Both the position numbers and the translations under genes were made by a program. Below, piece by piece: positions 1 through 64,000 of a stretch of DNA of 64,000 nucleotides. Below the pieces are notes generated by a model. The model was not told the DNA's origin, ran no database searches, and saw only the letters and a list, made by a program, of their open reading frames with translations. Source of the DNA: Bdellovibrio sp. BCCA (GTDB lineage: Bacteria; Bdellovibrionota; Bdellovibrionia; Bdellovibrionales; Bdellovibrionaceae); contig NZ_JBBNAC010000001.1 in NCBI RefSeq assembly GCF_037996825.1, positions 3,472,001-3,536,000 of the forward strand. The letters are read 5' to 3'. Position 1 is the first letter of the stretch. Each line of letters starts with the position of its first letter.

Positions 1-1
1 G

Positions 2-310
2 TTTATTGAATGGGAAATTCCCTACAATAAAAACTCCAAAGACGACACTTTCATCACATTAACCGACAAAAGAAACGGCAAAACATTTAGTCGCACGCGC
101 ACTGGCAGCAGCAAATCAATGCTTTCCGGAAATTTCTCAAGTCCTGCAGGCAGCAAGGCTGTGATCGTCAATGTGTACGGTGATGATGGATACATCCAGA
201 TTTATCCTCGTGACAATCGAGGTGCGGCTTGGGTTGGTAACTACTACGAAAAAGAAAAACTAGGCCAATACAAAATGGTGGGCCAAGTCACCTTAAATAG
301 AACTGAGTAA
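2..310 (+). CDS. C-terminal end of an unidentified protein (5' end outside window)
   Basis: The reading frame is open from the first full codon in the window at position 2 to a TAA at 308-310, giving 102 visible residues. An internal ATG at 119 would leave only 63 residues and has no clear ribosome binding site, so I treat this as the 3' end of a larger gene. The visible part is polar, rich in Gly, Ser, Asn, Lys and Tyr, with short alternating hydrophobic stretches (for example AVIVNVYG) that suggest a beta-rich, possibly exported domain. No family is recognised. It ends seven bases before a GGTACC palindrome that separates it from the convergent gene at 337-1095. Confidence 0.6.
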   Translation, partial: FIEWEIPYNKNSKDDTFITLTDKRNGKTFSRTRTGSSKSMLSGNFSSPAGSKAVIVNVYGDDGYIQIYPRDNRGAAWVGNYYEKEKLGQYKMVGQVTLNRTE

Positions 311-316
311 GCAGGG

Positions 317-338
317 AAAAAGGTAACTGGTACCTTTT
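317..338. repeat. GGTACC-type palindrome between convergent genes
   Basis: AAAAAGGTAACTGGTACCTTTT is an imperfect copy of the palindrome seen at 2495-2517 and 46075-46099 (one arm reads GGTAAC instead of GGTACC). It lies between two convergent genes and overlaps the last bases of the gene at 337-1095. With flanking A and T runs it could act as a bidirectional terminator, but the repeated exact core suggests a dispersed REP-like element. Confidence 0.6.
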
Positions 339-1095
339 ATTCTACTTTGACGGTCTTTTCTTCGTTGGAGTTTTTCAAACGCTGTGAAAGTGTTTTTACC
401 AAAGCTTTCGACCATGCGGGTTTTGAAAATAGTACGACATCAAAATAGCTGCTGGGAATTTCGATCAGTTCGCAATCGGTGACACTCATAACGAAAGCCG
501 ACCTGGCTTCGCCGTTGATATAGGACATTTCTCCGACAAATTCACCGGCCTGAATATGGCCCAAAAGAACTTCTTGTCCCTGTTCTTCACGATAAGCTTT
601 GAGTTTTCCTGACTTCACTAAATAAATGAAATCACCTTTGTCACCCTGACGAATCAAAACCTCATTCGCTGCTAAGAAACGTAAATGATAGTGAGAGTTT
701 TCAACGTACGAAATCCAATTCAATGCTCTGGTGAAGGCCTTAACGAGCGCCCCTTCTTTTAAAGGCCTCTCTAAAAACTGCACTTGGCCTGTCACGACTT
801 GATCCACGAAGCGTTCAGGCTCGAAAGGTTCTGTCGAAAGAATAACAGCAATACGTTCCTTGCGATGAAGAATCTTTTCTGTCAGATCAAATGCGCTTAA
901 CTTTTGCAAATTCGTATCCAGAAAAACCACGTGAGGAGTCACGTTTTCACTCTTAAAAAGCGCTTCTATACCATCTGTCGCCGTAAAAATGGTGGCGTTT
1001 TGAAAATGGTTTTTGATGAGATTTTCCAAAGCTTCAATCTCTTTGGGAGTGCTTGAGGCAATAAGAAAAACTTTTTTGTTTTCAAGGTCAGACAT
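337..1095 (-). CDS. Degenerate receiver domain fused to a cyclic-nucleotide-binding domain
   Basis: The 252-residue protein has two parts. Residues about 5-125 have the layout of a response-regulator receiver, with Asp60 in VVFLDTN as the candidate phosphoacceptor. The usual acidic pair after the first strand is absent (FLIASSTP instead of a DD motif), and the usual K-P near the end is R-P (FLERPL), so phosphorylation may not be used normally. Residues about 138-235 form a cNMP-binding (Crp-type) domain with a phosphate-binding cassette GEMSYINGEARSAF. There is no DNA-binding helix-turn-helix, so it is probably a signal-input or scaffold protein rather than a transcription factor. It is transcribed alone; the start ATG is preceded by AAGGATTCCTCT. 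Confidence 0.85.
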   Translation of the reverse strand: MSDLENKKVFLIASSTPKEIEALENLIKNHFQNATIFTATDGIEALFKSENVTPHVVFLDTNLQKLSAFDLTEKILHRKERIAVILSTEPFEPERFVDQVVTGQVQFLERPLKEGALVKAFTRALNWISYVENSHYHLRFLAANEVLIRQGDKGDFIYLVKSGKLKAYREEQGQEVLLGHIQAGEFVGEMSYINGEARSAFVMSVTDCELIEIPSSYFDVVLFSKPAWSKALVKTLSQRLKNSNEEKTVKVE

Positions 1096-1187
1096 AGAGG
1101 AATCCTTCTACTACGCAGACCTTAATAATAAGTTTTAATCAAAATTTATCAAAGATTAGATTTGCTCTTGGACTTTTGAAGAGAACA

Positions 1188-1898
1188 TTACCAAGTTAGA
1201 GGTTCACCGTCGCGGAAGAACCCACCATTGGGGCCACCTTTTGGTAAAGTCGCTGCCCACAATATCCCTTTGATCCCTTGCTCTACGGAACGATCCGCAT
1301 TGGGACCACCCATATCAGTGCGCACCCAACCCGGAGAAACGGAATTCACGCAGATGTCAGCATCACCGACTTCAGAGGCAAAAAGATTTGTGACCATATT
1401 CAATGCTGTTTTGGAGAGACGGTAAGAAGCCGACGCCACTTGGGCTTGAGACAACTGCGCCATGCCACTAGAGACATTCACGATACGACCGTAACCTTCT
1501 TGTTTCATCAAAGGAAAAATCTTTTGCGTTAATAAGAAAGGCCCCAGCGTGTTTGTCGTAAAAGTTTTTAAAACCGTCGAAGCTTTCGTTTTAAAGACGG
1601 AAGAGTTTCCACCGTCCTCGCTGTCGATCAAAATTCCGGCGTTATTCACCAACACATCGACAAAACCATACTCTTGACGAATTTGATTTACGAAATCCGT
1701 GATGCTTTTTTCTGAAGACTGATCCAGCTTCATCGCAACCACATCCAGATCTTTCATCTTTAAAGCATTGACCTGCTTTTGCGCTTTATCCGGGTTGCGC
1801 ATCGCCATGATAACTTTGTAGCCTCTTTGTGCTAAAGCCTCGCTTGTCGCAAGACCCAATCCACGATTTGCTCCGGTTACAATGGCGATTTTTTTCAT
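1188..1898 (-). CDS. Short-chain dehydrogenase/reductase (carbonyl-reductase-like)
   Basis: This is a 236-residue classical SDR that should use NAD(P)H to reduce or oxidise a carbonyl/hydroxyl group. The glycine-rich cofactor motif TGANRGLG (residues 8-15), the NNAG motif and the catalytic Ser followed by YRLSK are all present. Arg immediately after TGAN and the overall length resemble the carbonyl reductase subgroup, which favours NADPH, but the substrate cannot be inferred. AAGGAG lies 6-8 bases before the ATG. The next gene upstream on the same strand ends 12 bases away, so the two are probably cotranscribed. Confidence 0.9.
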   Translation of the reverse strand: MKKIAIVTGANRGLGLATSEALAQRGYKVIMAMRNPDKAQKQVNALKMKDLDVVAMKLDQSSEKSITDFVNQIRQEYGFVDVLVNNAGILIDSEDGGNSSVFKTKASTVLKTFTTNTLGPFLLTQKIFPLMKQEGYGRIVNVSSGMAQLSQAQVASASYRLSKTALNMVTNLFASEVGDADICVNSVSPGWVRTDMGGPNADRSVEQGIKGILWAATLPKGGPNGGFFRDGEPLTW

Positions 1899-1910
1899 AA
1901 AGGAAACTCC

Positions 1911-2480
1911 TTAGTTTGGACGAGGCGGAACTGGGATCTCTAAACCACCGCGAACTAAAACTCCCGTGGACCAATTTTTTGCATCGACCACACACTCAGA
2001 AGAAATTGTACGCCAGCGTTCGATAGGGAAAGAATAAATCGTCTCAACCCATCCCCAACCATTCCAATCAATCACGCGACGATAGCCCACACCAATACCT
2101 TGGCGCACGGAACGAGTTTCGCGGTGGAACGTCAAAAGAGGATAATGCAATTTCAATTTTCCATCTTCAGCAAGTTGCGCTTGAGCTTCTTCGTCAAAAA
2201 CGCAGCCATAATAACCATCAATGCTGCGCAAACGACCCTGCAAGATTTCTCCTGCACGCACATCGCGATCTGTGGGAACGCGGAACTCAAAGAAGTAATC
2301 AGACGGAGCACCGTTCGAATAATAACTGCGCGTATTCAATGTTAGTTTACCATTGAACTCAACCAAACGAACAACGGCTTTACCGTCTTCGCTTCTCCAC
2401 TCACCTTCAAGATTACTTCCCGCTTGTGCAGAAAGACCCAAAAAAGAAACCGCAGCCAAAGCGATCCATTTCATTTTCAT
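1911..2480 (-). CDS. Exported protein of unknown function
   Basis: The 189-residue product begins with a clear signal peptide (MKMKWIALAAVSFLGLSAQA, likely cut after AQA), so it should be periplasmic or secreted. The mature part opens with LEGEWRSEDGKAVVRL, a pattern typical of small beta-barrel proteins in which a GxW near the N-terminus starts the barrel. Two cysteines (in YYGCVF and SSECVV) could form a disulphide. I cannot name a family. AAGGGGGA precedes the ATG. It is followed 12 bases later by the SDR gene on the same strand, and upstream it is separated from the next gene by a GGTACC palindrome. Confidence 0.7.
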   Translation of the reverse strand: MKMKWIALAAVSFLGLSAQAGSNLEGEWRSEDGKAVVRLVEFNGKLTLNTRSYYSNGAPSDYFFEFRVPTDRDVRAGEILQGRLRSIDGYYGCVFDEEAQAQLAEDGKLKLHYPLLTFHRETRSVRQGIGVGYRRVIDWNGWGWVETIYSFPIERWRTISSECVVDAKNWSTGVLVRGGLEIPVPPRPN

Positions 2481-2494
2481 ATTCCCCCTTGAGG

Positions 2495-2517
2495 AAAAAG
2501 GTACCTGGTACCTTTTT
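2495..2517. repeat. GGTACC-type palindrome
   Basis: AAAAAGGTACC, then TG, then GTACCTTTTT is a near-perfect palindrome directly after the stop codon (2519-2521, read on the minus strand) of the gene at 2519-3253. It matches the elements at 317-338 and 46075-46099. The T-run after the stem could terminate transcription of the upstream gene on the minus strand. Confidence 0.75.
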
Positions 2518-2518
2518 C

Positions 2519-3253
2519 TTATTTAGAGCCGGCGTTTCGATTCAAAAGAATTAAATAATCTTTTGCGCCTGTTTGCTCCATCATTCCTGAATACTTATTG
2601 TCTTCAAATTTTTTGCGATACGTTTTGCGGGCGATGTTTTGAATCATGCAACCCAACGCTCCCGTTCCCGCTAAGTCTTTTCCTTGTTCCATTTCACACT
2701 TTGGCTCAAAGAATTGTTCTTGTTCACGAGTCACAGGAAACTTCGTCACGGAAAAACTTGTGACGTCGAGCTTGTACTCTTCTTTCAAACGATTGGCAGG
2801 ATTATTCTTCAATAATTGCGAAGAATAAACGTTCGGGACAATCACGGCCACACGCAAGCCCTCGGCGCGAGCTTTTTTAACTCCCTCAACAAAACGAGCC
2901 ATGTCGTCTTTGATATCAATGCGCATGTTAGAGCTAAAAAGTTCCACATAAGGAAGCATGGGTTCAACAACGATCACATCGTACTTGGAACCCGGCTCTT
3001 GATTGGCTTCAAAGAAACCGCGCCACAATTCCATGTCTTCGATGTAGTTAGGAGTGACTCCTAATAAAACAATCGGAGCTTCTTTGATCTCCAAACGAAG
3101 TCGTTCGAAAACACCTTTACCTAATTCTTCGGGAACATGAACCTGAGAAAATTTGATCTTAGGAATTGACTGCGGCTGAATTGAAAAATTCATGGCAAAA
3201 TAGATGCCTAGAGCGATAACAGCGGTCGCGGAAATCCAATATAAGTACTTCAT
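2519..3253 (-). CDS. Membrane-anchored or exported protein of unknown function
   Basis: The 244-residue product has one hydrophobic N-terminal segment (residues about 4-24) without a convincing cleavage site, so it is probably an inner-membrane-anchored periplasmic protein. The body alternates hydrophobic strands (APIVLLGV, YDVIVVEPML, LRVAVIVP) with charged helices, which suggests an alpha/beta fold of the SGNH-hydrolase or Rossmann-like kind, but no catalytic motif is obvious. Two Cys (PKCEMEQ and ALGCMIQ) lie in the last third. It ends against a GGTACC palindrome. No clear Shine-Dalgarno precedes the ATG. Function unknown. Confidence 0.65.
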   Translation of the reverse strand: MKYLYWISATAVIALGIYFAMNFSIQPQSIPKIKFSQVHVPEELGKGVFERLRLEIKEAPIVLLGVTPNYIEDMELWRGFFEANQEPGSKYDVIVVEPMLPYVELFSSNMRIDIKDDMARFVEGVKKARAEGLRVAVIVPNVYSSQLLKNNPANRLKEEYKLDVTSFSVTKFPVTREQEQFFEPKCEMEQGKDLAGTGALGCMIQNIARKTYRKKFEDNKYSGMMEQTGAKDYLILLNRNAGSK

Positions 3254-3401
3254 GGGCGAGAACTTCGCTCAGTTTAGCGTTTAAGTCTAGTTTCCAGAGC
3301 CTGGCGCAGCGTGGTATTCGGCGTTGAAATCTGTTAGAATTGTGCTAGTTTGCGACCATTACATAAGGACTTGATCTCTTAAAGGACAGGTACCCAATTA
3401 T

Positions 3402-4124
3402 ATGAAGGCGACAAAAACGAATTCTTCTATTTCCTATCTCTTGATTGGCTCTGGCCGCGTCGCCCGCCATATGGGCCATTACTTCAATTTGTTAAATATC
3501 AGTTTTGAATCCTGGGACCGCTCTCAAGATCCGCATGCTTTGGCGCGCAAAGTTTCTTCGGCGACTCACGTTCTTTTGGCTATCAGTGACGGCGCTTTGG
3601 CAGGATTTTATCGCCAGCATTTAGCAGGTCATGAAAAAGTGGTCGTGCAATTTTCAGGAGCCCATCATTTCGAGGGCATGATTTCAGCCCACCCCTTGAT
3701 GACATTTGGACCTGAGTTTTACGATTTAGATTTTTATAAAAAAATTCATTTCACTCTGACGGGAGTTTCTTCTTTGGAAGAAGCTCTGCCTGGAATTCCT
3801 AATTCTTCTTCTGTGATCGAGGCTTCCGAGAAAGCTCTTTATCATTCTTATTGTGTGCTCGGAGGAAACTTCGTCACTTTGCTTGTTGGCAAAATGCTTT
3901 CGGGTTTTTCAGAAATGAAAATTCCGGCGGAGGCGGCACAAGTCTATGTAGAAAAAGTTCTCGCCAATACTTTTGCTGATCCGGCAAAAGCTTTGACGGG
4001 TCCTTTGGTTCGTAAAGACGTTGAAACAGTGAATGCAAATTTACAAGCTTTGAAAAACGATCCCTACCAAGAGATCTATCAGGCTTTTCTAAAAACTTAT
4101 TGGCCCGAGTATCCGCGAAAGTGA
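3402..4124 (+). CDS. Rossmann/DUF2520 protein, candidate PanG-type ketopantoate reductase
   Basis: The 240-residue protein starts with a Rossmann dinucleotide-binding motif (LLIGSGRVA, residues about 13-21), followed by a segment with the pattern of DUF2520 (SGAHHFEG, then SAHPLMTF, and a C-terminal helical half). It opens a tight operon with panB, panC, coaBC, coaX and panD. The one pantothenate step otherwise missing from the operon is NADPH reduction of ketopantoate to pantoate, normally done by PanE. Francisella PanG is a known non-PanE ketopantoate reductase. The context and the Rossmann fold make the same role likely here; this is inference. A GGACAGG lies about 11 bases upstream of the ATG, farther than usual. 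Confidence 0.8.
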   Translation: MKATKTNSSISYLLIGSGRVARHMGHYFNLLNISFESWDRSQDPHALARKVSSATHVLLAISDGALAGFYRQHLAGHEKVVVQFSGAHHFEGMISAHPLMTFGPEFYDLDFYKKIHFTLTGVSSLEEALPGIPNSSSVIEASEKALYHSYCVLGGNFVTLLVGKMLSGFSEMKIPAEAAQVYVEKVLANTFADPAKALTGPLVRKDVETVNANLQALKNDPYQEIYQAFLKTYWPEYPRK

Positions 4125-4131
4125 GGCCCTT

Positions 4132-4923
4132 ATGAAAACCATCCTTGATTTCCAAGATAAGAAAACTAAAAAGCAAAAAATTTCCATGCTCACCTGCTAC
4201 GACTATTCCTTCGCGCGCATTGCTGCTGCCAGCAACATTGATTGCCTTTTAGTCGGTGATTCTTTGGCGATGACTATGCACGGACACAAAACGACTTTGA
4301 ATGCTTCTGTGAACATGATGGCTCTTCATACGGCGGCGGTTGTTCGCGGAGCTGGAGAGAAATTTGTTATCGGCGATCTTCCTTTTATGAGCTACCGCAA
4401 AGGTTTAACGGCCAATATGACTTACATTGAAAAAATCATGAAGGCTGGGGCTCATGCTGTGAAACTGGAAGGAGCTTCTGGAAATATTGAACTTGTTCGT
4501 CACTTGGTGGATTCCGGTGTTCCTGTAATGGGTCACTTGGGACTTACTCCCCAATCCGTGAATCAACTGGGCGGATTTAAAGTTCAAGGCCGTGATGAAA
4601 AAGCGCAAAAGAAAATCAAAGAGCAAGCTTTGCAGCTTCAAGATGCTGGAGCGTTTTCGGTTGTGCTGGAATGCGTGCCTTCGAAACTTGCGCGTGAAAT
4701 CACCGCCTCTTTAGAAATTCCAACGATCGGTATTGGTGCAGGTCCTGATTGCGACGGACAGGTTTTAGTTCTGCAAGATATGCTTGGAATGAATGAAGGC
4801 TTTAAACCGAAGTACCTCAAAACATACTTTAACGGTTATGAAACTTTGAAAAATGTTTTCAACTCCTACCACAACGAAGTCGTTGAAAGCGCCTTTCCCA
4901 CAGAGAAGGAGAGCTATTCATGA
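4132..4923 (+). CDS. panB: 3-methyl-2-oxobutanoate hydroxymethyltransferase
   Basis: PanB adds the hydroxymethyl group from methylenetetrahydrofolate to alpha-ketoisovalerate to give ketopantoate, the first committed step of pantothenate synthesis in the cytosol. The 263-residue length matches the family. Diagnostic motifs are MLTCYDYSFA near the N-terminus, VGDSLAMTMHG (metal-binding Asp), KLEGA, GHLGLTPQSV and the C-terminal IGIGAGPDCDGQVLV. It follows the DUF2520 gene by 7 bases and overlaps panC by 4 bases (ATGA), so translation is probably coupled. Confidence 0.97.
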   Translation: MKTILDFQDKKTKKQKISMLTCYDYSFARIAAASNIDCLLVGDSLAMTMHGHKTTLNASVNMMALHTAAVVRGAGEKFVIGDLPFMSYRKGLTANMTYIEKIMKAGAHAVKLEGASGNIELVRHLVDSGVPVMGHLGLTPQSVNQLGGFKVQGRDEKAQKKIKEQALQLQDAGAFSVVLECVPSKLAREITASLEIPTIGIGAGPDCDGQVLVLQDMLGMNEGFKPKYLKTYFNGYETLKNVFNSYHNEVVESAFPTEKESYS

Positions 4924-5675
4924 TCCAAGTTTTACGCTCACCTCAAGAATTTAAAACCTGGCGCTGGGGAAAACACGGCTCCATCGGCTTTGTTCCGACG
5001 ATGGGTGCTTTGCACGAAGGCCATGAGTCTTTGCTAAAACGCGCTTATGACGACAATGATTTCGTCGTGCTTTCTATTTTTGTGAACCCCACGCAATTCA
5101 ATGACCCAAACGATTTGGAAAAGTATCCAAAAACTTGGGAAGCTGATCTTGCGATGGCCGAACGCAATGGTGTGGATGCAATTTTTTATCCAAAGTACAG
5201 CGACATGTATCCGGATAACTACCGCTACAAAGTCACAGAGAATGAATATTCGAAGTTATTGGATGGCGCTCACCGCCCTGGACACTTTGATGGCGTTTTG
5301 TCTGTGGTGATGAAGTTATTTAACATTGTTTCTCCAACCAAAGCTTATTTCGGTGAGAAAGATTTCCAACAAATGACTTTGATTAAAGGCATGGTGGATA
5401 GCTTCTTTATGAATCTAGAAATCGTTCCTGTTCCGACAATGCGTGAAAAAGACGGTCTTGCGATGAGTTCTCGCAACACAAGATTGTCTCCGGAAGAACG
5501 CGCCAAAGCTCCGGCAATTTATAAAGCCATCACGGAAAGTAAATCTGCGGAGGAAGCCGCTGCAAAGCTCAACTCTCAGGGTTTTGTCGTCGACTATGTC
5601 ACTGATATCGGGAACCGCCGATTTGTTGCGGCGAAATTGGGAGAAGTGAGGTTGATAGACAATGTCGAAATCTAA
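4920..5675 (+). CDS. panC: Pantothenate synthetase (pantoate-beta-alanine ligase)
   Basis: PanC joins pantoate and beta-alanine using ATP, via a pantoyl-adenylate. The 251-residue protein carries the nucleotidyltransferase HIGH-like motif as HEGH in PTMGALHEGHESLL, the pantoate site FVNPTQF, GEKDFQQ, and the KMSKS-like region DGLAMSSRN. It is about 30 residues shorter than E. coli PanC, with a trimmed C-terminal domain that still ends in VRLIDNVEI. It overlaps panB by 4 bases and coaBC by 14 bases within the CoA operon. Confidence 0.97.
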   Translation: MIQVLRSPQEFKTWRWGKHGSIGFVPTMGALHEGHESLLKRAYDDNDFVVLSIFVNPTQFNDPNDLEKYPKTWEADLAMAERNGVDAIFYPKYSDMYPDNYRYKVTENEYSKLLDGAHRPGHFDGVLSVVMKLFNIVSPTKAYFGEKDFQQMTLIKGMVDSFFMNLEIVPVPTMREKDGLAMSSRNTRLSPEERAKAPAIYKAITESKSAEEAAAKLNSQGFVVDYVTDIGNRRFVAAKLGEVRLIDNVEI

Positions 5676-6936
5676 AGTTCTCTTTATGATGACAGGCTCT
5701 ATTGCCTGTTACAAAGCGTGCCATGTGGTTTCCCGTCTTGTGCAAGCCGGTTGCGAAGTGCAAGTCGTCGCAACACCTTCTGCTTTGAAATTTGTCGGCA
5801 ATGCGACCTTGGAAGGACTGACTGGGAAACCCGTCGTGAGTGATATGTATGCCACGGGTAACGTCATGGACCATATTCACTTGATGAGATGGGCTGATGC
5901 GATTTTGGTGGCTCCTGCAACGGCGAATTTTATTAATAAAGCCGCGCAGGGTGTGGGCGATGATCTGGTTCAGACTTTGTTCCTGGCTCACGATTTTAAA
6001 AAGCCTTTTCTTGTGGCTCCAGCGATGAACACGAGCATGTACAAACATCCTGTGACGCAAAAGTCTTTAGAGGCTTTGCGTGGAATGGGTATTGAGATTC
6101 TTGATACGGCGTCAGGAATTCTTGCTTGCGGTGAAGAAGGCTGGGGAAAACTTTTAGAGCCTGATTTAATTTTAAAATTCACTTTGGAAGCGTTGAAAAA
6201 ACAACCTGCTACGAATGCTGATCCTGCTCGTGCAGCTCGCGCTTCAGCGTTTTCGAAAGTGAAAGTATTAGTCACAGCAGGCGGAACACAAGAGCCGATT
6301 GACACGGTTCGCGTGATCAGCAACTTAAGTTCCGGTCGCACTGGGATTGCCATTGCAGAAGCCATGGGACAGATGGGTTTTGATGTGACTTTGCTTCAAG
6401 CTCACGGAACGTCGCTTAAAGCAGAACATGTCGCTAAGAAAGATTTCTTCACAAGCTTTGCAAGTCTTGATGAAAAAATGAAAGATTATCTTTCCAAGAA
6501 TGAATTCACTCACGTGATTCATGCGGCAGCTGTCAGCGATTACTCAGTTGATACCATCGAAGTGAATGGCGAAAACTATCATCCGTTTGAAGTAAAAAAA
6601 GTCAGTTCAGACGCAGATAGCATGAGCATTCATCTTAAGCGCAATCACAAGATCGTGGATCGCTTAAGAGTTTATTCAAAAAATAAAAACGTCCAAGTGA
6701 TTGCCTTTAAACTCACAAGCCATGCTTCGGAAGAAGAACGCAAAGCAGCTGTGGATAAACTTTTTAAAGGTTCTAATGCGGATTACGTCGTTCATAACGA
6801 CATGACAGATATTGATATTGTTAATAGAACTCACAAGTTCACCTTGATTAATTCGAAAGAAGCCGTCCCTTGCGAAAACTTGGAACAACTCACTTACGAA
6901 TTGATTCAAGTGCTTATACCTAAGGACGCTTTATGA
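5662..6936 (+). CDS. coaBC: Bifunctional phosphopantothenoylcysteine decarboxylase / phosphopantothenate-cysteine ligase
   Basis: This is Dfp/CoaBC, an FMN- and CTP-dependent enzyme that ligates cysteine to 4'-phosphopantothenate and decarboxylates the product to 4'-phosphopantetheine. Residues 1-190 form the CoaC flavoprotein half ([19 protein letters not shown] with the active-site His, PAMNTSMY, and the [11 protein letters not shown] cysteine loop). Residues about 205-424 form CoaB ([27 protein letters not shown], with a Lys pair in FEVKKVS). An Ala/Arg-rich linker separates them. It overlaps panC by 14 bases and coaX by 4 bases. Confidence 0.96.
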
Positions 6937-7703
6937 TTTTATGCCTTGATGTCGGCAATACACAGATTTATGCCGGTCTTTTTGATAAAGACAAAATGGT
7001 TTTGTCTTTCCGTAAGAATTCCAAAAGCGGAGCTTCTTCGGATGAAACAGGAATTTTCCTGCGCAGTGCAATTCGTGAAAACGGCTATGACCCTTCGAAG
7101 ATCAAACAAATCGCGATCTGCAGTGTGGTGCCTGAAGTGATTTATTCACTTCGTGGTGCGTGCATGAAGTACTTCAATATCAATCCATTCATTCTGCAAG
7201 CAGGAGTAAAAACAGGTCTTAAGGTGAAATACCGCAATCCTTTGGAAGTCGGTGCGGACCGTATCGCCAATTCCATTGCGGCGACTCACTTGTATCCAGG
7301 AAAAAATCTGATTCTTGTGGATTTGGGAACGGCGACAACCTTCTGTGCTGTGACCAAGGATAAAGACTATTTGGGTGGCTCCATCGTGGCCGGACTTCGC
7401 TTGAACATGGAAGCTCTTGAAAGCAAGACTGCAAAGCTTCCATCGGTAGAAATCATCTCTATGCATGAAGCTTTGGGACGCTCGACAGTGGAAAGCATTC
7501 AGTCGGGTCTTTATTACGGCCACTTAGGCACGATTAAAGAACTTCGCGAACGCATCACGAAGGAATGTTTCCAGGATGAAAAACCTCTTGTGATTGGCAC
7601 AGGTGGATTTTCTTCGTTATTTGAAAAAGAAAAAATATTCGATGAGATTGTGCCGGACTTGGTTCTTAAAGGCATGCTGATCGCTTTGCAATACAATACT
7701 TAA
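6933..7703 (+). CDS. coaX: Type III pantothenate kinase
   Basis: CoaX phosphorylates pantothenate and belongs to the ASKHA superfamily. The 256-residue length fits the family. The N-terminal [13 protein letters not shown] is the phosphate-1 motif, [11 protein letters not shown] and [11 protein letters not shown] are the second signature pair, and GGSIVAGL follows. Type III kinases resist feedback by CoA and need a monovalent cation; this is family knowledge, not visible here. Translation is likely coupled to coaBC through an ATGA overlap. panD begins 11 bases downstream. Confidence 0.97.
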
Positions 7704-7714
7704 GGATTTCGATT

Positions 7715-8101
7715 ATGAACTTATCAATGTTAAGAGCAAAAATTCACCGCGCGACTGTCACTGGAGCGGACCTTGATTACGAAGGCTCCGTGAGCATCTG
7801 CCCTGATCTTATTAAAGCTTCCGGCCTGCTTATCAACGAGCGCGTAGATATTTACAACTGCAATAACGGCGCCCGTTTTTCTACTTATGTGATCTTAGGA
7901 AATAAAGGCGAGATTTGCCTCAATGGAGCCGCTGCTCGCCACGTACAAAGAGGCGATCTTGTGATCATCTGTTCTTACTGCGGATTAAGCCTTGAAGAAG
8001 CTAAGAAGCACGAGCCTTCCGTGGTTTTTGTCGACAACAAAAATCGTGTGAAGGCCAAACGTAAAGAAGACGCTAAGAATAATAAAAAGAAGAAGGCCTA
8101 A
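7715..8101 (+). CDS. panD: Aspartate 1-decarboxylase (pyruvoyl-dependent) proenzyme
   Basis: PanD makes beta-alanine from L-aspartate for PanC. The 128-residue proenzyme contains the self-cleavage site Gly-Ser in YEGSVSI (residues about 23-29), giving a short beta chain and a pyruvoyl-bearing alpha chain. The conserved [14 protein letters not shown] and [12 protein letters not shown] segments are present. A Lys-rich tail ending in NNKKKKA is longer than necessary for catalysis. It is the last gene of the CoA operon and its stop overlaps the stop of the convergent yjdM-like gene by 4 bases. Confidence 0.97.
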
Positions 8102-8457
8102 GCCTTCTTCACGTATTGAGATTTCAAACCCATCGCGCCGAAACCATCGATCTTGCACGCGATATCGTGTCCATCGGCGCTATCATACACCAAGCGGATG
8201 TTTTTCACTTTCGTTCCGACCTTCACCGAAGAAGACGAACCTTTCACTTTCAAGTCTTTGATCACAGTGACCGTGTCACCGTCTTGAAGAATATTTCCAT
8301 TCGCATCTTTAATAACATTCGATGCAGGAGCATCTTCTACAACCTCGATGGAGGCATGCACGCTCCACTCATGACCGCACTCAGGGCACACCCACAAGTT
8401 GCCGTCTTGATAAATATGTTCGGAACCGCATTTAGGACATTTTGATTCATTGCTCAT
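8098..8457 (-). CDS. yjdM: PhnA/YjdM-type zinc-ribbon protein
   Basis: The 119-residue protein has two CPxCG motifs (CPKCGS and CPECGH) that form an N-terminal zinc ribbon, then a small beta domain with [16 protein letters not shown] and the family tail [18 protein letters not shown]. This matches the protein encoded beside phn genes in E. coli (formerly PhnA), which is now usually called YjdM and whose role is unclear. I chose the ATG at 8457 because family members begin a few residues before the first CPxCG; an in-frame ATG at 8484 would add nine residues. Neither has a strong Shine-Dalgarno. It converges on panD. Confidence 0.92.
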
Positions 8458-8508
8458 GCGCTTAATAAAGCACATCAAAGACAATTTGGCTATGGCTCGA
8501 CGGAAATA

Positions 8509-9456
8509 TTATTTGCAGTAACGGTATTGACTCATCAAGCCGCGAGTTTTCTGAGCTCCCGCGATATCACCGCCACGACGTTTGTTCCAATCATCACTGC
8601 GCAAAGGTCCCCAGTAAGTTCCCTCTGGGCCTTTCGATGTGGGAGTCATGAGCGTGTCACGATTTTGAAGTTCTTTAGCAAGAAGATCGATACCGCATTG
8701 GATATTTTGATAAGGCACGTGTAGATCACGCGCCTTCGGACAAACAGGTTTCCACACTTGCAAAAGACCAATCGCTGTTCCATTCGGAGCATTTCGATTG
8801 TCATTGTTTGGATTACAACTTGATTCGGAAGAAGCCATCGACATGATGATCCACACCCAGTAAAGTTCTCTTTGATCTTTACTCATCTTAGGATAATTTG
8901 GGCACCACTTTGTAATATCATCAGGAACATTCAAACCAAAAGATTCCGGTTTGTCTTTGATTTGCTGAAGAGTGTAGGAACCCCAAGCTCCAAGCTGACC
9001 TTCTTTATTGATAAAGTGGTCACAACCTTTGGCGAACTTCGCACTGGCATCTCCCCCGATTTCACGGGCAAGATCACGATTCAAATCTTTTTCGTAGACG
9101 AATCCTTCTTTTTCACGGGCTGCCCACGCTGCATCTTCCATTTCATAGGCCGCGTCTTGAAGTTTGTTACCGGTGTTACCCATCGCTGATTTGGAACCGC
9201 CACCAAACATCAAAGGACAAAGTCCCAAGATCAATTGAAAGATATTTTGTTTTTGTGTGGCATCGGCTTGCGCTTGAACAGCTTGCTGATTTGCAGCTTC
9301 GACCGCCGCCATCTGCGCTTGCTGTTGTTGCACCATGTATTGTTGTTGCAGCTGCATGTTTTGAAAAACAGCGGCAGAGTTGGGTGCTGTTGTCGTTTGC
9401 GCTTGAACGAGGAATGGAACCGACATGATGAAAACCACGAATGTTTTGAAAGTCAT
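8509..9456 (-). CDS. Exported lytic-transglycosylase-like (SLT) protein
   Basis: The 315-residue product starts with a signal peptide (residues 1-20, cut near VQAQ). A Gln-rich stretch follows (about residues 25-75, many QQ and QA), which may be a flexible or coiled region. The C-terminal half has the soluble lytic transglycosylase pattern: Glu211 in MASSESSCNP as candidate catalytic acid, GTAIGLLQVW, and CGIDLLAKEL. Such enzymes cleave peptidoglycan glycan strands in the periplasm; in a Bdellovibrio-like cell the target could be its own or prey wall. Six or more cysteines suggest disulphides. The ATG at 9456 is chosen over 9483 because GGGGAAAGAGAT sits just before it. Confidence 0.8.
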   Translation of the reverse strand: MTFKTFVVFIMSVPFLVQAQTTTAPNSAAVFQNMQLQQQYMVQQQQAQMAAVEAANQQAVQAQADATQKQNIFQLILGLCPLMFGGGSKSAMGNTGNKLQDAAYEMEDAAWAAREKEGFVYEKDLNRDLAREIGGDASAKFAKGCDHFINKEGQLGAWGSYTLQQIKDKPESFGLNVPDDITKWCPNYPKMSKDQRELYWVWIIMSMASSESSCNPNNDNRNAPNGTAIGLLQVWKPVCPKARDLHVPYQNIQCGIDLLAKELQNRDTLMTPTSKGPEGTYWGPLRSDDWNKRRGGDIAGAQKTRGLMSQYRYCK

Positions 9457-9741
9457 ATTGGTATCTCTTTCCCCAAATCTCATGATTAGACTTATCGGGA
9501 AATCGCCTTATTCCATGAGCTTACGGCGTCAAAAACTCTAGATTTTCTCATTTTGGGATCGTTTTGCGCCCGACTTAAGTGATGCGCAGCGAAGAATTGT
9601 TGGGAAAACGTTAGCTTTACGGAGTTTTCTTGCAAGCTGAGCGATCCGTGAATTAGGTTTTACGCGTGAACCCCGTATATGCTGCGAATAGGGCGCAGTG
9701 TTTCTACTAGACACCAAGAAATGTCTAACTATGGAGGATAG

Positions 9742-10602
9742 ATGAACGTTTTGATGCTTACACTGGTGGTCCTGTTTTCTGCAAACTTCGGACATGCCGC
9801 TCCCGCTTCTCAGGAAGTTCCTTACTACGGCGAGAAATTTTACAGCGACCTCGCTTCTGGAATTAGCAACAACGATTTAAAAAATAGCATCAAACTAGTT
9901 TTAAGAAGTTACCACCTTCGTGTGAATGGGGGCCTTGATCAGATAGTCAATAACTGCAGCGGATCTAATTGTTATGCGCAGACTTCGATCGGATACAACG
10001 GAGCCCGCGTTTACTTGATGGGTAAATTCTATCTTCATGACAATGGCGGCGGAAATTACTCAGTAACAGATGTCTACTGTGACAACGAAAAGACAGCCGC
10101 CGATTTCAGAGGCGGAAACGCTCCCGCTCCCAACAGAATTCCTGACAGCAACGTGATCAACGTTGAGCACACCTGGCCACAAAGCCGTTTCTCTGGCAAA
10201 TTCGATAAAGGCACTCAAAAAGCCGACCTTCATCACCTTTTCCCTACCGATTCAAAATTGAACTCTGTTCGTGGTAACAACAACTTCGGTGAAGTCGTGA
10301 AAGACACGAAAACGTTGGGTTGCCCGGCGTCTCGCTTCGGCACTCCAGACGGCGGTGGCAAAGAGATCTTTGAACCACCTCACAATCACAAAGGAAATGT
10401 CGCTCGCGCGTTGTTCTACTTCTCTTTGCGCTACGATCTTCCAATCAATGCCAGCGAAGAAGCTTTCTTACGTAAATGGGCTAAAGAAGATCCGATTGAT
10501 GACGAAGAAATCCGTCGCAACGACGACATTTACGCAACTCAAGGTAACAGAAATCCATTCGTTGATTTCCCGAACCTTCAAGACAACATCGCTGATTTCT
10601 AG
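9742..10602 (+). CDS. Secreted endonuclease I (EndA/Vvn family)
   Basis: The 286-residue protein has a signal peptide (residues 1-20, ending GHAAP) and the beta-beta-alpha metal core of endonuclease I. His143 in NVEHTWPQS is the catalytic general base. DLHHLFPTD, NSVRGNNNFGEV and FEPPHNHKGNVARA carry the other conserved residues, and GNRNPFVDFP is the family's C-terminal signature. These enzymes cut DNA and sometimes RNA without sequence specificity in the periplasm or outside. In a predator, prey nucleic acid digestion is a natural role. GGAGGATAG precedes the ATG, and a terminator follows. Confidence 0.95.
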   Translation: MNVLMLTLVVLFSANFGHAAPASQEVPYYGEKFYSDLASGISNNDLKNSIKLVLRSYHLRVNGGLDQIVNNCSGSNCYAQTSIGYNGARVYLMGKFYLHDNGGGNYSVTDVYCDNEKTAADFRGGNAPAPNRIPDSNVINVEHTWPQSRFSGKFDKGTQKADLHHLFPTDSKLNSVRGNNNFGEVVKDTKTLGCPASRFGTPDGGGKEIFEPPHNHKGNVARALFYFSLRYDLPINASEEAFLRKWAKEDPIDDEEIRRNDDIYATQGNRNPFVDFPNLQDNIADF

Positions 10603-10628
10603 TTGTTAATTCCAAGTTAAATACCGAG

Positions 10629-10655
10629 AAGGGTCTGTGAAAACGGGCCCTTTTT
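10629..10655 (+). terminator. Rho-independent terminator of the endonuclease I gene
   Basis: AAGGGTC and GGGCCCTT pair (one G-T wobble) across a short A-rich loop and are followed by TTTTTCTT. It lies 27 bases after the endonuclease stop codon. Confidence 0.75.
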
Positions 10656-10692
10656 CTTGACGTCATGCGACTTTTCAGAGAAGTTTCTGGGC

Positions 10693-12525
10693 ATGGCTAT
10701 CACCCTTCTACAACTTCAATCCGGTTACAAAGCCTTTGGTTCAAAAAGTCTTTTTGAAGACGCCACCTTTGCTATTAACGAAGGGGAACACGTTGGCGTT
10801 ATCGGTCCCAACGGAGCCGGCAAATCCACTTTGTTTAAGATCCTGGTCGATCAAGAACATCTTGATCAAGGTATTGTCACAAAATCTCAACAACTGCGTT
10901 TGGGATATTTGGAGCAAGAATCTGATTGGAATGTCGACGAGAAGGTTGAAGAGTATCTTGCGAAGAACTGCATTAAACCACTGTGGGAACTTAAACAGTT
11001 TGGATTGAAATTAGGTTTAAGCGAAGCGCACTTTCAATCGCATTTAAAGCAACTCAGCGGTGGTTATCGCATGCGTGTGAAGCTTTTGTACTTAATTGGA
11101 CAAGAGCCGAATTTACTTTTGCTGGACGAGCCCACGAACTTCTTGGACCTAGAAACTTTGTTGGTTTTAGAAAACTTCTTGCAAGAATTCAAAGGCGCGT
11201 TTCTTTTGATCTCACATGACCGCGAATTTCTTCGTCGCGTGACAGATCATATTCTAGAAGTTGAGTCTGGCGATATTGTGAAGTTTCCAGGAAGTCTTGA
11301 TGACTACTTTGAGCAAAAAGCGATGCTCAATGAAATTTTGCAAAAACAAATTCTCAATCAGCAGGCTAAAAGAAAATCCATTATGGATTTCGTCACTCGT
11401 TTTGGAGCGAAAGCCACCAAAGCCCGTCAAGCGCAAAGCCGTTTGAAAGCTCTGGAAAAAATGGAAGTGATTGAGATGAAGGCGGCCCCCACGCATTCAC
11501 ACATCCATATTCCTCCGGCAAGTCCGACTGGAAAAACAATTCTCGAAATCGAGCATGCGGATTGCGGTTACGGCGACAAAGTCATTCTTAAAGATGTTTC
11601 ACTGCGCTTAGAACGTGGCAATCATTTAGGCATCGTGGGTCTTAACGGTGCTGGTAAATCCACTTTGCTTAAATCTTTGGGTGAGCAAATTCCCTTGGTA
11701 AAAGGTTCCATTAAGTGGGGTCATCAAGTTAGTTTTTCTTATTTTGCTCAACACACTCCGGAAGCCTTAAATCCTGAACACACTGTGATTGAAGCGATGG
11801 CGTCTCTGGCACACAAAGAAGTGACTCATCAGGATGTTCTTAATATCGCAGGAAGTTTGTTGTTTTCTGGTGATGCGGCTTTGAAGAAAGTCAAAGTGCT
11901 TTCCGGTGGTGAGAAATCGCGCGTGGCTTTGGGGCAGATTCTTTTACAGAAATCTCCGTTACTATTATTAGATGAGCCGACGAATCATTTGGACTTCGAC
12001 ACGGTCGAAGCTTTGACGACAGCCTTGGAAAAATACGAAGGTACGATTGTGACCGTCAGCCATGATCGTGGTTTTATCGGTCGTGTCGCGAACAAGATTT
12101 TGGAAGTGAATCACGGTAAACTCACTCTTTATCCAGGCACCTATGACGAATACGTATGGAGTTTGCAAAAAGGCTTTTTGGCAGATCGAGTTTTTGAAAA
12201 TGCCGACGCCTCTGTCCGCTCTGCTGGAAAATCGGATGAGTCCACAAAGTTTAACTACAAAGAAGAGCGCAAGAGACTTGAAGGTCAGATTAAAAAGTCT
12301 CAAAAGCTTATTGAAGACTGCGACAAGAAGATTGCCGATCTTAATAAGATGAGAGATTCTTTAAATGAAAAACTGATGAGCGCTGCGGGAGAAAAAGCGG
12401 GAACTCTGGCGAAAGAGCTCCACGACACGAGCGCTCAGATTGAAGATCTTGAAAACACCATGCTTCAAGCCATGGAAGATCAGCACAGTTTCGAAAGTGA
12501 ACTCAAACAGCTTGTGGGGTCGTAA
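10693..12525 (+). CDS. ABC-F family ATPase with C-terminal coiled coil (Uup-like)
   Basis: The 610-residue protein has two ABC ATPase domains and no membrane segments, as in ABC-F translation factors and Uup. Walker A motifs are GPNGAGKST (residues 38-46) and GLNGAGKST (about 316-324). The signatures are LSGGYRMRV and LSGGEKSRV, with Walker B LLLLDEPTN in both halves. A linker with many Lys and Arg joins the domains. Residues about 540-610 form a charged coiled coil, as in Uup. Such proteins act at the ribosomal E site. Start: ATG 10693, because earlier in-frame residues overlap the terminator region and do not resemble the family. The stop overlaps the next start by one base (TAATG). Confidence 0.93.
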   Translation: MAITLLQLQSGYKAFGSKSLFEDATFAINEGEHVGVIGPNGAGKSTLFKILVDQEHLDQGIVTKSQQLRLGYLEQESDWNVDEKVEEYLAKNCIKPLWELKQFGLKLGLSEAHFQSHLKQLSGGYRMRVKLLYLIGQEPNLLLLDEPTNFLDLETLLVLENFLQEFKGAFLLISHDREFLRRVTDHILEVESGDIVKFPGSLDDYFEQKAMLNEILQKQILNQQAKRKSIMDFVTRFGAKATKARQAQSRLKALEKMEVIEMKAAPTHSHIHIPPASPTGKTILEIEHADCGYGDKVILKDVSLRLERGNHLGIVGLNGAGKSTLLKSLGEQIPLVKGSIKWGHQVSFSYFAQHTPEALNPEHTVIEAMASLAHKEVTHQDVLNIAGSLLFSGDAALKKVKVLSGGEKSRVALGQILLQKSPLLLLDEPTNHLDFDTVEALTTALEKYEGTIVTVSHDRGFIGRVANKILEVNHGKLTLYPGTYDEYVWSLQKGFLADRVFENADASVRSAGKSDESTKFNYKEERKRLEGQIKKSQKLIEDCDKKIADLNKMRDSLNEKLMSAAGEKAGTLAKELHDTSAQIEDLENTMLQAMEDQHSFESELKQLVGS

Positions 12526-13325
12526 TGACACGAATTCTTTTGATTGCTTTGGCTTTAAATCTGACGGCGTGTGCAAGTTATTTTAAGAAAAAAGAGTGTG
12601 AGTCTGTTAACTGGTTTGAACACGGAAAGAAAGTCGCTCTTCGTGGTGAATGGCTTAATTCAGATAAGCTCGTCAATGAGTGCCGCAAAGTCGAAGCTGA
12701 AATTCAAGAATCACAACTGGATCAGGGATTCAAAAGCGGTATGCAAAAATACTGCAGTCCTTCTTACGCTTATCAAGTCGGTAAAAGCGGAGACTTCTAT
12801 TCTCGCGAAGTTTGCGAAGGACCTCAGATCAATGTTCTTTTGGCGGAACACAAAAAAGGCGTGAAAGACTATTGCGCAAAATCCAACGGTCAAAATGCCG
12901 GAGCCTCAGGAAAGAAATATCAAAACATTTGCCCTAAAGATTTAGAACCTGCGTTTTTGGCGGAATACCGCAAAGGCCGTAAAAGATACGTGCAAGCGAT
13001 GATCAGTTCACGCGAATCCGATATTCATGAGATTGAAACAAAAATTGCTTCGCGCCGAGCCGATTTGAGTTACAACCAAGGTCGCTTAGGCAGTCTTGAA
13101 GGAGAAGTTTCGGCGTTGGAAGCTCAAAGAAATTTTACGCCGATCGCGAATTCATCACAACGCAGTTACTTGGATGGAAGAATTTCTTCTTTGTCGACGG
13201 ATGTTTCTTCATTGCGCTCTACAGTTTCTGGCATTCAGATTGACATCAACAATCTAGACCGCGAACGCAAAACGAAAATGGATGAAATCAAAGAGTTTAA
13301 GGCAGAACTGCCAAGTCTTGATTAG
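12525..13325 (+). CDS. DUF2799-like lipoprotein with C-terminal coiled coil
   Basis: The 266-residue product has a lipoprotein signal peptide with lipobox LTAC (Cys at residue 16). The next ~130 residues contain three repeats of the type F.HG.K..ALRG / F.SGMQKYC / EHKKGVKDYC, which is the pattern of DUF2799. Residues about 160-260 are predicted coiled coil (SRESDIHEIETKI onward, many Ser, Leu and Glu). Function is unknown; it should be tethered to the inner or outer membrane facing the periplasm. Its start overlaps the ABC-F stop, and its stop overlaps the stop of the convergent gene by 4 bases. Confidence 0.8.
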   Translation: MTRILLIALALNLTACASYFKKKECESVNWFEHGKKVALRGEWLNSDKLVNECRKVEAEIQESQLDQGFKSGMQKYCSPSYAYQVGKSGDFYSREVCEGPQINVLLAEHKKGVKDYCAKSNGQNAGASGKKYQNICPKDLEPAFLAEYRKGRKRYVQAMISSRESDIHEIETKIASRRADLSYNQGRLGSLEGEVSALEAQRNFTPIANSSQRSYLDGRISSLSTDVSSLRSTVSGIQIDINNLDRERKTKMDEIKEFKAELPSLD

Positions 13326-14878
13326 TTGGGTACGCGGAACCATTCGATCGCGTCCACGTAAGCCTTCGGCTGATAAGCTTTAGCCTGTTCGCTCCAGTGG
13401 ACTTCGCGCCAGCCAAGACTTTTAAAAGACGGACTTTCTACATCACGTTTCTGGATAAATTCAAAAACATTGGCCACTTGTTCAAGTTCCGTCTTCTTCA
13501 TTAAAAGAGACGGCAAATGAAATTGCACAAAAGCGATGCCCTTGTTCTGAGCGCCAAAACCTTCCGCCCCCTCGCTTAAGAAACGAGAGAATTGAATTTC
13601 CCTTTTTGAATCGCAGTGATCGACGACCAAAAGTTTCTCCGTCACATCGGCATAATCCATGACATAACTAAAATTATAACCACCGCATTTTTCAACCACT
13701 GTACGTGTGGCTTTGATTTGCCCAAAAGATTTCAAAGGAATTGGATAACGAGAAGGAAGCATCCAAAGATTTTCTTTATCTTGAAGCGCGATTTGCAGTT
13801 TTGGTTGAGCTTTCGCGATCTTCACAAACTGTTGAAAAACTTTCGAGCTTTCTGACAAACCTTCCTGGCTGACGTAAAGAACATCAAAGGAAGCTTCCGC
13901 AAATGCATCTTGAAAACCATTAGAGCGAAGCTCATTGGTGAAATTTGCCACAAACAGGCGGTGCACTTCTGAATCTTTCATCGCCTGTGAAGTCGCAACG
14001 AAAGAGTTCACGTTTTTAATTGCGTCAGCCGCACGCAACAAAATAGTCTCTTGCGCACCCGGAATCCCCGCAACCGGTACAATTGGCAGCGCAGGAGAAT
14101 GCTCAGAACGTAAAAGTTGTGGCAGATTCTGCGTAAAATAAAAACGTTCTTTCACCGAAAGGTCTTTAAACGAGCGAATCCAACTTGTGACCAGAAGTGG
14201 CCTTAAACTCAACTCAATAACTTGTTGGTCAATCAAAGACACGGCCTCTTGCTTGTTTTGGCAAGCGGCGAAATGTTCAGATTGTTTCCACGGCGAATCA
14301 CAATAAGCCGAAACAGACTTAATCACATAAGGCCATTTCACTTTGCGCAAAGCTGTTTTGATTTTCGTTGTGGGATCACCGATATCCAAGTCACCGCTTT
14401 GCAAATATAAAAGGAAATCTGTGACAACTTCTTCCATCAAAGCTTGCTCTGAAAACAGAGCTTCATTTCTTTCACGATACCAGATTTTTAAAAGACCTTT
14501 TTCTAAGTGACCTGGGGCTTCTAAAAGTCTTTCGCCGATATAAATCTGATGACCTTGAACACGGAACAAATACGGTCGGTCTTGCAGAATCGTGATCTGC
14601 ACTTTGCGATAGAAAGGCTCCATGCTTTCAAGGAGCCTTTCCGTCTGCTGAATACGGTAACTGAGATCCTTCACGTGCTCGCTAAAGAACTGACTGTAAG
14701 GCGTTGCCTTGTTAAGAGCACAACGGAAAACAGAATCCGTTCCACTCTCAGCGAGCCTGTCAATTCTTTCGACAACCTTGGAATCGATACAAAGCGGCCT
14801 CTTCGTCATCTGAAGAACCATCAGGCTAAGTAGGCCAAAACACACAAAACTCAAGGAGGTCAACCAACGAGCAATCAT
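13322..14878 (-). CDS. Large membrane-anchored protein of unknown function
   Basis: The 518-residue product begins with one hydrophobic segment (residues about 5-24) followed by RPLC, so it is probably anchored in the inner membrane with a large periplasmic part. Cys residues occur at intervals (FRCALN, SAYCDS, FAACQN, VEKCGG, VDHCDS). No catalytic motif or known domain is recognised. The 3' neighbour in the convergent direction is the DUF2799 lipoprotein (4-base stop overlap). An ABC-F gene lies immediately upstream on the same strand with 8 bases between, so the two are probably one transcript. No strong Shine-Dalgarno is seen. Confidence 0.7.
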   Translation of the reverse strand: MIARWLTSLSFVCFGLLSLMVLQMTKRPLCIDSKVVERIDRLAESGTDSVFRCALNKATPYSQFFSEHVKDLSYRIQQTERLLESMEPFYRKVQITILQDRPYLFRVQGHQIYIGERLLEAPGHLEKGLLKIWYRERNEALFSEQALMEEVVTDFLLYLQSGDLDIGDPTTKIKTALRKVKWPYVIKSVSAYCDSPWKQSEHFAACQNKQEAVSLIDQQVIELSLRPLLVTSWIRSFKDLSVKERFYFTQNLPQLLRSEHSPALPIVPVAGIPGAQETILLRAADAIKNVNSFVATSQAMKDSEVHRLFVANFTNELRSNGFQDAFAEASFDVLYVSQEGLSESSKVFQQFVKIAKAQPKLQIALQDKENLWMLPSRYPIPLKSFGQIKATRTVVEKCGGYNFSYVMDYADVTEKLLVVDHCDSKREIQFSRFLSEGAEGFGAQNKGIAFVQFHLPSLLMKKTELEQVANVFEFIQKRDVESPSFKSLGWREVHWSEQAKAYQPKAYVDAIEWFRVPN

Positions 14879-14886
14879 AGTACGGG

Positions 14887-16422
14887 CTAAGATTGCAAAA
14901 GGTAGACCTCACTGATTCCAATGTTTTCTAGAAAAACTTCATCGTGGGACACCACCAACAAAGCCCCTTGATATTCGCAAAGAGCCTCTTCGAGCACTTC
15001 AAGACTTGCGATATCCAAGTTGTTTGTCGGCTCATCCAAAATCAAAAACTGAGGAGCTGGAGAAGCTAAAAGAATTTTCGCAAGCGAAGCCTTGAGCTTT
15101 TCTCCCCCACTGAGTGAATTTACTTTTTGATGAACTTTTTCCCCCATAAACTGAAAGCGCGCCAGACGGTTTCTGGTTTCAATCAAATCATAGCGAGAAT
15201 GTTCCATCACATTTTCTAGAATCGAAAGATCGCCGCTTAAAAGAGAATACTTTTGATCAAGAAAAGCCGTCGCCAGATCTCCTTTATGGAGAGATCCGAA
15301 AACTCGCGCCTCAGGCGGCGCCTGTCCCAGCAGAGTTTTAATCAAAGTGGTCTTACCTGCTCCGTTTGCTCCCGCTAAAGCCCAACGTTTGGGACCTTTC
15401 ATCACCATAGAAATATCTTCGGGCCACAAACTCTTGTCTTGAGAAGAAAACCGGACGTTGAAATCTTTGAGTTCAAAAATCAATTTTCCTTCAGGCACTG
15501 AGGTCTCTGGCAGTTCCAGACCCAAAGTGCTTTCGCGTTTTGTTTTTGCAAACAAATCCTGAAAACTCTCTTGGGCTTTTTCCACACGTTTTTCCTCATG
15601 AGCTTGAATCCTGCCGTGGGTTTCCTGGGCGCGGCGTTTTAAGCCTCCGGCAATAATGCGCGGAATTCCGCCTCGTGCTGCTTTACGAGTTCCTTCTCTC
15701 ATGCGCTTTTCTTGCGAGAGCAATTTTTCTTTGTGTTCTCTTTCCAATTTCTTTTTCTCGCGCCGAGCGCGGTCCAGTCTTTCTTCTTGAAGCTCTCTTT
15801 CATTTTCTTTTTGTTCTTTGTAAAACTCATAGTTTCCGCCATAGACGGACAATCCTTGATTTGAAAGTTCCAGAATGGAGTCCACATGATTTAAGAGATC
15901 ACGGTCATGGCTGATAAGCAGTAAAGCTCCACGGTAGGAGTCTACAAATTCAGCGATATAGTTCCGTGCTTCTTTATCTAGATTGTTCGTAGGTTCATCT
16001 AAAATAAGTAAACCACCCGCTCGCGATAATGCTTCGGCAATACGCACACGGGTCCATTCTCCTCCGCTTAATGTGTTTAAGTAACTTTCTAAAGGAATAT
16101 TTTGCAGCAAAGGGCCCCACTCCTCGGCAGAGACATGAGGACTGTCCCACAGATGAATTAAATATTCCGCAACCGTTTGGTTTTTTGCCTCTTCGGATTG
16201 TGCCAAATACACAATCGCGTGCGAAGTTTTGATTTCTCCTGACGAAGGCGAAAGAAGGCCCGCTAAAATTTTAGCTAACGTGCTTTTTCCCACGCCGTTG
16301 GGTCCCACCAAACCATAGCGAGAAGCGTTTAGAGAAAACGAAATATCTGAAAAAAGTTTTTCGCCTTGAGGAAGCTCAAAGCCCAGCGACCTTGCGGTCA
16401 CGCTTATTAAATTATTTTGCAT
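14887..16422 (-). CDS. ABC-F family ATPase with long basic linker
   Basis: The 511-residue protein has two ABC ATPase domains: Walker A GPNGVGKST and GANGAGKTT, signatures LSGGEWTRV and LSGGEKLKA, and Walker B LLILDEPTNNLD and FLILDEPTNNLD. Between them is an unusually long, Arg/Lys/Glu-rich linker (residues about 195-300). In ABC-F proteins that linker enters the ribosome, and long linkers are typical of antibiotic-resistance members. No C-terminal extension follows. Whether it protects against a drug or is a housekeeping factor cannot be told from sequence. It is a different subfamily from the one at 10693-12525. Confidence 0.9.
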   Translation of the reverse strand: MQNNLISVTARSLGFELPQGEKLFSDISFSLNASRYGLVGPNGVGKSTLAKILAGLLSPSSGEIKTSHAIVYLAQSEEAKNQTVAEYLIHLWDSPHVSAEEWGPLLQNIPLESYLNTLSGGEWTRVRIAEALSRAGGLLILDEPTNNLDKEARNYIAEFVDSYRGALLLISHDRDLLNHVDSILELSNQGLSVYGGNYEFYKEQKENERELQEERLDRARREKKKLEREHKEKLLSQEKRMREGTRKAARGGIPRIIAGGLKRRAQETHGRIQAHEEKRVEKAQESFQDLFAKTKRESTLGLELPETSVPEGKLIFELKDFNVRFSSQDKSLWPEDISMVMKGPKRWALAGANGAGKTTLIKTLLGQAPPEARVFGSLHKGDLATAFLDQKYSLLSGDLSILENVMEHSRYDLIETRNRLARFQFMGEKVHQKVNSLSGGEKLKASLAKILLASPAPQFLILDEPTNNLDIASLEVLEEALCEYQGALLVVSHDEVFLENIGISEVYLLQS

Positions 16423-16540
16423 ATAGAAAATCCGTCCAAAGACCCTGATTGGGTCGAATGAAGTTTTAGAATAAGGAATAATGACGGATTTAATTTCTCA
16501 TAGACGTCAGGAGTGACCCCGACAAGAATAAGGCTAACAT

Positions 16541-16572
16541 AAGGCCGCGTGAATTACAAGAGCGGCCTTTTT
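16541..16572 (+). terminator. GC-rich hairpin with T-run, orientation opposite to flanking genes
   Basis: AAGGCCGC and GCGGCCTT form a perfect 8-bp stem around a 13-base loop. The T-run (CCTTTTTG) follows on the plus strand, but both flanking genes are on the minus strand. On the minus strand the same stem is followed only by ATGTTAG. It may be a weak terminator for the lipoprotein gene at 16580-18034 or end an unrecognised plus-strand transcript. Confidence 0.45.
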
Positions 16573-16579
16573 GAAGGTC

Positions 16580-18034
16580 CTACCAGCACGGTGGAACGAC
16601 TTGAATACCTTTTAAAACGGATTTGATGGCATCAGCATACTTGCTGTCTTTCGTAACCAGAATCACATCGCTGTTTTTATCCTTGGCCTCAGGAAGTTTG
16701 CCCTCGCACAAAGTTTTATTCTTTTGTTCGTCGTGAGTTGTTTTAGAAACTTCACCCGGAACTGTTAAAAAGCCCTCAAGCTTCAGAGCTTCTTTCGTTC
16801 TTGTCACAACCATATAAGTCACACGGAAAGTCGCACCGACTTCACGGTTATTTAAGGCAACGCCAGTCAGCGGTACTAAACGAAGCTCTTCTTTTGTTTC
16901 CTTTTCAGGATAACGGCCGATAGAGATCTCTTTGAGTTGATAAACTGATTCTGAAACAAATGCCTGCTCTGCGCCCTCTTCTTTCAAAGAGTATTTTAGC
17001 AAATGACGGGCTTCTGCTTCGGGAACTTGCTCAACAGTGCGTTGAACGGAAATTTCACAAGAACTCTTGGTATCGAGTTGTAGTAGATGACAAGTGACTT
17101 TGTTTTTATCCAAAGCTTTTGCTTGAACAAAAAGGGATTCCAAAGCTTCTCCGCTGACCTTGCCTGTGTCACCCATGCCGTCGTCGGCTTGAATCTCCAC
17201 ATCGAAGATGCGCACGTCAAAGCCCGTTTCAGACATTTTCTTAATTAGTTCATCCTGACGAATGTTTGCACCCTGTTGAAGAATATAATTTTTTACGACG
17301 CGGATATTATTGTAATCACCTTGACCCAAAGGCTTGGCTTGCACAAGAGTCGAACGCTCAACCGCCGGCTTCGGAGATGTTTTGCCCGCCGCGCGCTGCT
17401 GCGTCTTTCTTGCTGCTTCTTCTTTTTTAGCAGTGGCATCAGCTTCTGCTTGCTGAGAAATATCTTCTTTCGCAGCTGCGCACTGAGATTTTGGTGAAAT
17501 TTCTTTTACGAGATTGCAGAACTGATCGCCAGGCAAGTTCTTCAGCGTGTAAAGGCTCGTCAAAAACTCTGTGAGAATCAATTGGGCTTTGTCGGCATCG
17601 GTGGCGTCTTTCACAGTGCGTGAGTCGATCCACACTTCAAACTGCGTTTGGCGAGCTTGGGCCTGCGCTGTGGATTCAGAATACGTCATGGAAAGAGATT
17701 TCGCTTCGTCCTTCTTGAGATCCATTGGAGCAATGATCCATTTTTTTAACTTAAAAAGTGTCGGCCATGAAGTCGTTGAACCTTCGCTCAGGTTATCGAA
17801 AGTGGTTTTTAAATATTGTTGATAAGGCACGAGGCTTGTTGGATCGACGACCTGACCTTCTTGTTCTTTTGTCAGTTTCGTGCGCCCAGCGACAGATTCC
17901 ACCTTCGCATTTTTATTATTTGACGCCACACGTGGAGTGACCTGGTGACCAGCCTCTTGACAGGCTGACAAAATAAGGGACGTCACGACCAGTACGGAAG
18001 GGATCAAATGGGAATATCTGCGCTTAGAGTTCAT
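16580..18034 (-). CDS. Large lipoprotein of unknown function
   Basis: The 484-residue product has a lipoprotein signal peptide with lipobox LSAC (Cys25). Starting at ATG 18034 rather than 18064 is supported by AAGAGGTG just upstream. The middle carries a low-complexity charged stretch rich in Ala, Glu, Lys and Gln (about residues 185-220), likely a flexible linker between an N-terminal helical part and a C-terminal beta-rich part. No known domain is recognised. It is divergent from the tonB gene, with a 156-base intergenic region that must hold both promoters. Confidence 0.75.
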   Translation of the reverse strand: MNSKRRYSHLIPSVLVVTSLILSACQEAGHQVTPRVASNNKNAKVESVAGRTKLTKEQEGQVVDPTSLVPYQQYLKTTFDNLSEGSTTSWPTLFKLKKWIIAPMDLKKDEAKSLSMTYSESTAQAQARQTQFEVWIDSRTVKDATDADKAQLILTEFLTSLYTLKNLPGDQFCNLVKEISPKSQCAAAKEDISQQAEADATAKKEEAARKTQQRAAGKTSPKPAVERSTLVQAKPLGQGDYNNIRVVKNYILQQGANIRQDELIKKMSETGFDVRIFDVEIQADDGMGDTGKVSGEALESLFVQAKALDKNKVTCHLLQLDTKSSCEISVQRTVEQVPEAEARHLLKYSLKEEGAEQAFVSESVYQLKEISIGRYPEKETKEELRLVPLTGVALNNREVGATFRVTYMVVTRTKEALKLEGFLTVPGEVSKTTHDEQKNKTLCEGKLPEAKDKNSDVILVTKDSKYADAIKSVLKGIQVVPPCW

Positions 18035-18190
18035 AAGAGCACCTCTTGGCATTCTTATTATCAAAAATAGTGCCCCGTCTCATTCTGAGAAATCCTTAAA
18101 ACCCTCTCACTGAAAGGGTATTGCGAATCCGGTCGATTTTTTGTCCCCAAGATTGATCATCCTGTCGATTTGTGGGAAGTTTATTTTGTT

Positions 18191-18778
18191 TTGAAATACG
18201 CACTCTGGATCGTTGTATCACTCATTCTTCATCTCGCTCTTGGCAGCTACCTTTGGTTTTGTGGTCATGAGAATCCACATTCTTTTCACGAAGAAATTCT
18301 AGATCTCACTTTGGCGACTTCAGCCGCACAAACAAACGCTGTCGCTCCTGTGATGACGCCTTCAGTGGTGAAAAAAACTTCGGTCTCAGGTCCTCCAAGC
18401 TTTGAAGGAAAAAATATTTCAGAAACAACAGCCCAGGAAAGTCCTGCAGAAGGAGCAAATTCTTCTGAGAGCGCTGAATCCACACCTGTGGGCTGGGGTG
18501 AAGTCACACGTTTCCCAAAAGTGGCGAAAGAAGTAAAAGCCACCTACCCTGCCGAAGCAAAAAAAGCCGGAGTAGACGGTGCTGTTGTTTTGGATGTTTT
18601 GATTGATCGCTCCGGCAAAGTCCGAGACGTCAATGTCATCAGCGGTCCTGGCTTTGGATTGAATGAATCTGCGATTGAAGCCTTAAAGCAATTCGAATTT
18701 CAACCTGCGCAAAAAGGATCTGAATCTGTTGCAGTTAAGATTCGTTATACCTACCGATTTAAATTAGATGTGAATTAA
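18191..18778 (+). CDS. tonB: TonB energy-transducing protein
   Basis: The protein has one N-terminal membrane helix, a periplasmic Ser/Thr/Ala/Glu-rich spacer (instead of the Pro-rich spacer of E. coli), and a C-terminal TonB domain (residues about 110-195; YPAEAKKAGVDGAVVLDVLIDRSGKV, quoted here as YPAEAKKAG...VLIDRSGKV). The helix contains SLILH, matching the conserved Ser-x3-His pair that couples TonB to ExbB/ExbD. The start is uncertain: TTG at 18191 has GGGAAG 11 bases upstream and gives a typical short cytoplasmic tail, while an in-frame TTG at 18170 would add seven residues. No exbBD genes lie in this window. The receptor gene follows by 16 bases, so they form an uptake unit. Confidence 0.9.
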   Translation: MKYALWIVVSLILHLALGSYLWFCGHENPHSFHEEILDLTLATSAAQTNAVAPVMTPSVVKKTSVSGPPSFEGKNISETTAQESPAEGANSSESAESTPVGWGEVTRFPKVAKEVKATYPAEAKKAGVDGAVVLDVLIDRSGKVRDVNVISGPGFGLNESAIEALKQFEFQPAQKGSESVAVKIRYTYRFKLDVN

Positions 18779-18794
18779 CTAAAGGGAACTCCTC

Positions 18795-20606
18795 GTGAAA
18801 CAAGTTTATTTATTGCTTTCCTTATTGATCAGCGCTCCAGCGTGGGCTCAAGAAACTCCGCCTTCTTTTGAAACTGTGGTGGAAGATGTTGTCTTTAATA
18901 CTTCAAGTCGTATCGTGATTGATGAAAAGACGATTAAAGATTCTCGTGCTCCTAATATTACGTCTCTTCTGGCAAGCCAAGCCAATGTCACCGTGACCAA
19001 TACACCGTTTCAACCGAACTCCATCTACATCCGTGGTGGAGACTCAAGCCACTTGTTGATTTTAGTCGACGGTGTTCCTTTTTACGATGCTTCAACAATT
19101 CAAAGAACGTTCAATCTTAATTCATTGGACGTCAAATCCGTTCGACGCATTGAAATTATTAAAGGCAGCCAGACCGTTCTTTACGGTGGTCAGGCTTTAA
19201 GTGGTGTTATTAAAATTGAAACCATTCCTCAAGAACTTAAAGAAAGAAGCGGAATCCAAGGAGAGCTTGGCACTCAGAATGCCCGCGATATTTCTGCAAC
19301 TCACACCGAAATGCTCACGTATGACAGTGGGATGATTATTCGCGGTCACGGTTCCTGGAAAGACGCGGAGTCTCCGGTTCTGGATTCATCCCGAACTTAT
19401 TCTCGCAACAACTGGAATGCGGAAGGTGCTTACGCTTGGAAGGGCGCCGTTGAAGGACATCTTAAGGCTAACTACATTCAGGAACTCAACTATTCCGCAA
19501 CTTCCGGAATGAGTTATCAAATCGTCGATACTTCAAATTTTGAACAATACGCGCGACAGCTAGGTGTGTCTTCAAATTTGAAGTTCAATAATTTTATTTG
19601 GTCTCCTCGTTTAACGTTGAGTGCGCAAAACAGTCTTCGAACTTTCAATCAGCCAGTGACTCCAGAAAATCCGATGCTCACAGATCAAGACTATGGAGCC
19701 AACCTGCGCACCGTGCGTTTGGATCTAACGCCGGTTAAAACTGATAAGCTGACTCTGACGACCGGCTTAAGCTACATCTTTGAAGATTTCGTTTATCGCG
19801 ATACAGGTTCAGAAAAGTCGAATTCTTTTGCGGAACAACGTGGTGTTTTTGCCAAAGCAGATTACCAATTAACTCCTCACTTTGCCATCTCTGCTGGTGG
19901 ACGTGTCGAGAACTGGGCGGATCAAGATCCGGTGAGCACCTATCAATTGGGTTTAATTTTGTTTGAAAAAACAAAACTGGAAGTATCAACTGGATACAAA
20001 ATTCCCTCTTTGTTCCAGCTTTATTCCACTTATGGAAATCCGGATTTGAAAGAAGAAAGAGCGACTCAATACAGTCTTTCACAAGAAATTCAATTGAGCG
20101 AAAGACAACAGTTGTCGATCACACTTTTCACGTCACAGTTCTCTAACCTGATTGTAACTCAGGGAAGTTATCCGTCCTTGAAATATACAAACGTCAACAA
20201 ATCAGAAACTCGTGGCGCCGAAGTCGTCTACACACTTCGTCCGACAGAAACTTCGTCGCTTTTAATGACTTATGGTTATCAAGAACCACGTGATATCGAC
20301 AACGCTCGTTGGTTGATCCGCCGTCCTCTGGTCAACGGCAGCATTAAATATATTCAAACTTGGGGCCCACAAACCGGTAGTTTGGAAGTTGTCGGCGCAG
20401 GTGAAAGACTGGATCGCAATGGCAATACAACTCTCACAACTCTTCCAGGTTACGCGATTGCCAATGCTTCTTATTCTTATGAACTGGGAAATGGTCTTAC
20501 GGCCTACACTCGTCTGAACAACCTTTTAGATTATCGCTATCAGGAAACTTATTCCTTCTACACGGAAGGATTCTCAGGCGTTATCGGTGGTGAGTACTGG
20601 TTTTAA
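18795..20606 (+). CDS. TonB-dependent outer-membrane receptor (BtuB-like)
   Basis: The 603-residue protein has a signal peptide (residues 1-19, ending AWAQ), a plug domain (about 35-150, with IYIRGGDSSHLLILVDGVP and IEIIKGSQTVLYGG split around it), and a barrel ending in an aromatic residue (GGEYWF). The length and the plug pattern are closest to vitamin B12 receptors such as BtuB, though the ligand is inference. Preceded by tonB in the same transcript. There is no recognisable cobalamin riboswitch upstream. Its last 26 bases overlap the convergent histidine kinase gene. GGGAACTCC lies before the start GTG/ATG region at 18795. Confidence 0.9.
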   Translation: MKQVYLLLSLLISAPAWAQETPPSFETVVEDVVFNTSSRIVIDEKTIKDSRAPNITSLLASQANVTVTNTPFQPNSIYIRGGDSSHLLILVDGVPFYDASTIQRTFNLNSLDVKSVRRIEIIKGSQTVLYGGQALSGVIKIETIPQELKERSGIQGELGTQNARDISATHTEMLTYDSGMIIRGHGSWKDAESPVLDSSRTYSRNNWNAEGAYAWKGAVEGHLKANYIQELNYSATSGMSYQIVDTSNFEQYARQLGVSSNLKFNNFIWSPRLTLSAQNSLRTFNQPVTPENPMLTDQDYGANLRTVRLDLTPVKTDKLTLTTGLSYIFEDFVYRDTGSEKSNSFAEQRGVFAKADYQLTPHFAISAGGRVENWADQDPVSTYQLGLILFEKTKLEVSTGYKIPSLFQLYSTYGNPDLKEERATQYSLSQEIQLSERQQLSITLFTSQFSNLIVTQGSYPSLKYTNVNKSETRGAEVVYTLRPTETSSLLMTYGYQEPRDIDNARWLIRRPLVNGSIKYIQTWGPQTGSLEVVGAGERLDRNGNTTLTTLPGYAIANASYSYELGNGLTAYTRLNNLLDYRYQETYSFYTEGFSGVIGGEYWF

Positions 20607-23112
20607 TTAAAATTTCTCTTAAAGCCTCTCGCGAGAGGGGCTTTTGCAAATACCCGTCAAATCCCGCAGCCAGACATTTTTCTTCATCTCCTTTCATCGC
20701 ATGCGCAGTGAGCGCCACAACGAAACCTTTGTAATTCTTTTTCTTCAATTCATCGAGAGCCTGAAAACCATCCATTTGCGGCATTTGAATATCCATCAAG
20801 ATCAAGTCGTATGGTTTATTAAGAGCTTTCTCGACAGCTTCTATTCCATTTTGTGCCATATCGATGGCTTTTTCTTCGACTCCAAGTTTCTGCAAATAAC
20901 GGCGAAACAAGTCGCGGTTGTCAGAGGCATCATCCACAATCAAAACACTGCTAATAAGCTTAAAGTTGTCGCGTTCATGATTCTCAACATGGGTCGACAA
21001 ATCCTGTCCGTGATCCGCTTTTTGATAAGCCACGGAAATTAAAAAACTACTCCCCTTTCCTGCAGAGCTTCTATCCAGAATCACATCGCCACCTAATAGG
21101 CGCGCAAGTTTACGAGAAAGAAAAAGTCCTAATCCCGTGCCGCCAAACCTTCGCGTTGTAGAGCTATCCGCCTGAACAAAAGGTTGAAATAAATTGCTTC
21201 TTTGTTCCGGAGAAATCCCAATCCCTGTATCCGTCACTCTGAATTGCAAATTCTTTTTACAGCGGGCCTCTAATTCGACATATCCTTCGTCAGTAAATTT
21301 AATCGCATTACCGATCACATTAATGAGAATCTGACGAAGACGCGTCGGATCCGACACAATAAATTCCGGAAGATTTTCATATTTTACCTTTAGCTCAATC
21401 CCTTTTTCTTCGGCACGTCCTTTTAACAGATGCACAATATCGTCAAGCAACGCAGGTAAAGAAAATGGAATTTGTTCAATCTGAATTCTTTCAGACTCCA
21501 CCTTAGAAATATCCAAAATTTCATCAACGATTCGCAGAAGCTGTTGACCATTTCGCAGAATAGTTTCGATCATGTCCCTTTGTTCTTCGTTTAGAGACTC
21601 ATCTTCCTTCAGCATTTCGGTAAATCCCAACATCGCACCCAGCGGCGTACGAATTTCATGGCTTACGTTAGCTAGAAAAGCACTTTTCGCCCTGTTGGCT
21701 TCTTGAGCTTTATAAAACAGTCTTGAATTTTCGATAGCTATGGCCAACCGACTGGAAATCTCATCGGCTATGGACAAATCCATTTCATTGAATTCTTCTT
21801 GTTTTAACAAAAATGTGACGAAACCAAACGGCCTTTGATCGCGGATTTTAATCGGTGTCACGATCATGGAACTTATAAAGACCGGCCTATCTTCCGCATA
21901 AGCATCCGCACTAAAACTTTCTGCGAGATGCAAATCCATATCGACTCTTTGATAAAGCTCGGACTGCCCCGAACGCAAAACTTGCGCGGCTCCGAAAGCG
22001 GCATCCCAACGCAGAGGATGGCGTTTCCGCCAAGCCCTGATATATTCCTCATCAAACTTGTCATGGGATGAGATTTCTGTAATCGCGATATCATAGCCCT
22101 CGTCATCTAAAAGATCGACGACACAGATGTCCGCCAGAAAATTGACCACTTCTTCGGTAAAACTTTTTAAGACACGTTCTTGATCGAAGGATTCCGCAAG
22201 GACATAACTGAGTTCAGATAAAAATCCCATTTGTTTGGCGCGAGCTTCTGCCGCTTCGCGGGCCAGTTGCTCTTCCAGCAGAGCCATCTTTTGTTTTTCT
22301 GACTCTTTTCTTTCAGTGATGTCTTCAGAAACGCAAAGAAGATATTCAGGTTTTCCTTTTTTATTAAAGATCGGAATTTTTTTTGTATGCAAATATCGCA
22401 AGCCCTGTGCTGTTTGAATCGGCTCTTCGGGAATATCCACAACACGTGACTGTTCAACGACGTATCGTTCATTTTCTATAGATGCATCGGCCTGTTCCTT
22501 TGGAAATAGATCGTAATCGGTTTTGCCGATCATTTGGGCGCGGGGAACGCCAATTAATTTTTCTCCTGCCTTGTTGAAACGAACGAAGCGAAAATCTTGG
22601 GCGTCTTTAACAAAAACCATCGTCGGCATGTTTTCAAAAATAGCTTCAAAAAAGGCTTGGGATTGCTGAAGTTCTTGTGTGCGCAGTGAAACACGCTCTT
22701 CCAGAAGGAGATTGGCTTGCTCCAGTTCTCGTTCGATTTTTTTTCGAGCCGAAATATCCAAAACAAGTGCGATCACCGTGCCGTCTTTAAACATAGTCAA
22801 GGAAACCAAAGCTGGAACGCGATGACCGTCTTTATGAACGTATTCTTTTTCAAAACCGGCGATGGTTTTATTTCTTAGAAGTTGATCAATATAACCCTTG
22901 CTCGTCTCAACATCTTCTGGCGCCGTGAGTTTGATCCAATTCAGCTCATGACGTTCAAGATCACGACGAGTGTAACCCAACATTTTTAAAACATAATCGT
23001 TCGCATCCAGAATTGAACCATTCATGGTGCTTGCGATAATACCAATCATGTCGGAATCAAAGATGGTTTTATATCTTTGATCCTGCTGATACCTTTCCCG
23101 GGAAGGTTCCAT
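20581..23112 (-). CDS. Hybrid sensor histidine kinase (PAS-PAS-GAF-HisKA-HATPase-REC)
   Basis: This 843-residue cytosolic kinase has no membrane segments. Two PAS domains (about residues 10-125 and 150-275) precede a GAF domain (about 305-455). The HisKA box NVSHEIRTPLG carries His485. The HATPase motifs DTGIGIS and FGGTGLGL follow. A C-terminal receiver (about 720-843) carries Asp774 in MDIQMPQMDG. It should sense an internal or redox signal and pass phosphate through its own receiver to an unlinked Hpt or regulator. GGGAGGAGTG precedes the ATG. It is a single-gene transcript whose 3' end overlaps the TonB receptor gene by 26 bases. Confidence 0.95.
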   Translation of the reverse strand: MEPSRERYQQDQRYKTIFDSDMIGIIASTMNGSILDANDYVLKMLGYTRRDLERHELNWIKLTAPEDVETSKGYIDQLLRNKTIAGFEKEYVHKDGHRVPALVSLTMFKDGTVIALVLDISARKKIERELEQANLLLEERVSLRTQELQQSQAFFEAIFENMPTMVFVKDAQDFRFVRFNKAGEKLIGVPRAQMIGKTDYDLFPKEQADASIENERYVVEQSRVVDIPEEPIQTAQGLRYLHTKKIPIFNKKGKPEYLLCVSEDITERKESEKQKMALLEEQLAREAAEARAKQMGFLSELSYVLAESFDQERVLKSFTEEVVNFLADICVVDLLDDEGYDIAITEISSHDKFDEEYIRAWRKRHPLRWDAAFGAAQVLRSGQSELYQRVDMDLHLAESFSADAYAEDRPVFISSMIVTPIKIRDQRPFGFVTFLLKQEEFNEMDLSIADEISSRLAIAIENSRLFYKAQEANRAKSAFLANVSHEIRTPLGAMLGFTEMLKEDESLNEEQRDMIETILRNGQQLLRIVDEILDISKVESERIQIEQIPFSLPALLDDIVHLLKGRAEEKGIELKVKYENLPEFIVSDPTRLRQILINVIGNAIKFTDEGYVELEARCKKNLQFRVTDTGIGISPEQRSNLFQPFVQADSSTTRRFGGTGLGLFLSRKLARLLGGDVILDRSSAGKGSSFLISVAYQKADHGQDLSTHVENHERDNFKLISSVLIVDDASDNRDLFRRYLQKLGVEEKAIDMAQNGIEAVEKALNKPYDLILMDIQMPQMDGFQALDELKKKNYKGFVVALTAHAMKGDEEKCLAAGFDGYLQKPLSREALREILIKTSTHHR

Positions 23113-23195
23113 TTACACTCCTCCCAAACTCTCAACCTACGCTTCCAAGAAAATCCTTTCAATGGATTCCTCAGAGGACTGAGAGCCGACAAGAA

Positions 23196-24134
23196 TTATG
23201 GCTTTGTGACTTTTCCGAGAGGTTTTAATTTTCCGACTTTGCCGACTTTAGACGGCAAGGCATGTTGAATTTTTTCTGTCATCCACGGATCGATTGCCAA
23301 GAGTCTGTCCAGGTTCAAACCTGTTTTTACTCCCATGCCGTGGAACATATATACAACGTCTTCTGTGGCGACGTTGCCTGTCGCGCCCGGAGCATAAGGG
23401 CATCCGCCTAAGCCGCCAAGACTTGTATCGAACACCGTCACACCCATTTTGTAGGCGGCAAGAATATTCGCAAGAGCTTGCCCGCGAGTATCGTGAAAGT
23501 GACCTGCTAATTTTTTTACTGGAATTACTTTTTTAAGTTTTTTGAAAAGAGATTCCACTTGGCCCACATCTGCGACACCAATCGTATCACCGATCGAGAT
23601 TTCATAGACGCCAAGCTTATGCATTCTTTTAGCAATTTTGATCACGCGTGCTTCAGGAACTTTTCCTTCAAACGGGCAACCAAAACATGTTGAAAGATAA
23701 CCGCGCACTTTGATTTTATGCTTTTTCGCCAAAGCCATCACAGGTTCGAAGCGCTTAAAGCTTTCATCAATCGTGCAGTTGATATTTTTTAATGAGAAAG
23801 ATTCCGAACAAGCCGCAAAGATCGCGACTTCTTTCACGCCACTTTTAATGGCGTCTTGCATACCGCGCTCATTGGGAACAAGAACGGAGAATTCCGTTTT
23901 TTTGGGAATTTGTCCTGCTTTGACGAGTGCAAAAGTTTTTTCCACCACTTCGGCCGTGCCCGCCATTTGCGGAACCCATTGCGGAGAAACAAACGCACCA
24001 ATTTCCACGCGTTTTGTTCCAGCTTCGATCAGTCGTTTTGCAAATTCCACGCGAGTGTCGGCATCCAAAACGGCTTTTTCGTTTTGAAGACCATCTCTTA
24101 ATCCCATTTCCACAATAACAACTGACTTTTTCAT
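23196..24134 (-). CDS. mvaB: Hydroxymethylglutaryl-CoA lyase
   Basis: HMG-CoA lyase cleaves HMG-CoA to acetoacetate and acetyl-CoA, the last step of leucine breakdown. The 312-residue TIM-barrel protein has the catalytic start EMGLRDGLQNE, the metal ligands in GHFHDTRGQAL, and the signature GGLGGCPYAPGATGN with the active-site Cys. It is the last gene of the leucine operon, 5 bases after the biotin carrier gene. The C-terminus is Lys-rich (VGKVGKLKPLGKVTKP). Cytosolic. Confidence 0.95.
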   Translation of the reverse strand: MKKSVVIVEMGLRDGLQNEKAVLDADTRVEFAKRLIEAGTKRVEIGAFVSPQWVPQMAGTAEVVEKTFALVKAGQIPKKTEFSVLVPNERGMQDAIKSGVKEVAIFAACSESFSLKNINCTIDESFKRFEPVMALAKKHKIKVRGYLSTCFGCPFEGKVPEARVIKIAKRMHKLGVYEISIGDTIGVADVGQVESLFKKLKKVIPVKKLAGHFHDTRGQALANILAAYKMGVTVFDTSLGGLGGCPYAPGATGNVATEDVVYMFHGMGVKTGLNLDRLLAIDPWMTEKIQHALPSKVGKVGKLKPLGKVTKP

Positions 24135-24139
24135 AGCGC

Positions 24140-24520
24140 CTATTTATCGGTTTTTGGCTTAATTCTCACAAGGACTTTTCCAAGAGCTACTTGCTCGCCC
24201 ACTGTGCAATTCACGCTGTCGATCGTTCCTGCGATCTCAGCCTTTAAAGTATACTCCATTTTCATCGCTTCCATCACTAGAACCGCTTGTCCTGCTTGAA
24301 CAGCAGAACCTGGAGTTAAAAGAATCTTTGTCACTTTACCTGGCATTGGTGCCATGACTTGATCCGAAGATCCACCGGCACCGGCTTTTTTGCGAGACTT
24401 TCGTCCAGAGCCTGCATCCAGAGTAAAAACACGTCCATTGTGGTGCACCCACAAAGTGCCTTTGATCAATTGAGCATGAGCTTTGTGATCAACGCCGTCG
24501 ATACGTACTGTTACTTCCAT
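24140..24520 (-). CDS. Separate biotin carrier subunit of methylcrotonyl-CoA carboxylase
   Basis: The 126-residue protein carries the biotinyl domain at residues about 55-123, with the biotinylation motif EAMKMEY (Lys in AMKM) and MAPMPGKVTKILL as its first strand. The first 50 residues (TLWVHHNGRVFTLD) look like the end of the BT (biotin carboxylase-carboxyltransferase bridging) domain normally found inside the fused alpha chain. It begins one base after the stop of the biotin carboxylase gene, in the next frame. GGAGAGG lies about 8 bases before its ATG, so it can be translated on its own. Confidence 0.9.
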   Translation of the reverse strand: MEVTVRIDGVDHKAHAQLIKGTLWVHHNGRVFTLDAGSGRKSRKKAGAGGSSDQVMAPMPGKVTKILLTPGSAVQAGQAVLVMEAMKMEYTLKAEIAGTIDSVNCTVGEQVALGKVLVRIKPKTDK

Positions 24521-24521
24521 C

Positions 24522-26000
24522 TTAGATACCTCTCCAGTAAGAAGCCCATGGAGACGACGTCGCAGTCACTACAGTTTCTCCACCACCACGAAGTTGCAAC
24601 AAAGCTCCCTCCGCGACTTTTTTATCGATTTCTGAAAGTGCCGGTTCTTTGATCGGCTCGCTGAAATGAGTTTCAATAAATCGTGTCGTCATTGTGCCCA
24701 TCACGAATTCTTTGTGTGAAAGGATCTCAATCAAATACGGAATATTCGTGTGCACTCCAAAAACCACAGAATCTTTTAAAACGCGGATCATTTTTTGAAT
24801 TGCGCGAGGACGAGATTCATCCCAGACAATCACTTTCGCAATCATCGGATCATAATAAGGAGTGATTGTGTCGCCCGCTTCAAAACCATATTCATAACGG
24901 CGACGAGGCCCTTCAGGCCATTGAACTTCACCCAAAAGACCTGTTGAAGGCACGCCGCCCAAGTACGGATTTTCCGCATAGATACGGCACTCAATCGAAT
25001 GCCCTTTTGGAACGCGGATTTGTTTTGGATCGTGGACGTATTCACCTTGTGCTGTGAGGATTTGCATTTTTACTAAATCCACACCCAACACTTCTTCAGT
25101 CACGGGATGTTCAACTTGCAAACGCGTGTTCACCTCAAGAAGATAGAATTCTCCATCTTGCAAAAGGAATTCAACAGTTCCCGCCCCTTTGTATTTTCCA
25201 AGAGTGGCAATGGCGCAAGCCGCTTCACCCATGCGACGGCGAAGGTCATCCGTCAATGACGGAGAAGTCGCTTCTTCAATAATTTTTTGATGACGACGTT
25301 GCACTGAGCATTCACGATCAAAGAAATGAACGACATTGCCTGTGCTATCTCCGAAAACTTGGAACTCGATGTGTTTTGCTCGATCCAAATACTTCTCTAA
25401 AAAAACTTTCGGAGAACCAAACGCTGACTGAGCTTCGCGTTGAGCGGATTCAATCAACTCCCCTGCTTCTGCAGAAGATTTAATAAGCTTCATCCCGCGA
25501 CCACCGCCACCGGCAGCAGCTTTCACGATCACCGGATATCCGATTTTTTCAGCTTGCGTGATCAAGTGCGCGACATCTTGATTTTCACCTTGATAGCCCG
25601 GCACCAAAGGAAGGCCTGCTTGTTTTGCCAACTCTTTACAGTGAACCTTGTCACCTAAAGAACGAATGGACGCTGGAGAGGGACCGATAAATGTTAATCC
25701 CACTTTACCAACGGCTTCCGCGAAATCAGCATTTTCAGATAAGAAACCAAAGCCTGGGTGAATCGCTTGTGCTCCACCAGCCAAAGCTCCGTTGATATTG
25801 GCTTCGATATTCAAATAACTTTCTGCTGTGGGTGCAGGACCAATGCAAACTGTTTTTGTCGCCATTCTATAAGCGCGAGTATCAATGTCGGCTTCAGAAT
25901 GTAAAAGAACTGTTTCAATGCCTAACTCTTCACAGGCTTTGATAATACGAACGGCCACTTCACCACGATTAGCGATGGCGATACGAGAGAACTTACCCAT
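24522..26000 (-). CDS. Biotin carboxylase subunit of methylcrotonyl-CoA carboxylase
   Basis: The 492-residue ATP-grasp enzyme carboxylates biotin. Motifs include IANRGEVAVRI near the start, the Gly-rich loop AAAGGGGRGMK, FDRECSVQRRHQK, and EVNTRLQVEHPVTE. Typical fused alpha chains are around 650 residues; here the BT and biotin domains are split off into the next gene. The last residues (SPWASYWRGI) fall within what would be the BT domain. Start: ATG 26000, which overlaps the previous stop (TAATG) and has GGAG 10 bases upstream. The context assigns it to leucine catabolism rather than fatty-acid synthesis. Confidence 0.93.
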   Translation of the reverse strand: MGKFSRIAIANRGEVAVRIIKACEELGIETVLLHSEADIDTRAYRMATKTVCIGPAPTAESYLNIEANINGALAGGAQAIHPGFGFLSENADFAEAVGKVGLTFIGPSPASIRSLGDKVHCKELAKQAGLPLVPGYQGENQDVAHLITQAEKIGYPVIVKAAAGGGGRGMKLIKSSAEAGELIESAQREAQSAFGSPKVFLEKYLDRAKHIEFQVFGDSTGNVVHFFDRECSVQRRHQKIIEEATSPSLTDDLRRRMGEAACAIATLGKYKGAGTVEFLLQDGEFYLLEVNTRLQVEHPVTEEVLGVDLVKMQILTAQGEYVHDPKQIRVPKGHSIECRIYAENPYLGGVPSTGLLGEVQWPEGPRRRYEYGFEAGDTITPYYDPMIAKVIVWDESRPRAIQKMIRVLKDSVVFGVHTNIPYLIEILSHKEFVMGTMTTRFIETHFSEPIKEPALSEIDKKVAEGALLQLRGGGETVVTATSSPWASYWRGI

Positions 26001-26779
26001 TATTGAGGTCTCCAACTAGGTTCACGTTTTTCTAAGAAAGATTTAAGACCTTCTTGTCCTTCGATACTGGCGCGACGTTCAGCAATCAAGATTGTTGTGT
26101 TATCGCGTTGCTGACTCCAAGTCATAAACGGCAAATCATTTAAAAGTTTTTTTGTTTCACGAACGGCTTCAGGTCCGCATTGCAAATAGTTATGCAAAAC
26201 TTTTTGCACCGACGTGTGACCTTCACCAGCCGGAACAACTTCACTAACAAGTCCCGCTTGTTGAGCGATGTGGGGATTGAAAACCACGCCTGAAAGCATG
26301 AGCGGACGAACTTTTCCTGCAACGGCTTTACGATTAACAAAAGAACTAATCACAGCTGGCGCAATTCCCAACTTCACTTCGCTAAAGCAGAACTGTGTGC
26401 CCTCTTCCGCGATCACTTCATCACAGATCGCAAGCAAACCCAAAGCTCCACCGAAAGCAGCGCCATGAATTTGTCCGATGATAGGCAACATGCAGTTTGC
26501 CATCGTTTCAAACATATTAAAAAGTTTTAGAGAGTCCTCGCGGTTTTGTTCAAAAGAGAAGTTCACCATCTCCTTCATCCAATTCAAATCCGCTCCTGCG
26601 CAGAACGCTTTTCCTTCGCCTTGCAAGACAATAGCGCGCAAATCTTTGCGGCCATTGAGATCGCGGAACGTTTTAGTTAACTCCTCGATCATTTCAGGAT
26701 TAAAAGCGTTTCTCACTTCGGGCCTATTGAGTTTTACATAGGCCACTTGATTCATCTCTGCTACGACAACAAATGACAT
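26000..26779 (-). CDS. Methylglutaconyl-CoA hydratase (crotonase family)
   Basis: This 259-residue crotonase should hydrate 3-methylglutaconyl-CoA to HMG-CoA. The oxyanion-hole segments KAFCAGADLNWM and GQIHGAAFGGALGLLAICD are present, followed by FSEVKLGIAPAVIS. Position between the two carboxylase subunit genes and upstream of HMG-CoA lyase supports the leucine-pathway role over a general enoyl-CoA hydratase. Its stop overlaps the biotin carboxylase start (TAATG). AGGATG precedes its own ATG. Confidence 0.92.
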   Translation of the reverse strand: MSFVVVAEMNQVAYVKLNRPEVRNAFNPEMIEELTKTFRDLNGRKDLRAIVLQGEGKAFCAGADLNWMKEMVNFSFEQNREDSLKLFNMFETMANCMLPIIGQIHGAAFGGALGLLAICDEVIAEEGTQFCFSEVKLGIAPAVISSFVNRKAVAGKVRPLMLSGVVFNPHIAQQAGLVSEVVPAGEGHTSVQKVLHNYLQCGPEAVRETKKLLNDLPFMTWSQQRDNTTILIAERRASIEGQEGLKSFLEKREPSWRPQ

Positions 26780-26781
26780 AA

Positions 26782-28389
26782 CTACATCCTAAAGACGCCT
26801 TGAGCTTTATCACCCCAAGACTTGTTAAGACTTGCCGAAATTCCCAGCGCCAACACACGACGTGTGTCTGCCGGATCAATGATTCCGTCATCCCAAAGAC
26901 GAGCGGATGAATAATAAGCAGAACTTTCTTTCTCGTATTTTTCAAGAGTCGGACGTTTAAATTCCGCTTGTTCTTCAGCAGTCATCGTTTGTTTTTTTGC
27001 AGCCATTTGATCTAGCTTCACAGTGAGCAATACGTTCGCCGCTTGCTCTCCACCCATCACGCTGATCTTGGCATTCGGCCACATCCACAATTGACGTGGT
27101 TGGTACGCTCTTCCACACATGCCGTAGTTTCCTGCTCCGTAAGAGCCGCCGATTACGACAGTGAATTTCGGCACGTGAGCGTTGGAAACAGCCATCACCA
27201 TTTTAGCGCCGTGTTTTGCGATGCCTTCATTTTCGTATTTCTTACCGACCATGAAACCTGTGATGTTTTGCAGGAAAATCAAAGGCACTTCACGTTGTTC
27301 GCAAAGTTCAATAAAGTGCGCGGCTTTTTGCGCGCTCTCGCTGAACAACACGCCGTTGTTCGCAATGATTCCCACAGGCATTCCCCAGATGTGGGCAAAA
27401 CCAGTGACCAAAGTTTTTCCGTAAAGAGCTTTGAATTCGTGAAACTTAGAACCATCCACGATACGCGCAATTACTTCACGCACATCAAAGGGAACGCGGC
27501 TGTCTTTAGGAATGATGCCGTAAAGTTCTTTGGCATCAAACAGCGGCTCTTCAACCGGAGCCATTTTCATTTGCACGGCACGTTTGTGATTTAAGTGCGC
27601 CACAATCGAACGCGTGATTTCAATCGCGTGTTCATCGTCTTCGGCAAAGTGATCTGTCACGCCGCTCACTTCACAGTGAACTTGCGCGCCACCCAACTCT
27701 TGCGCATCCACGACTTCACCTGTCGCGGCTTTTACTAGAGGAGGTCCACCTAAAAAAATCGTTCCGTTTTCTTTAACGATAACGTTTTCATCACTCATCG
27801 CAGGAACGTAAGCACCACCCGCTGTGCACGAACCCATCACCACGGAAATTTGCGGGATATTCGCTGCTGACATACGAGCCTGGTTATAAAAAATTCTTCC
27901 GAAGTGATCGCGGTCCGGGAAAACGTCGGCTTGCATTGGCAAGAACGCGCCACCCGAGTCGACAAGATAAATACAAGGAAGACCGTTTTCAAAAGCGATC
28001 TCTTGCGCGCGTAAATGTTTTTTCACTGTCATTGGGAAATATGTTCCACCTTTGACAGTGGCATCGTTCGCCACGATCACGCACTCAGTTCCGTGAATCA
28101 CACCAATACCTGTGATCACACCTGCACCCGGTGCTTGGCCTTCATACATGTCCCACGCTGCAAGAGTAGAAAACTCCAAGAATGCAGTTCCACCATCAAC
28201 AAGAGCTTCGATACGCTCACGCGCAGTAAGTTTGCCGCGCGCTTTGTGTTTTTTCGTCGCGTCTTCTCCGCCACCTTGTTTAACGAGGTTCACTCTTTCG
28301 CGCCATTCATTCACGATGCCCATCATAGCATCGCGATTGGCTTTAAAATCCGCAGAGCTTGTATCTAAATGACTCTCTAAAATTTCCAT
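26782..28389 (-). CDS. Methylcrotonyl-CoA carboxylase carboxyltransferase (beta) subunit
   Basis: The 535-residue protein, a typical MCC-beta length, transfers CO2 from biotin to 3-methylcrotonyl-CoA. The N-terminal crotonase-like half has [16 protein letters not shown] and [19 protein letters not shown]; the C-terminal half has [19 protein letters not shown]. These motifs are specific to MCC-beta and separate it from propionyl- and acetyl-CoA carboxyltransferases. It is the first enzyme gene of the leucine operon. AAGGGAA precedes the ATG. A GC-rich hairpin (GCGGCC, CGA, GGCCGC at 28415-28429) lies between it and the upstream gene. Confidence 0.96.
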
Positions 28390-28449
28390 AATTCCCTTGT
28401 ACTACTTCAGTTCCGCGGCCCGAGGCCGCTGCACTCTGTGCGCCCGGCG

Positions 28450-29073
28450 CTATCCGATTACTGGTGTATGTTTAAAACTCAAATTCAAACGAAGTTCGGC
28501 GACAGCTTGTTCGTTGTTGTCGAAAACTTTCAACTCAGCTTCTGCTTTGGCTTCGCGGTGATCGCGCAGTTCCGCTAAAACAACTTCGCGAGTCGTCTCT
28601 GGCAATTCCATGCGCACTCGGCAGTCTTCGCTTTGCTCTTTAAAAAATTCAGACTCTAAACGAGTCACCGTGATTTCAAAATTTCCAATCGGAGCATGGC
28701 GCATCCACAACAGTTTCGCAGCTTCAATCGCCGCTGTTGTGATGGCTCCCTCATGCATGTGATTTGTTTCCGTGAAATTGCGTGTGCGGGAAGGAATCAC
28801 CATCTCCACCTGTGTGTCCGAGAGACGAGAGATTCTCAAACCCATGCCCGCCGAAAAGGGTCTTACAATATCAAGGGCATAACTCAAGGCAGCATGTGAA
28901 GCTTTAGGTGAAACTTCCTCTAAAAGAGCGGCCAAATCCGCGGCGCTCAGACGAATGCCACGGTCTTCAAGCTGAGACTTGAGTCCTTCTTTGGCAGTCT
29001 GCAATTGCTGACGCAAGTTTTGCTCCAGCTCAATCCCCTTTGACATTAAGATTGTCAGCCATTGTTGGTTCAT
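28450..29073 (-). CDS. Hotdog-fold protein (PaaI/DUF4442-like thioesterase candidate)
   Basis: The 207-residue protein has a helical N-terminal 70 residues (ILMSKGIELEQNLRQQL...) and a C-terminal hotdog domain (about 75-205). The helix HEGAITTAAIEAA is the typical central hotdog helix, and the preceding NHMH supplies possible catalytic polar residues. Hotdog proteins of this kind are usually acyl-CoA thioesterases. Position upstream of the leucine operon suggests action on an acyl-CoA, but a GC-rich hairpin and 61 bases separate them, so cotranscription is not certain. ATG 29073 is chosen because GAGAGGAT lies just upstream; the frame runs on to 29145. Confidence 0.75.
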   Translation of the reverse strand: MNQQWLTILMSKGIELEQNLRQQLQTAKEGLKSQLEDRGIRLSAADLAALLEEVSPKASHAALSYALDIVRPFSAGMGLRISRLSDTQVEMVIPSRTRNFTETNHMHEGAITTAAIEAAKLLWMRHAPIGNFEITVTRLESEFFKEQSEDCRVRMELPETTREVVLAELRDHREAKAEAELKVFDNNEQAVAELRLNLSFKHTPVIG

Positions 29074-29174
29074 GAGATATCCTCTCTGCACGGGTGTTGA
29101 AAAAAACGGAATATCATGGTCGGATAAGGATGTCAGTTTTATCACACTGAGTAAATAGAGAGAGGACTCTAGGA

Positions 29175-29657
29175 ATGAAGAAAATTGTTAGCCTCGTTGT
29201 TTTCATCGCGGCGCTTGTTTGGACTTGGAACGTGATTCACACTACAGACGCCGTGGGATTTGAGACGCACTCCGGCATTCAGGCTAAATTGGCGGAATTG
29301 ATCAAAAATACATTGGCTGTGAAAAAACCAAACGCAAAAGAGTTGTCCATCACTCGTCTGTGGACGGAGTCCTTGGGTGAAAACAAAGTTCGCGCCGTTT
29401 TTGCTTACAAATTCATCGACACTTCTGAGGGCGGAGAAGCTCTTGAACAAGTGATCGAAGGCGAAGCCCTTTTACACCGTGAACCTTCCGAAGATTCTGC
29501 TGTTGATAAATGGACTCTTCAATCTGTGAAAACAACAAATGACATCGTGGTCTTCACAGAAGGCTCAACACTGACTCCGGGCGAAGAAGCTCCGGAACCA
29601 GAACAAACTCCGGCCGCAACACCGACACCTGCCCCAACGGCAACTCCTCGTAAGTAA
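29175..29657 (+). CDS. Small exported or membrane-anchored protein with Pro/Thr-rich tail
   Basis: The 160-residue product begins with a hydrophobic segment (residues 4-20; MKKIVSLVVFIAALVW) that is either a signal peptide or a membrane anchor. A compact middle domain follows, and the last 25 residues are Pro, Thr, Ala and Glu rich (EQTPAATPTPAPTATP), a low-complexity tail. No family is recognised. The methyltransferase gene begins one base after its stop, so the two are cotranscribed. Confidence 0.75.
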   Translation: MKKIVSLVVFIAALVWTWNVIHTTDAVGFETHSGIQAKLAELIKNTLAVKKPNAKELSITRLWTESLGENKVRAVFAYKFIDTSEGGEALEQVIEGEALLHREPSEDSAVDKWTLQSVKTTNDIVVFTEGSTLTPGEEAPEPEQTPAATPTPAPTATPRK

Positions 29658-29658
29658 A

Positions 29659-30693
29659 ATGTCAATTCCCACTCAATTTATCCAAATTGATGAAGAGGGT
29701 TACGGACTGAGCCGCGAGGTTCGCATCCAAGATCCTCTTGTGGGACAAGAACTCCTGCAAAATCTAAAAATTCACGAAGGCGGAACTCTTCTTTCTACGA
29801 TCGGTACAACGCCGGTGATCGTTGAAGCCTTCGATGAACCTTACGTCGCTCAACAAATTCATTTCAAAGACGGCTCGTGGGAAATCTCTCTTCCTTACGG
29901 CGTTCATTTTGCTTTTGCTTTGGAATCTTTGTCCTTGGATGAGTGGGATCGTTTTCACGGCTACACTGCAAATAAAATTCCTTTCGTAATGTCGCGAAAA
30001 GCGCAGGCGAGTTTCTTTAATATGCTCGATGAATTCGGCGACGAGTTTATCGAGTTCCAAGGGAAAACTTACGACATCCCTCCGTACTGGCCCGACAACG
30101 AAGACGTTGAAAAAGAAACTTACTGGAGCCAAATTTACGAAACAGAACCGAATCCAGGTTGGAATTTAGGCGAACCTGCCGAAGCTTTGAAAGACATGAT
30201 TCCACGTCTGAAAATCTCGCCTTCTCGCGTACTCGTTTTAGGTTGCGGCGAAGGTCACGATGCTGCGTTTTTCGCGCAAGCTGGTCACTTTGTTACTGCC
30301 GTAGATATTTCTCCGCTCGCTTTAGAAAAAGCGCGCAAGCAATACGGTCATTTGGAAAATTTAAAATTTGTCGAAGCGGATTTGTTTAAACTCCCTCGCG
30401 ATTTTGACCAATCTTTCGATCTTGTGTTCGAGCACACGTGCTACTGCGCGATCAACCCTGCAAAACGCCAAGACCTTGTCAAAACTTGGAACCGCGTTTT
30501 AGTCAGCGGCGGCCACTTGATGGGCGTCTTCTTCACTTTCGAAAAACGCCAAGGCCCTCCTTACGGCGGCACCGAGTGGGAGCTCCGCCAACGCCTCAAA
30601 TCGGCGTACCAACCCATCTTCTGGGGACGCTGGCAAAAATCCATCCCACGCCGCCAAGGAAAAGAACTTTTCATCTACTGCAAAAAGACTTAA
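29659..30693 (+). CDS. SAM-dependent methyltransferase (TPMT-like) with N-terminal extra domain
   Basis: The 344-residue protein has a Rossmann methyltransferase domain at residues about 155-344 with motif I VLVLGCGEGHD and the acidic TAVDISPLAL. The segment WNLGEPAEAL before it and FEHTCYCAI after motif III are characteristic of the TPMT family, which methylates thiols, halides or small toxic compounds. Residues 1-150 form a separate acidic domain that I do not recognise. It starts one base after the preceding stop and ends inside the left arm of a large hairpin. Confidence 0.87.
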   Translation: MSIPTQFIQIDEEGYGLSREVRIQDPLVGQELLQNLKIHEGGTLLSTIGTTPVIVEAFDEPYVAQQIHFKDGSWEISLPYGVHFAFALESLSLDEWDRFHGYTANKIPFVMSRKAQASFFNMLDEFGDEFIEFQGKTYDIPPYWPDNEDVEKETYWSQIYETEPNPGWNLGEPAEALKDMIPRLKISPSRVLVLGCGEGHDAAFFAQAGHFVTAVDISPLALEKARKQYGHLENLKFVEADLFKLPRDFDQSFDLVFEHTCYCAINPAKRQDLVKTWNRVLVSGGHLMGVFFTFEKRQGPPYGGTEWELRQRLKSAYQPIFWGRWQKSIPRRQGKELFIYCKKT

Positions 30694-30772
30694 AAGGTGC
30701 CTGCTTCTTTTTTGGGTCTACATCGCATCATAAATGCTGCGGTGTAGACCCAAAAAAGAACCTGGCACCTTT
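30693..30772. repeat. 80-nt imperfect hairpin of the GGTGCC repeat family
   Basis: Two 35-nt arms (30693-30727 and 30738-30772) are reverse complements at 32 of 35 positions, around a 10-base loop. The outer ends read AAAGGTGCC and GGCACCTTT; the inner parts share TTCTTTTTTGGGTCTACA. The left arm starts at the last base of the methyltransferase stop codon and the right arm ends 10 bases before the GNAT start. It looks like a REPIN-like or miniature inverted-repeat element and would also terminate or attenuate transcription between the genes. Confidence 0.85.
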
Positions 30773-30782
30773 CGGAGGATTT

Positions 30783-31307
30783 ATGCATATCGAATTTACT
30801 CAAGCTGATGAAAGTCATGTTGAAGATCTTGTGGAGCTTGTGAACTCGGCTTATCGCGGAGATTCTTCGAAAGAAGGGTGGACGACCGAAGCGGATCTTC
30901 TGGATGGTCAGCGCGCTGATGCAGAAGGAATTCGTGAGATCATCAACAAAGATGATTCTGTTATTTTGATTGCTGAGGACGATGATACTGGGGACTTGCT
31001 TGGCTGCGTTCACCTCGAGAAGCAGGGAGCGAAATGTTACCTGGGAATGTTAACCGTCGACCCTGCTTTGCAAAGTCAGGGAATTGGCAAGATGTTGTTA
31101 GCAGAGTCAGAAGCCCTTGCACAATTCTGGGATTGTACTACCATTTTTATGACGGTGATTTCAGTACGTACAGAGTTGATTGCTTGGTATGAAAAGCACG
31201 GCTTCCGCAACACAGGCGAAAAGAAACCTTTCCCTTACGGCGACGAACGTTTTGGAATCCCCAAAGTAAAAAACCTAGAATTCACAGTTCTAGAAAAGAA
31301 AATCTAA
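30783..31307 (+). CDS. GNAT-family N-acetyltransferase
   Basis: The 174-residue protein has the GNAT fold with acetyl-CoA-binding motif A: LGMLTVDPALQSQGIGKMLL (residues about 81-100, ending QSQGIGKMLL). The C-terminal WYEKHGFRNTG is motif B. It should transfer an acetyl group to an amine; the substrate is unknown. CGGAGGAT precedes the ATG. The reading frame runs upstream to 30438, but that extension crosses the hairpin repeat and the methyltransferase in another frame and is not protein-like. Confidence 0.93.
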   Translation: MHIEFTQADESHVEDLVELVNSAYRGDSSKEGWTTEADLLDGQRADAEGIREIINKDDSVILIAEDDDTGDLLGCVHLEKQGAKCYLGMLTVDPALQSQGIGKMLLAESEALAQFWDCTTIFMTVISVRTELIAWYEKHGFRNTGEKKPFPYGDERFGIPKVKNLEFTVLEKKI

Positions 31308-31338
31308 AAAGTGCCCGGTTTTGAATCAGGCACCTTTT
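31306..31338. repeat. GGTGCC-type inverted repeat after the GNAT gene
   Basis: AAAAAGTGCCCGGTT and CAGGCACCTTTT are imperfect inverted arms around a short loop, starting within the GNAT stop codon. The ends match those of the 30693-30772 element. It could serve as terminator for the GNAT gene. Confidence 0.6.
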
Positions 31339-31349
31339 GAGGGGGAAGC

Positions 31350-32150
31350 GTGATCAAGGGATTGATCTTGGCGGTTTTTGTTGGGTTCAGTGGGATTTAC
31401 GCTCAGGCCAAAATTGAAATTCCGAATGATAAAGATGTTATGTATCACTTCGGGGCTTGTAAGTCGGAATTTTTGCCTTCTAATTTTCAACTCTTTATCT
31501 GGAATATCAAAAAAGCAGAAGCGAAAGCCGAATGGGCGCGCGATTTTGAATACTTCACCCCGAGGTCTGACATCGTTTTACTTCAAGAAGCGATGATGGA
31601 CAATTTTGTTCCGGCCATCGCGCTGGGGCAAAAGGGTTTTTGCTGGGATTTTGCGACAAGCTTTATCGACAATGATCGAAATCCGACGGGAGTGATGACG
31701 GGTTCTCCGATCATTCCTCTTTCCATTCATTTTTTAAGAAGTCCCGGGCGTGAACCTGTTCTTAAAACTCCGAAAATGGTGATCGTGGCCGAGTATGCTT
31801 TGGCCAATTCGGCAGAGACTTTGTGGGTTGCGAACATTCACGGACTTAATTTTGTCTCTAACAAGTTGAACCGCGAACAAATCGAACAGGTTGCGGCTTT
31901 TTTAAAGAAACACAATGGCCCAGTGATTTTTGCGGGCGACTTTAACTCTTGGAACAACGAACGCTTGCAATACCTGGATGAGATTTTAGGAAGACTCGCG
32001 ATGAAGAAGCTTGCATTTGCCAATGATGATCGCAAACTGAAGCTCGATCACATCTATGTACGCGGCCTTGAGGCGACTCGAACAGACCTGCATAAAAACA
32101 TCAACAGCTCGGACCACAAACCGCTGACCGCCGAATTCCGTCTGAAATAA
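31350..32150 (+). CDS. Exported endonuclease/exonuclease/phosphatase (EEP) family protein
   Basis: The 266-residue product starts with GTG (GGGGGAAG just upstream) and a signal peptide (residues 1-20, ending AQAK). The EEP fold is shown by IWNIKKAE (Asn), LLQEAM (metal-binding Glu), ANIHGLN (His), AGDFNSW (Asp, Asn), LDHIYV and SDHKPLTAEF (Asp-His catalytic pair). Such enzymes cut phosphodiester or phosphomonoester bonds in DNA, phospholipids or sphingomyelin. Outside the cytoplasm, DNA or lipid phosphodiesters are candidate substrates. Confidence 0.88.
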   Translation: MIKGLILAVFVGFSGIYAQAKIEIPNDKDVMYHFGACKSEFLPSNFQLFIWNIKKAEAKAEWARDFEYFTPRSDIVLLQEAMMDNFVPAIALGQKGFCWDFATSFIDNDRNPTGVMTGSPIIPLSIHFLRSPGREPVLKTPKMVIVAEYALANSAETLWVANIHGLNFVSNKLNREQIEQVAAFLKKHNGPVIFAGDFNSWNNERLQYLDEILGRLAMKKLAFANDDRKLKLDHIYVRGLEATRTDLHKNINSSDHKPLTAEFRLK

Positions 32151-32164
32151 ATTTCTGTTCGCAC

Positions 32165-32195
32165 AGAGAGGCTTTCGGTTCTGTAAGGCCTCTCT
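32165..32195 (+). terminator. Hairpin after the EEP gene
   Basis: AGAGAGGC and GCCTCTCT form a perfect 8-bp stem with a 15-base loop, 15 bases after the stop codon. The T-run is offset (AAGAACTCTTTT), so termination efficiency is uncertain. Confidence 0.5.
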
Positions 32196-32294
32196 AAGAA
32201 CTCTTTTAAGATTCATTTTTCGTATAATAACTTCTTCTCTATGTATTAAAATTTTTCTCATTTTAAGCGCATAGTGACTTCATTGGAGGTCATT

Positions 32295-32825
32295 ATGTCT
32301 TTAAAAATTGCTGTGCTAGCGCTTTTCGGGATTTCTGCGGCCTCTATTTCGTTTGCCGATCAAATGGGTCCTAACGGCGATAAATTCTACGAAGAAGCCG
32401 CTCACTACGAAAACGCCTGCAAAGAAGAGCCTTGCAAAGCTCCTTACACAGAACAAGTCGTTTACAATCAAAAAAACAAATTCAATAAACTTTCTGTTGA
32501 AACCAAAGAAGTCCTAAAAAAGATCGCTGTTGAGCAAGCGCAAGTTTGGGGCGACACGATTCTTGAGGGTGATTACCATGCAACTGGTCGCACTCGTTTG
32601 GATTCTGTTTTGGCTTTCTATAAAGGCAATGAGCTTGTTGGATATAAAATCCAGTATTCTGAAAAAGCTTGGTACACAGGCGACTGCGATTTCAATGGCT
32701 CTCGTGAATCTCTTAAGGGTTGCAAAGAAGGTCGCATCGTTGAAGGCAGTTACGTTTCTTCTGACGCGCAAACTTATTTTAGCGATGAAGAACGTTACGC
32801 TGAGTTCTCTTTTGTTGGGAATTAG
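32295..32825 (+). CDS. Small periplasmic protein of unknown function
   Basis: The 176-residue product has a signal peptide (residues 1-22, cut after SFA). Two pairs of cysteines (ACKEEPCKAP and GDCDFNG...KGCKEG) suggest disulphides in the periplasm. No known family is recognised. The ATG at 32295 is preceded by GGAGG at the right distance, whereas the in-frame start at 32274 is not. The ABC exporter operon starts 17 bases downstream. Confidence 0.75.
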   Translation: MSLKIAVLALFGISAASISFADQMGPNGDKFYEEAAHYENACKEEPCKAPYTEQVVYNQKNKFNKLSVETKEVLKKIAVEQAQVWGDTILEGDYHATGRTRLDSVLAFYKGNELVGYKIQYSEKAWYTGDCDFNGSRESLKGCKEGRIVEGSYVSSDAQTYFSDEERYAEFSFVGN

Positions 32826-32842
32826 TCTATAGTCGCCTGAAT

Positions 32843-33673
32843 ATGGCGATCGTAATCGAAACCAAAGATCTTACCCGCGTCTATCAGACATATCAAAAGC
32901 CCGAAGGTTTTTTAAATTCTCTTCGCGGCTTTATCAATCGCAAGCACGTTTCCCGCACCGCCGTTGATAAAACCACTTTGCAAATTGAATCCGGTCAAAT
33001 CGTGGGTTTGGTTGGCGCCAATGGTGCTGGTAAAACAACGTTGCTGAAAATGCTTTCAGGGCTTGTGACACCGACAAGTGGTGAAGCTTTGGTTTTGGGC
33101 TATAGACCTTCTGAAAGAAAAAACGAATTCCTTCGCCAAATCAGTATCCTTTTAGGACAAAAGAATCAATTGTGGTGGGATATTTCCCCTGCGGATTCTT
33201 ACGCTTTGCTGGCGCGTATTTACGATATTGAACCTAGCTATGCACGAAAACGTGTCGAGCATTTGGCAGAGATGCTTCAGTGTTCGCATGTCCTGCACAC
33301 ACAGCTTCGTCGTTTAAGCTTGGGTGAGCGTATGAAGATGGAAATCATCGGTGCTCTTTTACATGAACCGAAAGTTCTGTTTTTAGATGAACCGACGATC
33401 GGTCTGGATATCGTAGCTCAAGAAACCATCCGTGAATTTTTGGATGCTTACGTAAAAGAAAAAGGTCCTACGGTGATCCTGACAAGTCACTACATGGACG
33501 ATATTGCCAAGCTTGCTGACAAGTTGCTTTTGATCAGCAAAGGACACATCGTCTATCAGGGAACCGTTCCTGAATTTGTTGTGAAATCAAATAGCGAACT
33601 TGCTGAAAACGAAGAGGTTGATTTTGAAGACGTCATTCGCCGTTTTTTGGAAACGGAATCTCGCGTTCGCTAA
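32843..33673 (+). CDS. ABC-2 exporter ATP-binding protein
   Basis: The 276-residue ATPase has Walker A GANGAGKTT, an ABC signature LSLGERMKM, and Walker B VLFLDEPTIGLD. The N-terminal insertion (RAFINRKHVSRTAVDK-like; here FINRKHVSRTAV) and NQLWWDISPADSYALL are typical of the COG4586-type ATPases that pair with two ABC-2 permeases, often annotated as viologen or drug exporters. It overlaps the first permease by about 50 bases. The exported compound is unknown. Confidence 0.92.
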   Translation: MAIVIETKDLTRVYQTYQKPEGFLNSLRGFINRKHVSRTAVDKTTLQIESGQIVGLVGANGAGKTTLLKMLSGLVTPTSGEALVLGYRPSERKNEFLRQISILLGQKNQLWWDISPADSYALLARIYDIEPSYARKRVEHLAEMLQCSHVLHTQLRRLSLGERMKMEIIGALLHEPKVLFLDEPTIGLDIVAQETIREFLDAYVKEKGPTVILTSHYMDDIAKLADKLLLISKGHIVYQGTVPEFVVKSNSELAENEEVDFEDVIRRFLETESRVR

Positions 33674-34442
33674 GCTCGCGATAGTTTCCAATTTAGAATA
33701 CAGATTAAATTATTTTGTCGATGCGATTGTGCAGCCGACCCTCACAACAGGAATTGAAATTCTGTTGTGGGTGGCCGTTTTTGCTGGAGCCGCGACAAGT
33801 GAGATCGCCGGTTTTGGTCGCGAATATTATTTGTCCTATGCTCTTTGGGGCGCGTTCTTCGCGCGTATTTGCACAAGCTGGATGTATGAGTTCCGCATGA
33901 TTCAAGAAATTGATTCAGGCAGCGTGAACAGTCTTCTTGTGCGTCCGATGAGTTTTTATGAATATTATTTTTCGCAATTGATGGGATATAAATTTATCAC
34001 AACGATTGTGTCGATGATGATTCCCGTTATTGCTGTCAGTATCTTCGATCTTCCGACGAAGTATGCGAGACTCCCTTTGGCATTTGCGCTGGAGTTCTAT
34101 TACCTGATTCTTGTGCATTCGATCAGCTTTATTATCGCTTCCTCAGCTTTTTATCTGAATAAAGTCTATGCGCTAACCGGAGCAAAGAATTTAGCGTTGT
34201 GGCTTTTCACCGGAGAACTTTTTCCTCTGGATTTAATGCCGGAACCGTTTAAATCCTTCGTGATTGCTTTGCCATTCAGTGCAGGGGTTTACGTTCCTGT
34301 AGGTTATCTCACAGGCCGACTTGAAATTGATTCCATTTGGCAGTCGTTCATTTCCATCACGGTAGCGATTGTCATCGTAAATGCGATCGGCGCCTACATG
34401 TGGCGCAAAGGTGTGAACGTTTACACAGGAACAGGAGCGTAA
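33624..34442 (+). CDS. ABC-2 exporter permease 1
   Basis: The 272-residue membrane protein has six predicted transmembrane segments and the EYRLNYFVDAIVQP N-terminal amphipathic region typical of ABC-2 (DUF990-like) permeases. The start is probably TTG 33624, because GAAGAGG at 33611-33617 lies six bases upstream; TTG 33600 or 33618 are alternatives. Any of these overlaps the ATPase gene, which suggests coupled translation. The second permease begins two bases after its stop. Confidence 0.88.
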   Translation: MKTSFAVFWKRNLAFAKLAIVSNLEYRLNYFVDAIVQPTLTTGIEILLWVAVFAGAATSEIAGFGREYYLSYALWGAFFARICTSWMYEFRMIQEIDSGSVNSLLVRPMSFYEYYFSQLMGYKFITTIVSMMIPVIAVSIFDLPTKYARLPLAFALEFYYLILVHSISFIIASSAFYLNKVYALTGAKNLALWLFTGELFPLDLMPEPFKSFVIALPFSAGVYVPVGYLTGRLEIDSIWQSFISITVAIVIVNAIGAYMWRKGVNVYTGTGA

Positions 34443-34444
34443 AG

Positions 34445-35239
34445 ATGAAAACTTTAAAAAAGTATTTCTCTTTGTATCTCGCTCTTTTCCGCACAAGCTT
34501 TATTGCGGATCTTGAATACCGTGTGAATTTTCTTACGCGTATTGCGACCGATATATTTTGGTACCTTGCACAGATCATCACCTTTGAAGTGTTGTTCCGA
34601 CATACTCCAAAGATCGGCGACTGGAATCTAGAGCAAATGCGTGTCTTCCTGGGAGTCATGTTTGTCGTAGACGGACTTTACATGATTATTCTTTCTGAAA
34701 ATCTGGATCAGTTTTCAGAAAAAGTGCGCAAAGGGGATTTAGATCTGCTTCTTGCAAAGCCCGTGAACTCTCAATTTATTTTGAGTTTGCAAAAAGCTTC
34801 AACGGCGATGATCGGAAACCTGATGTTGGGCACGGCGTGGTTTATCTACAGCCTTGTACAACTGCCCGACTTTGAGTGGCTTCGTCTTTTGTGGCTCCTC
34901 GTTCTTATTCCGTGTGGACTCATTGCTCTCTACGCTATGCGCTTTGTAATGGCGTCAACGGCGGTGATCTTTGCACGTTCTGAAAATCTTCAATTTATTT
35001 GGTATCAGATTTACCGCTTAGGAATGCGACCTGATTCGATTTACGTGCCATGGTTTAAATGGTTCATCCTGACAGCATTGCCTGTGGGAGTGATTGCCAG
35101 CGTTCCTGCCCGCGCGCTTCTTGAACCGCCGAACTTTTTGCTTTTTGCCTGGGTGGTGGTGCTTTCAGGACTTTTAATTTATTTATCAAACAAGTTTTGG
35201 AAATTCGCTTTAAAGTTTTATTCGAGCGCAAGCTCTTAA
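34445..35239 (+). CDS. ABC-2 exporter permease 2
   Basis: The 264-residue protein has about six transmembrane segments and the same opening (ADLEYRVNFLTRI) as permease 1, so the two probably arose by duplication and work as a heterodimer with the ATPase. The central KVRKGDLDLLLAKPVN loop is a conserved cytoplasmic coupling segment of this family. ATG 34445 is used because earlier residues in the frame do not resemble protein and overlap permease 1. Confidence 0.9.
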   Translation: MKTLKKYFSLYLALFRTSFIADLEYRVNFLTRIATDIFWYLAQIITFEVLFRHTPKIGDWNLEQMRVFLGVMFVVDGLYMIILSENLDQFSEKVRKGDLDLLLAKPVNSQFILSLQKASTAMIGNLMLGTAWFIYSLVQLPDFEWLRLLWLLVLIPCGLIALYAMRFVMASTAVIFARSENLQFIWYQIYRLGMRPDSIYVPWFKWFILTALPVGVIASVPARALLEPPNFLLFAWVVVLSGLLIYLSNKFWKFALKFYSSASS

Positions 35240-35254
35240 AGAAAGGTTTTAGTT

Positions 35255-35869
35255 ATGTTGAAAATTTATGGATCTCCGATGTCAAGTGCGGGTCGTTGCT
35301 ACTGGATGCTGGAAGAGCTGGGGCTCAATTACGAAGTTATGCCTTTGGATATGAAGAACAAAGAGCATAAATCGGAAGCGTTCATGCAGTTAAATCCTAA
35401 CGGCAAAGTTCCTGTTCTAGTTGATGGCGAATTCGTGATCTGGGAATCTATGGCAATCACAAATTACCTCGCAAAGAAACACAAAAGTCCTTTGGCCGCG
35501 CAAACTCCAGAAGAAGAAGGACACGTGATGCAATGGAGCTTCTGGGCTTTGGCAGAATTCCAAGTTCCGGCAGTCAATTGGCTTATTCAACAAGTGTTCG
35601 TTCCTGCTGAACACAGGAATCAACAAGTGATTGATGACGCTAAAAAAGCAATGCCTCGTTTACTGACGGTTCTTGAAAAGGGCCTTGAAGGAAAGAACTA
35701 CCTTGTAAACAACAGATTCTCTTTAGCAGATTTGAACGTGGCTTCTGTTCTTAATATCGTAACAGCATTGGGTTACGATACATCCTCTTACGCAAACATT
35801 CAGCGTTGGGCGAAAGCTTACGCCGATCGCCCTGCTTTCCAAAAAGTAGCGGCTATGCGCAAACACTAA
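35255..35869 (+). CDS. Glutathione S-transferase family protein
   Basis: The 204-residue protein has an N-terminal thioredoxin-like domain (residues 1-78, with MSSAGRCYWMLEELGLNYE, cut here at MSSAGRCYW; cis-Pro in GKVPVLVDG; and ESMAITNYLA) and a helical C-terminal domain. It starts 15 bases after the exporter operon and may be cotranscribed with it, which would fit a detoxification unit (conjugation plus export), but that is inference. AAAGG lies upstream. A terminator follows. Confidence 0.92.
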   Translation: MLKIYGSPMSSAGRCYWMLEELGLNYEVMPLDMKNKEHKSEAFMQLNPNGKVPVLVDGEFVIWESMAITNYLAKKHKSPLAAQTPEEEGHVMQWSFWALAEFQVPAVNWLIQQVFVPAEHRNQQVIDDAKKAMPRLLTVLEKGLEGKNYLVNNRFSLADLNVASVLNIVTALGYDTSSYANIQRWAKAYADRPAFQKVAAMRKH

Positions 35870-35881
35870 GTTTCCTTAAAG

Positions 35882-35906
35882 ACCGTGGCCTTAGCGCCAC
35901 GGTTTT
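35882..35906 (+). terminator. Terminator between GST and pepF genes
   Basis: ACCGTGG and CCACGGT form a stem with a short loop, followed by TTTTCC. It lies between convergent genes and could serve both. Confidence 0.75.
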
Positions 35907-35919
35907 CCATAAAACGGAA

Positions 35920-37746
35920 TTAAGAAAGTGCGAGCTTTTCAAAATCGTTGATCTTCGTTTTGATCACGTCAATGGATTTCTGCCAGAACTCAGGACGGCG
36001 GATGTCTTCACCTAAATGCTTCTTCACTAAATCTTCCGCCTTCATTCGACCTGTATCGCGAAGAATGTCGATGTACTTTTTCATAAACTCGCCACCCAAT
36101 TCTTTTCTGCGAGCATAGATACTCATGCTGAAAAGGTATCCGAATGTGTAAGGGAAGTTATAAAAACTTCTCCCCGCCATCGCAAAGTGCAGTTTGGTCG
36201 CCCAGAACATTTTGTCATTCGCAGACAATGTCGGACCATACCATTTCGTCCAAGCTTCATCCGTTAAACGAATCAATTCATCCGAGCTAAGGCTGCGTTT
36301 TTCACGCTGTTCATAGAAGTTCTTTTCAAATTCAAAACGCGCCGGAATATTGATGAGGAAACTTGTCGCTCCTTCAATCTCTCCCCAGGCAAATTCAATT
36401 TTTTCTTCTTTGCTAGAAGCTTCTTCAATTAGAACGTCATGCAAAACCGTTTCTGCAAAAATGCTCGCCGTTTCTGCCAATGTCATTGGATAGTGAGTTT
36501 GCGAACGAGGAAGATCTTTCATCACCCAAGAGTGAAACGCGTGACCTAACTCGTGCGCCAAAGTGGAGACATCACTGTTAGAACCCATGTAAGTCATAAA
36601 CACGCGAGGTTCGCGACGCTTCGGAAATCCCGTGCAGTAGGCGCCATTGCGTTTGTTGGGAAGAACACGCCCTTCAATCCAACGCTTCTCCGCCATCATT
36701 TTAACGAATTCACCCATTTGCGGATCGATCGCGCTGAATGAATCTTGAATCAAAGTCAAAGCTTCATCATAACTGCGCTCTTTCTTTCCACCAGACACCG
36801 GGCTTTGTGCCAAAAGATCCCAAGGATCTAATTGTTTTTTACCCATAAGCTTTGCCATGATCTGCGGAGCTTTACGAGTTTCAGAAAGATTGTCGTAACA
36901 AGCCGCGAGCATAGCTTCTAAAGTTTCTTTTTCAATGCGGCTGCCATGAAGAGCCCCATCTAAGAAATGCACGGGCTTTGCGTAAGATCTTTTTTTATTC
37001 ACTTCATGGCGCCAGCCCGAAAGAGAATTTAAAATCGCGGCAGCTGTTTCTTTGTGATCAGTCCAAGCATTTTGAATGCTCTGCCAAGCTACTTTGCGAG
37101 TTTCCTCATCCACATTGCGAATCAAAGCACTGGCTTGCGCAAGACCTACAGTTTCCGTGCGATCTTTGTATTTCAAATGACAGCGCATGGAACCGCTGAG
37201 TTTTGTGTAAAGATCTCCCCACGCACGCATTCCGGGATTTGAAACGGCTTCCAATAAAGTTTCTTCGCCATCGGATAACAACGTCATGCGAAGTTCGCGT
37301 TGATTCTTCCACAAGAATTCAGAAGGTTTTAGTTCAGGGTGCGCCAACACTTTCGCAAGAAAGCCATCGGAACAACGTGTGAGAAAATTTGAAACAGGAA
37401 TAGAAACCTGCCAAAGGCGAGAGGTCAAACTCGTTAATTCTGATTCTTTCGCCTGGGCTCCTTGATCAGAGGAATCCACAGACAAAATCGAATGAACGTA
37501 AGTCATCATGTTATAGGCATTTGTCGTCGCCGTTTCTTTATCAAGAAGAAACTTTTGCAACCCTTCCACCAGCGAATCCGCAGGGTCCCGGCCCTCATCA
37601 CTCGAAGCTTGCAAAGCAACCTTCATAGTGTCTGCCAATTTTTCAAGAGAGTTCACAAGTGTGACCACTCCCTCAAATTCTGCTTTGTATTCAGGTGAAT
37701 TATAAGACGTGTACTCTGATTCGATATCCCAAGCCATTTTTTCCAT
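35920..37746 (-). CDS. pepF: M3 family oligoendopeptidase (PepF-like)
   Basis: The 608-residue zinc metallopeptidase contains the HELGH motif (His398, Glu399, His402) followed by the helix bearing the third ligand (MTLAETASIFAETVL). The C-terminal region GRSFYNFPYTFGYLFS carries the conserved substrate-binding Tyr residues of the M3 family. Such enzymes trim short peptides in the cytosol and could process peptides imported from prey. The ATG at 37746 (or 37737) is preferred; the frame extends to 37782, but that would start inside the 3' end of the RNase P RNA gene. No strong Shine-Dalgarno is visible. Confidence 0.92.
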   Translation of the reverse strand: MEKMAWDIESEYTSYNSPEYKAEFEGVVTLVNSLEKLADTMKVALQASSDEGRDPADSLVEGLQKFLLDKETATTNAYNMMTYVHSILSVDSSDQGAQAKESELTSLTSRLWQVSIPVSNFLTRCSDGFLAKVLAHPELKPSEFLWKNQRELRMTLLSDGEETLLEAVSNPGMRAWGDLYTKLSGSMRCHLKYKDRTETVGLAQASALIRNVDEETRKVAWQSIQNAWTDHKETAAAILNSLSGWRHEVNKKRSYAKPVHFLDGALHGSRIEKETLEAMLAACYDNLSETRKAPQIMAKLMGKKQLDPWDLLAQSPVSGGKKERSYDEALTLIQDSFSAIDPQMGEFVKMMAEKRWIEGRVLPNKRNGAYCTGFPKRREPRVFMTYMGSNSDVSTLAHELGHAFHSWVMKDLPRSQTHYPMTLAETASIFAETVLHDVLIEEASSKEEKIEFAWGEIEGATSFLINIPARFEFEKNFYEQREKRSLSSDELIRLTDEAWTKWYGPTLSANDKMFWATKLHFAMAGRSFYNFPYTFGYLFSMSIYARRKELGGEFMKKYIDILRDTGRMKAEDLVKKHLGEDIRRPEFWQKSIDVIKTKINDFEKLALS

Positions 37747-37781
37747 AGGCTTTAGAGTACCACGCAAGGAAGGCGGGATCA

Positions 37782-38160
37782 CGGTTTTGCTGTAAGCCGG
37801 ATTCTGTCCTAATCACCAGGTCCCATAATTTGTCCCGATAATCTTGGATGATCATTCCTCTGGGAGTGCCATTACTGACACCCTCAAGCGATCTTACCCG
37901 AAAGCTACGGACTGGCCGTCCTACTAGTGCTTCCCTATTTGATCTTGCTCCGCGCAGAGTTTGACTGTTTTCACTCCAGCAGCTCCCCAGACCCTCCCGT
38001 TCCCGGTATCTGGCTCATAGCCCTGGACATTCTCTCTGTTTCACTGTTCCTAACGTTACCGTCGAGGGGCGTTACCCCTTGCGCTGCCATATGGAGTCCG
38101 GACTTTCCTCTCTAATATCAGGAAGTTAGAGCATTATTAGAGCGATCATCCGCAAAACCG
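37782..38160 (-). ncRNA. rnpB: RNase P RNA (bacterial type A)
   Basis: The transcribed strand contains the universal RNase P RNA segments: GAGGAAAGTCCGGACT near the 5' end (plus positions about 38095-38110), the CR regions, and GACAGAATCCGGCTTAC near the 3' end (37792-37808). The 5' CGGTTTTGC and 3' GCAAAACCG pair as helix P1 and define the ends. Length is about 379 nt. It is the catalytic RNA that matures tRNA 5' ends. The pepF start lies 36 bases downstream on the same strand, with no terminator in between, so read-through is possible. Confidence 0.95.
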
Positions 38161-38259
38161 AAGGGGATTTCTAACACCCCCCAGCAAATAGCGCAAGAAG
38201 GTTTTCTTCAATCCCATTTTATTTTACTTTCTACGTATCGTTTACAAAAGGAATTTATC

Positions 38260-38724
38260 ATGAAGATCCTCGTATCTCTATTCGCGTTCGCTTTGACTCT
38301 TGCTTTGACTTCACCTTCTTTGGCTGAAGAAGGACACGGTGGCGGTGGCCACGAAAACTTACCTGAAAAAATGAACGCACTTTTTCCACAACCTGCTGAG
38401 AAACCAGAGAAACATGATGTTCCTGCAAAACCTGATTTGTCTGCTCCAGCGTATTTCTCTGAAGTGACTGGCGACAAAACAGCTTTGACATGGAAAGCAG
38501 TTGCAGGCGCCGATGAATATCACGTTCAAGTAGCTACTGATCCAAACTTCAAATGGCTTGTGGCAAACGAATATCACCACAAAACGACTTCTTTTGATGT
38601 GACGGGCTTGGAAGCTGGAAAACACTACTTCTGGCGAGTTGCTGCAGTGAAATCTAATAACTGGAATACATTCCGTAAGAGTTTTTTTGCGACGTCTATG
38701 TTCGCGACTCCTGCTGCGAAATAA
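38260..38724 (+). CDS. Exported fibronectin type III-like domain protein
   Basis: The 154-residue product has a signal peptide (residues 1-22, cut after SLA), a short His/Gly-rich stretch (EGHGGGGHE), a Pro/Lys linker, and one FnIII-like domain (residues about 60-145: LTWKAVAGADEYHVQVA, quoted in part, and FWRVAAVKSN). FnIII domains in exported bacterial proteins usually bind carbohydrates or other proteins. The His-Gly stretch could bind metal. Transcribed alone, with a strong terminator after it. Confidence 0.85.
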   Translation: MKILVSLFAFALTLALTSPSLAEEGHGGGGHENLPEKMNALFPQPAEKPEKHDVPAKPDLSAPAYFSEVTGDKTALTWKAVAGADEYHVQVATDPNFKWLVANEYHHKTTSFDVTGLEAGKHYFWRVAAVKSNNWNTFRKSFFATSMFATPAAK

Positions 38725-38753
38725 TTTCCGACTTAAAAAATCAAATTCGCATG

Positions 38754-38792
38754 AAGCCTCTGTGAGATTCAAAATCCCAGAGGCTTTTTTCT
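38754..38792 (+). terminator. Rho-independent terminator of the FnIII gene
   Basis: AAGCCTCTG and CAGAGGCTT form a 9-bp perfect stem that extends inward through GATT/AATC, followed by TTTTTTCTTT. Confidence 0.9.
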
Positions 38793-38809
38793 TTAGATTT
38801 TTCTCAAAT

Positions 38810-39241
38810 TTAAATACGGGCCGCGCCGTTTGTACTTGTGCGTGCCGAAGAATTTCTTTTTCTTTCGATTTCTTCTTTAGGCACTCGCACCGTCATGCCT
38901 GACATTCCTCTGCAAGACTCAGCACAGCTGCGGCAGATATCCGCACATTGCTGAAAGACTTCATCGTACTCATACCGCTCGCACTCGATTGCGCAGGCAT
39001 TGCAGAGCTCAAAAGTCAGCTCGCAGGATTGATTGTAAAACTCTGACTCTGCAATCAAAAGTCGCGCCGTCATCTGACAGGCATCAACGCAGAACTGAAG
39101 CAGTGAAAGATGTTTTCCCGAGAAGGCCGTTCCCTTTTCCTCCATACAATAGTGGAGAGTTTCAAGGCAACTTCGAGAACAAGTGAAACAAAGGTTAATA
39201 CATTTCGTAATGTCACTGTCTTGTAGTGGATGAGTAGGCAT
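38810..39241 (-). CDS. Cysteine-rich four-helix-bundle copper-binding protein (DUF326, Csp-like)
   Basis: The 143-residue protein has about fifteen cysteines, mostly in Cx3C and Cx2C spacings along helices (ITKCINLCFTCSRSC, CNACAIEC, CADICRSC). This is the pattern of DUF326 and of copper storage proteins, which hold many Cu(I) ions inside a four-helix bundle. There is no Tat or Sec signal, so it is the cytosolic Csp3-like type. A basic tail after residue 118 is unusual. GGGAGGAAG precedes the ATG. The upstream sequence has ATATATTTAAAGAG, also seen ahead of the hibernation gene at 48334. Confidence 0.88.
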   Translation of the reverse strand: MPTHPLQDSDITKCINLCFTCSRSCLETLHYCMEEKGTAFSGKHLSLLQFCVDACQMTARLLIAESEFYNQSCELTFELCNACAIECERYEYDEVFQQCADICRSCAESCRGMSGMTVRVPKEEIERKRNSSARTSTNGAARI

Positions 39242-39373
39242 AACTTCCTCCCTGAAATTAGCTTCTCTTTAAATATATGACGAAAAAATGGAATCATGAA
39301 AAAGATGTTCAAGTTTATCGAAGAAGATTGTTAAAGAACATTTAAGGTCGCTCCGACACCGGTGTTAGATGTG

Positions 39374-39412
39374 AAATTACAAAACTTTAATTTCCAGCAG
39401 CTTTTGTAATTT
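39374..39412. promoter_or_regulatory. Inverted repeat upstream of the hybrid kinase gene
   Basis: AAATTACAAAA (39374-39384) and TTTTGTAATTT (39402-39412) are perfect 11-base inverted arms around a 17-base spacer, 34 bases before the kinase ATG. A second palindrome ACACCGGTGT lies at 39356-39365. They could be an operator pair or an mRNA hairpin. Confidence 0.6.
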
Positions 39413-39445
39413 TATTAAAATTAAATAATCTGAAAGACTTGTCGT

Positions 39446-41870
<2,425 letters not shown>

Positions 41871-41883
41871 CTAAATATCAACC

Positions 41884-42804
41884 ATGGACATGATCAAGAA
41901 TCGCCTGGAAAAGAATTTTAAAAAACTTAAGAGCTGGTCTGAGCGTCATCAGATTGAGGCCTTTCGTCTTTATGACCGTGACATTCCCGAATATCCGTTC
42001 ATCGTCGATGTTTATAAAGATCACTACGTCGTTTACGACAAAAGTGATTTCATCAAAGATAAAGATAAAAATCACCTTCCTCATGTCACTGAAGCCCTCA
42101 AAGCTCTTTTCAAAACTTCGGAAGATTGTATTGTGATTAAAAAGCGTGAGCGCCAAGAAGGTCTTAAACAATACGAAAAACTGGATTCCAAGGAGCAAAC
42201 TTTTTCCGTGCGGGAATCACAAGCTCTTCTAAAAGTTAACCTCTATGATTATCTTGATACGGGATTATTCTTAGATCACCGTCCGATGCGCCAAAAGGTT
42301 TTCAAAACAGCGAAAGACAAAAAGTTCTTAAATCTTTTTTGCTACACAGGATCTGTCAGTGTATTTGCTGCCTTAGCGGGGGCTCGCACGACAAGTGTCG
42401 ATATGTCTCAGACCTATTTACGGTGGGCCCAAGACAACTTCGAACTGAATAACATTGATTTGGGTGATCACAGCTTTATCAACGCCAACGTCCTGGAGTG
42501 GTTGCGCGCCCATCGCGATCACGCTGCTTTTGATATGATCTTTTTAGATCCTCCCACTTTTTCTAACTCTAAAAAAATGGAAGACAGTTTTGAGGTCGAG
42601 CGTGATCAGGATTTTCTCGTCAATGCCTGTATGAGTATGCTAAAGCCCGACGGAGTTTTGTATTTTTCAAACAATAAACGAAAATTCAAATTGTCTGAGA
42701 ACATACTTGCCAAATACACCGTCAAAGATCTGACGGACGAAAGCATTCCACAAGATTTTCACGACAAAAAAATACACTGCTGTTTTGAAATTAAAAATAA
42801 ATAA
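41884..42804 (+). CDS. RlmK-type rRNA methyltransferase (stand-alone)
   Basis: The 306-residue protein matches the C-terminal (RlmK) half of E. coli RlmKL, which makes 7-methylguanosine at 23S position 2069. The segment YDYLDTGLFLDHRPMR, the SAM motif LNLFCYTGSVSVFAA (quoted in part), VDMSQTYL, the DPPTFSNS motif IV and YFSNNKRKFK are all RlmK signatures. The RlmL half, with its THUMP domain, is absent here, so this is either a split gene with its partner elsewhere or a stand-alone family member. Cytosolic, acts on the large subunit. Confidence 0.9.
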   Translation: MDMIKNRLEKNFKKLKSWSERHQIEAFRLYDRDIPEYPFIVDVYKDHYVVYDKSDFIKDKDKNHLPHVTEALKALFKTSEDCIVIKKRERQEGLKQYEKLDSKEQTFSVRESQALLKVNLYDYLDTGLFLDHRPMRQKVFKTAKDKKFLNLFCYTGSVSVFAALAGARTTSVDMSQTYLRWAQDNFELNNIDLGDHSFINANVLEWLRAHRDHAAFDMIFLDPPTFSNSKKMEDSFEVERDQDFLVNACMSMLKPDGVLYFSNNKRKFKLSENILAKYTVKDLTDESIPQDFHDKKIHCCFEIKNK

Positions 42805-42822
42805 GAGACTTATCTATACGGT

Positions 42823-42838
42823 AAGGTGAACTCACCTT
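42823..42838. promoter_or_regulatory. Perfect 7-bp dyad between rlmK and the deacetylase-like gene
   Basis: AAGGTGA, two bases AC, then TCACCTT. No T-run follows, so an operator is more likely than a terminator. It lies 47 bases before the GTG start at 42885. Confidence 0.45.
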
Positions 42839-42884
42839 CTACCTGCGCTTAGAATTGTTCCAAACATTCAAAGTGAGGTGAAAC

Positions 42885-43988
42885 GTGATTTCAAGATTGG
42901 AAAAGCTCTCTTTGGGAGCTCTAATGTCTTTTTCTCTCTTAGCGTCTACAGTTTGGGCTGAAAATCAAAGCGTTCCGACTCCTGAAAAAGTAGCCCGACC
43001 GCCACAATATATTATGATCGGTTTCGATGGCGGTTTGGATCTGAGACAGTGGCAAGCCACACGTGATTTCGCAGCGGACATGACCAAAAACAACAAGCCT
43101 GTGAAATTCACCTATTTCATTAGTGGCGTTTATTTTCTTCGCCAGGCCAATCGACACTTCTATGCTCCACCAAAACACGACGTGGGATATTCAAATATCG
43201 GTTTTGGTGAAAGTGCGATGGGTATTGCTTCTCGCCTTAACATGATGAACGATGCCTACGCTGAAGGACACGAAATTGCTTCTCGTGGCAACGGTCAGTT
43301 TGATGGTGCTCGTGAAAATTGGGACACAAATGACTGGGATTCTGAATTTAAACAATTCAACGACTTGGTTTTCGGAGCTTATTTCAACAACGGCCTGACT
43401 CCAAGTTCAAAATATCCACAAGGTTATGCTTTGGGAGAAAAAGATGTCGTGGGCTTCCGTGCTCCCCGTTTGGGCGTGAACGAGGCTCTGTGGCAGACAA
43501 TGAAGGCTATGAACTTCCGCTATGATGTCTCTGTTCCCGGTGCTTCAACTTTATGGCCGACAAAAAATAAATACGGTTTCTGGAACATCACTCTTCCCAT
43601 GATCGAGATGGCCGGAACTGGCAAATTGATCATCGGCATGGATTATAACTTTTACTATGTTCATTCCAAAGCCAAAGAGGATCTAGCAAACCGCGAACAC
43701 TATCGTAAGGAAATGCTCGATTCTTATATGAACTACTTCAATATGAACTACTACGGTCGCCGTGCACCTGTGAGTTTGGGTCATAACTTTGAGAAGTACA
43801 ATGGTGGCGCTTACTGGGACGCTCTTCAGGATTTTGTTAAGAATGTCTGCGGAATGCCAGAGGTAAAATGCGTGAGCTACAAACAATACGCTGATTGGCT
43901 CGACACTTTAACTCCTGAAATTCTCACATCTTACAAGCTAGGGCAATTTGACCTGCTTCCACGCCCACGTCGCCCTAATATTCAATAG
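42885..43988 (+). CDS. Exported polysaccharide-deacetylase-fold protein with degenerate metal site
   Basis: The 367-residue product starts at GTG (GAGGTGAAAC just upstream) and has a signal peptide (residues 1-25, ending VWAE). The NodB/chitin-deacetylase fold is suggested by MIGFDGGLDL, GHEIASRGN and FRAPRLGVN. The canonical TFDDG motif appears as FDGG and the HxxxH metal-binding motif is replaced by SRGNGQ, so both metal His ligands seem missing. It may be a binding protein or use another mechanism. Position in the periplasm suggests a wall-polysaccharide role. A terminator follows. Confidence 0.85.
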   Translation: MISRLEKLSLGALMSFSLLASTVWAENQSVPTPEKVARPPQYIMIGFDGGLDLRQWQATRDFAADMTKNNKPVKFTYFISGVYFLRQANRHFYAPPKHDVGYSNIGFGESAMGIASRLNMMNDAYAEGHEIASRGNGQFDGARENWDTNDWDSEFKQFNDLVFGAYFNNGLTPSSKYPQGYALGEKDVVGFRAPRLGVNEALWQTMKAMNFRYDVSVPGASTLWPTKNKYGFWNITLPMIEMAGTGKLIIGMDYNFYYVHSKAKEDLANREHYRKEMLDSYMNYFNMNYYGRRAPVSLGHNFEKYNGGAYWDALQDFVKNVCGMPEVKCVSYKQYADWLDTLTPEILTSYKLGQFDLLPRPRRPNIQ

Positions 43989-44036
43989 GGTTTCGTGAGT
44001 TTGGTAACTCTTTGAAAGGACGATTTTTTTCTTGTC

Positions 44037-44068
44037 AGGGGGGTGAAAAGATCCTAGAACCCCCCTTT
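44037..44068 (+). terminator. G/C-run hairpin terminator after the deacetylase-like gene
   Basis: AGGGGGGT and AACCCCCCT form an 8-bp stem with a loop of about 13 bases, followed by TTCATT. It lies 48 bases after the stop and about 20 bases before the speDE Shine-Dalgarno. Confidence 0.65.
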
Positions 44069-44101
44069 CATTAAAACATCCATTTCTGGGAGGACAGTGA
44101 A

Positions 44102-45391
44102 TTGAAAGCTCTAGGTCGCCATATTTTAGTTGAGTTCAGTGGTTGCAACGCTGAGGTTTTGAATGACGTTTCAATCATCGAAAGAAGTATGATTGAAGCC
44201 GCACAAATCGCAGGCGCTACTGTTATTAATTCGACTTTCCATCACTTTTCTCCTTGGGGCGTAAGTGGTGTTGTGGTGATTCAAGAAAGCCATTTAGCAA
44301 TTCACACTTGGCCTGAATACCGTTACGCCGCTGTCGATCTTTTCACTTGCGGCGATTCGGTTGATCCCTGGGTTTCTTTCGAACACCTGAAAAAAGCTTT
44401 CCAAGCAAACTACTCTGCACTTGAAATGAACCGTGGATCTCTTCACGTTATTCAAAAAACAGATTTCCAACCCAAAGTGATGCGCGAAAAACCTTCTTTC
44501 GATTTGACGAAAGGTGTGCAAATCGAGCGCAACGTATGGTTCACCGATAAAGATGAAAACCAAGCTTTGTCTTTGCGCTACACAGGCGATGTTCTTTTCG
44601 ACGAAACAAATCCGTTCCAACGCGTTCGTGTTTTGGATTCTTACTCTCACGGAAAATTCTTGGCGATCAACAACATGGTGATGTGCACAGAGCGCGATGA
44701 ATTCCACTATCACGAAATGATCACTCACCCGGTGATGCAAACTCACGGCAACGCAAAGAACGTTCTTGTGATCGGCGGCGGTGACGGCGGAACAATCCGA
44801 GAGCTTTTCAAGTACGACCAGATTGAAAAAGTGACGATGGTTGAAATTGATGAAGCGGTGATTCGTGCTTCTAAGCAACATCTTCCGCAAATCGCTTCTG
44901 AGTTCGGCAACCCGAAATTGAATCTCATCATCGGTGACGGTATTCAATTCGTAAAAGACGCGGCTCCAGGATCTTACGATGTGATCATCGTGGATGGTTC
45001 AGATCCTGTCGGTCCTGCGCAAGGTCTTTTCACGACAGAGTTCTACACGAACTGCAAAAACGCACTCAAAGAGGGCGGCTTGATCGTGACTCAAGGTGAA
45101 TCTCCAATGTTCCATGAAGGCACTTTCGTTGAATTAAACCAATGCCTTAAAGGAATTTTCGGTAAAGGAAGCGTCCACACTATGCTTTTCCATGCAACGA
45201 CATACCCATCTGGAATGTGGAGCTTGCAAGTCGGCGTGAAGGGACAATTCCATCCAGCAAAAGACTTCAATAAAGACAAAGCGCGCCAATTCTCTACAGC
45301 CAAAGGTCTTAAGTACTACAACGAAGATTTGCACACGGCGGCTTTTTCTTTGCCTACCTTCGTCAGAACAATGCTCGGCGAAAACGCTTAA
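44102..45391 (+). CDS. speDE: Fused S-adenosylmethionine decarboxylase-spermidine synthase
   Basis: The 429-residue protein joins two consecutive polyamine enzymes. Residues 1-125 are a class 1b prokaryotic AdoMet decarboxylase with the self-cleavage/pyruvoyl site [11 protein letters not shown] (cleavage between Glu and Ser). Residues about 140-429 are spermidine synthase, with [21 protein letters not shown] and [10 protein letters not shown]. Together they make decarboxylated AdoMet and use it to aminopropylate putrescine. The start is TTG 44102, with GGGAGGAC at good spacing. Self-cleavage of the SpeD part would release its first ~65 residues as a separate beta chain. Confidence 0.95.
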
Positions 45392-45400
45392 TTCATAGAC

Positions 45401-45450
45401 CGCCTCCTATTTTCATTATAGTTTCAATTGAGACTAAACAATAGGAGGCG
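45401..45450 (+). promoter_or_regulatory. Stem-loop that buries the sodB Shine-Dalgarno
   Basis: CGCCTCCTATT (45401-45411) is the exact reverse complement of AATAGGAGGCG (45440-45450), which contains the only Shine-Dalgarno (AGGAGG) of the sodB ATG at 45454. The 28-base interior can form a second hairpin, AGTTTC with GAGACT around AATT (45420-45435). If transcription starts upstream of 45401 the RBS is sequestered. TATAGT at 45417-45422 could instead be a -10 box, which would remove the left arm from the mRNA. Confidence 0.75.
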
Positions 45451-45453
45451 TAC

Positions 45454-46074
45454 ATGTTCAAACTACCTACTCTACCATACGCAAAAACCGGTCTTGCTCC
45501 TTTGTTCAATGAAGAACAAATGACTTACCACTACGACAAACACCACAAAGCTTACATCGACAACTTGAATAAGTTTGCTGAAACAGATGCTTCTCTTAAA
45601 GGAAAATCCCTTGAAGAGATCACTCTGACTTCTTCTGGCGGCGTGTTCAACAACGCGGCTCAAGCTTGGAATCACACTTTCTTCTGGTTCGGAATGTCTC
45701 CGGCTGGTCAAGGTGGCAAACCTTCTGCAGATCTTGAAACTGCGATCAAACGCGATTTCGGTTCTATGGATGAGCTTAAAGCAAAATTCGTCGACGGCGG
45801 TGTTAAAACTTTCGGTTCAGGCTGGATCTGGCTTTGCACAGATGCCTCTGGCAAATTGAGCCTGGTTTCTACTTCCAACGCAGCAGTTCCATTCACAAAC
45901 AACGGCCCGGCTCCATTGCTAGTGGCTGACGTTTGGGAACATGCTTACTACGTTGATTACAGAAACCTTCGTCAAAAATATCTTGAGACTTTCTGGTCGC
46001 AAGTAAACTGGAACTTCGTTTCAGAAAACTACGCAGCTAAAAAAGTTCGCGATTTGACGAAATCAATGACTTAG
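45454..46074 (+). CDS. sodB: Iron superoxide dismutase
   Basis: SOD converts superoxide to oxygen and hydrogen peroxide. The 206-residue protein has all four metal ligands in context: YHYDKHHKAY (His), AQAWNHTFFW (His), and DVWEHAYYVDY (Asp and His). AAQAWNHTFFW and the preceding GGVFNNAAQ are typical of the iron form rather than manganese. No signal peptide, so it is cytosolic. Its start lies in a strong RNA stem-loop, and its stop is directly followed by a GGTACC palindrome and then a classical terminator. Confidence 0.96.
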   Translation: MFKLPTLPYAKTGLAPLFNEEQMTYHYDKHHKAYIDNLNKFAETDASLKGKSLEEITLTSSGGVFNNAAQAWNHTFFWFGMSPAGQGGKPSADLETAIKRDFGSMDELKAKFVDGGVKTFGSGWIWLCTDASGKLSLVSTSNAAVPFTNNGPAPLLVADVWEHAYYVDYRNLRQKYLETFWSQVNWNFVSENYAAKKVRDLTKSMT

Positions 46075-46099
46075 AAAAAAGGTACCAGGTACCTTTTTT
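46075..46099. repeat. GGTACC-type palindrome directly after sodB
   Basis: AAAAAAGGTACC, A, GGTACCTTTTTT is a perfect 12-bp inverted repeat around one base, starting at the first base after the sodB stop. Same family as 317-338 and 2495-2517. A second, independent terminator follows at 46104-46139. Confidence 0.85.
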
Positions 46100-46103
46100 C
46101 ACC

Positions 46104-46139
46104 AAAAGGGGACTGCGCTTTAAGCCAGTCCCTTTTTTT
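46104..46139 (+). terminator. Rho-independent terminator of sodB
   Basis: GGGACTG and CAGTCCC form a 7-bp perfect stem (with GC/GC pairs inside the loop), followed by TTTTTTT. It overlaps the last bases of the convergent gene at 46138. Confidence 0.9.
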
Positions 46140-46707
46140 ATTTAAGCCACTGTCTCTTAGGATCTTTTTTGTCGACGGGCCAGGTGCTCCAATTGATTTT
46201 TAAATCACAGGCTTTCAGGAAGTTTTCTAAAATCAGTTCGACGTCTTCTTTTTGCCAGAAATCTTTGGCGTGTGTGCTTTTTGATTTTAAAGCGATATCT
46301 GAAACCAGCGAATAAACCATTCCACTCATTGGAGGAATTAAGAATCCCATTGTCGAGAGAACTCCTTGAAGACGGGACAACACGGATTTTCCTCCCACGG
46401 AGTGCATCAGTACGAACACCGCGCAGGGTTTTCCCATGAGTGCCACTGACGCTTCCAGGTCCGTCATGTCTTCTAAAAGCTTCTGCAGAGGACTTCCCCA
46501 CGAATCCCAATAAGTCCCTGTGACAAAAATCACACCCGAGGAATTCTCAATCTTTTTTCTAAGCGCCGGTCCATAGGAGGTTTTCGCTAAGTGAACAACG
46601 TCTACGGAACCCTGTCCTTTAAAGAAGGGTTCAATGGCTTTGATCCACAGAGCGCAGTTCCCTTTATTTCCAGAGGGACTGCCGTTGAGAATTAAGATTT
46701 TTTTCAT
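46138..46707 (-). CDS. Flavodoxin-fold NAD(P)H-dependent oxidoreductase
   Basis: The 189-residue protein starts with KKILILNGSPSGNKGNCALW, the phosphate-binding loop of FMN-binding NADPH reductases (quoted in part: LILNGSPSGNKGN). TYWDSWGSPLQKLLEDM matches the FMN isoalloxazine-side loop. It should reduce quinones, azo compounds or flavins in the cytosol. I chose ATG 46707 over 46743 because the extra twelve residues precede the fold's first strand. No strong Shine-Dalgarno. It converges on sodB. Confidence 0.85.
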   Translation of the reverse strand: MKKILILNGSPSGNKGNCALWIKAIEPFFKGQGSVDVVHLAKTSYGPALRKKIENSSGVIFVTGTYWDSWGSPLQKLLEDMTDLEASVALMGKPCAVFVLMHSVGGKSVLSRLQGVLSTMGFLIPPMSGMVYSLVSDIALKSKSTHAKDFWQKEDVELILENFLKACDLKINWSTWPVDKKDPKRQWLK

Positions 46708-46773
46708 AGTCGACCAGCCTGTTTGCCCGCCATCGGGATCCAATGTTAGTTCTTCCCTTAAGAGGGAAAATCC

Positions 46774-47343
46774 ATGTTGAAATACGTATTTGCTTTATTA
46801 TTGTCTGTTTCTACAGCTCACGCCAAGGACATCCGTCCACTTTTTGAAGCTTTGCAGGACTCTGGTGAAAAATACTTCATCACGGGCACCGTGTGCGAGC
46901 AGGTGGCTAAGCTTAATCTAGAAAAAATCTATAAAGCTCCTGAATACACAGTTACTACAGGCATCCAATACGGTAGCGAAAAGCGCGTGATCGGCGAGTT
47001 AGACGTGATCGTTTTCCGCAACGCGAATCAATCCGCCGTTGTTATTGCGGAAGTCAAATGCTGGAACAGTTTGGGGGGAGCTTTGAAAAAAGCTAAAGAA
47101 CAGCGCAAACGTTTCTTAGAAACTTTGGGTGCAGGTCGTAAGTTGCACGTCACATGCGGTGGACAAGATTGCGATTTGAGTGAAAAGAACTTCAACCAAG
47201 TTCAGAAATTTATTTCGATCTCTCAAGACGGCGGCCTAGAAAAAGGTTTCGATATGACGTTAGGATATTCTCTTGATGAAATGATGGAACTTCGTAAGCA
47301 GTTGATGTCTTGCCAAGAACGCGGCGAATGCCGTCGCCCGTAA
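46774..47343 (+). CDS. Predicted exported PD-(D/E)XK-type nuclease
   Basis: The 189-residue product has a signal peptide (residues 1-17, cut after AHA). The body carries a pattern typical of the PD-(D/E)XK nuclease core: GELDVIVF (Asp in a strand), about 13 residues, then IAEVKCWN (E-x-K), followed by a helix containing KAKEQRKRF with a Gln often seen in this fold. Three or more cysteines suggest disulphides. If active, it would be a secreted DNase or RNase. No family name is recognised; this is a motif-level call. Transcribed alone, divergent from the gene at 46707. Confidence 0.7.
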   Translation: MLKYVFALLLSVSTAHAKDIRPLFEALQDSGEKYFITGTVCEQVAKLNLEKIYKAPEYTVTTGIQYGSEKRVIGELDVIVFRNANQSAVVIAEVKCWNSLGGALKKAKEQRKRFLETLGAGRKLHVTCGGQDCDLSEKNFNQVQKFISISQDGGLEKGFDMTLGYSLDEMMELRKQLMSCQERGECRRP

Positions 47344-47346
47344 GCC

Positions 47347-47380
47347 CTTAAAAAGATGAGGGCGCCTCTTGCAGGCGCCC
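47347..47380 (-). terminator. Terminator of the hibernation/BON operon
   Basis: On the minus strand GGGCGCC, a 7-base loop, GGCGCCC form a perfect stem followed by TCATCTTTTT, about 50 bases after the BON gene's stop. Confidence 0.8.
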
Positions 47381-47431
47381 GTACATGGAGGGATGGGAAA
47401 AGGACCGCATATTAGTCTGTGTGTACTCTCA

Positions 47432-47914
47432 TCAAGCCACCTCCTTGACTAGGGTTTCATCGGTTACAGTAACAGGGACTCTTCGGGGAGGGTCTTTAAT
47501 CTCAATGAAATTTAAGACATCCCGCACCCCGGAGAGCTCCCATGCCGATGCGACCGCCATCGCTTTAAGTCTTGGACGGTAAACTTCACCATCAAGTTTG
47601 ACGATGCCGTCGATCACTTCGACTTCGATATGCTCTCCGCCGATTTTGATCATTTCCGCCATTTGTGACTCAAGGATGTTGGTAATTTCCTCGTCCGTTC
47701 TATAATAATCTGCTGGAACTATGATTCGATCTTCCACGGCCCATACGCCTTCTGTGTCAGAGATCGCTTCCAGCGCTGCATTCTTTTTGTAGGAAGTGTC
47801 AACAAAGCCACTGACAATGACTACACTTCCACGGACGACGATATCAAGGTCAGCCATGCTTACTCTTTTATCCCATTTTATTCTGTCACGAATTTTTTTA
47901 AGAAGAGTATTCAT
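47432..47914 (-). CDS. Double BON-domain protein
   Basis: The 160-residue protein has two BON domains (residues about 5-70 and 75-140), seen as DIVVRGSVVIVSGFVDT and EVEVIDGIVKLDGEVY. BON domains bind phospholipids or act in envelope stress (as in OsmY), but this protein has no signal peptide, so it may act in the cytosol or at the inner face. AAGGAGC precedes the ATG. It lies 39 bases downstream of the hibernation factor gene and shares its transcript, suggesting a stationary-phase or attack-phase stress role. Confidence 0.9.
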   Translation of the reverse strand: MNTLLKKIRDRIKWDKRVSMADLDIVVRGSVVIVSGFVDTSYKKNAALEAISDTEGVWAVEDRIIVPADYYRTDEEITNILESQMAEMIKIGGEHIEVEVIDGIVKLDGEVYRPRLKAMAVASAWELSGVRDVLNFIEIKDPPRRVPVTVTDETLVKEVA

Positions 47915-47953
47915 AAGCTGCTCCTTCGGCCTCGGTTGATTATCAACTATTTC

Positions 47954-48334
47954 TTAAGCCACTCCCTGAGATTCAGGAAGTGGTTCAAAGTTCAACATCG
48001 GGTCTCGTCTGTGATGTTGAGCTTTTTTAGAGGATCTTTTGCTAAGAATAACTTTCAATGCAGAAACCGTTTTAGCTACACACGCCTTAAAATTCTCATC
48101 GGTTTTACGCACTTTAATCACTGTGCGCATACGCGATGGTTTTAAGATGACCTCACAGATGTAACTAGGTTTGCGAGTGGACGTTCGGTGACGATCCGAT
48201 TCGACTCGCACTGTGAGGTGAGCACCACTATCATATTTGAAGAAGTCTTCAATGGCCCCTTCCACTTTTTCTAATAAATAAGCTTCAAGGTTCTCAGTTT
48301 TAGTGATGTCTCTGTAGTAGATGTCTGTTTGCAT
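47954..48334 (-). CDS. Ribosome hibernation factor (HPF/RaiA family, short form)
   Basis: The 126-residue protein matches short HPF/YfiA: an alpha/beta N-terminal domain with EAYLLEKVEGAIEDFFKY (quoted in part), HLTVRVESDRHR, and VEVILKPSR-like strand (CEVILKPSRMRTV). It binds the small subunit at the A/P sites and inactivates the ribosome. The C-terminal domain of long HPF is absent; a basic tail (SKRSSKKAQHHRRD) is present instead. AAGGAGGTAGATC precedes the ATG. A sigma-28-like promoter lies just upstream. Confidence 0.92.
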   Translation of the reverse strand: MQTDIYYRDITKTENLEAYLLEKVEGAIEDFFKYDSGAHLTVRVESDRHRTSTRKPSYICEVILKPSRMRTVIKVRKTDENFKACVAKTVSALKVILSKRSSKKAQHHRRDPMLNFEPLPESQGVA

Positions 48335-48359
48335 GATCTACCTCCTTGTTCTTTTCTTA

Positions 48360-48386
48360 TTATCGTTGAGAACAACAATTTCTTTA
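48360..48386 (-). promoter_or_regulatory. Sigma-28 (FliA)-type promoter for the hibernation operon
   Basis: On the minus strand TAAAG (48386-48382) and AACGATAA (48367-48360) are separated so that TAAA-N15-xxCGATAA holds exactly. This matches the FliA consensus TAAA-N15-GCCGATAA at TAAA and in six of eight -10 positions. The start of transcription would be near 48353, about 20 bases before the hibernation gene's ATG. Confidence 0.7.
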
Positions 48387-48422
48387 AATATATAATTTTG
48401 ATGGTATACTTAGGATAAAGTT

Positions 48423-48494
48423 ATGTATTCGCGCAGCTTCCTAGAGGAAACTCTAAAAGACTTCGATACTTACAGAGCTGCAGCGAAAGGCTAG
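48423..48494 (+). CDS. Possible 23-residue leader peptide upstream of the LysR gene
   Basis: ATG at 48423 opens a frame MYSRSFLEETLKDFDTYRAAAKG ending in TAG at 48494 (given in two parts: MYSRSFLEETLKD and FDTYRAAAKG). It lies after an extended -10 box TGGTATACT (48402-48410), so the mRNA would be leaderless or nearly so. A small stem AAGGCT/AGCCTT (48502-48520) follows before the LysR start. It may be a leader peptide or just non-coding 5' UTR. Too short to be sure. Confidence 0.3.
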   Translation: MYSRSFLEETLKDFDTYRAAAKG

Positions 48495-48541
48495 TTCCAA
48501 AAAGGCTCTGAAAAAGCCTTGTCATCAGGGGGTCTAGATTC

Positions 48542-49465
48542 ATGTTTAACTACAACCACTTATATTACTTTTATGTAACGGCAAAGCTAGGTGGCGTTAG
48601 TAACGCCGCAAAATATCTGCATATCAGCCAACCTTCATTAAGTTCACAATTAAAAGTTTTCGAATCTTCCATAGATCAAAAATTATTCGAGAAAAAAGGT
48701 CGACGCTTGCAACTCACTCCTGAGGGAGAACGCGCTTTTGCCTACTGTAAAAAAATTTTCGACGTCGCTGCCGAGTTCGCAGAAAGCTTACGCTCTCCAT
48801 CCGAAAAACAAAGCCAAAGAATTCGTATCGGTGTTACAGATCAAGTGGAGCGTCCTTTTATTGCCGATCTTTTAAGTCCACTCATTAAAGAACGTAAACG
48901 CGGTGTTGAAAAAACTTTTTTCGTAAGTTCTGCCCCTTCCGAGGATTTGATCAATCAATTGCGCAGTCAATCCATCGACTTGGTGTTAACAAATAAACCG
49001 ATTTACTCTGAAGATGTGAAAGAGTTTGCTTCCGCGAGTATGCCGGTGAATTTGCTTGTCTCAACACAAAATCTAAAAGAGTTGAAGATTCGCATTTCTA
49101 AGGGCACATCCGCTTTGGAATTTTTAAATGCAGTTCCGTGGGGACTCATCATCCCGTCTTACAAAATGAAATTGCGCCATGAAACAGATTTATTCTTTCA
49201 AGAAATCAAAGCGCGTAAAAAAGTCGTTTTTGAAAGTGATGTGATGTCTGTGGTGGGCCGTGCGATTATTGATGGCGCCGGTGTCGGCTTTCTTCCCGTT
49301 CCCTATGTTTACGACGAAGTAAAATCCGGAGTTTTAACAACCATTGGCCCTAAGAGTGGTTACTGGAAACACACGGTGTATTTGCTGGGAAGAAAAGATG
49401 CGAATTATGACGAGGTCGTCGAAGACGTTAAGAATAGCGTGAAGCGTTTGGAGAAAATGGTTTGA
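48542..49465 (+). CDS. LysR-family transcriptional regulator (NhaR-like)
   Basis: The 307-residue protein has an N-terminal winged helix-turn-helix (residues about 3-60; NHLYYFYVTAKLGGVSNAAK, quoted as NHLYYFYVTA...SNAAK, then LHISQPSLSSQLK) and a C-terminal periplasmic-binding-like effector domain (from about 90). The opening NHLYYFYV is close to NhaR, the sodium-responsive regulator of nhaA, but target and ligand are not deducible. It is divergent from the hibernation operon, so it could control that promoter region. A strong terminator follows. Confidence 0.92.
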   Translation: MFNYNHLYYFYVTAKLGGVSNAAKYLHISQPSLSSQLKVFESSIDQKLFEKKGRRLQLTPEGERAFAYCKKIFDVAAEFAESLRSPSEKQSQRIRIGVTDQVERPFIADLLSPLIKERKRGVEKTFFVSSAPSEDLINQLRSQSIDLVLTNKPIYSEDVKEFASASMPVNLLVSTQNLKELKIRISKGTSALEFLNAVPWGLIIPSYKMKLRHETDLFFQEIKARKKVVFESDVMSVVGRAIIDGAGVGFLPVPYVYDEVKSGVLTTIGPKSGYWKHTVYLLGRKDANYDEVVEDVKNSVKRLEKMV

Positions 49466-49519
49466 TATTTTTTACAGCTACTCTCGGTGATTCATAGGCT
49501 GGCTATCCTGTGCGGCCTT

Positions 49520-49552
49520 CCTGACGAGCTTCCTGCTCGTCAGGCCTTTGTA
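49520..49552 (+). terminator. Terminator between the LysR and M28 genes
   Basis: CCTGACGAGC and GCTCGTCAGG form a perfect 10-bp stem around TTCCT, followed by CCTTTGTATTTTT. It lies between convergent genes. Confidence 0.85.
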
Positions 49553-49555
49553 TTT

Positions 49556-50785
49556 TTAGTATGGTTGGCGCGCTTGGCTGTTTGCCAAATCCATTGCCAT
49601 TACAAGAGCGATTTTTGTGTAAACCGCTGAATGCTTAAAGTTGGAATCAGGGCTGATAATATCGTTTGCTGTATGAATCTTCTGATTGCTTGCACGGAAA
49701 GTCGCTTCAAACGGCATCAACGCTGCATAGCCTTGGCGGTTCCACGAAGCGTGATCACTGCAACCGTATCCACACTTATCGTCAACAATACGTGCATGCA
49801 AATAAGTGTCATTCATCGCTTTTAAATAATCACGAAGCCAAGCGCTTGTGAAATCTGTCATGCTGCCAATCACAAGTTCACCAGAACCTGGGAACAATGT
49901 CATATCCAATTGAAGAACTGCAACGACGTCTTTCTTTTCTGCCTTATATTGCTTTGCAATTTCAGCAGAGCCCAAAAGGCCCGACTCTTCGCCTGCATAC
50001 CAGAAGAATTCCACAGTGCGCTCTGGTTGAGTTTTGTTCATCAAGATACGCAATGCTTCGATCAAGTTCGCTGAACCAGAAGCATTGTCATCAGCACCGG
50101 GAGCTGCTTTTCCCCCGCCCCAAGATTGATTGATGGAATCTAGGTGACCGCCCAAAACGATGATTTCATTAGGTCTTGCACTTCCCACCAAACGCACACG
50201 TAAAGAATTTTGCTGCGTTGAAGAATGTGTGATTTCAGAAATTTCGTAAGGAATCGTTGCATTGGAAAGCATGGCTTCCAAACGCTGCTTCATTTCCACA
50301 ATGTGTTTGTTAGGTTGTGAATCGCGATTGTATCTGTTGGGGAATGCAGACAACCATTGAACATAGCTGCGCAGATTGTTTTCGCTAACTTCCGCTAAGG
50401 CAGATTCAATGCCCGTATTTTTTTCTAAAGAAAGAATTTTAAATGGCGCTCTTTCGTAAAGATCATTTTTCTCTTTGATCTTTGCCATCTCGCTGAGCAT
50501 TTTATCAAAGCCGTTGGACTGCAACATCACATCTGTGCTGAGGTCTTCAAAACCACCGCACTTGCCAACACTGTGCGCACGCTCTTGAATTCTTTGCTGC
50601 ATCAGCGGAGTGACAATCGCGTATCCTACTTCCACGCTCTCGTCTTTTGCGAGAACAGGAATATTTAAGGCGCGAAGGTCCTTCAGATCTGCAAGAATGG
50701 GTTTGGTTTGGAAACTTTCAAGTGAAGGAACGTGGGCCATTGCATTCGATGCAACGAATAAAAGTGCCAGAGCGGCCATTTTCAT
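49556..50785 (-). CDS. Exported M28 family zinc aminopeptidase
   Basis: The 409-residue product has a signal peptide (residues 1-17, ending AMA). The di-zinc site of Vibrio-type leucine aminopeptidases is visible: GGHLDSIN (His, Asp), GADDNASGS (bridging Asp), YAGEESGLLGS (catalytic Glu and ligand), and DMTLFPGS with KIHTAND (His). A disulphide pair KCGYGC is typical of this subfamily. About 130 N-terminal residues form a propeptide-like region. It should remove N-terminal residues from peptides outside the cytosol, perhaps from prey protein. A perfect dyad lies 21 bases upstream of its start. Confidence 0.93.
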   Translation of the reverse strand: MKMAALALLFVASNAMAHVPSLESFQTKPILADLKDLRALNIPVLAKDESVEVGYAIVTPLMQQRIQERAHSVGKCGGFEDLSTDVMLQSNGFDKMLSEMAKIKEKNDLYERAPFKILSLEKNTGIESALAEVSENNLRSYVQWLSAFPNRYNRDSQPNKHIVEMKQRLEAMLSNATIPYEISEITHSSTQQNSLRVRLVGSARPNEIIVLGGHLDSINQSWGGGKAAPGADDNASGSANLIEALRILMNKTQPERTVEFFWYAGEESGLLGSAEIAKQYKAEKKDVVAVLQLDMTLFPGSGELVIGSMTDFTSAWLRDYLKAMNDTYLHARIVDDKCGYGCSDHASWNRQGYAALMPFEATFRASNQKIHTANDIISPDSNFKHSAVYTKIALVMAMDLANSQARQPY

Positions 50786-50806
50786 AATTCAATCCTTTGA
50801 AATATA

Positions 50807-50827
50807 CAAAAACCATCATGGTTTTTG
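50807..50827. promoter_or_regulatory. Perfect 21-base dyad in the divergent M28/radical-SAM region
   Basis: CAAAAACCAT, C, ATGGTTTTTG is a perfect inverted repeat around one base, in the 129-base gap between the divergent starts at 50785 and 50915. The one-base centre makes it unlikely as an RNA hairpin and likely as a protein-binding operator. Confidence 0.65.
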
Positions 50828-50914
50828 TTACTGCAAAGTAATGGTATCTTTTTTGTCCTCATGTTGGCAAAGACAATTCGCTTATTTTTTCAACATGCAC
50901 TAAGATGCCCTTCT

Positions 50915-52486
50915 ATGAATAAAGACATTCTACTCGTGACCCTGAACTCTTCGTATCCGCACAGCTCATTTGGGCTTCGTTATCTCATGGCGAACCTTGA
51001 AGAACTCCAAGACCGTGCCGAGATTATGGAGTTCACCATTCAACGCGATCCTCGCGATGTCGCAGAGGTTTTATTGCGTCAAAAACCAAAGATTATTGGC
51101 CTTGGCGTTTACATTTGGAATGCGCAGGAGTCTTTGGAACTTGTGTCGTTATTAAAAAGAATCAGCCCCGAAACAGTTGTGGTTTTGGGAGGTCCTGAGG
51201 TCAGTCACGAATCAGAAACCAACCCCATCTGCCAAATCGCAGATTTCACAATTAAAGGTGAAGCGGATTTCTTGTTTTACGAGTTCTGCAAAAATTATTT
51301 AGATAACGGCGTCCTTCCTTCCACAAAAATCGTGGCTGGGATTTTGCCTGATATTAAAAAAATCAAAACACCTTATGGTCTTTACACCGATGAAGACATT
51401 CAAAACCGCGTGATCTACGTCGAAGTGTCTCGGGGTTGCCCATATCGCTGCGAATACTGCTTGTCATCTTTAGACAAAGCCGTGCGCAACTTTGAACTGA
51501 CAGAGTTCCTGCAAGAGATGCAAAAACTTTTAGACCGTGGTGCGAGGCAATTTAAATTTATCGACCGTACATTCAATTTAAGCCCTACAACGTGCACAAC
51601 GATCTTACAGTTCTTCTTGGATCGCATTCATTTGGGTCTTTTCCTGCATTTTGAAATGGTGCCGGATCGTTTGCCGGTGGAAATTCGCGATTTGATCAAA
51701 CAATTCCCTCCAGGGGCTTTGCAGTTTGAAATCGGTATTCAAACCTGGAATCCCGAAGTGGCACATCTTGTGAGTCGTCGTAATGACTATGAAAAAGTGA
51801 AAGACAACTTCCGCTTTCTCGCTTCAGAAACGGGCGTGCACACTCATGCGGATCTAATTGCGGGTCTTCCGGGTGAAGACCTTGTCAGTTTCGGAAAAGG
51901 TTTTGATACCTTGGCGGAACTTCAACCTCATGAAATTCAAGTAGGAATCCTAAAGCGCCTTAAGGGTGCTCCGATTGCCCGTCACGATAAAGAGTGGGAG
52001 ATGGTTTACTCTTCTCATCCTCCATTCCAGATTTTGCGCAACAAGAATATGGATTTTGAAACTTTGCAAAAGATGAATCGCTTTTCAAAGTATTGGGATC
52101 TTTATGCCAATAGCGGTGTCTTTAAAAAGTTTGTGAATATCTTGCGAGAACGTTCACAAACTCGTGAAGATAAATCCTTCTTCTGGGAATTTTTTGACTT
52201 CAATGAATTCTTAACGACTCGCTATGCTCAGTCCTTTGGAATTTCGCAACTGAGCCTTTTTGAAACGGCCTACACGTATCTCAAAGATCAGTTGGGCTGG
52301 CCTCAGGAAGATGCAAAAACACTGATCCTTGAAGATTACTATGCGACAGGAAAAACAGATTTGCCGAAATTCTTAAAAGACTATTCGCAAGTGAAAAAAC
52401 ATTCATTAGGTGATTCGTCAGACAAGACAAATATTCCTAAACGACAGCAAAGACATCTCGCGGGGAAGACAGAGACCGTTTCATAA
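50915..52486 (+). CDS. B12-binding radical SAM protein (DUF4080-type)
   Basis: The 523-residue protein has an N-terminal cobalamin-binding-like Rossmann domain (residues about 3-140), then a radical SAM core with the iron-sulphur motif CPYRCEYC, then ELDRGARQFKFIDRTFN-type strand and LIAGLPGED. The C-terminal ~180 residues resemble DUF4080. Such enzymes carry out methylations or ring rearrangements; the substrate is unknown. ATG 50915 is used because earlier in-frame residues lack protein character. Its last 50 bases overlap the convergent membrane protein gene. Confidence 0.9.
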   Translation: MNKDILLVTLNSSYPHSSFGLRYLMANLEELQDRAEIMEFTIQRDPRDVAEVLLRQKPKIIGLGVYIWNAQESLELVSLLKRISPETVVVLGGPEVSHESETNPICQIADFTIKGEADFLFYEFCKNYLDNGVLPSTKIVAGILPDIKKIKTPYGLYTDEDIQNRVIYVEVSRGCPYRCEYCLSSLDKAVRNFELTEFLQEMQKLLDRGARQFKFIDRTFNLSPTTCTTILQFFLDRIHLGLFLHFEMVPDRLPVEIRDLIKQFPPGALQFEIGIQTWNPEVAHLVSRRNDYEKVKDNFRFLASETGVHTHADLIAGLPGEDLVSFGKGFDTLAELQPHEIQVGILKRLKGAPIARHDKEWEMVYSSHPPFQILRNKNMDFETLQKMNRFSKYWDLYANSGVFKKFVNILRERSQTREDKSFFWEFFDFNEFLTTRYAQSFGISQLSLFETAYTYLKDQLGWPQEDAKTLILEDYYATGKTDLPKFLKDYSQVKKHSLGDSSDKTNIPKRQQRHLAGKTETVS

Positions 52487-52922
52487 AGAAGCTTGAAGCA
52501 AGCAAAAGACCAAAACCCGAGACCAGCAGTGCGCTTCGAATATACATAAAACGAAGCCATTGCGAGCGAATGTCATCCCAATCTGACAACGGCGTCATGA
52601 GCTGCCAAGAATGAGTTGCCCAAGTCATAACAGCCTCATCAAGAACACAGACCAAGGCAAAGGCGACAAGCATGAATTCCAAAGTTCTCCATGCTCTGCG
52701 CAGATAATACAAATTAGAAGCAATCGAAGCTGTGATAAGAATATAAAAAAGCGGAGCCCACGCCGAGAATGTTGTATCCATGGACTGACGAAGTTCAATG
52801 TAAGATCCCATTGAAAGCTTTTCCATGGCAGTCCCCATTCCTAACACGAATGCAAGGGAATTACCCGCCATGAGACCCACCATCAAAAGGCTCATGTATC
52901 TCGAAACTACAGATACGCTCAT
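52437..52922 (-). CDS. Small integral membrane protein (four helices)
   Basis: The 161-residue protein has four predicted membrane helices (about 8-28, 50-70, 82-100, 130-148) and short loops with Trp and Arg at the membrane borders. It resembles DUF1772-type membrane proteins, but the match is weak. Function unknown. It overlaps the convergent radical SAM gene by 50 bases at the 3' end, an unusually long overlap, with no terminator visible between them. Confidence 0.7.
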   Translation of the reverse strand: MSVSVVSRYMSLLMVGLMAGNSLAFVLGMGTAMEKLSMGSYIELRQSMDTTFSAWAPLFYILITASIASNLYYLRRAWRTLEFMLVAFALVCVLDEAVMTWATHSWQLMTPLSDWDDIRSQWLRFMYIRSALLVSGFGLLLASSFFMKRSLSSPRDVFAVV

Positions 52923-52985
52923 AGCGAGAGTCTATATTCTCTTGTTTAGAGAACCACAAGTTTCTTTTTTGAAATCAAAAAGTCC

Positions 52986-53756
52986 TTAATGCTCACGCAT
53001 TTTTTTTGCGTAGCCTGTGTAGGCGATGAGTGGATGCTTTGTGAATTTAAAACGAAAGTCTTTAGGAACAACTCCACTTCGCAAAAGTTGAAAGAATGCT
53101 TTCTGTGCGAAGACGGGCCGAATGCCTCGAAGGGTCATCAACTCCAGGCCCACGTCATCCATCCAGTCGCGCAATTTATTTGGATCGATAAATAGCGAAT
53201 AGACGTGATTGTCCTTCGGTGTGTTTTTTACAAACCATTCCATCCCTTTGATCACAATAAGCCACGATAATGGATTTTTGTTAAAGGTGTTGAAAAAGAA
53301 AAGTCCACCGGGGCGTAAAACTCGTGTAGCTTCGGCAATCACTTTGCTCGGCTCAGACACGTGTTCGAGAACATCCATTGCCGCCACAACATCGAAACTC
53401 TCTCTTGGAAATGGCACTTGGTAAATATCACCCTGCATGTAGCGTACCGTGTGTGTTCGATCGTACTTTTCGGCTACTTTTAAACTGGAGGTTGAAAGGT
53501 CAATTCCGGTGACACTGTGACCTGCTAAAGCCAAATCGTTTGAAAGAAATCCTCCACCGCATCCCATATCGAGGATTTCTGCACGGTAACCTATATTGCG
53601 ACGGATTTCTTCCAAGATCCATGGGAGTTCTAACTTGTGCTGGTTTCGTAAGAGGGCGATGGGATCGTCTTGCGCCTCATACCAGCGTTCCGCTAAATGG
53701 TTGTACACATCGTTATTGATAATTTCCCGGTCTAACTTCGCGAGATCCGAATCCAT
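52986..53756 (-). CDS. UbiG-like SAM-dependent O-methyltransferase
   Basis: The 256-residue protein resembles UbiG: motif I ILDMGCGGGFLS, VTGIDLS, MQGDIYQVPF, DVVAAMDVLEHVSEP, and LRPGGLFFFNTFNKNP. UbiG methylates quinone intermediates at the membrane. Bacteria of this group may use menaquinone instead, so a different O-methylation substrate is possible. ATG 53756 is used because GGGAGG lies at the right distance; the frame extends to 53780. Confidence 0.88.
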   Translation of the reverse strand: MDSDLAKLDREIINNDVYNHLAERWYEAQDDPIALLRNQHKLELPWILEEIRRNIGYRAEILDMGCGGGFLSNDLALAGHSVTGIDLSTSSLKVAEKYDRTHTVRYMQGDIYQVPFPRESFDVVAAMDVLEHVSEPSKVIAEATRVLRPGGLFFFNTFNKNPLSWLIVIKGMEWFVKNTPKDNHVYSLFIDPNKLRDWMDDVGLELMTLRGIRPVFAQKAFFQLLRSGVVPKDFRFKFTKHPLIAYTGYAKKMREH

Positions 53757-53842
53757 GCAGAAACCTCCCCATTGATTCAAACTACCAAAGAGCTTGAGTT
53801 TTCAGGGAGGTTTCGCGAAGTCCAGTGGCAAGAATCACGAGA

Positions 53843-54475
53843 CTATTTTAAAAGACCTTCTGCTCTCATGGCTTTTTGCACCGCTGGACGACCCATCATT
53901 CTTTCCATAAAACCGAAAAGGTGAGCGTGTTTTGACAGATCCACCTTCAAGAAATTAGCCCATCCTAGAATAGTAAATAAATACGCGTCAGGTGCCGTGT
54001 AAGTTTGTCCCATCAAGAAACTGTTATTTTCGAAGTGACTGTTTAAGAATGCAAAACGACGTTCCATATTAAGGAGAATGCCGTCACGGTAGTCTTGAGC
54101 ACCTGATGGATTATTCGGAAACATTCTCTCTGTCGCAAACAGAGCGCCAAGACCTTTATGCATTTCAGTTGCTACGTAATTCATCCACTCCAAACAACGA
54201 TAACGATCCGGAGATCCTACTTTTGGAATCAAATTCATTTCAGGCTTTTTGTCGCACAAAAATTGTAAAATCACTGCGCACTCTGTAAGAAGTCCGCCGT
54301 CAGGCAAATCCATTGAAGGAACGGAACCTTTGGGATTGATCTTGAAATAGTCGTCACCTTTGGAGGTTTTCTTTGTGCGTAGATCGACGGACTCTGCTTC
54401 GTAGCTAAGGCCCAGCTCCTCGAGAATAATATGCGGAGCCAACGAACACGCGCCTGGTGAAAAATAGAGTTTCAT
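53843..54475 (-). CDS. Glutathione S-transferase (GstA-like)
   Basis: The 210-residue protein begins MKLYFSPGACSLAPHI, characteristic of beta-class bacterial GSTs, with the catalytic Cys in GACS. The thioredoxin-like half (1-80) has cis-Pro in GSVPSMDLP and TECAVILQFL; the helical half follows. It should conjugate glutathione to electrophiles or reduce peroxides. The start at 54475 is preceded by AAGGATC; the frame extends upstream to 54553 without support. The divergent DoxX-like gene starts 31 bases away. Confidence 0.92.
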   Translation of the reverse strand: MKLYFSPGACSLAPHIILEELGLSYEAESVDLRTKKTSKGDDYFKINPKGSVPSMDLPDGGLLTECAVILQFLCDKKPEMNLIPKVGSPDRYRCLEWMNYVATEMHKGLGALFATERMFPNNPSGAQDYRDGILLNMERRFAFLNSHFENNSFLMGQTYTAPDAYLFTILGWANFLKVDLSKHAHLFGFMERMMGRPAVQKAMRAEGLLK

Positions 54476-54505
54476 ACTTTTGATCCTTTCATATAGACTA
54501 AACAC

Positions 54506-54880
54506 ATGAGTGAATACATCGAGATTATCTTCCGTTGGGCTTTTGGATTGCAAATGGTCTTTTGGGGACTCAATGGTTTTTTTTATTGGGTGAAAATTCC
54601 GCCTTCGGGACCGGTTATCGACAGATTTGTTGAGGCCTGCGTTGAAACGAAATTCATCATGCCCATAGTAAAACTTGTCGAAATATTTTTCGGAGCTTTT
54701 CTCTTATTAGGTTTCGCAGTGCCACTAAGCCTGACAGTTTTTGCGCCTCTGATTTTTGTTATTACAGGCCTCCATCTGTTTCACAATCCGAAGCATTGGG
54801 GCGTTCTAGGACCGATCACGATTCCTTATCTCGTTTTGATCTTCCTTCACGGCGGAACTTTATTACGACTTGTTCACTAA
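54506..54880 (+). CDS. DoxX-like small membrane protein
   Basis: The 124-residue protein has four predicted membrane helices and the PxxKLVEIFFGAFLLLGF pattern (quoted in part: KLVEIFFGAFLLLG) seen in DoxX-like proteins. This family has mixed roles (thiosulphate oxidation, redox sensing, sugar-related). No enzymatic motif. It is divergent from the GST gene. No clear Shine-Dalgarno precedes the ATG. Confidence 0.75.
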   Translation: MSEYIEIIFRWAFGLQMVFWGLNGFFYWVKIPPSGPVIDRFVEACVETKFIMPIVKLVEIFFGAFLLLGFAVPLSLTVFAPLIFVITGLHLFHNPKHWGVLGPITIPYLVLIFLHGGTLLRLVH

Positions 54881-54933
54881 AGCTTTCGTAACTTGAGGCC
54901 AAAACACTTATTTCTGTAGATAGTCCAGACTCT

Positions 54934-56730
54934 ATGGAAATAAGAAAAAAGTTTTCTCCGACGAATTGGTTTTTTGTTGCAGGTCTTTGCGGAATTCTTC
55001 TCACGCTGTCGTGGTTCTCTTTCGTAACACCCCAGCCTAAAAATATTCGCTTCATTCATCCTGATTTGGATTCCACGGATCAAGCGCCCTCGACGGTTTA
55101 TCACCGCCCTCATCAAGATGGTCTTTATTGGTTAAATTTTGATACAGAGCCTATGCTTGTCGCACCAAAGCGTCTTCATTTGCGCACATTTAACTGCGTT
55201 CATCAGCTCAGCACTTCTCATGGAGAATGGAATTTTCCATCCAATCAAAATGCAGTCTGCAATAATAAAGACGGTGTTATTCTTCGCAATACAGCTTCGA
55301 TATTAAACCAACCGACGACATGGTATATCGCCGGCAGCACCTCTGGAGGAAACTACGGCGTTATTCTTGATGTTGATTGGACCGAATGGCCCTTCGCACT
55401 GGGACTGACAGTTCTTATGATTTCGTTGGGCTTAGCTGTTTATGGAAAGTTACCCACGATGCAAAATCCAGAGCGTGTTGCCGTGATGATTTTTTTAGCG
55501 GGCGCCTTTTTTCTTCGGTTCTGGTTCGTGTTTATCATGTCTTCCCCACAAATGAGTTTATTTTCTGACATGGGAATGTACTTTGATCGCGGTTGGGAGT
55601 TGGACCGTGGCATTTACCAAACAACACAAACCTTTCAGCCCATTGGCTATACGCTTTTATCTTTGTGGGTTCGTCACTTAGGCGGGTTTCCGCTTTTGAA
55701 CTGGTTGCAGGTATTTTTATCTTGGGGCGTGGTCTTTTTGATTTTTCTTATGGTACGTGAACGCTTTGGAAAAACAGCAGGACTGATCAGCTTGCTTGTC
55801 GCCAGCACTCATATCCCTTTAGCAGCATTGGCCTCTATGCATATGGCCGAAATGACGTATGCCTTTTTAATAACCTTCACTCTTTGGTGCATACTCAAAG
55901 TTCTGAAACGCCAAACGCTGACAGGATTTTTTATCATCGGGTTTTTGCTGGCCTTTGCATTTTATTTTAAAGGCAATCACGCTTTCTTTATTCCGGCGTT
56001 TTCTCTATGGCTTCTTTATCGGGATCGCAAAAATCTTTCGGCCGCTTTTCTCAAAGTCAGTATGCTCGCTGTGGGTTGTTTGATCGTCGTGATTCCCCAC
56101 GTTGTTTGGACCGGAATTCACTACGACAAACCTCAATTGGGACCTACCGCAGGAGCCCTTAACTTTGTTGAAGGAAAATGTCCTTCTAAAGACAATCGCG
56201 ACTCCCGGGGTGCGCGCTGGATGTCTCCGCTCTTTGGAGTTTTAGGAGAAAGAACTTTTAAAAAATGGCCTCGCCCTTTCACCGATCAAGCTTACTTCTG
56301 GAAAGAAGGATTTAAATGCATTGAAGAAAATCCGGCCGTTCTTCTTTCTAGTTTCCGCTATATCTACTATCTTTTTGCAGGAAATACTCTGTGGCCGATT
56401 GCCGAAACACCGATGAAGACCTGGTATTATCCTTGGGAGATATTCTTTTTATATGGACTTCTTCCTTTTGCTCTTATCGGCGCTTTAAGCCTTTCACGCA
56501 AAAAGGATTCCTTCACCGAAGTCGCTGCTTTGATGATGTTGACACTGTTTTTTACTGTGTGGTTTTTCAAATCAGAAAATCGGTTCCGCGTGCCCTTTGA
56601 CGCGATCATTATAGTCTGGAGTTCCGCCGGATTAGCTTGGGCTTTAGAAAAAATAAAGGCTTGGGCCCTTGAAAAACCCAAACCTTCTTCTTTGCCTCTG
56701 GAAGCAATTAAGGCTTCATCACCAACGTAA
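54934..56730 (+). CDS. Membrane glycosyltransferase (GT39/ArnT-like)
   Basis: The 598-residue protein has about ten to twelve membrane helices. A first helix (residues about 13-30) is followed by a ~110-residue periplasmic domain. The segment SLFSDMGMYFDRGWELDRG (quoted in part: SDMGMYFDRG) after the third helix carries the acidic residues used by GT-C transferases. Such enzymes add sugars from lipid-linked donors to lipids or proteins on the periplasmic side. The acceptor is unknown. Its 3' end overlaps the convergent DUF1304 gene by 23 bases. Confidence 0.85.
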   Translation: MEIRKKFSPTNWFFVAGLCGILLTLSWFSFVTPQPKNIRFIHPDLDSTDQAPSTVYHRPHQDGLYWLNFDTEPMLVAPKRLHLRTFNCVHQLSTSHGEWNFPSNQNAVCNNKDGVILRNTASILNQPTTWYIAGSTSGGNYGVILDVDWTEWPFALGLTVLMISLGLAVYGKLPTMQNPERVAVMIFLAGAFFLRFWFVFIMSSPQMSLFSDMGMYFDRGWELDRGIYQTTQTFQPIGYTLLSLWVRHLGGFPLLNWLQVFLSWGVVFLIFLMVRERFGKTAGLISLLVASTHIPLAALASMHMAEMTYAFLITFTLWCILKVLKRQTLTGFFIIGFLLAFAFYFKGNHAFFIPAFSLWLLYRDRKNLSAAFLKVSMLAVGCLIVVIPHVVWTGIHYDKPQLGPTAGALNFVEGKCPSKDNRDSRGARWMSPLFGVLGERTFKKWPRPFTDQAYFWKEGFKCIEENPAVLLSSFRYIYYLFAGNTLWPIAETPMKTWYYPWEIFFLYGLLPFALIGALSLSRKKDSFTEVAALMMLTLFFTVWFFKSENRFRVPFDAIIIVWSSAGLAWALEKIKAWALEKPKPSSLPLEAIKASSPT

Positions 56731-57070
56731 AAACCAAAGCCAGAATAGCAGGAACGGCTTGAACGTAAAAAATACGCTTACTCACCGTCGCGGCACCATA
56801 AATGCCTGCGACAATCACACAACCTAAGAAGAAAAGTTTTAGCTGGTAACTGAATAAAAGATCTGGATGCACAAGACTCCAGATAAGTCCCGCAACTAGA
56901 AAACCGTTATACAGTCCTTGATTGGCAGCAAGAACTGCTGACTCTTTCGCCTTTTCCGGCGTGTTTCTAAAGATTTTTAATCCCAAAGGCTTCGTCCAAA
57001 GAAACATTTCCAAATACAGAAAATAAAAATGAAGAACAGCAACGACTCCCACAAAAATATTTGAAAGCAT
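56708..57070 (-). CDS. DUF1304 membrane protein
   Basis: The 120-residue protein has four membrane helices and the motif LHFYFLYLEMFLW near the N-terminus, then ANQGLYNGFLVAGL, both typical of DUF1304. Function unknown. It lies 2 bases after the TM2 gene and is part of a three-gene operon with it and the NAD(P)-binding gene. Confidence 0.88.
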   Translation of the reverse strand: MLSNIFVGVVAVLHFYFLYLEMFLWTKPLGLKIFRNTPEKAKESAVLAANQGLYNGFLVAGLIWSLVHPDLLFSYQLKLFFLGCVIVAGIYGAATVSKRIFYVQAVPAILALVFTLVMKP

Positions 57071-57072
57071 TT

Positions 57073-57465
57073 TTATCCCACTCCATTCACTTCAGAGATC
57101 TGTTCATTCAATGTCCAGAAGTCAAAAAGATACCCGCAAAAGAAAAGGCCGCCAGTGAAAAACCAAATAAGGCCCGTCACCCATTTTCCCATATAAAAAC
57201 GATGAACGCCAAAGTAGCCTAAAAAAGTAAGTAGAATCCAGGCGATGTTATAGTCCACTCGTCCTGCTTTATAACGACGATCGGCTTGGCGATCCATTGA
57301 TGGAATTAAAAATAAATCCACCAACCAACCGACTCCCAAAAGACCTAAAGTAAAGAACCAGATAGTTCCCGTGATCGGTTTACCGTAATAAAAGCGATGC
57401 GCTCCCATAAAACCAAAAATCCAAAGGATGTAGCCGATCAATGTCGAGTGAGTTGTATTTGTCAC
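57073..57465 (-). CDS. Protein with two TM2 domains
   Basis: The 130-residue protein contains two tandem TM2 domains (two membrane helices each): GFMGAHRFYYGK...GVGWLVDLFLIP and GYFGVHRFYMGK...FCGYLFDFWTL. TM2 proteins are small membrane proteins of unclear function. The start is GTG 57465, overlapping the preceding stop (GTGA), with GGAGAGG upstream. The D-R-F motif of TM2 appears as HRFY in both repeats. Confidence 0.92.
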   Translation of the reverse strand: MTNTTHSTLIGYILWIFGFMGAHRFYYGKPITGTIWFFTLGLLGVGWLVDLFLIPSMDRQADRRYKAGRVDYNIAWILLTFLGYFGVHRFYMGKWVTGLIWFFTGGLFFCGYLFDFWTLNEQISEVNGVG

Positions 57466-58832
57466 GATGTCCTCTCCTTTTTATTTAAGTATGCACCAAA
57501 TTGATTCATTACCCAAAGATGAAAGAGAGCTTGCGTCCATCTATAAATATACCAAGGTATGCGCGGTTCAAAATCATGAATAGCCGCAATCACATACTCT
57601 CCGCCCAAAACTTCACGAAATTCTAAACGACCACGAACCGTCTTGCGCGCTAGAAGTCCGCCGCGCACATAAAAAAGTTGTCGATGGGACCAGCTGCGCT
57701 GAGGAGCATATTCTAGAACCAAAAGACGAACTAATGGAAAGCGCCAGCAAAAATAAATCCAGTTATCTTTCACTTCAACTTTCAAGAATCCCGGTTGCAT
57801 CTTCGGCAGAAATTCTTGATAGCTTTTAGCGACACTCTCTGCCGTTTTCCCTTTAGGTAAAGAGATTCTTTGCACCGAACGAACGACATGCCGACGTGAG
57901 GGCGTTCCTTGAAATGCCAGAGGAGCTTTAGATTCGTCGTAATCTTTCAATGCTTCCGTAAGAGCTTCCTCCACATTCATGAAATGATAACCTGGAATAT
58001 GCAACGCTCTTTTTGGATTTACGATAAGAGACGCTTTTAAACCTTCTACCAAAGGACGCACTAAAGCTTTAGGAGCTTTCGTAATTAAACACACCCAAAG
58101 TGTCGAAAGCTTTGGTGTAACCAAAGGAAAACGAAAAATTCGGCGACGAAGACCGCAAATCTTCGCGATCTTTAGCATCATCGAGGAATAACTGACGACT
58201 TCAGGTCCCCCAACATCGAAAACTTGATTGAAATATTCTTTATTTCCCACGCAATGACTGAGACTAAAAACAATGTCCTTTAGAGCCATGGGCTGACTCT
58301 GAGTACGTGTCCAAGCTGGACACAACATCACGGGCAAACGCCTTACTAAACGAGTCATGATATGGAATGAAGATCCTTCCGCACCAAGAATAATCGCGGC
58401 GCGAAGAACGGTTGTAGGCACAGAGCTTTTTCTAAATACTTGTTCGACTTCCCAACGACTGCGCAAATGTGGCGATACTTCATCCGTATCATCGGGTCTC
58501 ATGCCACCCAGGTAAATAATTTGTTTTACTCCGGCTTTTTCGGCGGCTCTAACAAAATTATCGGCGACGATCAAATCTAAATCATCAAAGGTTCCCTGAA
58601 TTAGATGCGCAGAAGGACGCATGGAGTGAACAAGATACACTGCTACATCGACATCGCTTAACGCCTTCTCGGCATCAAGCAGACTAAAAAGATCACACTC
58701 GCGCCATTGCACTTTCGAGTCCGGCTGTTTATTCACCGAACGACTTAAGGCCACGACTTCGTGATCCTTTTTTAAAACTTCGACAAGGGCCTTGCCAACA
58801 AAGCCACTGGCACCCGCAATTGCGACCCTCAC
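57462..58832 (-). CDS. NAD(P)-binding SDR-like protein with C-terminal DUF2867-like domain
   Basis: The 456-residue protein begins MRVAIAGASGFVGKALV, an atypical-SDR/NmrA cofactor motif (GxxGFVG), and the first ~290 residues fit an epimerase/NmrA fold. The last ~150 residues (FLPKMQPGFLKVEV onward, with SWSHRQLFYVRGG) resemble DUF2867. No catalytic YxxxK is evident. This two-domain protein is common in marine and predatory bacteria but its substrate is unknown. It is the first gene of the operon with TM2 and DUF1304, and lies divergent from hsp20. Confidence 0.85.
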   Translation of the reverse strand: MRVAIAGASGFVGKALVEVLKKDHEVVALSRSVNKQPDSKVQWRECDLFSLLDAEKALSDVDVAVYLVHSMRPSAHLIQGTFDDLDLIVADNFVRAAEKAGVKQIIYLGGMRPDDTDEVSPHLRSRWEVEQVFRKSSVPTTVLRAAIILGAEGSSFHIMTRLVRRLPVMLCPAWTRTQSQPMALKDIVFSLSHCVGNKEYFNQVFDVGGPEVVSYSSMMLKIAKICGLRRRIFRFPLVTPKLSTLWVCLITKAPKALVRPLVEGLKASLIVNPKRALHIPGYHFMNVEEALTEALKDYDESKAPLAFQGTPSRRHVVRSVQRISLPKGKTAESVAKSYQEFLPKMQPGFLKVEVKDNWIYFCWRFPLVRLLVLEYAPQRSWSHRQLFYVRGGLLARKTVRGRLEFREVLGGEYVIAAIHDFEPRIPWYIYRWTQALFHLWVMNQFGAYLNKKERTS

Positions 58833-58917
58833 AGAATCTCCCTAAAAGAAATAGCGTATCACATTCATATCTAGGTTCTAAAAAGAACCGACAAAATACA
58901 ACAACTTACGTAGGCAC

Positions 58918-58945
58918 CTTGACAAGAATTTTTGCGCACACATGT
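58918..58945 (+). promoter_or_regulatory. Heat-shock-type promoter of hsp20
   Basis: CTTGACA (58918-58924) and ACACATGT (58938-58945) are 13 bases apart, resembling sigma-32 -35 CTTGAAA and -10 CCCCATNT with near-correct spacing. The transcription start would be about 25 bases before the Shine-Dalgarno. A hairpin GGTTCT, AAAA, AGAACC lies at 58874-58889. Confidence 0.5.
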
Positions 58946-58979
58946 TTGTACTGAAAGAACTCATAAAGGAGGTTTTTCT

Positions 58980-59429
58980 ATGAGACTTTTAACACCTTAT
59001 TGGTCAACTCAAAGAACAACATCAACGGATCTTTTCAACGAGATGGAGAAATTTTTCGAAAATTTCGCGCAGGCGCCTGCCACACCAGCAGAGCGTACTT
59101 ATTCTCCAGCCTATGAAATTACAGAAGGTGAAAATTATTACCTAATTAGCGCGGATCTTCCTGGCGTCAAAAAGGAAGATATTAAAATCGAGATGAATGA
59201 GAACGTTCTCACCATCTCTGGCGAAAGAAAACGAGATAATAAAACTGCTTCTTTTAAACGAAGCTTTAGTGTGCCGAACACGGTGGACTTTGAAAAAATC
59301 GAAGCCAACCATGAAGACGGTGTTTTAAGTATTCAATTACCTAAAGCTGCCGCGATGAAGGCACGCACTATTGAAATCCAATCTAAAACTGGGGATTCTT
59401 CCGAAAAACTCAATACTCCTTCCCACTAA
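58980..59429 (+). CDS. Small heat-shock protein (Hsp20/alpha-crystallin)
   Basis: The 149-residue protein has an alpha-crystallin domain at residues about 45-135 (AYEITEGENYYLISADLPG, quoted as ISADLPGV, and NEDGVL-like EDGVLSIQLPK). Such proteins bind unfolding proteins and pass them to DnaK. AAAGGAGGTTTTTCT precedes the ATG at 58980; the frame runs further upstream but overlaps the promoter. A GAGGGC-type terminator follows. It stands alone between divergent and same-strand genes. Confidence 0.95.
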   Translation: MRLLTPYWSTQRTTSTDLFNEMEKFFENFAQAPATPAERTYSPAYEITEGENYYLISADLPGVKKEDIKIEMNENVLTISGERKRDNKTASFKRSFSVPNTVDFEKIEANHEDGVLSIQLPKAAAMKARTIEIQSKTGDSSEKLNTPSH

Positions 59430-59446
59430 TCGCATTCTCCTCCCAC

Positions 59447-59483
59447 GAGGGCTTGGTTCCCCACCAGGCCCTCTCTTATTTTT
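59447..59483 (+). terminator. Terminator of hsp20
   Basis: GAGGGC and GCCCTC pair, with TGGT/ACCA extending the stem inside; TCTTATTTTT follows. Confidence 0.85.
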
Positions 59484-59495
59484 AGAAAGACGTAT

Positions 59496-60035
59496 ATGGA
59501 TTGGCAGCCCGTTTTAGATTTTTGGTTTGAAGAAATTGATCCTAGCTTCTGGTTTATGAAAGATGATCTTTTTGACCAGCAGATTCGCACTCGTTTTTCT
59601 AAAACGTATGACTATGTCGTTGCGGGAAATTCAGCAGGATGGAGACAAACTCCAGAAGGGCGTCTTTCTGAAGTGATTGTTTTAGATCAATTCGCTCGCA
59701 ATATGTTTCGTGATACTCCCAAAGCATTTGCCGCCGATCCTTTGGCATTGCATTTAGCGCAAGAAGCTGTTCGCGTAGGTGACGATCAAAAAATTTCTTT
59801 AGAACAAAGATCTTTTATCTATATGCCTTACATGCATAGCGAGGATCCAGAAGTTCACAAAAAAGCCGTGGAGCTTTTTTCGCAAAAAGGTCTTGAGAAC
59901 GGTTTAAAATACGAAATTCTTCACAAGAATATTATCGATCGTTTTGGAAGATACCCTCACCGCAATAGAGTTTTGGGACGCACGTCGACTCCGGAAGAAA
60001 TTGAATTTTTAAAAACGCCGGGTTCTTCGTTTTAG
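59496..60035 (+). CDS. DUF924 family protein
   Basis: The 179-residue protein matches DUF924: DFWFEEIDPSFWFMKD near the start, then LSEVIVLDQFARNMFR (quoted in part: VIVLDQFARN), FIYMPYMHSED and RFGRYPHRNRVLGR. The fold is alpha-helical, possibly TPR-like. Function unknown. It starts 13 bases after the hsp20 terminator. A weak AAAGACG lies upstream of the ATG. Confidence 0.9.
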   Translation: MDWQPVLDFWFEEIDPSFWFMKDDLFDQQIRTRFSKTYDYVVAGNSAGWRQTPEGRLSEVIVLDQFARNMFRDTPKAFAADPLALHLAQEAVRVGDDQKISLEQRSFIYMPYMHSEDPEVHKKAVELFSQKGLENGLKYEILHKNIIDRFGRYPHRNRVLGRTSTPEEIEFLKTPGSSF

Positions 60036-60089
60036 ACTGTTGCCTCTTTTTCGTCAAAAGACGATACTAGAAGGCAAACGAGGTCTGGC

Positions 60090-60569
60090 TTGAATAAAAA
60101 GAAACTCATCGAAAATATTCGTACGCAGCTTACTAACGACTTGGACGTTTTAAAACAAGCCGCTAAGGCGACTTACGAAGCAGCCACTCATGAAGAAAGC
60201 AAACCCGAAAACGAATATGACACTCGCGGTTTGGAAGCTTCTTACCTTGCAGGCGCTCAAGCCAAGCGCATTGCTGAAATTGAAGAACTCTTGGTGATTT
60301 TCAAACACGTCGACATCAAAGACTTCGGACCTAATGATAAAATCAACTCAACAGCTTTGGTCGAAGTTGAATCCAACGGCAAACACAGTTTCTTTTTTAT
60401 CATGGCAAAAGGTGGCGGTCTTAGTATTTCTTATGAAGGCCGTACCATCCAAGTTATCACTCCCAGCAGCCCTTTAGGTGAAGCGTTGCAGGACTTGAAG
60501 GTCGGCGGAATTGCCGTCGTCGAAAACGGCGATCAATTCCGCGAGTATGAAGTGCTCAATATCTGGTAA
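60090..60569 (+). CDS. GreA/GreB-like transcription factor, divergent
   Basis: The 159-residue protein has a helical N-terminal part (residues 1-75) and an FKBP-like C-terminal part (about 80-159) containing ITPSSPLGEALQDLKVGG, the Gre-family signature. The acidic tip, normally GDLxENAEY, reads KPENEYD, so the first Asp is missing; this could change RNA-cleavage activity or make it a Rnk/Gfh-like anti-Gre protein. The start is TTG 60090, preceded by GAGG. The VOC gene converges after a 2-base gap. Confidence 0.85.
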   Translation: MNKKKLIENIRTQLTNDLDVLKQAAKATYEAATHEESKPENEYDTRGLEASYLAGAQAKRIAEIEELLVIFKHVDIKDFGPNDKINSTALVEVESNGKHSFFFIMAKGGGLSISYEGRTIQVITPSSPLGEALQDLKVGGIAVVENGDQFREYEVLNIW

Positions 60570-60571
60570 GT

Positions 60572-61045
60572 TTACTGTCTTTCCTGATACGCTTTTTGTG
60601 CACGTTTTTTTAATTCCTCGGGCGAGACATCTTCTTTATGCGTTGAGATCCACCAAATATATCCAAATGGATCTTTTAGCTTTCCTCCACGGTCTCCATA
60701 AAACTGATCCGCGACAGGACGGTCCACAGTCATTCCCGCTTTCACGGCTCTATCCGTAAATGCATCCACATCCTTCACATAAAGATGCAGCGTCATCGGA
60801 TTTCCGCCCAAAGATTCGGGACTGCGAAAATCCATTTCTGGAAATTCATCAGCAATCATCAGATTGCCTCCCGCCACACGAATTTCAGCGTGTCCGATTT
60901 TTCCAGAAGGATCCTCCATGCGAAAGAGTTCCTCTGCACCGAAAGCTTTTTTATAAAACTCGATGGCTTTGGCAGCTCCACGAATACAGATGTACGGAGT
61001 CAAAGGAGCTTGCGGGTTCGGGACTGGTTCTACTTTTTGTGCCAT
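60572..61045 (-). CDS. VOC/glyoxalase-superfamily protein (PhnB-like)
   Basis: The 157-residue protein has the paired beta-alpha-beta-beta-beta modules of the vicinal-oxygen-chelate fold: TPYICIRGAAKAIEFYKKAFG, quoted as FYKKAFGAEE, HAEIRVAGGNLMI, MTLHLYVKDVDAF and FGDRGGKLKDPFG-like YGDRGGKLKDPFGY. PhnB-type members usually lack a strong catalytic metal. Function unknown. GGAGGTTTTC precedes the ATG at 61045. Its end lies 2 bases from the convergent Gre-like gene. Confidence 0.9.
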   Translation of the reverse strand: MAQKVEPVPNPQAPLTPYICIRGAAKAIEFYKKAFGAEELFRMEDPSGKIGHAEIRVAGGNLMIADEFPEMDFRSPESLGGNPMTLHLYVKDVDAFTDRAVKAGMTVDRPVADQFYGDRGGKLKDPFGYIWWISTHKEDVSPEELKKRAQKAYQERQ

Positions 61046-61158
61046 GAAAACCTCCATAAATAGGTTTCTCTTTTAGAAGACCTTGCTGAAACTCGCAAAT
61101 TACTTTCCAGCAGGGTAATTCTTGCTAGTTCCTAGAAGTTGACATAGGATTTCGAACC

Positions 61159-61677
61159 ATGGGCACTTCAATTCAAGATGTTATTATTATCACGACAGGT
61201 GGAACTATCGAAAAAACGTACAACGAATTCGACGGTTCGTTGGAAAATCGTGGCACCAGCATCAAAAATCTTCTTCTGTCAAAGATGCGTCTTCCGTATA
61301 CAAACATCATGGTGTACCCACTGCTCAGCAAAGATTCTCTTTACATGACTGATTCTGATCGCGCGTTGATTGCCGCCACTGTAAAAGATCAAATGCAAAG
61401 AGGTTCTCCAATTGTCGTTTTGCACGGCACAGACACGATGAGCATCACGGCAGAGCACTGCTATAAAGAAATAGGCACACCTAAAGTTCCTGTGGTTTTC
61501 ACCGGCGCGATGATTCCAATGGGTTTTGAAGACAGTGATGCCGCCCAAAATGTAACGGAAGCTCTTCTCACGGCAAAGCTGATGAAACCTGGTTTTTACA
61601 TCTCTTTCCACAATCAAGTTTTCAACGTTCCCAACGTCAGAAAAAATAAAGAAAAGGGAACTTTCGAGAGCTTTTAG
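61159..61677 (+). CDS. Half-length asparaginase (N-terminal domain only)
   Basis: The 172-residue protein matches the N-terminal catalytic domain of bacterial type I/II asparaginase: TTGGTIEK (nucleophile Thr in TGGT) and VLHGTDTMSITA (second catalytic Thr-Asp). Full enzymes are about 330 residues and need the C-terminal domain for the active site at the subunit interface. It could be a natural short form, a pseudo-enzyme, or a decayed gene, but the reading frame has no stop or frameshift before its natural end. Confidence 0.85.
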   Translation: MGTSIQDVIIITTGGTIEKTYNEFDGSLENRGTSIKNLLLSKMRLPYTNIMVYPLLSKDSLYMTDSDRALIAATVKDQMQRGSPIVVLHGTDTMSITAEHCYKEIGTPKVPVVFTGAMIPMGFEDSDAAQNVTEALLTAKLMKPGFYISFHNQVFNVPNVRKNKEKGTFESF

Positions 61678-61735
61678 TCTCTAGTTTCTCATTCTGAGTC
61701 TTGGGATTTATCAATAATCTCCGAAGAGTGTGGGT

Positions 61736-63481
61736 ATGAAATACCTGATCTCTTTTCCTGCCGCTTTGATTTTTATTCTCACTTCGTGCACGCATCTCTC
61801 GACGAAAGTCCAGCCGCAAGCAAGTGAAGATCATCCCGTTCCGTTTGAAACCAAAGGCCGAACTCCTGCCGCAGATGAACTCGATTGGTGGGCGGCGAAG
61901 GCTCAACACGTTCAACAAGCCAAATGCCGCATAAAACTTCCAGCGACAACGGCAGAGATAGAAAAATATTATCGTGAAATGCCGAATGGACCGGGTTTTG
62001 AGGGAGGAATTTCTGAGATTTCAGGAATCCGTTTGGTGGATGAAAAGCCCCGCTTGGTATTAGCTCTTTCAAAACTTCTTTCACCAGCACGTGAATCGAC
62101 AGAGGTTGAAGGAACTCCAAAAAGTTTTCAGGAAAAATTCAACGTCAATCCTTCTTGCACGAAAGCTTTGTGTACCGCTCAAAAGATTTTTGGAAGAGAC
62201 GTCGGACCGCAAATGCTTTTCCTAATGGATAAGTTTGATGTCAACACTTCACCCTATTCTTTTATCAATGCTGACGCTTTCAATGGTCTTGAAATCATTG
62301 ACGTAATCCGTGCTTTTGAACTTGTGAATCCGGATCAAATGCCTTTTGGCTTTAACAAACAACTCATCCGATTTAAACGCGGATTTACGCGGGCTTCTTA
62401 CAAAGACAACGCAGGCACGGTCATAGCCAATGCCTCGATTGAACTCTTTGACAGCTGGTCCGAACAAAATTCTCTTATGCGCCAGTACACACTTTTCCAC
62501 GAGATTGCGCACAATCAATCGGACAATCAATTTTCGGACTATGATCGTTCCGCTTCCTGGTTAGCTCTTGGAAACTGGAAAGAAACTAAACCCGGAGAAT
62601 TTGCCAAAGAAAAACAGAAGGCGATGCAAGGTCATCCCTTTGTATCGAAGTACGGCGAAACAAATCCCTTCGAGGATTTTGCAGAAAGTGTGACGTCCTA
62701 CCGCTTGAATCCGGATCTTTTAAAAAGTAAGTCTATGGATAAGTACAACCTAATCAGGCTGTACGTTTTTGACGGACTTGAATTCACTTCGGAAGCCAGC
62801 TGCCACAAAACGCCGTTAAACGTGCAATATCAAAAACAGGTCAATCAAGACGGCGGTGCTTTCACTAACGCCGATAAAGAAGCCATTCAAAATGCTTGTC
62901 GCCAAAGTTTTTATCAGACGGTCTTAGGCAATATTCCGGTGAGCTTCTTTGGCTCTTGCGTAGATTATGAAGCGGCTCAACGTTGGCAGAAACAAAATGC
63001 CTCCCGCTTTGCTGATTTAACTTCGCAAGCGCTGTTTGATCCAAAATTGCGTATCAGTGTTTTAAAGTTTAAAGCTTTAACAAATGAGCTTCGAAAAAAT
63101 CTGGCTCCGGAACTCACCGATTGGATTCTTGAATCCATGAACGTTAATTCATATCGAATGACTTCGCAGATGAGCAATCAAGAGTACTGCGATATTTGGG
63201 CGGAGCTTAAAAACCGCGTCTATCCAAATATTCACCGTGAGAATCAGTGGTACCGCAATGGCATTTTTGTTTCACGCGATTACTCTCCTCACGAAGGCGC
63301 AGCCCGCGGACTTTGTTTGGATCTAGTAAAAGGTTTTACGCCAACCTCAAAATCTTCGGTCTCAACGATTAAGAACTGGCTGAAGACAACAGCTGCGGTC
63401 AACACCGACTCACAAATCACAGAACGCGGCATCACTCGCGAAAATTTATTAAAATACATTTTAGACAGAACAAATAATTAA
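61736..63481 (+). CDS. Lipoprotein with HEXXH zinc-peptidase motif
   Basis: The 581-residue product has a lipoprotein signal peptide with lipobox LTSC (Cys18, in TSCTHL). An HEXXH motif occurs in LFHEIAHNQSD (His255, Glu256, His259), and PFEDFAESV about 60 residues later could supply the third ligand. Several cysteines outside (KCRIKL, SCTKALC, GSCVDY, EYCDIW) suggest disulphides. It resembles a surface-tethered metallopeptidase of the gluzincin type, but no family is recognised. ATG 61736 is chosen over GTG 61730 because the signal peptide begins at MKYLIS. Confidence 0.8.
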   Translation: MKYLISFPAALIFILTSCTHLSTKVQPQASEDHPVPFETKGRTPAADELDWWAAKAQHVQQAKCRIKLPATTAEIEKYYREMPNGPGFEGGISEISGIRLVDEKPRLVLALSKLLSPARESTEVEGTPKSFQEKFNVNPSCTKALCTAQKIFGRDVGPQMLFLMDKFDVNTSPYSFINADAFNGLEIIDVIRAFELVNPDQMPFGFNKQLIRFKRGFTRASYKDNAGTVIANASIELFDSWSEQNSLMRQYTLFHEIAHNQSDNQFSDYDRSASWLALGNWKETKPGEFAKEKQKAMQGHPFVSKYGETNPFEDFAESVTSYRLNPDLLKSKSMDKYNLIRLYVFDGLEFTSEASCHKTPLNVQYQKQVNQDGGAFTNADKEAIQNACRQSFYQTVLGNIPVSFFGSCVDYEAAQRWQKQNASRFADLTSQALFDPKLRISVLKFKALTNELRKNLAPELTDWILESMNVNSYRMTSQMSNQEYCDIWAELKNRVYPNIHRENQWYRNGIFVSRDYSPHEGAARGLCLDLVKGFTPTSKSSVSTIKNWLKTTAAVNTDSQITERGITRENLLKYILDRTNN

Positions 63482-63537
63482 TAAGTTGCCACTGCGATAC
63501 TTCCTGTAGTCGGATTAAGACTTCCGGAGGTATCGTT

Positions 63538-64000
63538 ATGAGTTCTATTCCTGCTAATCCTGATGAAAATATGGTTCGTGTTCTTTATCACAACCTTTTA
63601 CAGGCGTGGAACCAACAAAGTGCCCGAGGCATGGCGGAGCTTTTTACGAATGATGGAAATATGGTGGGCTTCGATGGAAGCCTCGCCAACGGACAAAATG
63701 AAATTGGCGAGCACTTAGCCCCTATTTTTTTGAGTCACCCGACAGCAACTTACATCAGCAAAGTCCGCGAAGTTCGCTTCTTAAGCCCCACCGTCGCAAT
63801 GCTACGGGCCGTCGCAGGAATGGTTCCCCGAGGCAAGAATGATATTCTGCCTGCGGTCAACGCCATTCAAACAGTCGTAGCCGTTAAGGACCACGAACAT
63901 TGGCGCATTGCTCTTTTTCAAAATACGCCCGCGGCATTTCATGGACGCCAGCACCTTGCCGATGATCTTACAAAAGAACTGCGCGAAGAATTAAAGCTTT
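63538..64000 (+). CDS. SnoaL-like / SgcJ-type protein, 3' end outside window
   Basis: The ATG at 63538 follows GGAGGTATCGTT, and 154 codons are open to the end of the window. The visible part has the SnoaL/NTF2-like pattern of SgcJ/EcaC-family proteins: LLQAWNQQSARGMAELFTNDG (quoted as WNQQSARGMAELF), FDGSLANGQNEI, ATYISKVREVRFLSP and HWRIALFQNTP. These small proteins bind or isomerise hydrophobic compounds. No signal peptide. It is probably nearly complete at the window end. Confidence 0.85.
   Translation, partial: MSSIPANPDENMVRVLYHNLLQAWNQQSARGMAELFTNDGNMVGFDGSLANGQNEIGEHLAPIFLSHPTATYISKVREVRFLSPTVAMLRAVAGMVPRGKNDILPAVNAIQTVVAVKDHEHWRIALFQNTPAAFHGRQHLADDLTKELREELKL

Follow-up and report, generated by a model that had tools for sequence, protein, structure and literature searches.

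How RAYTs propagate and maintain their repeats, and what makes bacteria retain the two together, is an open question. In the available text of PMC8049555, RAYTs are single-copy, vertically inherited genes whose exact function is unknown, and little evidence is reported of a benefit from REPINs. In a TIRtron, as far as the accessible part of PMC3733652 describes it, a RAYT-like gene is flanked by long inverted repeats that are also dispersed as single and dimer copies; that paper makes no mention of Bdellovibrio. For REPINs, the text available gives singlet-to-doublet ratios below two for 17 of 20 classes (PMC3116915). Among GTAG REPs, the GTAG motif and the single stem-loop are needed in varying degree by the TnpAREP enzymes studied (PMC8266576, available text), and the ends of these repeats often provide the TAG stop of adjoining frames (PMC3733652, same part). 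Effects of REPs on expression, namely ending transcription or changing the half-life of mRNA, come from work cited in PMC8049555. The term gene conversion describes a mixing model in what is available of PMC8049555, and in the accessible text of other REP and REPIN papers (e.g. PMC3116915, PMC8266576) it stands only within the citation of a 1988 review. Among the matches listed in a literature search that covered few subscription journals, no paper on such repeats in Bdellovibrio was found by title or start of abstract.

Structure and position of the hairpin

The hairpin reported here lies in a window of 64,000 nt (G000:C1:3472001-3536000) from a 4.01-Mb Bdellovibrio genome, designated G000, and its features are listed in Table 1. 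A first-pass annotation of this DNA described two 35-nt arms that match at 32 of 35 positions across a 10-nt loop and reach from a stop codon to a Shine-Dalgarno sequence, and reading the sequence confirmed this geometry, with the mismatches at arm positions 10, 12 and 31. The outer GGTGCC and the inner GGGTCTACA beside a T-run are present as that annotation stated. A repeat search extends the arms to 39 nt at 90% identity. The left end, at 30693, coincides with the final A of the methyltransferase TAA stop, and because the A-run of the element is inseparable from the stop codon the outer end of the hairpin is uncertain by 1-3 nt. The right end, at 30772, is directly 5' of CGGAGG (30773-30778), and the GNAT start codon is found ten bases past it.

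Table 1. Coordinates of the hairpin and neighboring features, as positions in the window.
Feature	Position	Strand	Evidence
REPIN-like doublet, two inverted RAYT terminal-repeat arms, hairpin as DNA or RNA	30693..30772	.	sequence, repeats, folds, genome copies
Left arm; outer 21 nt identical to outer arms at resident RAYT gene	30693..30727	+	sequence, genome copies
10-nt loop of the 35-nt arm pairing; two loop bases pair further in the predicted fold	30728..30737	.	
Right arm; unusual outer variant GGTGCCAGGTTC, common to orthologous slot of G019 and G001	30738..30772	-	
TAA stop of methyltransferase, overlaps left hairpin end	30691..30693	+	
Upstream gene: TPMT/TehB-like methyltransferase	29659..30693	+	profile match
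Shine-Dalgarno-like GGAGG of GNAT gene, directly 3' of hairpin	30774..30778	+	by eye
Downstream gene: GNAT acetyltransferase	30783..31307	+	sequence, profile match

Folded as RNA, the 80 nt reach -53.2 kcal/mol compared with a shuffle mean of -16.3 (z -13.9), and none of 200 shuffles folded as well; the DNA fold of the same 80 nt is at -33.7 (z -12.8). Neither focal arm taken singly, on either strand, folds better than shuffles do (z 0.29 to 1.44). Immediately after the GNAT stop, at 31309-31341 of the window, is a short degenerate relative (AAAGTGCCCGG..CAGGCACCTTTT), the fold of which is also no better than shuffles (z -0.72).

Dispersed copies and the partner transposase

The arm is not unique in the genome, and it recurs in relatives; the first-pass annotation had named an arm unique in the genome and absent from related strains as what would refute its reading. 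The outer 21 nt of the left arm were detected at 19 places in G000 at no more than 3 mismatches, 15 of them exact, compared with 2 places for the reversed control. Four of the 19 copies are contained in two doublets, namely the focal hairpin and a second at 756333-756414, two lie on either side of a transposase gene as inverted copies (577872 and 578661), and the remaining 13 are solo arms. By a stricter pattern and manual count, the inner block is of the CTGGC kind in 11 of 16 arms and of GGGTCTAC or related kinds in 5 of 16.

There are three matches to PF01797 (Y1_Tnp) in G000, and the one at 578236-578505 sits between the two inverted arms. The protein encoded there, P0001, scores 24 bits against PF01797 (cut-off 23) and 70.6 bits against NF047646, "REP-associated tyrosine transposase", which is below the cut-off of 80, and it matches the TnpAREP chain 4er8 with an E value of 1.1e-6. 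Its sequence contains NHFHM and YKYVYRNP, which we take to be motifs of a Y1/HUH enzyme of the RAYT kind. Throughout the genus, PF01797 matches are present in 21 of 24 genomes (79 rows), and inverted flanking repeats were detected at 47 of the 79 above a threshold of 15.5, chosen by eye (the best score among shuffled controls was 14.5). A quick tree search, which gave long-branch warnings and used 78 of the 79 rows (one of less than 120 aa was dropped), groups 17 RAYTs from 16 genomes with P0001 (support 99). The RAYT is kept in many genomes of the genus, often beside a flagellin gene, and as 13 of the 17 loci in the P0001 group also hold a flagellin peptide, the gene has mostly been kept at one place.

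Two further RAYT genes of G000, L023 (G000:C1:348753-349076) and L024 (400450-400659), have other inverted arms, AGGTACCTGCTTCCCTTCG.. and AGGTACGCCGTACCTTTTTGAATTGC.., respectively, and palindromes of the L024 arm kind adjoin two of the solo arms (3785315 and 2750314). Genomes G012 and G022 contain 10 and 12 PF01797 matches (RAYT loci such as L161, L165, L167 and L171); many belong to a different RAYT group, and several carry GGGTATCGGTCA near their ends.

The focal slot in related genomes

The gap between the methyltransferase and GNAT genes was compared in the 23 genus genomes that have the orthologous pair. Classified by eye, 10 of the slots contain a full hairpin (G000, G001, G002, G006, G007, G010, G015, G016, G019 and G023), 9 are empty, 2 have solo or composite arms, and 2 have remnants. 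Where the slot is empty, the spacing of the genes, counted with the stop codon, is 8-32 nt, indicating that the repeat splits a tight gene pair. The C-terminal end of the methyltransferase is the same with or without the element, and hence the focal repeat did not bring the stop codon. Gains at the slot cannot be counted from a tree of the two proteins, in which G000, G007, G014, G018 and G008 are unplaced. The full hairpins are of at least six inner types. The right outer arm GGTGCCAGGTTC is common to G000 and G019/G001, whereas both arms have different inner blocks (GGGTCTAC in G000, GTACTTC in the other two). Together, the dispersed arm, the arms on both sides of the RAYT and the variation of the slot among relatives give good support to the suggestion of the first-pass annotation that this is a mobile miniature element of the REPIN kind.

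That annotation also related the outer ends to a GGTACC family. This kinship is loose: GGTACC-type hairpins do occupy the same slot in four relatives, but it does not extend to the short GGTACC palindromes of G000, which look like a separate, terminator-like repeat. Two of these, of the AAAAGGTACCTGGTACCTTTT kind, are located in the window at 2496-2507 and 46086-46097. Among 58 GGTACC-palindrome rows, AAAAGGTACCTG is found at 21 genome places, and several of those viewed are near stop codons.

A very stable fold that directly follows a stop codon and precedes a ribosome site, and hairpins that vary in sequence among the 10 of 23 genomes that have one, could instead reflect an RNA element particular to the methyltransferase-GNAT pair, such as an attenuator, riboregulator or terminator, that resembles the repeats by chance. 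However, the same arms are found elsewhere in the genome, 9 of 23 slots are empty, no Rfam match was obtained at the hairpin, and covariation of this sort is produced by any inverted DNA repeat. Given the copies elsewhere, the empty slots and the lack of an Rfam match at the hairpin, we rejected a locus-specific riboregulator. Rfam matches elsewhere in the window include a purine riboswitch aptamer (RF00167, 52.7 bits) at 9653-9751 on the + strand and a class A bacterial RNase P RNA (RF00010, 219.3 bits) at 37777-38161 on the - strand. An intrinsic terminator was rejected as well, because no terminator-like site with a GC-rich stem and T-run was found at the hairpin, where the + strand reads TTT and then CGGAGG. 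We consider an element of this locus alone to be very improbable.

Placement at stop codons

In G000, 10 of 15 solo or left arms begin -2 to +1 nt from the stop codon of a reading frame 80 codons or longer, and none of the two right doublet arms and none of the two RAYT arms begin at such a stop. When doublets of the whole genus are taken, 22 of 45 end -4 to +3 nt from such a stop on one side or the other, compared with 56 of 2250 placements shifted by 16-250 nt, some of which fall inside genes, so that this contrast includes gene avoidance. Such strong placement is what would be anticipated if the RAYT of each species put its own repeats into the same preferred targets, namely stop codons and terminator edges, in which case different types would meet at one slot without any rewriting of an older copy. 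We return to this possibility below.

Repeat type and the resident RAYT

A pattern search found full doublets in 18 of the 24 genomes. Of 55 typed rows, 44 were used to compare doublets with RAYT arms and 11 failed a palindrome filter. The RAYT arms of the same genome are best or tied for 21 of the 44 doublets, compared with 4.4 on average and at most 19 in 2000 permutations, a contrast that yields no clean probability because the genomes are related. For the other 23, the arms of another genome's RAYT fit better, and the focal doublet is among these, with a fit of 23.0 to the RAYT arms of its own genome and 33.5 to those of G018/G019. Its outer 21 nt are those of the resident RAYT arms, but its inner block instead matches the RAYT arms of G018 and G019; the resident arms read CTGGCTAC where the focal copy reads GGGTCTAC. 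Given that the focal type is in the minority within its own genome, the focal copy is probably a left-over of an earlier RAYT type.

Re-typing of shared sites in sister species

Sister pairs were picked for having different RAYTs. Between G001 and G019, the proteins of the methyltransferase-GNAT pair are 99.1% and 98.3% identical, compared with 72.2% for the flagellin-site RAYTs, and the DNA on the two sides of the RAYT is 95.6% and 97.6% identical as far as the arms; at the left, identity ends inside the arm, after GGTGCCTGCTTCTTTTTTG. Between G002 and G006, the RAYT is 52.2% identical and its flanks 95.1% and 95.6%. Replacement of the RAYT content at the flagellin site by a diverged version could be the result of homologous import, in which short tracts from other Bdellovibrio species bring in repeats and RAYT of another type along with flanking DNA. 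Import should leave its edges at random places, however, and here the DNA to the left and right of the RAYT stays highly similar all the way to the arms.

At 26 repeat sites shared by sister pairs, the repeats are of the same type at 16 and of different types at 10. This count leaves out L138/L408, L138/L416, L427/L342 and L399/L424, which have no element on one side, as well as second copies of a site (whichever of G006 and G023 had not been used, and L352); L382/L404 has a flank on one side only and lies on the opposite strand, and L210/L438b (14/17) went into the same-type class despite arms that look switched. At all 10 differing sites, the arm of each genome fits its own flagellin-site RAYT better, and the reverse was seen at none. 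The 16 unswitched sites speak against full rewriting; they include the focal slot of G019, which still has GTACTTC although the RAYT of that genome is of the GGGTCTAC type. This ten-out-of-ten agreement shows a turnover of repeats that is tied to the RAYT. It does not show conversion as such, since the repeats of a genome are mostly of its own RAYT type and a new insertion drawn from them would likewise give ten out of ten.

Two features of the shared sites fit poorly with the re-insertion into preferred targets considered above. The first is that outer-arm peculiarities are kept while the interior differs, as with GGTGCCAGGTTC at the focal slot of G000 and G019/G001, and at L426/L441, where both species carry the outer variant GGAGTGCC. 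The second is that the outer junctions are base-identical at several switched sites, for example L209/L330 and L210/L438. Re-insertion is a possibility to which we give roughly one chance in three. Retention of the outer variants at the focal slot and at L426/L441 while the interior changes favors conversion, and the agreement of arm types with the resident RAYTs at the differing sites suggests that the repeats were turned over in place to suit the enzyme of each genome. The 1988 review by Higgins et al. reportedly raised the evolution of REPs by gene conversion in its title.

The DNA around the switched sites also bears on import. Within 30-100 nt of the repeats, G001 and G019 are identical at 317 of 350 positions for switched sites and 594 of 626 for unswitched sites, a slightly lower similarity at the switched sites, as import would predict, but one in which L425 was paired with the wrong L438 element, lowering the values for the switched class. 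The flank scores for all pairs cover 25 rows, without L382/L404 and L249/L248 and with L212 set against both G006 and G023. For G002 versus G006/G023 the direction is opposite, with flank identity higher near switched than unswitched sites and 119 of 126 positions identical within 30 nt of the switched repeats. Switched-site flanks being slightly less alike in the one comparison and more alike in the other, long-tract import is not the cause in general, and we consider import an unlikely account of the switched sites.

Proposed mechanism

Taken as a whole, including the action proposed for the RAYT and re-typing in place, we hold it to be likely that the hairpin is a non-autonomous, REPIN-like miniature element made of two inverted RAYT terminal-repeat arms. 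By analogy with IS200/IS605-type enzymes, the RAYT would recognize the folded single strand of a doublet, cut it, and copy or move the doublet; single-strand cutting at the arms is inferred from work on TnpAREP and IS200/IS605 enzymes (PMC8266576, available text). Because only the doublet folds and single arms do no better than shuffles, what the enzyme reads would have to be the stem of the doublet or bases that are unpaired. The RAYT itself may be exchanged between its conserved outer arms, after which resident repeats would gradually change in place to the new type, either by conversion that the RAYT starts or by loss and re-insertion. The more specific proposal, that a new enzyme arriving between the conserved outer arms rewrites repeats at fixed sites to its own arm type, so that both arms of a hairpin change together while the outer ends and flanks stay, is tentative, and we rate its chances at somewhat under even. 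If it is true, REPIN-like repeats would be a standing set of editable sites and not merely a slowly copying population.

At the RNA level, a stem between the stop codon and the ribosome site could shield or attenuate the upstream message and loosen the coupling of the methyltransferase and GNAT genes, and a stem that begins at the stop codon could obstruct the ribosome as it terminates. REPs near stop codons are said to act on translation, as reportedly described by Liang et al. in 2015. We infer that any effect on expression is a side effect of position and not that of a dedicated switch.

Comparison with known systems

The hairpin is a real RAYT-linked, REPIN-like element, and the feature most worth pursuing is the re-typing of shared sites. 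The genus offers sister species with near-identical flanks, differing resident RAYTs, and shared-site repeats in both states, and sites, types and partner enzymes can be paired in Bdellovibrio. This set makes it possible to test whether a RAYT edits existing repeats, and which arm bases it reads.

Like a MITE, the element is short and non-coding with inverted ends, and an enzyme gene with the same ends is present in the genome; unlike a MITE, its partner is a single-strand Y1/HUH enzyme, for which no target duplication is expected. With the GTAG REPs that are served by TnpAREP in E. coli, Stenotrophomonas and Marinomonas (PMC8266576, available text), it has in common a related transposase, as indicated by the 4er8 match, and placement at stop codons, which the accessible part of PMC3733652 gives as a GTAG REP feature. 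However, GTAG and a single stem-loop are not general in these arms: GTAG can be read in the focal arms (GTAGACCC) and is absent from such types as GTACTTC, GCACTTC or GGGGACTTTT in relatives. A canonical GTAG REP or REPIN is ruled out, given that GTAG is not kept, single arms do not fold, and solo arms outnumber doublets (13 versus 2).

The REPIN, as described in the available text of PMC3116915, is nearest in shape, being an extragenic inverted doublet with a short spacer that forms a single-strand hairpin, with a RAYT mostly at one place. The Bdellovibrio repeats differ from it in having no conserved GTAG, non-palindromic single arms and few copies, and in that doublets are not the main form in G000. 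The picture of RAYTs as single-copy genes of vertical descent (PMC8049555, in the part available) agrees with the fixed flagellin site but is at odds with an exchange of content between the arms.

The nearest published kind is the TIRtron, or TIR repeat (PMC3733652, accessible part). As in TIRtrons and TIRYTs, long inverted repeats that are unrelated to GTAG REPs flank a RAYT-like gene. The flanking repeat is dispersed here too, as 13 solo arms and 2 doublets in addition to the 2 RAYT flanks, and the encoded protein is likewise a Y1/HUH enzyme of the RAYT kind by its PF01797 and 4er8 matches, with NF047646 below cut-off. What sets the Bdellovibrio repeats apart from the TIRtrons described in the available text of that paper is that, at sites shared between sister species, the type of the repeat follows the resident RAYT.

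Follow-up and report, generated by a model that had tools for sequence, protein, structure and literature searches.

A conserved CGATAAT promoter core and a proposed LysR operator upstream of an HPF-BON gene pair in Bdellovibrio

Introduction

Which sigma factor and which regulator control a short hibernation-factor gene and its downstream partner in a predatory bacterium? Attack-phase Bdellovibrio cells do not replicate, and their growth must resume soon after prey entry. FliA (sigma-28) is essential in Bdellovibrio (PMC5430801) and acts as a global attack-phase regulator, with a FliA-type box found on 66% of the mapped attack-phase promoters (PMC3627812). We analysed a 64,000-nucleotide stretch of the Bdellovibrio sp. 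BCCA genome (the window), for which a preliminary description had proposed that a sigma-28-type promoter drives a ribosome hibernation operon. The same description noted that FliA has roles beyond flagella. These are already published (PMC3627812), and what would be new, as a hypothesis, is the link between FliA and hibernation. Our literature search returned no description of ribosome storage by attack-phase Bdellovibrio and no report of this gene pair in the genus.

Results

The HPF-fold gene, here called HPF1, lies on the minus strand at 47954-48334 and encodes a divergent S30AE paralogue of 126 aa, whose HD100 orthologue is at 3,516,577-3,516,948 (minus strand). It scored 30.7 bits with Pfam PF02482 (S30AE; cut-off 23.7) and 22.8 bits with the equivalog model TIGR00741, below the cut-off of 40.9. 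Its sequence alone had no match in the PDB, but its AlphaFold model (mean pLDDT 76, low confidence in the final ~20 residues) matched solved HPF/pY structures with E values down to 3.6e-7. The best 30 PDB matches in this fold search were nearly all HPF/pY/RaiA chains, the top ones being ribosome-bound pY/HPF. Judged by the modelled fold, a role of HPF1 on ribosomes is likely. Its ribosome-binding site AAGGAGG is read directly at 48341-48347 of the minus strand, and GGAGG is kept in nearly all orthologues. The gene 39 nt 3' of HPF1 (47432-47914, minus strand) encodes an OsmY-like protein of 160 aa with two BON domains (Pfam BON, 89 bits in all), which scored 39.6 bits with the OsmY model, below its cut-off. 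The pairing is present in most genus members, and the two genes are probably co-transcribed. Behind the BON gene, an intrinsic-terminator-like hairpin (47350-47380, minus strand) has an 8-pair stem with 7 G-C pairs followed by TCATCTTTTT; one such hairpin was found vs. 1.3 expected in shuffles.

The flagged site, TAAAGAAA-N11-AACGATAA, was read directly on the minus strand from 48386 to 48360 (genome coordinates 3520360-3520386), 25 nt 5' of HPF1. In full it is TAAAGAAATTGTTGTTCTCAACGATAATAA, with TAAAG at 48386-48382 and CGATAA at 48365-48360, and the minus strand through the HPF1 start codon at 48334 reads TAAAGAAATTGTTGTTCTCAACGATAATAAGAAAAGAACAAGGAGGTAGATC-ATG. The letters, the strand and the TAAA-N15 spacing were thus as first described. 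A scan for TAAA-N15-NNCGATAA sites, of the kind that the preliminary description had proposed, found 29 matches in the 4.01-Mb genome (~0.5 per 64 kb) vs. 13 for the reversed-pattern control. Twenty of them lie within ORFs and six, the flagged site among them, directly 5' of a gene. Because of these counts, the string match alone is suggestive and not significant. A mismatch scan of whole genomes with TWAAG-N16-CCGAWA gave counts under the reversed control and was uninformative. The genome consists of two contigs, the second of which (G000:C2, 209 kb) is possibly a plasmid.

FliA of the BCCA genome is encoded at C1:3224281-3224952 (TIGR02479, 281.8 bits; cut-off 189.6), and FliA is intact in all eight genomes tested. 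B. bacteriovorus HD100 (G006; 1.6 Mb examined, L155-L234) served as the standard for FliA promoters; its c-di-GMP-I riboswitch lies at the published merRNA coordinates (PMC3627812). The three small RNAs reported to be FliA-driven (PMC3627812) have TAAAG-N16-CCGAAG, TTTAG-N16-CCGAAA and TAAAG-N16-CCGTAA just 5' of their starts in HD100. With at most one mismatch, TWAAG-N16-CCGATA was found 22 times in HD100 sense promoter windows vs. 3.7 expected. The N15 form occurred 12 times in sense vs. 3.1 expected, with a nearly equal count of 11 in antisense. FliA-type sites of Bdellovibrio favour a spacer one base longer (N16) than the E. coli consensus. The N15 spacing of the HPF1 site, described earlier as exactly that of the flagellar sigma factor, is the E. 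coli spacing, whereas the HD100 enrichment peaks one base longer.

A weight matrix trained on HD100 sites reads CCGA(T/A)A; its first C is present in 38 of the 40 FliA-like sites, although these were chosen by the matrix itself. On this matrix the BCCA site fits best at N15 (11.7; 6.2 at N16), compared with 13.6-21.6 for the training sites, which are likely FliA sites, and -2.1 to 10.3 for the relatives' sites at the E. coli spacing. Among the relatives, orthologues with TAACG score 5 to 9 and the most diverged about zero or below. Of the sense promoter windows 4.7% score at least 11.7, and of the antisense ones 1.9% do.

The FliA promoter of APsRNA3 (L116; HD100 561,814-561,841), found in 15 of 24 genus genomes, and its orthologues carry a palindrome, GGACC-NN-GGTCC, in the spacer and touching the -10, which may be the site of a second regulator. 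APsRNA5 (L122, HD100) is a very abundant attack-phase RNA that is not marked as FliA-driven in PMC3627812; TCAAC-N15-CCGATAAG begins ~50 nt 5' of its listed 5' end, and this listed end may be processed.

Conservation of the HPF1 site was measured as Fitch changes over 21 Bdellovibrio orthologues on a tree of 4.5 substitutions per site. The -10 core CGATAAT (48359-48365, minus strand) showed C0 G2 A0 T0 A0 A0 T0 and is identical in 19 of the 21, while the close-by spacer drifts (mean 4.1 changes) and the upstream flanking intergenic background averages 6.2. Since six of seven positions have zero changes vs. about four to six at their neighbours, we take CGATAAT as a real promoter element, on the strength of its conservation and not of the string match. 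The CGATAA core is lost in L045 and L050, further in L053, and in L054 outside the genus. ATAAT is kept, even where CG is gone, in 22 of 23 loci paired with a LysR gene, and also in G013. The base 5' of C48365 changed five times and never to C, so that the -10 starts as ACGATA or GCGATA, once with T, and none of the 21 orthologues has the leading C of CCGATA. G48364 is lost in G017 and G018, both with intact FliA. G017 also retains both APsRNA3 FliA promoter boxes, a limited control because the pattern search favours intact sites. Because the trailing T is invariant, the -10 also reads as a sigma-70-type GATAAT, and the core appears to be a compromise of the two motifs, CGATAA and GATAAT.

The claimed sigma-28 -35, TAAAG (48382-48386, minus strand), showed T0 A1 A1 A4 G4. 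Its fourth base is A in 9 orthologues, C in 10 and G in 2; TAAA is thus kept in 9 of 21, and most have TAA(A/C). Poor conservation of both boxes in relatives had been named as a result that would refute the sigma-28 claim; the -10 core is well conserved, and the -35 is kept in part of the orthologues.

Divergent from HPF1, a LysR-type regulator of 307 aa is encoded at 48542-49465 on the plus strand (Pfam HTH_1 and LysR_substrate above cut-off). Its best NCBIfam model is NhaR (PRK11062), at 79.4 bits below the cut-off of 219. This neighbour is kept across the genus and in two other genera (g10 and g13). Between the genes, TTATATATTT (48386-48395, minus strand), the near half of a proposed LysR operator, has zero changes in the 21 orthologues and takes in the T with which the claimed -35 starts. 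It is the most conserved element of the region and had been overlooked, as had the LysR gene. Each of the 23 loci where a LysR orthologue is adjacent has an exact TTATATATTT, and its distance is nearly constant; the loci of g10 and g13, where LysR identity is 42-48%, are among them. In L038 the contig ends before the LysR gene could be seen, and the motif is there too. In G013, alone in the genus in having HPF-BON and no LysR orthologue (best match 31%), the motif is degraded with two mismatches and TTAAG and GATAAT are kept. The paralogue L056 has neither LysR orthologue nor motif, and G004 lacks all three genes, namely LysR, HPF1 and BON. G028, with a LysR relative at 30-33%, has the motif only in a one-mismatch version. 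This co-occurrence includes few independent losses, with one informative locus (G013) besides the paralogue L056. The exact motif occurs in 2 of 741 HD100 upstream windows.

The far half of the proposed operator (48400-48428, no strand assigned; consensus TATATAACTTTAA-CTAA-TATGTCAT) has a mean of 2.0 changes per site vs. 6.2 in the flanking background, and the TTTA in it and that in the near half lie 31 bp, ~three helical turns, apart. Together the halves form a 43-bp AT-rich block (48428-48386) that is common to the upstream regions of HPF1 and LysR and, counted from the start predicted at ~48352, covers about -76 to -34. LysR recognition and activation sites usually fall within such a placement. 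By eye, a dyad (AAAT-N5-ATTT) and a direct repeat of 31 bp can be made out in the block, and no clean LysR box of the T-N11-A type. TTTAAA-N16-TATACT (48383-48410, plus strand; 9/12 in a consensus scan), which lies within the conserved block, may be the promoter from which the LysR gene is transcribed, but is weak alone because three promoter-like sites were found vs. 2.0 expected. WTTATATATTT-N22-ATAAT has no second exact site elsewhere in the genome, and thus no wider regulon of the HPF1 promoter is indicated. In the LysR leader region, 48490-48534 holds a partly conserved hairpin-like AAGGCT...AGCCTTTTT that by eye is terminator-like on the minus strand.

The genome also encodes a canonical hpf at C1:814809-815156. 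Upstream of it (G000:C1:814700-815156, L235; HD100 794,698-795,120, L244) stands TCATCTTT-N11-RCCGATAAG. Of the 14 genus loci that could be read, 13 have this box, those of G004 and G013 among them, and G012 lacks it (L247 is unreadable). It scores 10.5 to 15.6 at N15 on the FliA matrix where it falls within the scored stretch, and HD100 has a second copy ~530 bp upstream. The spacer half CTTTRGTC is conserved as well, which plain sigma-28 would not need. From its sequence, the canonical hpf box appears to be a better candidate for a sigma-28-like promoter than the HPF1 site.

Discussion

We propose, with a probability of roughly 0.6, that the HPF1-BON operon is under the control of the divergent NhaR-like LysR and is transcribed from the conserved CGATAAT promoter. 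Transcription would begin at ~48352. The LysR protein would bind the predicted 43-bp operator, switch the operon on and control its own gene, in response to a signal that is probably ionic, osmotic or starvation, a guess from the resemblances to NhaR and OsmY. HPF1 would then occupy ribosomes and block translation. On sequence grounds LysR control appears to be a better-supported mechanism than the sigma-28 claim, although the AT-rich invariance could instead reflect an UP element or the site of another regulator. The sigma factor may be sigma-28, but we lean towards sigma-70 or another.

On the preliminary description, TAAAG-N15-ACGATAA would be the site from which FliA transcribes HPF1-BON in attack phase, and swimming cells would thereby store inactive ribosomes; LysR would then be secondary, and is compatible with this. 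We regard that account as less likely than not. It draws on the CGATAA intact in 19 of 21 orthologues, on FliA in every genome tested and its box on most attack-phase promoters, and on a score that few promoter windows reach, and it would account for the constraint on C and G that sigma-70 leaves unexplained. What stands of it is the conserved core 5' of HPF-BON. The leading C so common in the matrix-picked HD100 sites is absent in all orthologues, TAAA is found in fewer than half, the spacing is one below the preferred N16, the G is lost in G017 and G018 despite their FliA (and in G017 despite its APsRNA3 boxes), and sigma-28 does not call for the invariant T that follows GATAA. Since the resemblance to sigma-28 is real but imperfect, swimming may at most be linked to ribosome storage. 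A broader version is less probable still: FliA would place both HPF1, through its degenerate CGATAAT, and the canonical hpf in the attack-phase programme, with LysR input on HPF1, and motile predators would store ribosomes until prey entry. We consider it unlikely.

An ordinary sigma-70 promoter, with a GATAAT -10, a TT(A/T)A-type -35 at 17-18 bp and an AT-rich UP element, would make FliA and LysR irrelevant. TTTAAA-N18-GATAAT matches at 9/12 in the consensus scan, and the ATAAT that outlasts CG agrees with it. However, T is never found at the first -10 position of the orthologues, C48365 does not vary and G48364 hardly does, UP elements need no identical 10-mer, and the motif tracks the LysR gene. 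We find this account doubtful. When trained on promoter windows of HD100, a sigma-70 matrix drifted until ~50% of its hits were false, and we excluded it from the evidence. That there is no promoter at all and the resemblance is due to chance is very improbable: the string is not rare in the genome, but chance does not fit a core that is unchanged at six of seven positions beside drifting neighbours.

If FliA or LysR does control either hpf, ribosome storage would become a part of the life-cycle switch of the predator that genetics can address. The LysR-HPF-BON module that we favour offers a concrete regulator, a proposed operator and a testable signal.

The module can be compared with known systems. 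With the FliA attack-phase promoters of HD100 (Karunker 2013, PMC3627812), the HPF1 site shares the genus, CGATA in the -10 and, roughly where it would be expected, a -35 rich in T-A-A; unlike them it lacks the first C in every orthologue and is one base shorter than the preferred spacing, and both its trailing T and the AT-rich block upstream are invariant. As in divergent LysR systems such as those of NhaR and OxyR, the genes stand back to back with a conserved intergenic block, the proposed operator, at about -76 to -34, and the pairing extends across genera; here, in contrast, the target is an HPF-BON pair, a clean T-N11-A box was not seen by eye in the block, and the LysR is only NhaR-like (79 of 219 bits). 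HPF1 shares the S30AE domain and the beta-alpha-beta-beta-beta-alpha fold with the short hibernation factors HPF, YfiA and RaiA, but, unlike the canonical ones, it falls below the TIGR00741 cut-off and has a separate canonical hpf in the same genome. In Legionella, also a biphasic bacterium, hibernation factors have been shown experimentally to be under RpoS (PMC12977618). There, too, they are tied to a life-cycle sigma factor, whereas in Bdellovibrio the factor would be FliA rather than RpoS, and the tie is a predicted one.
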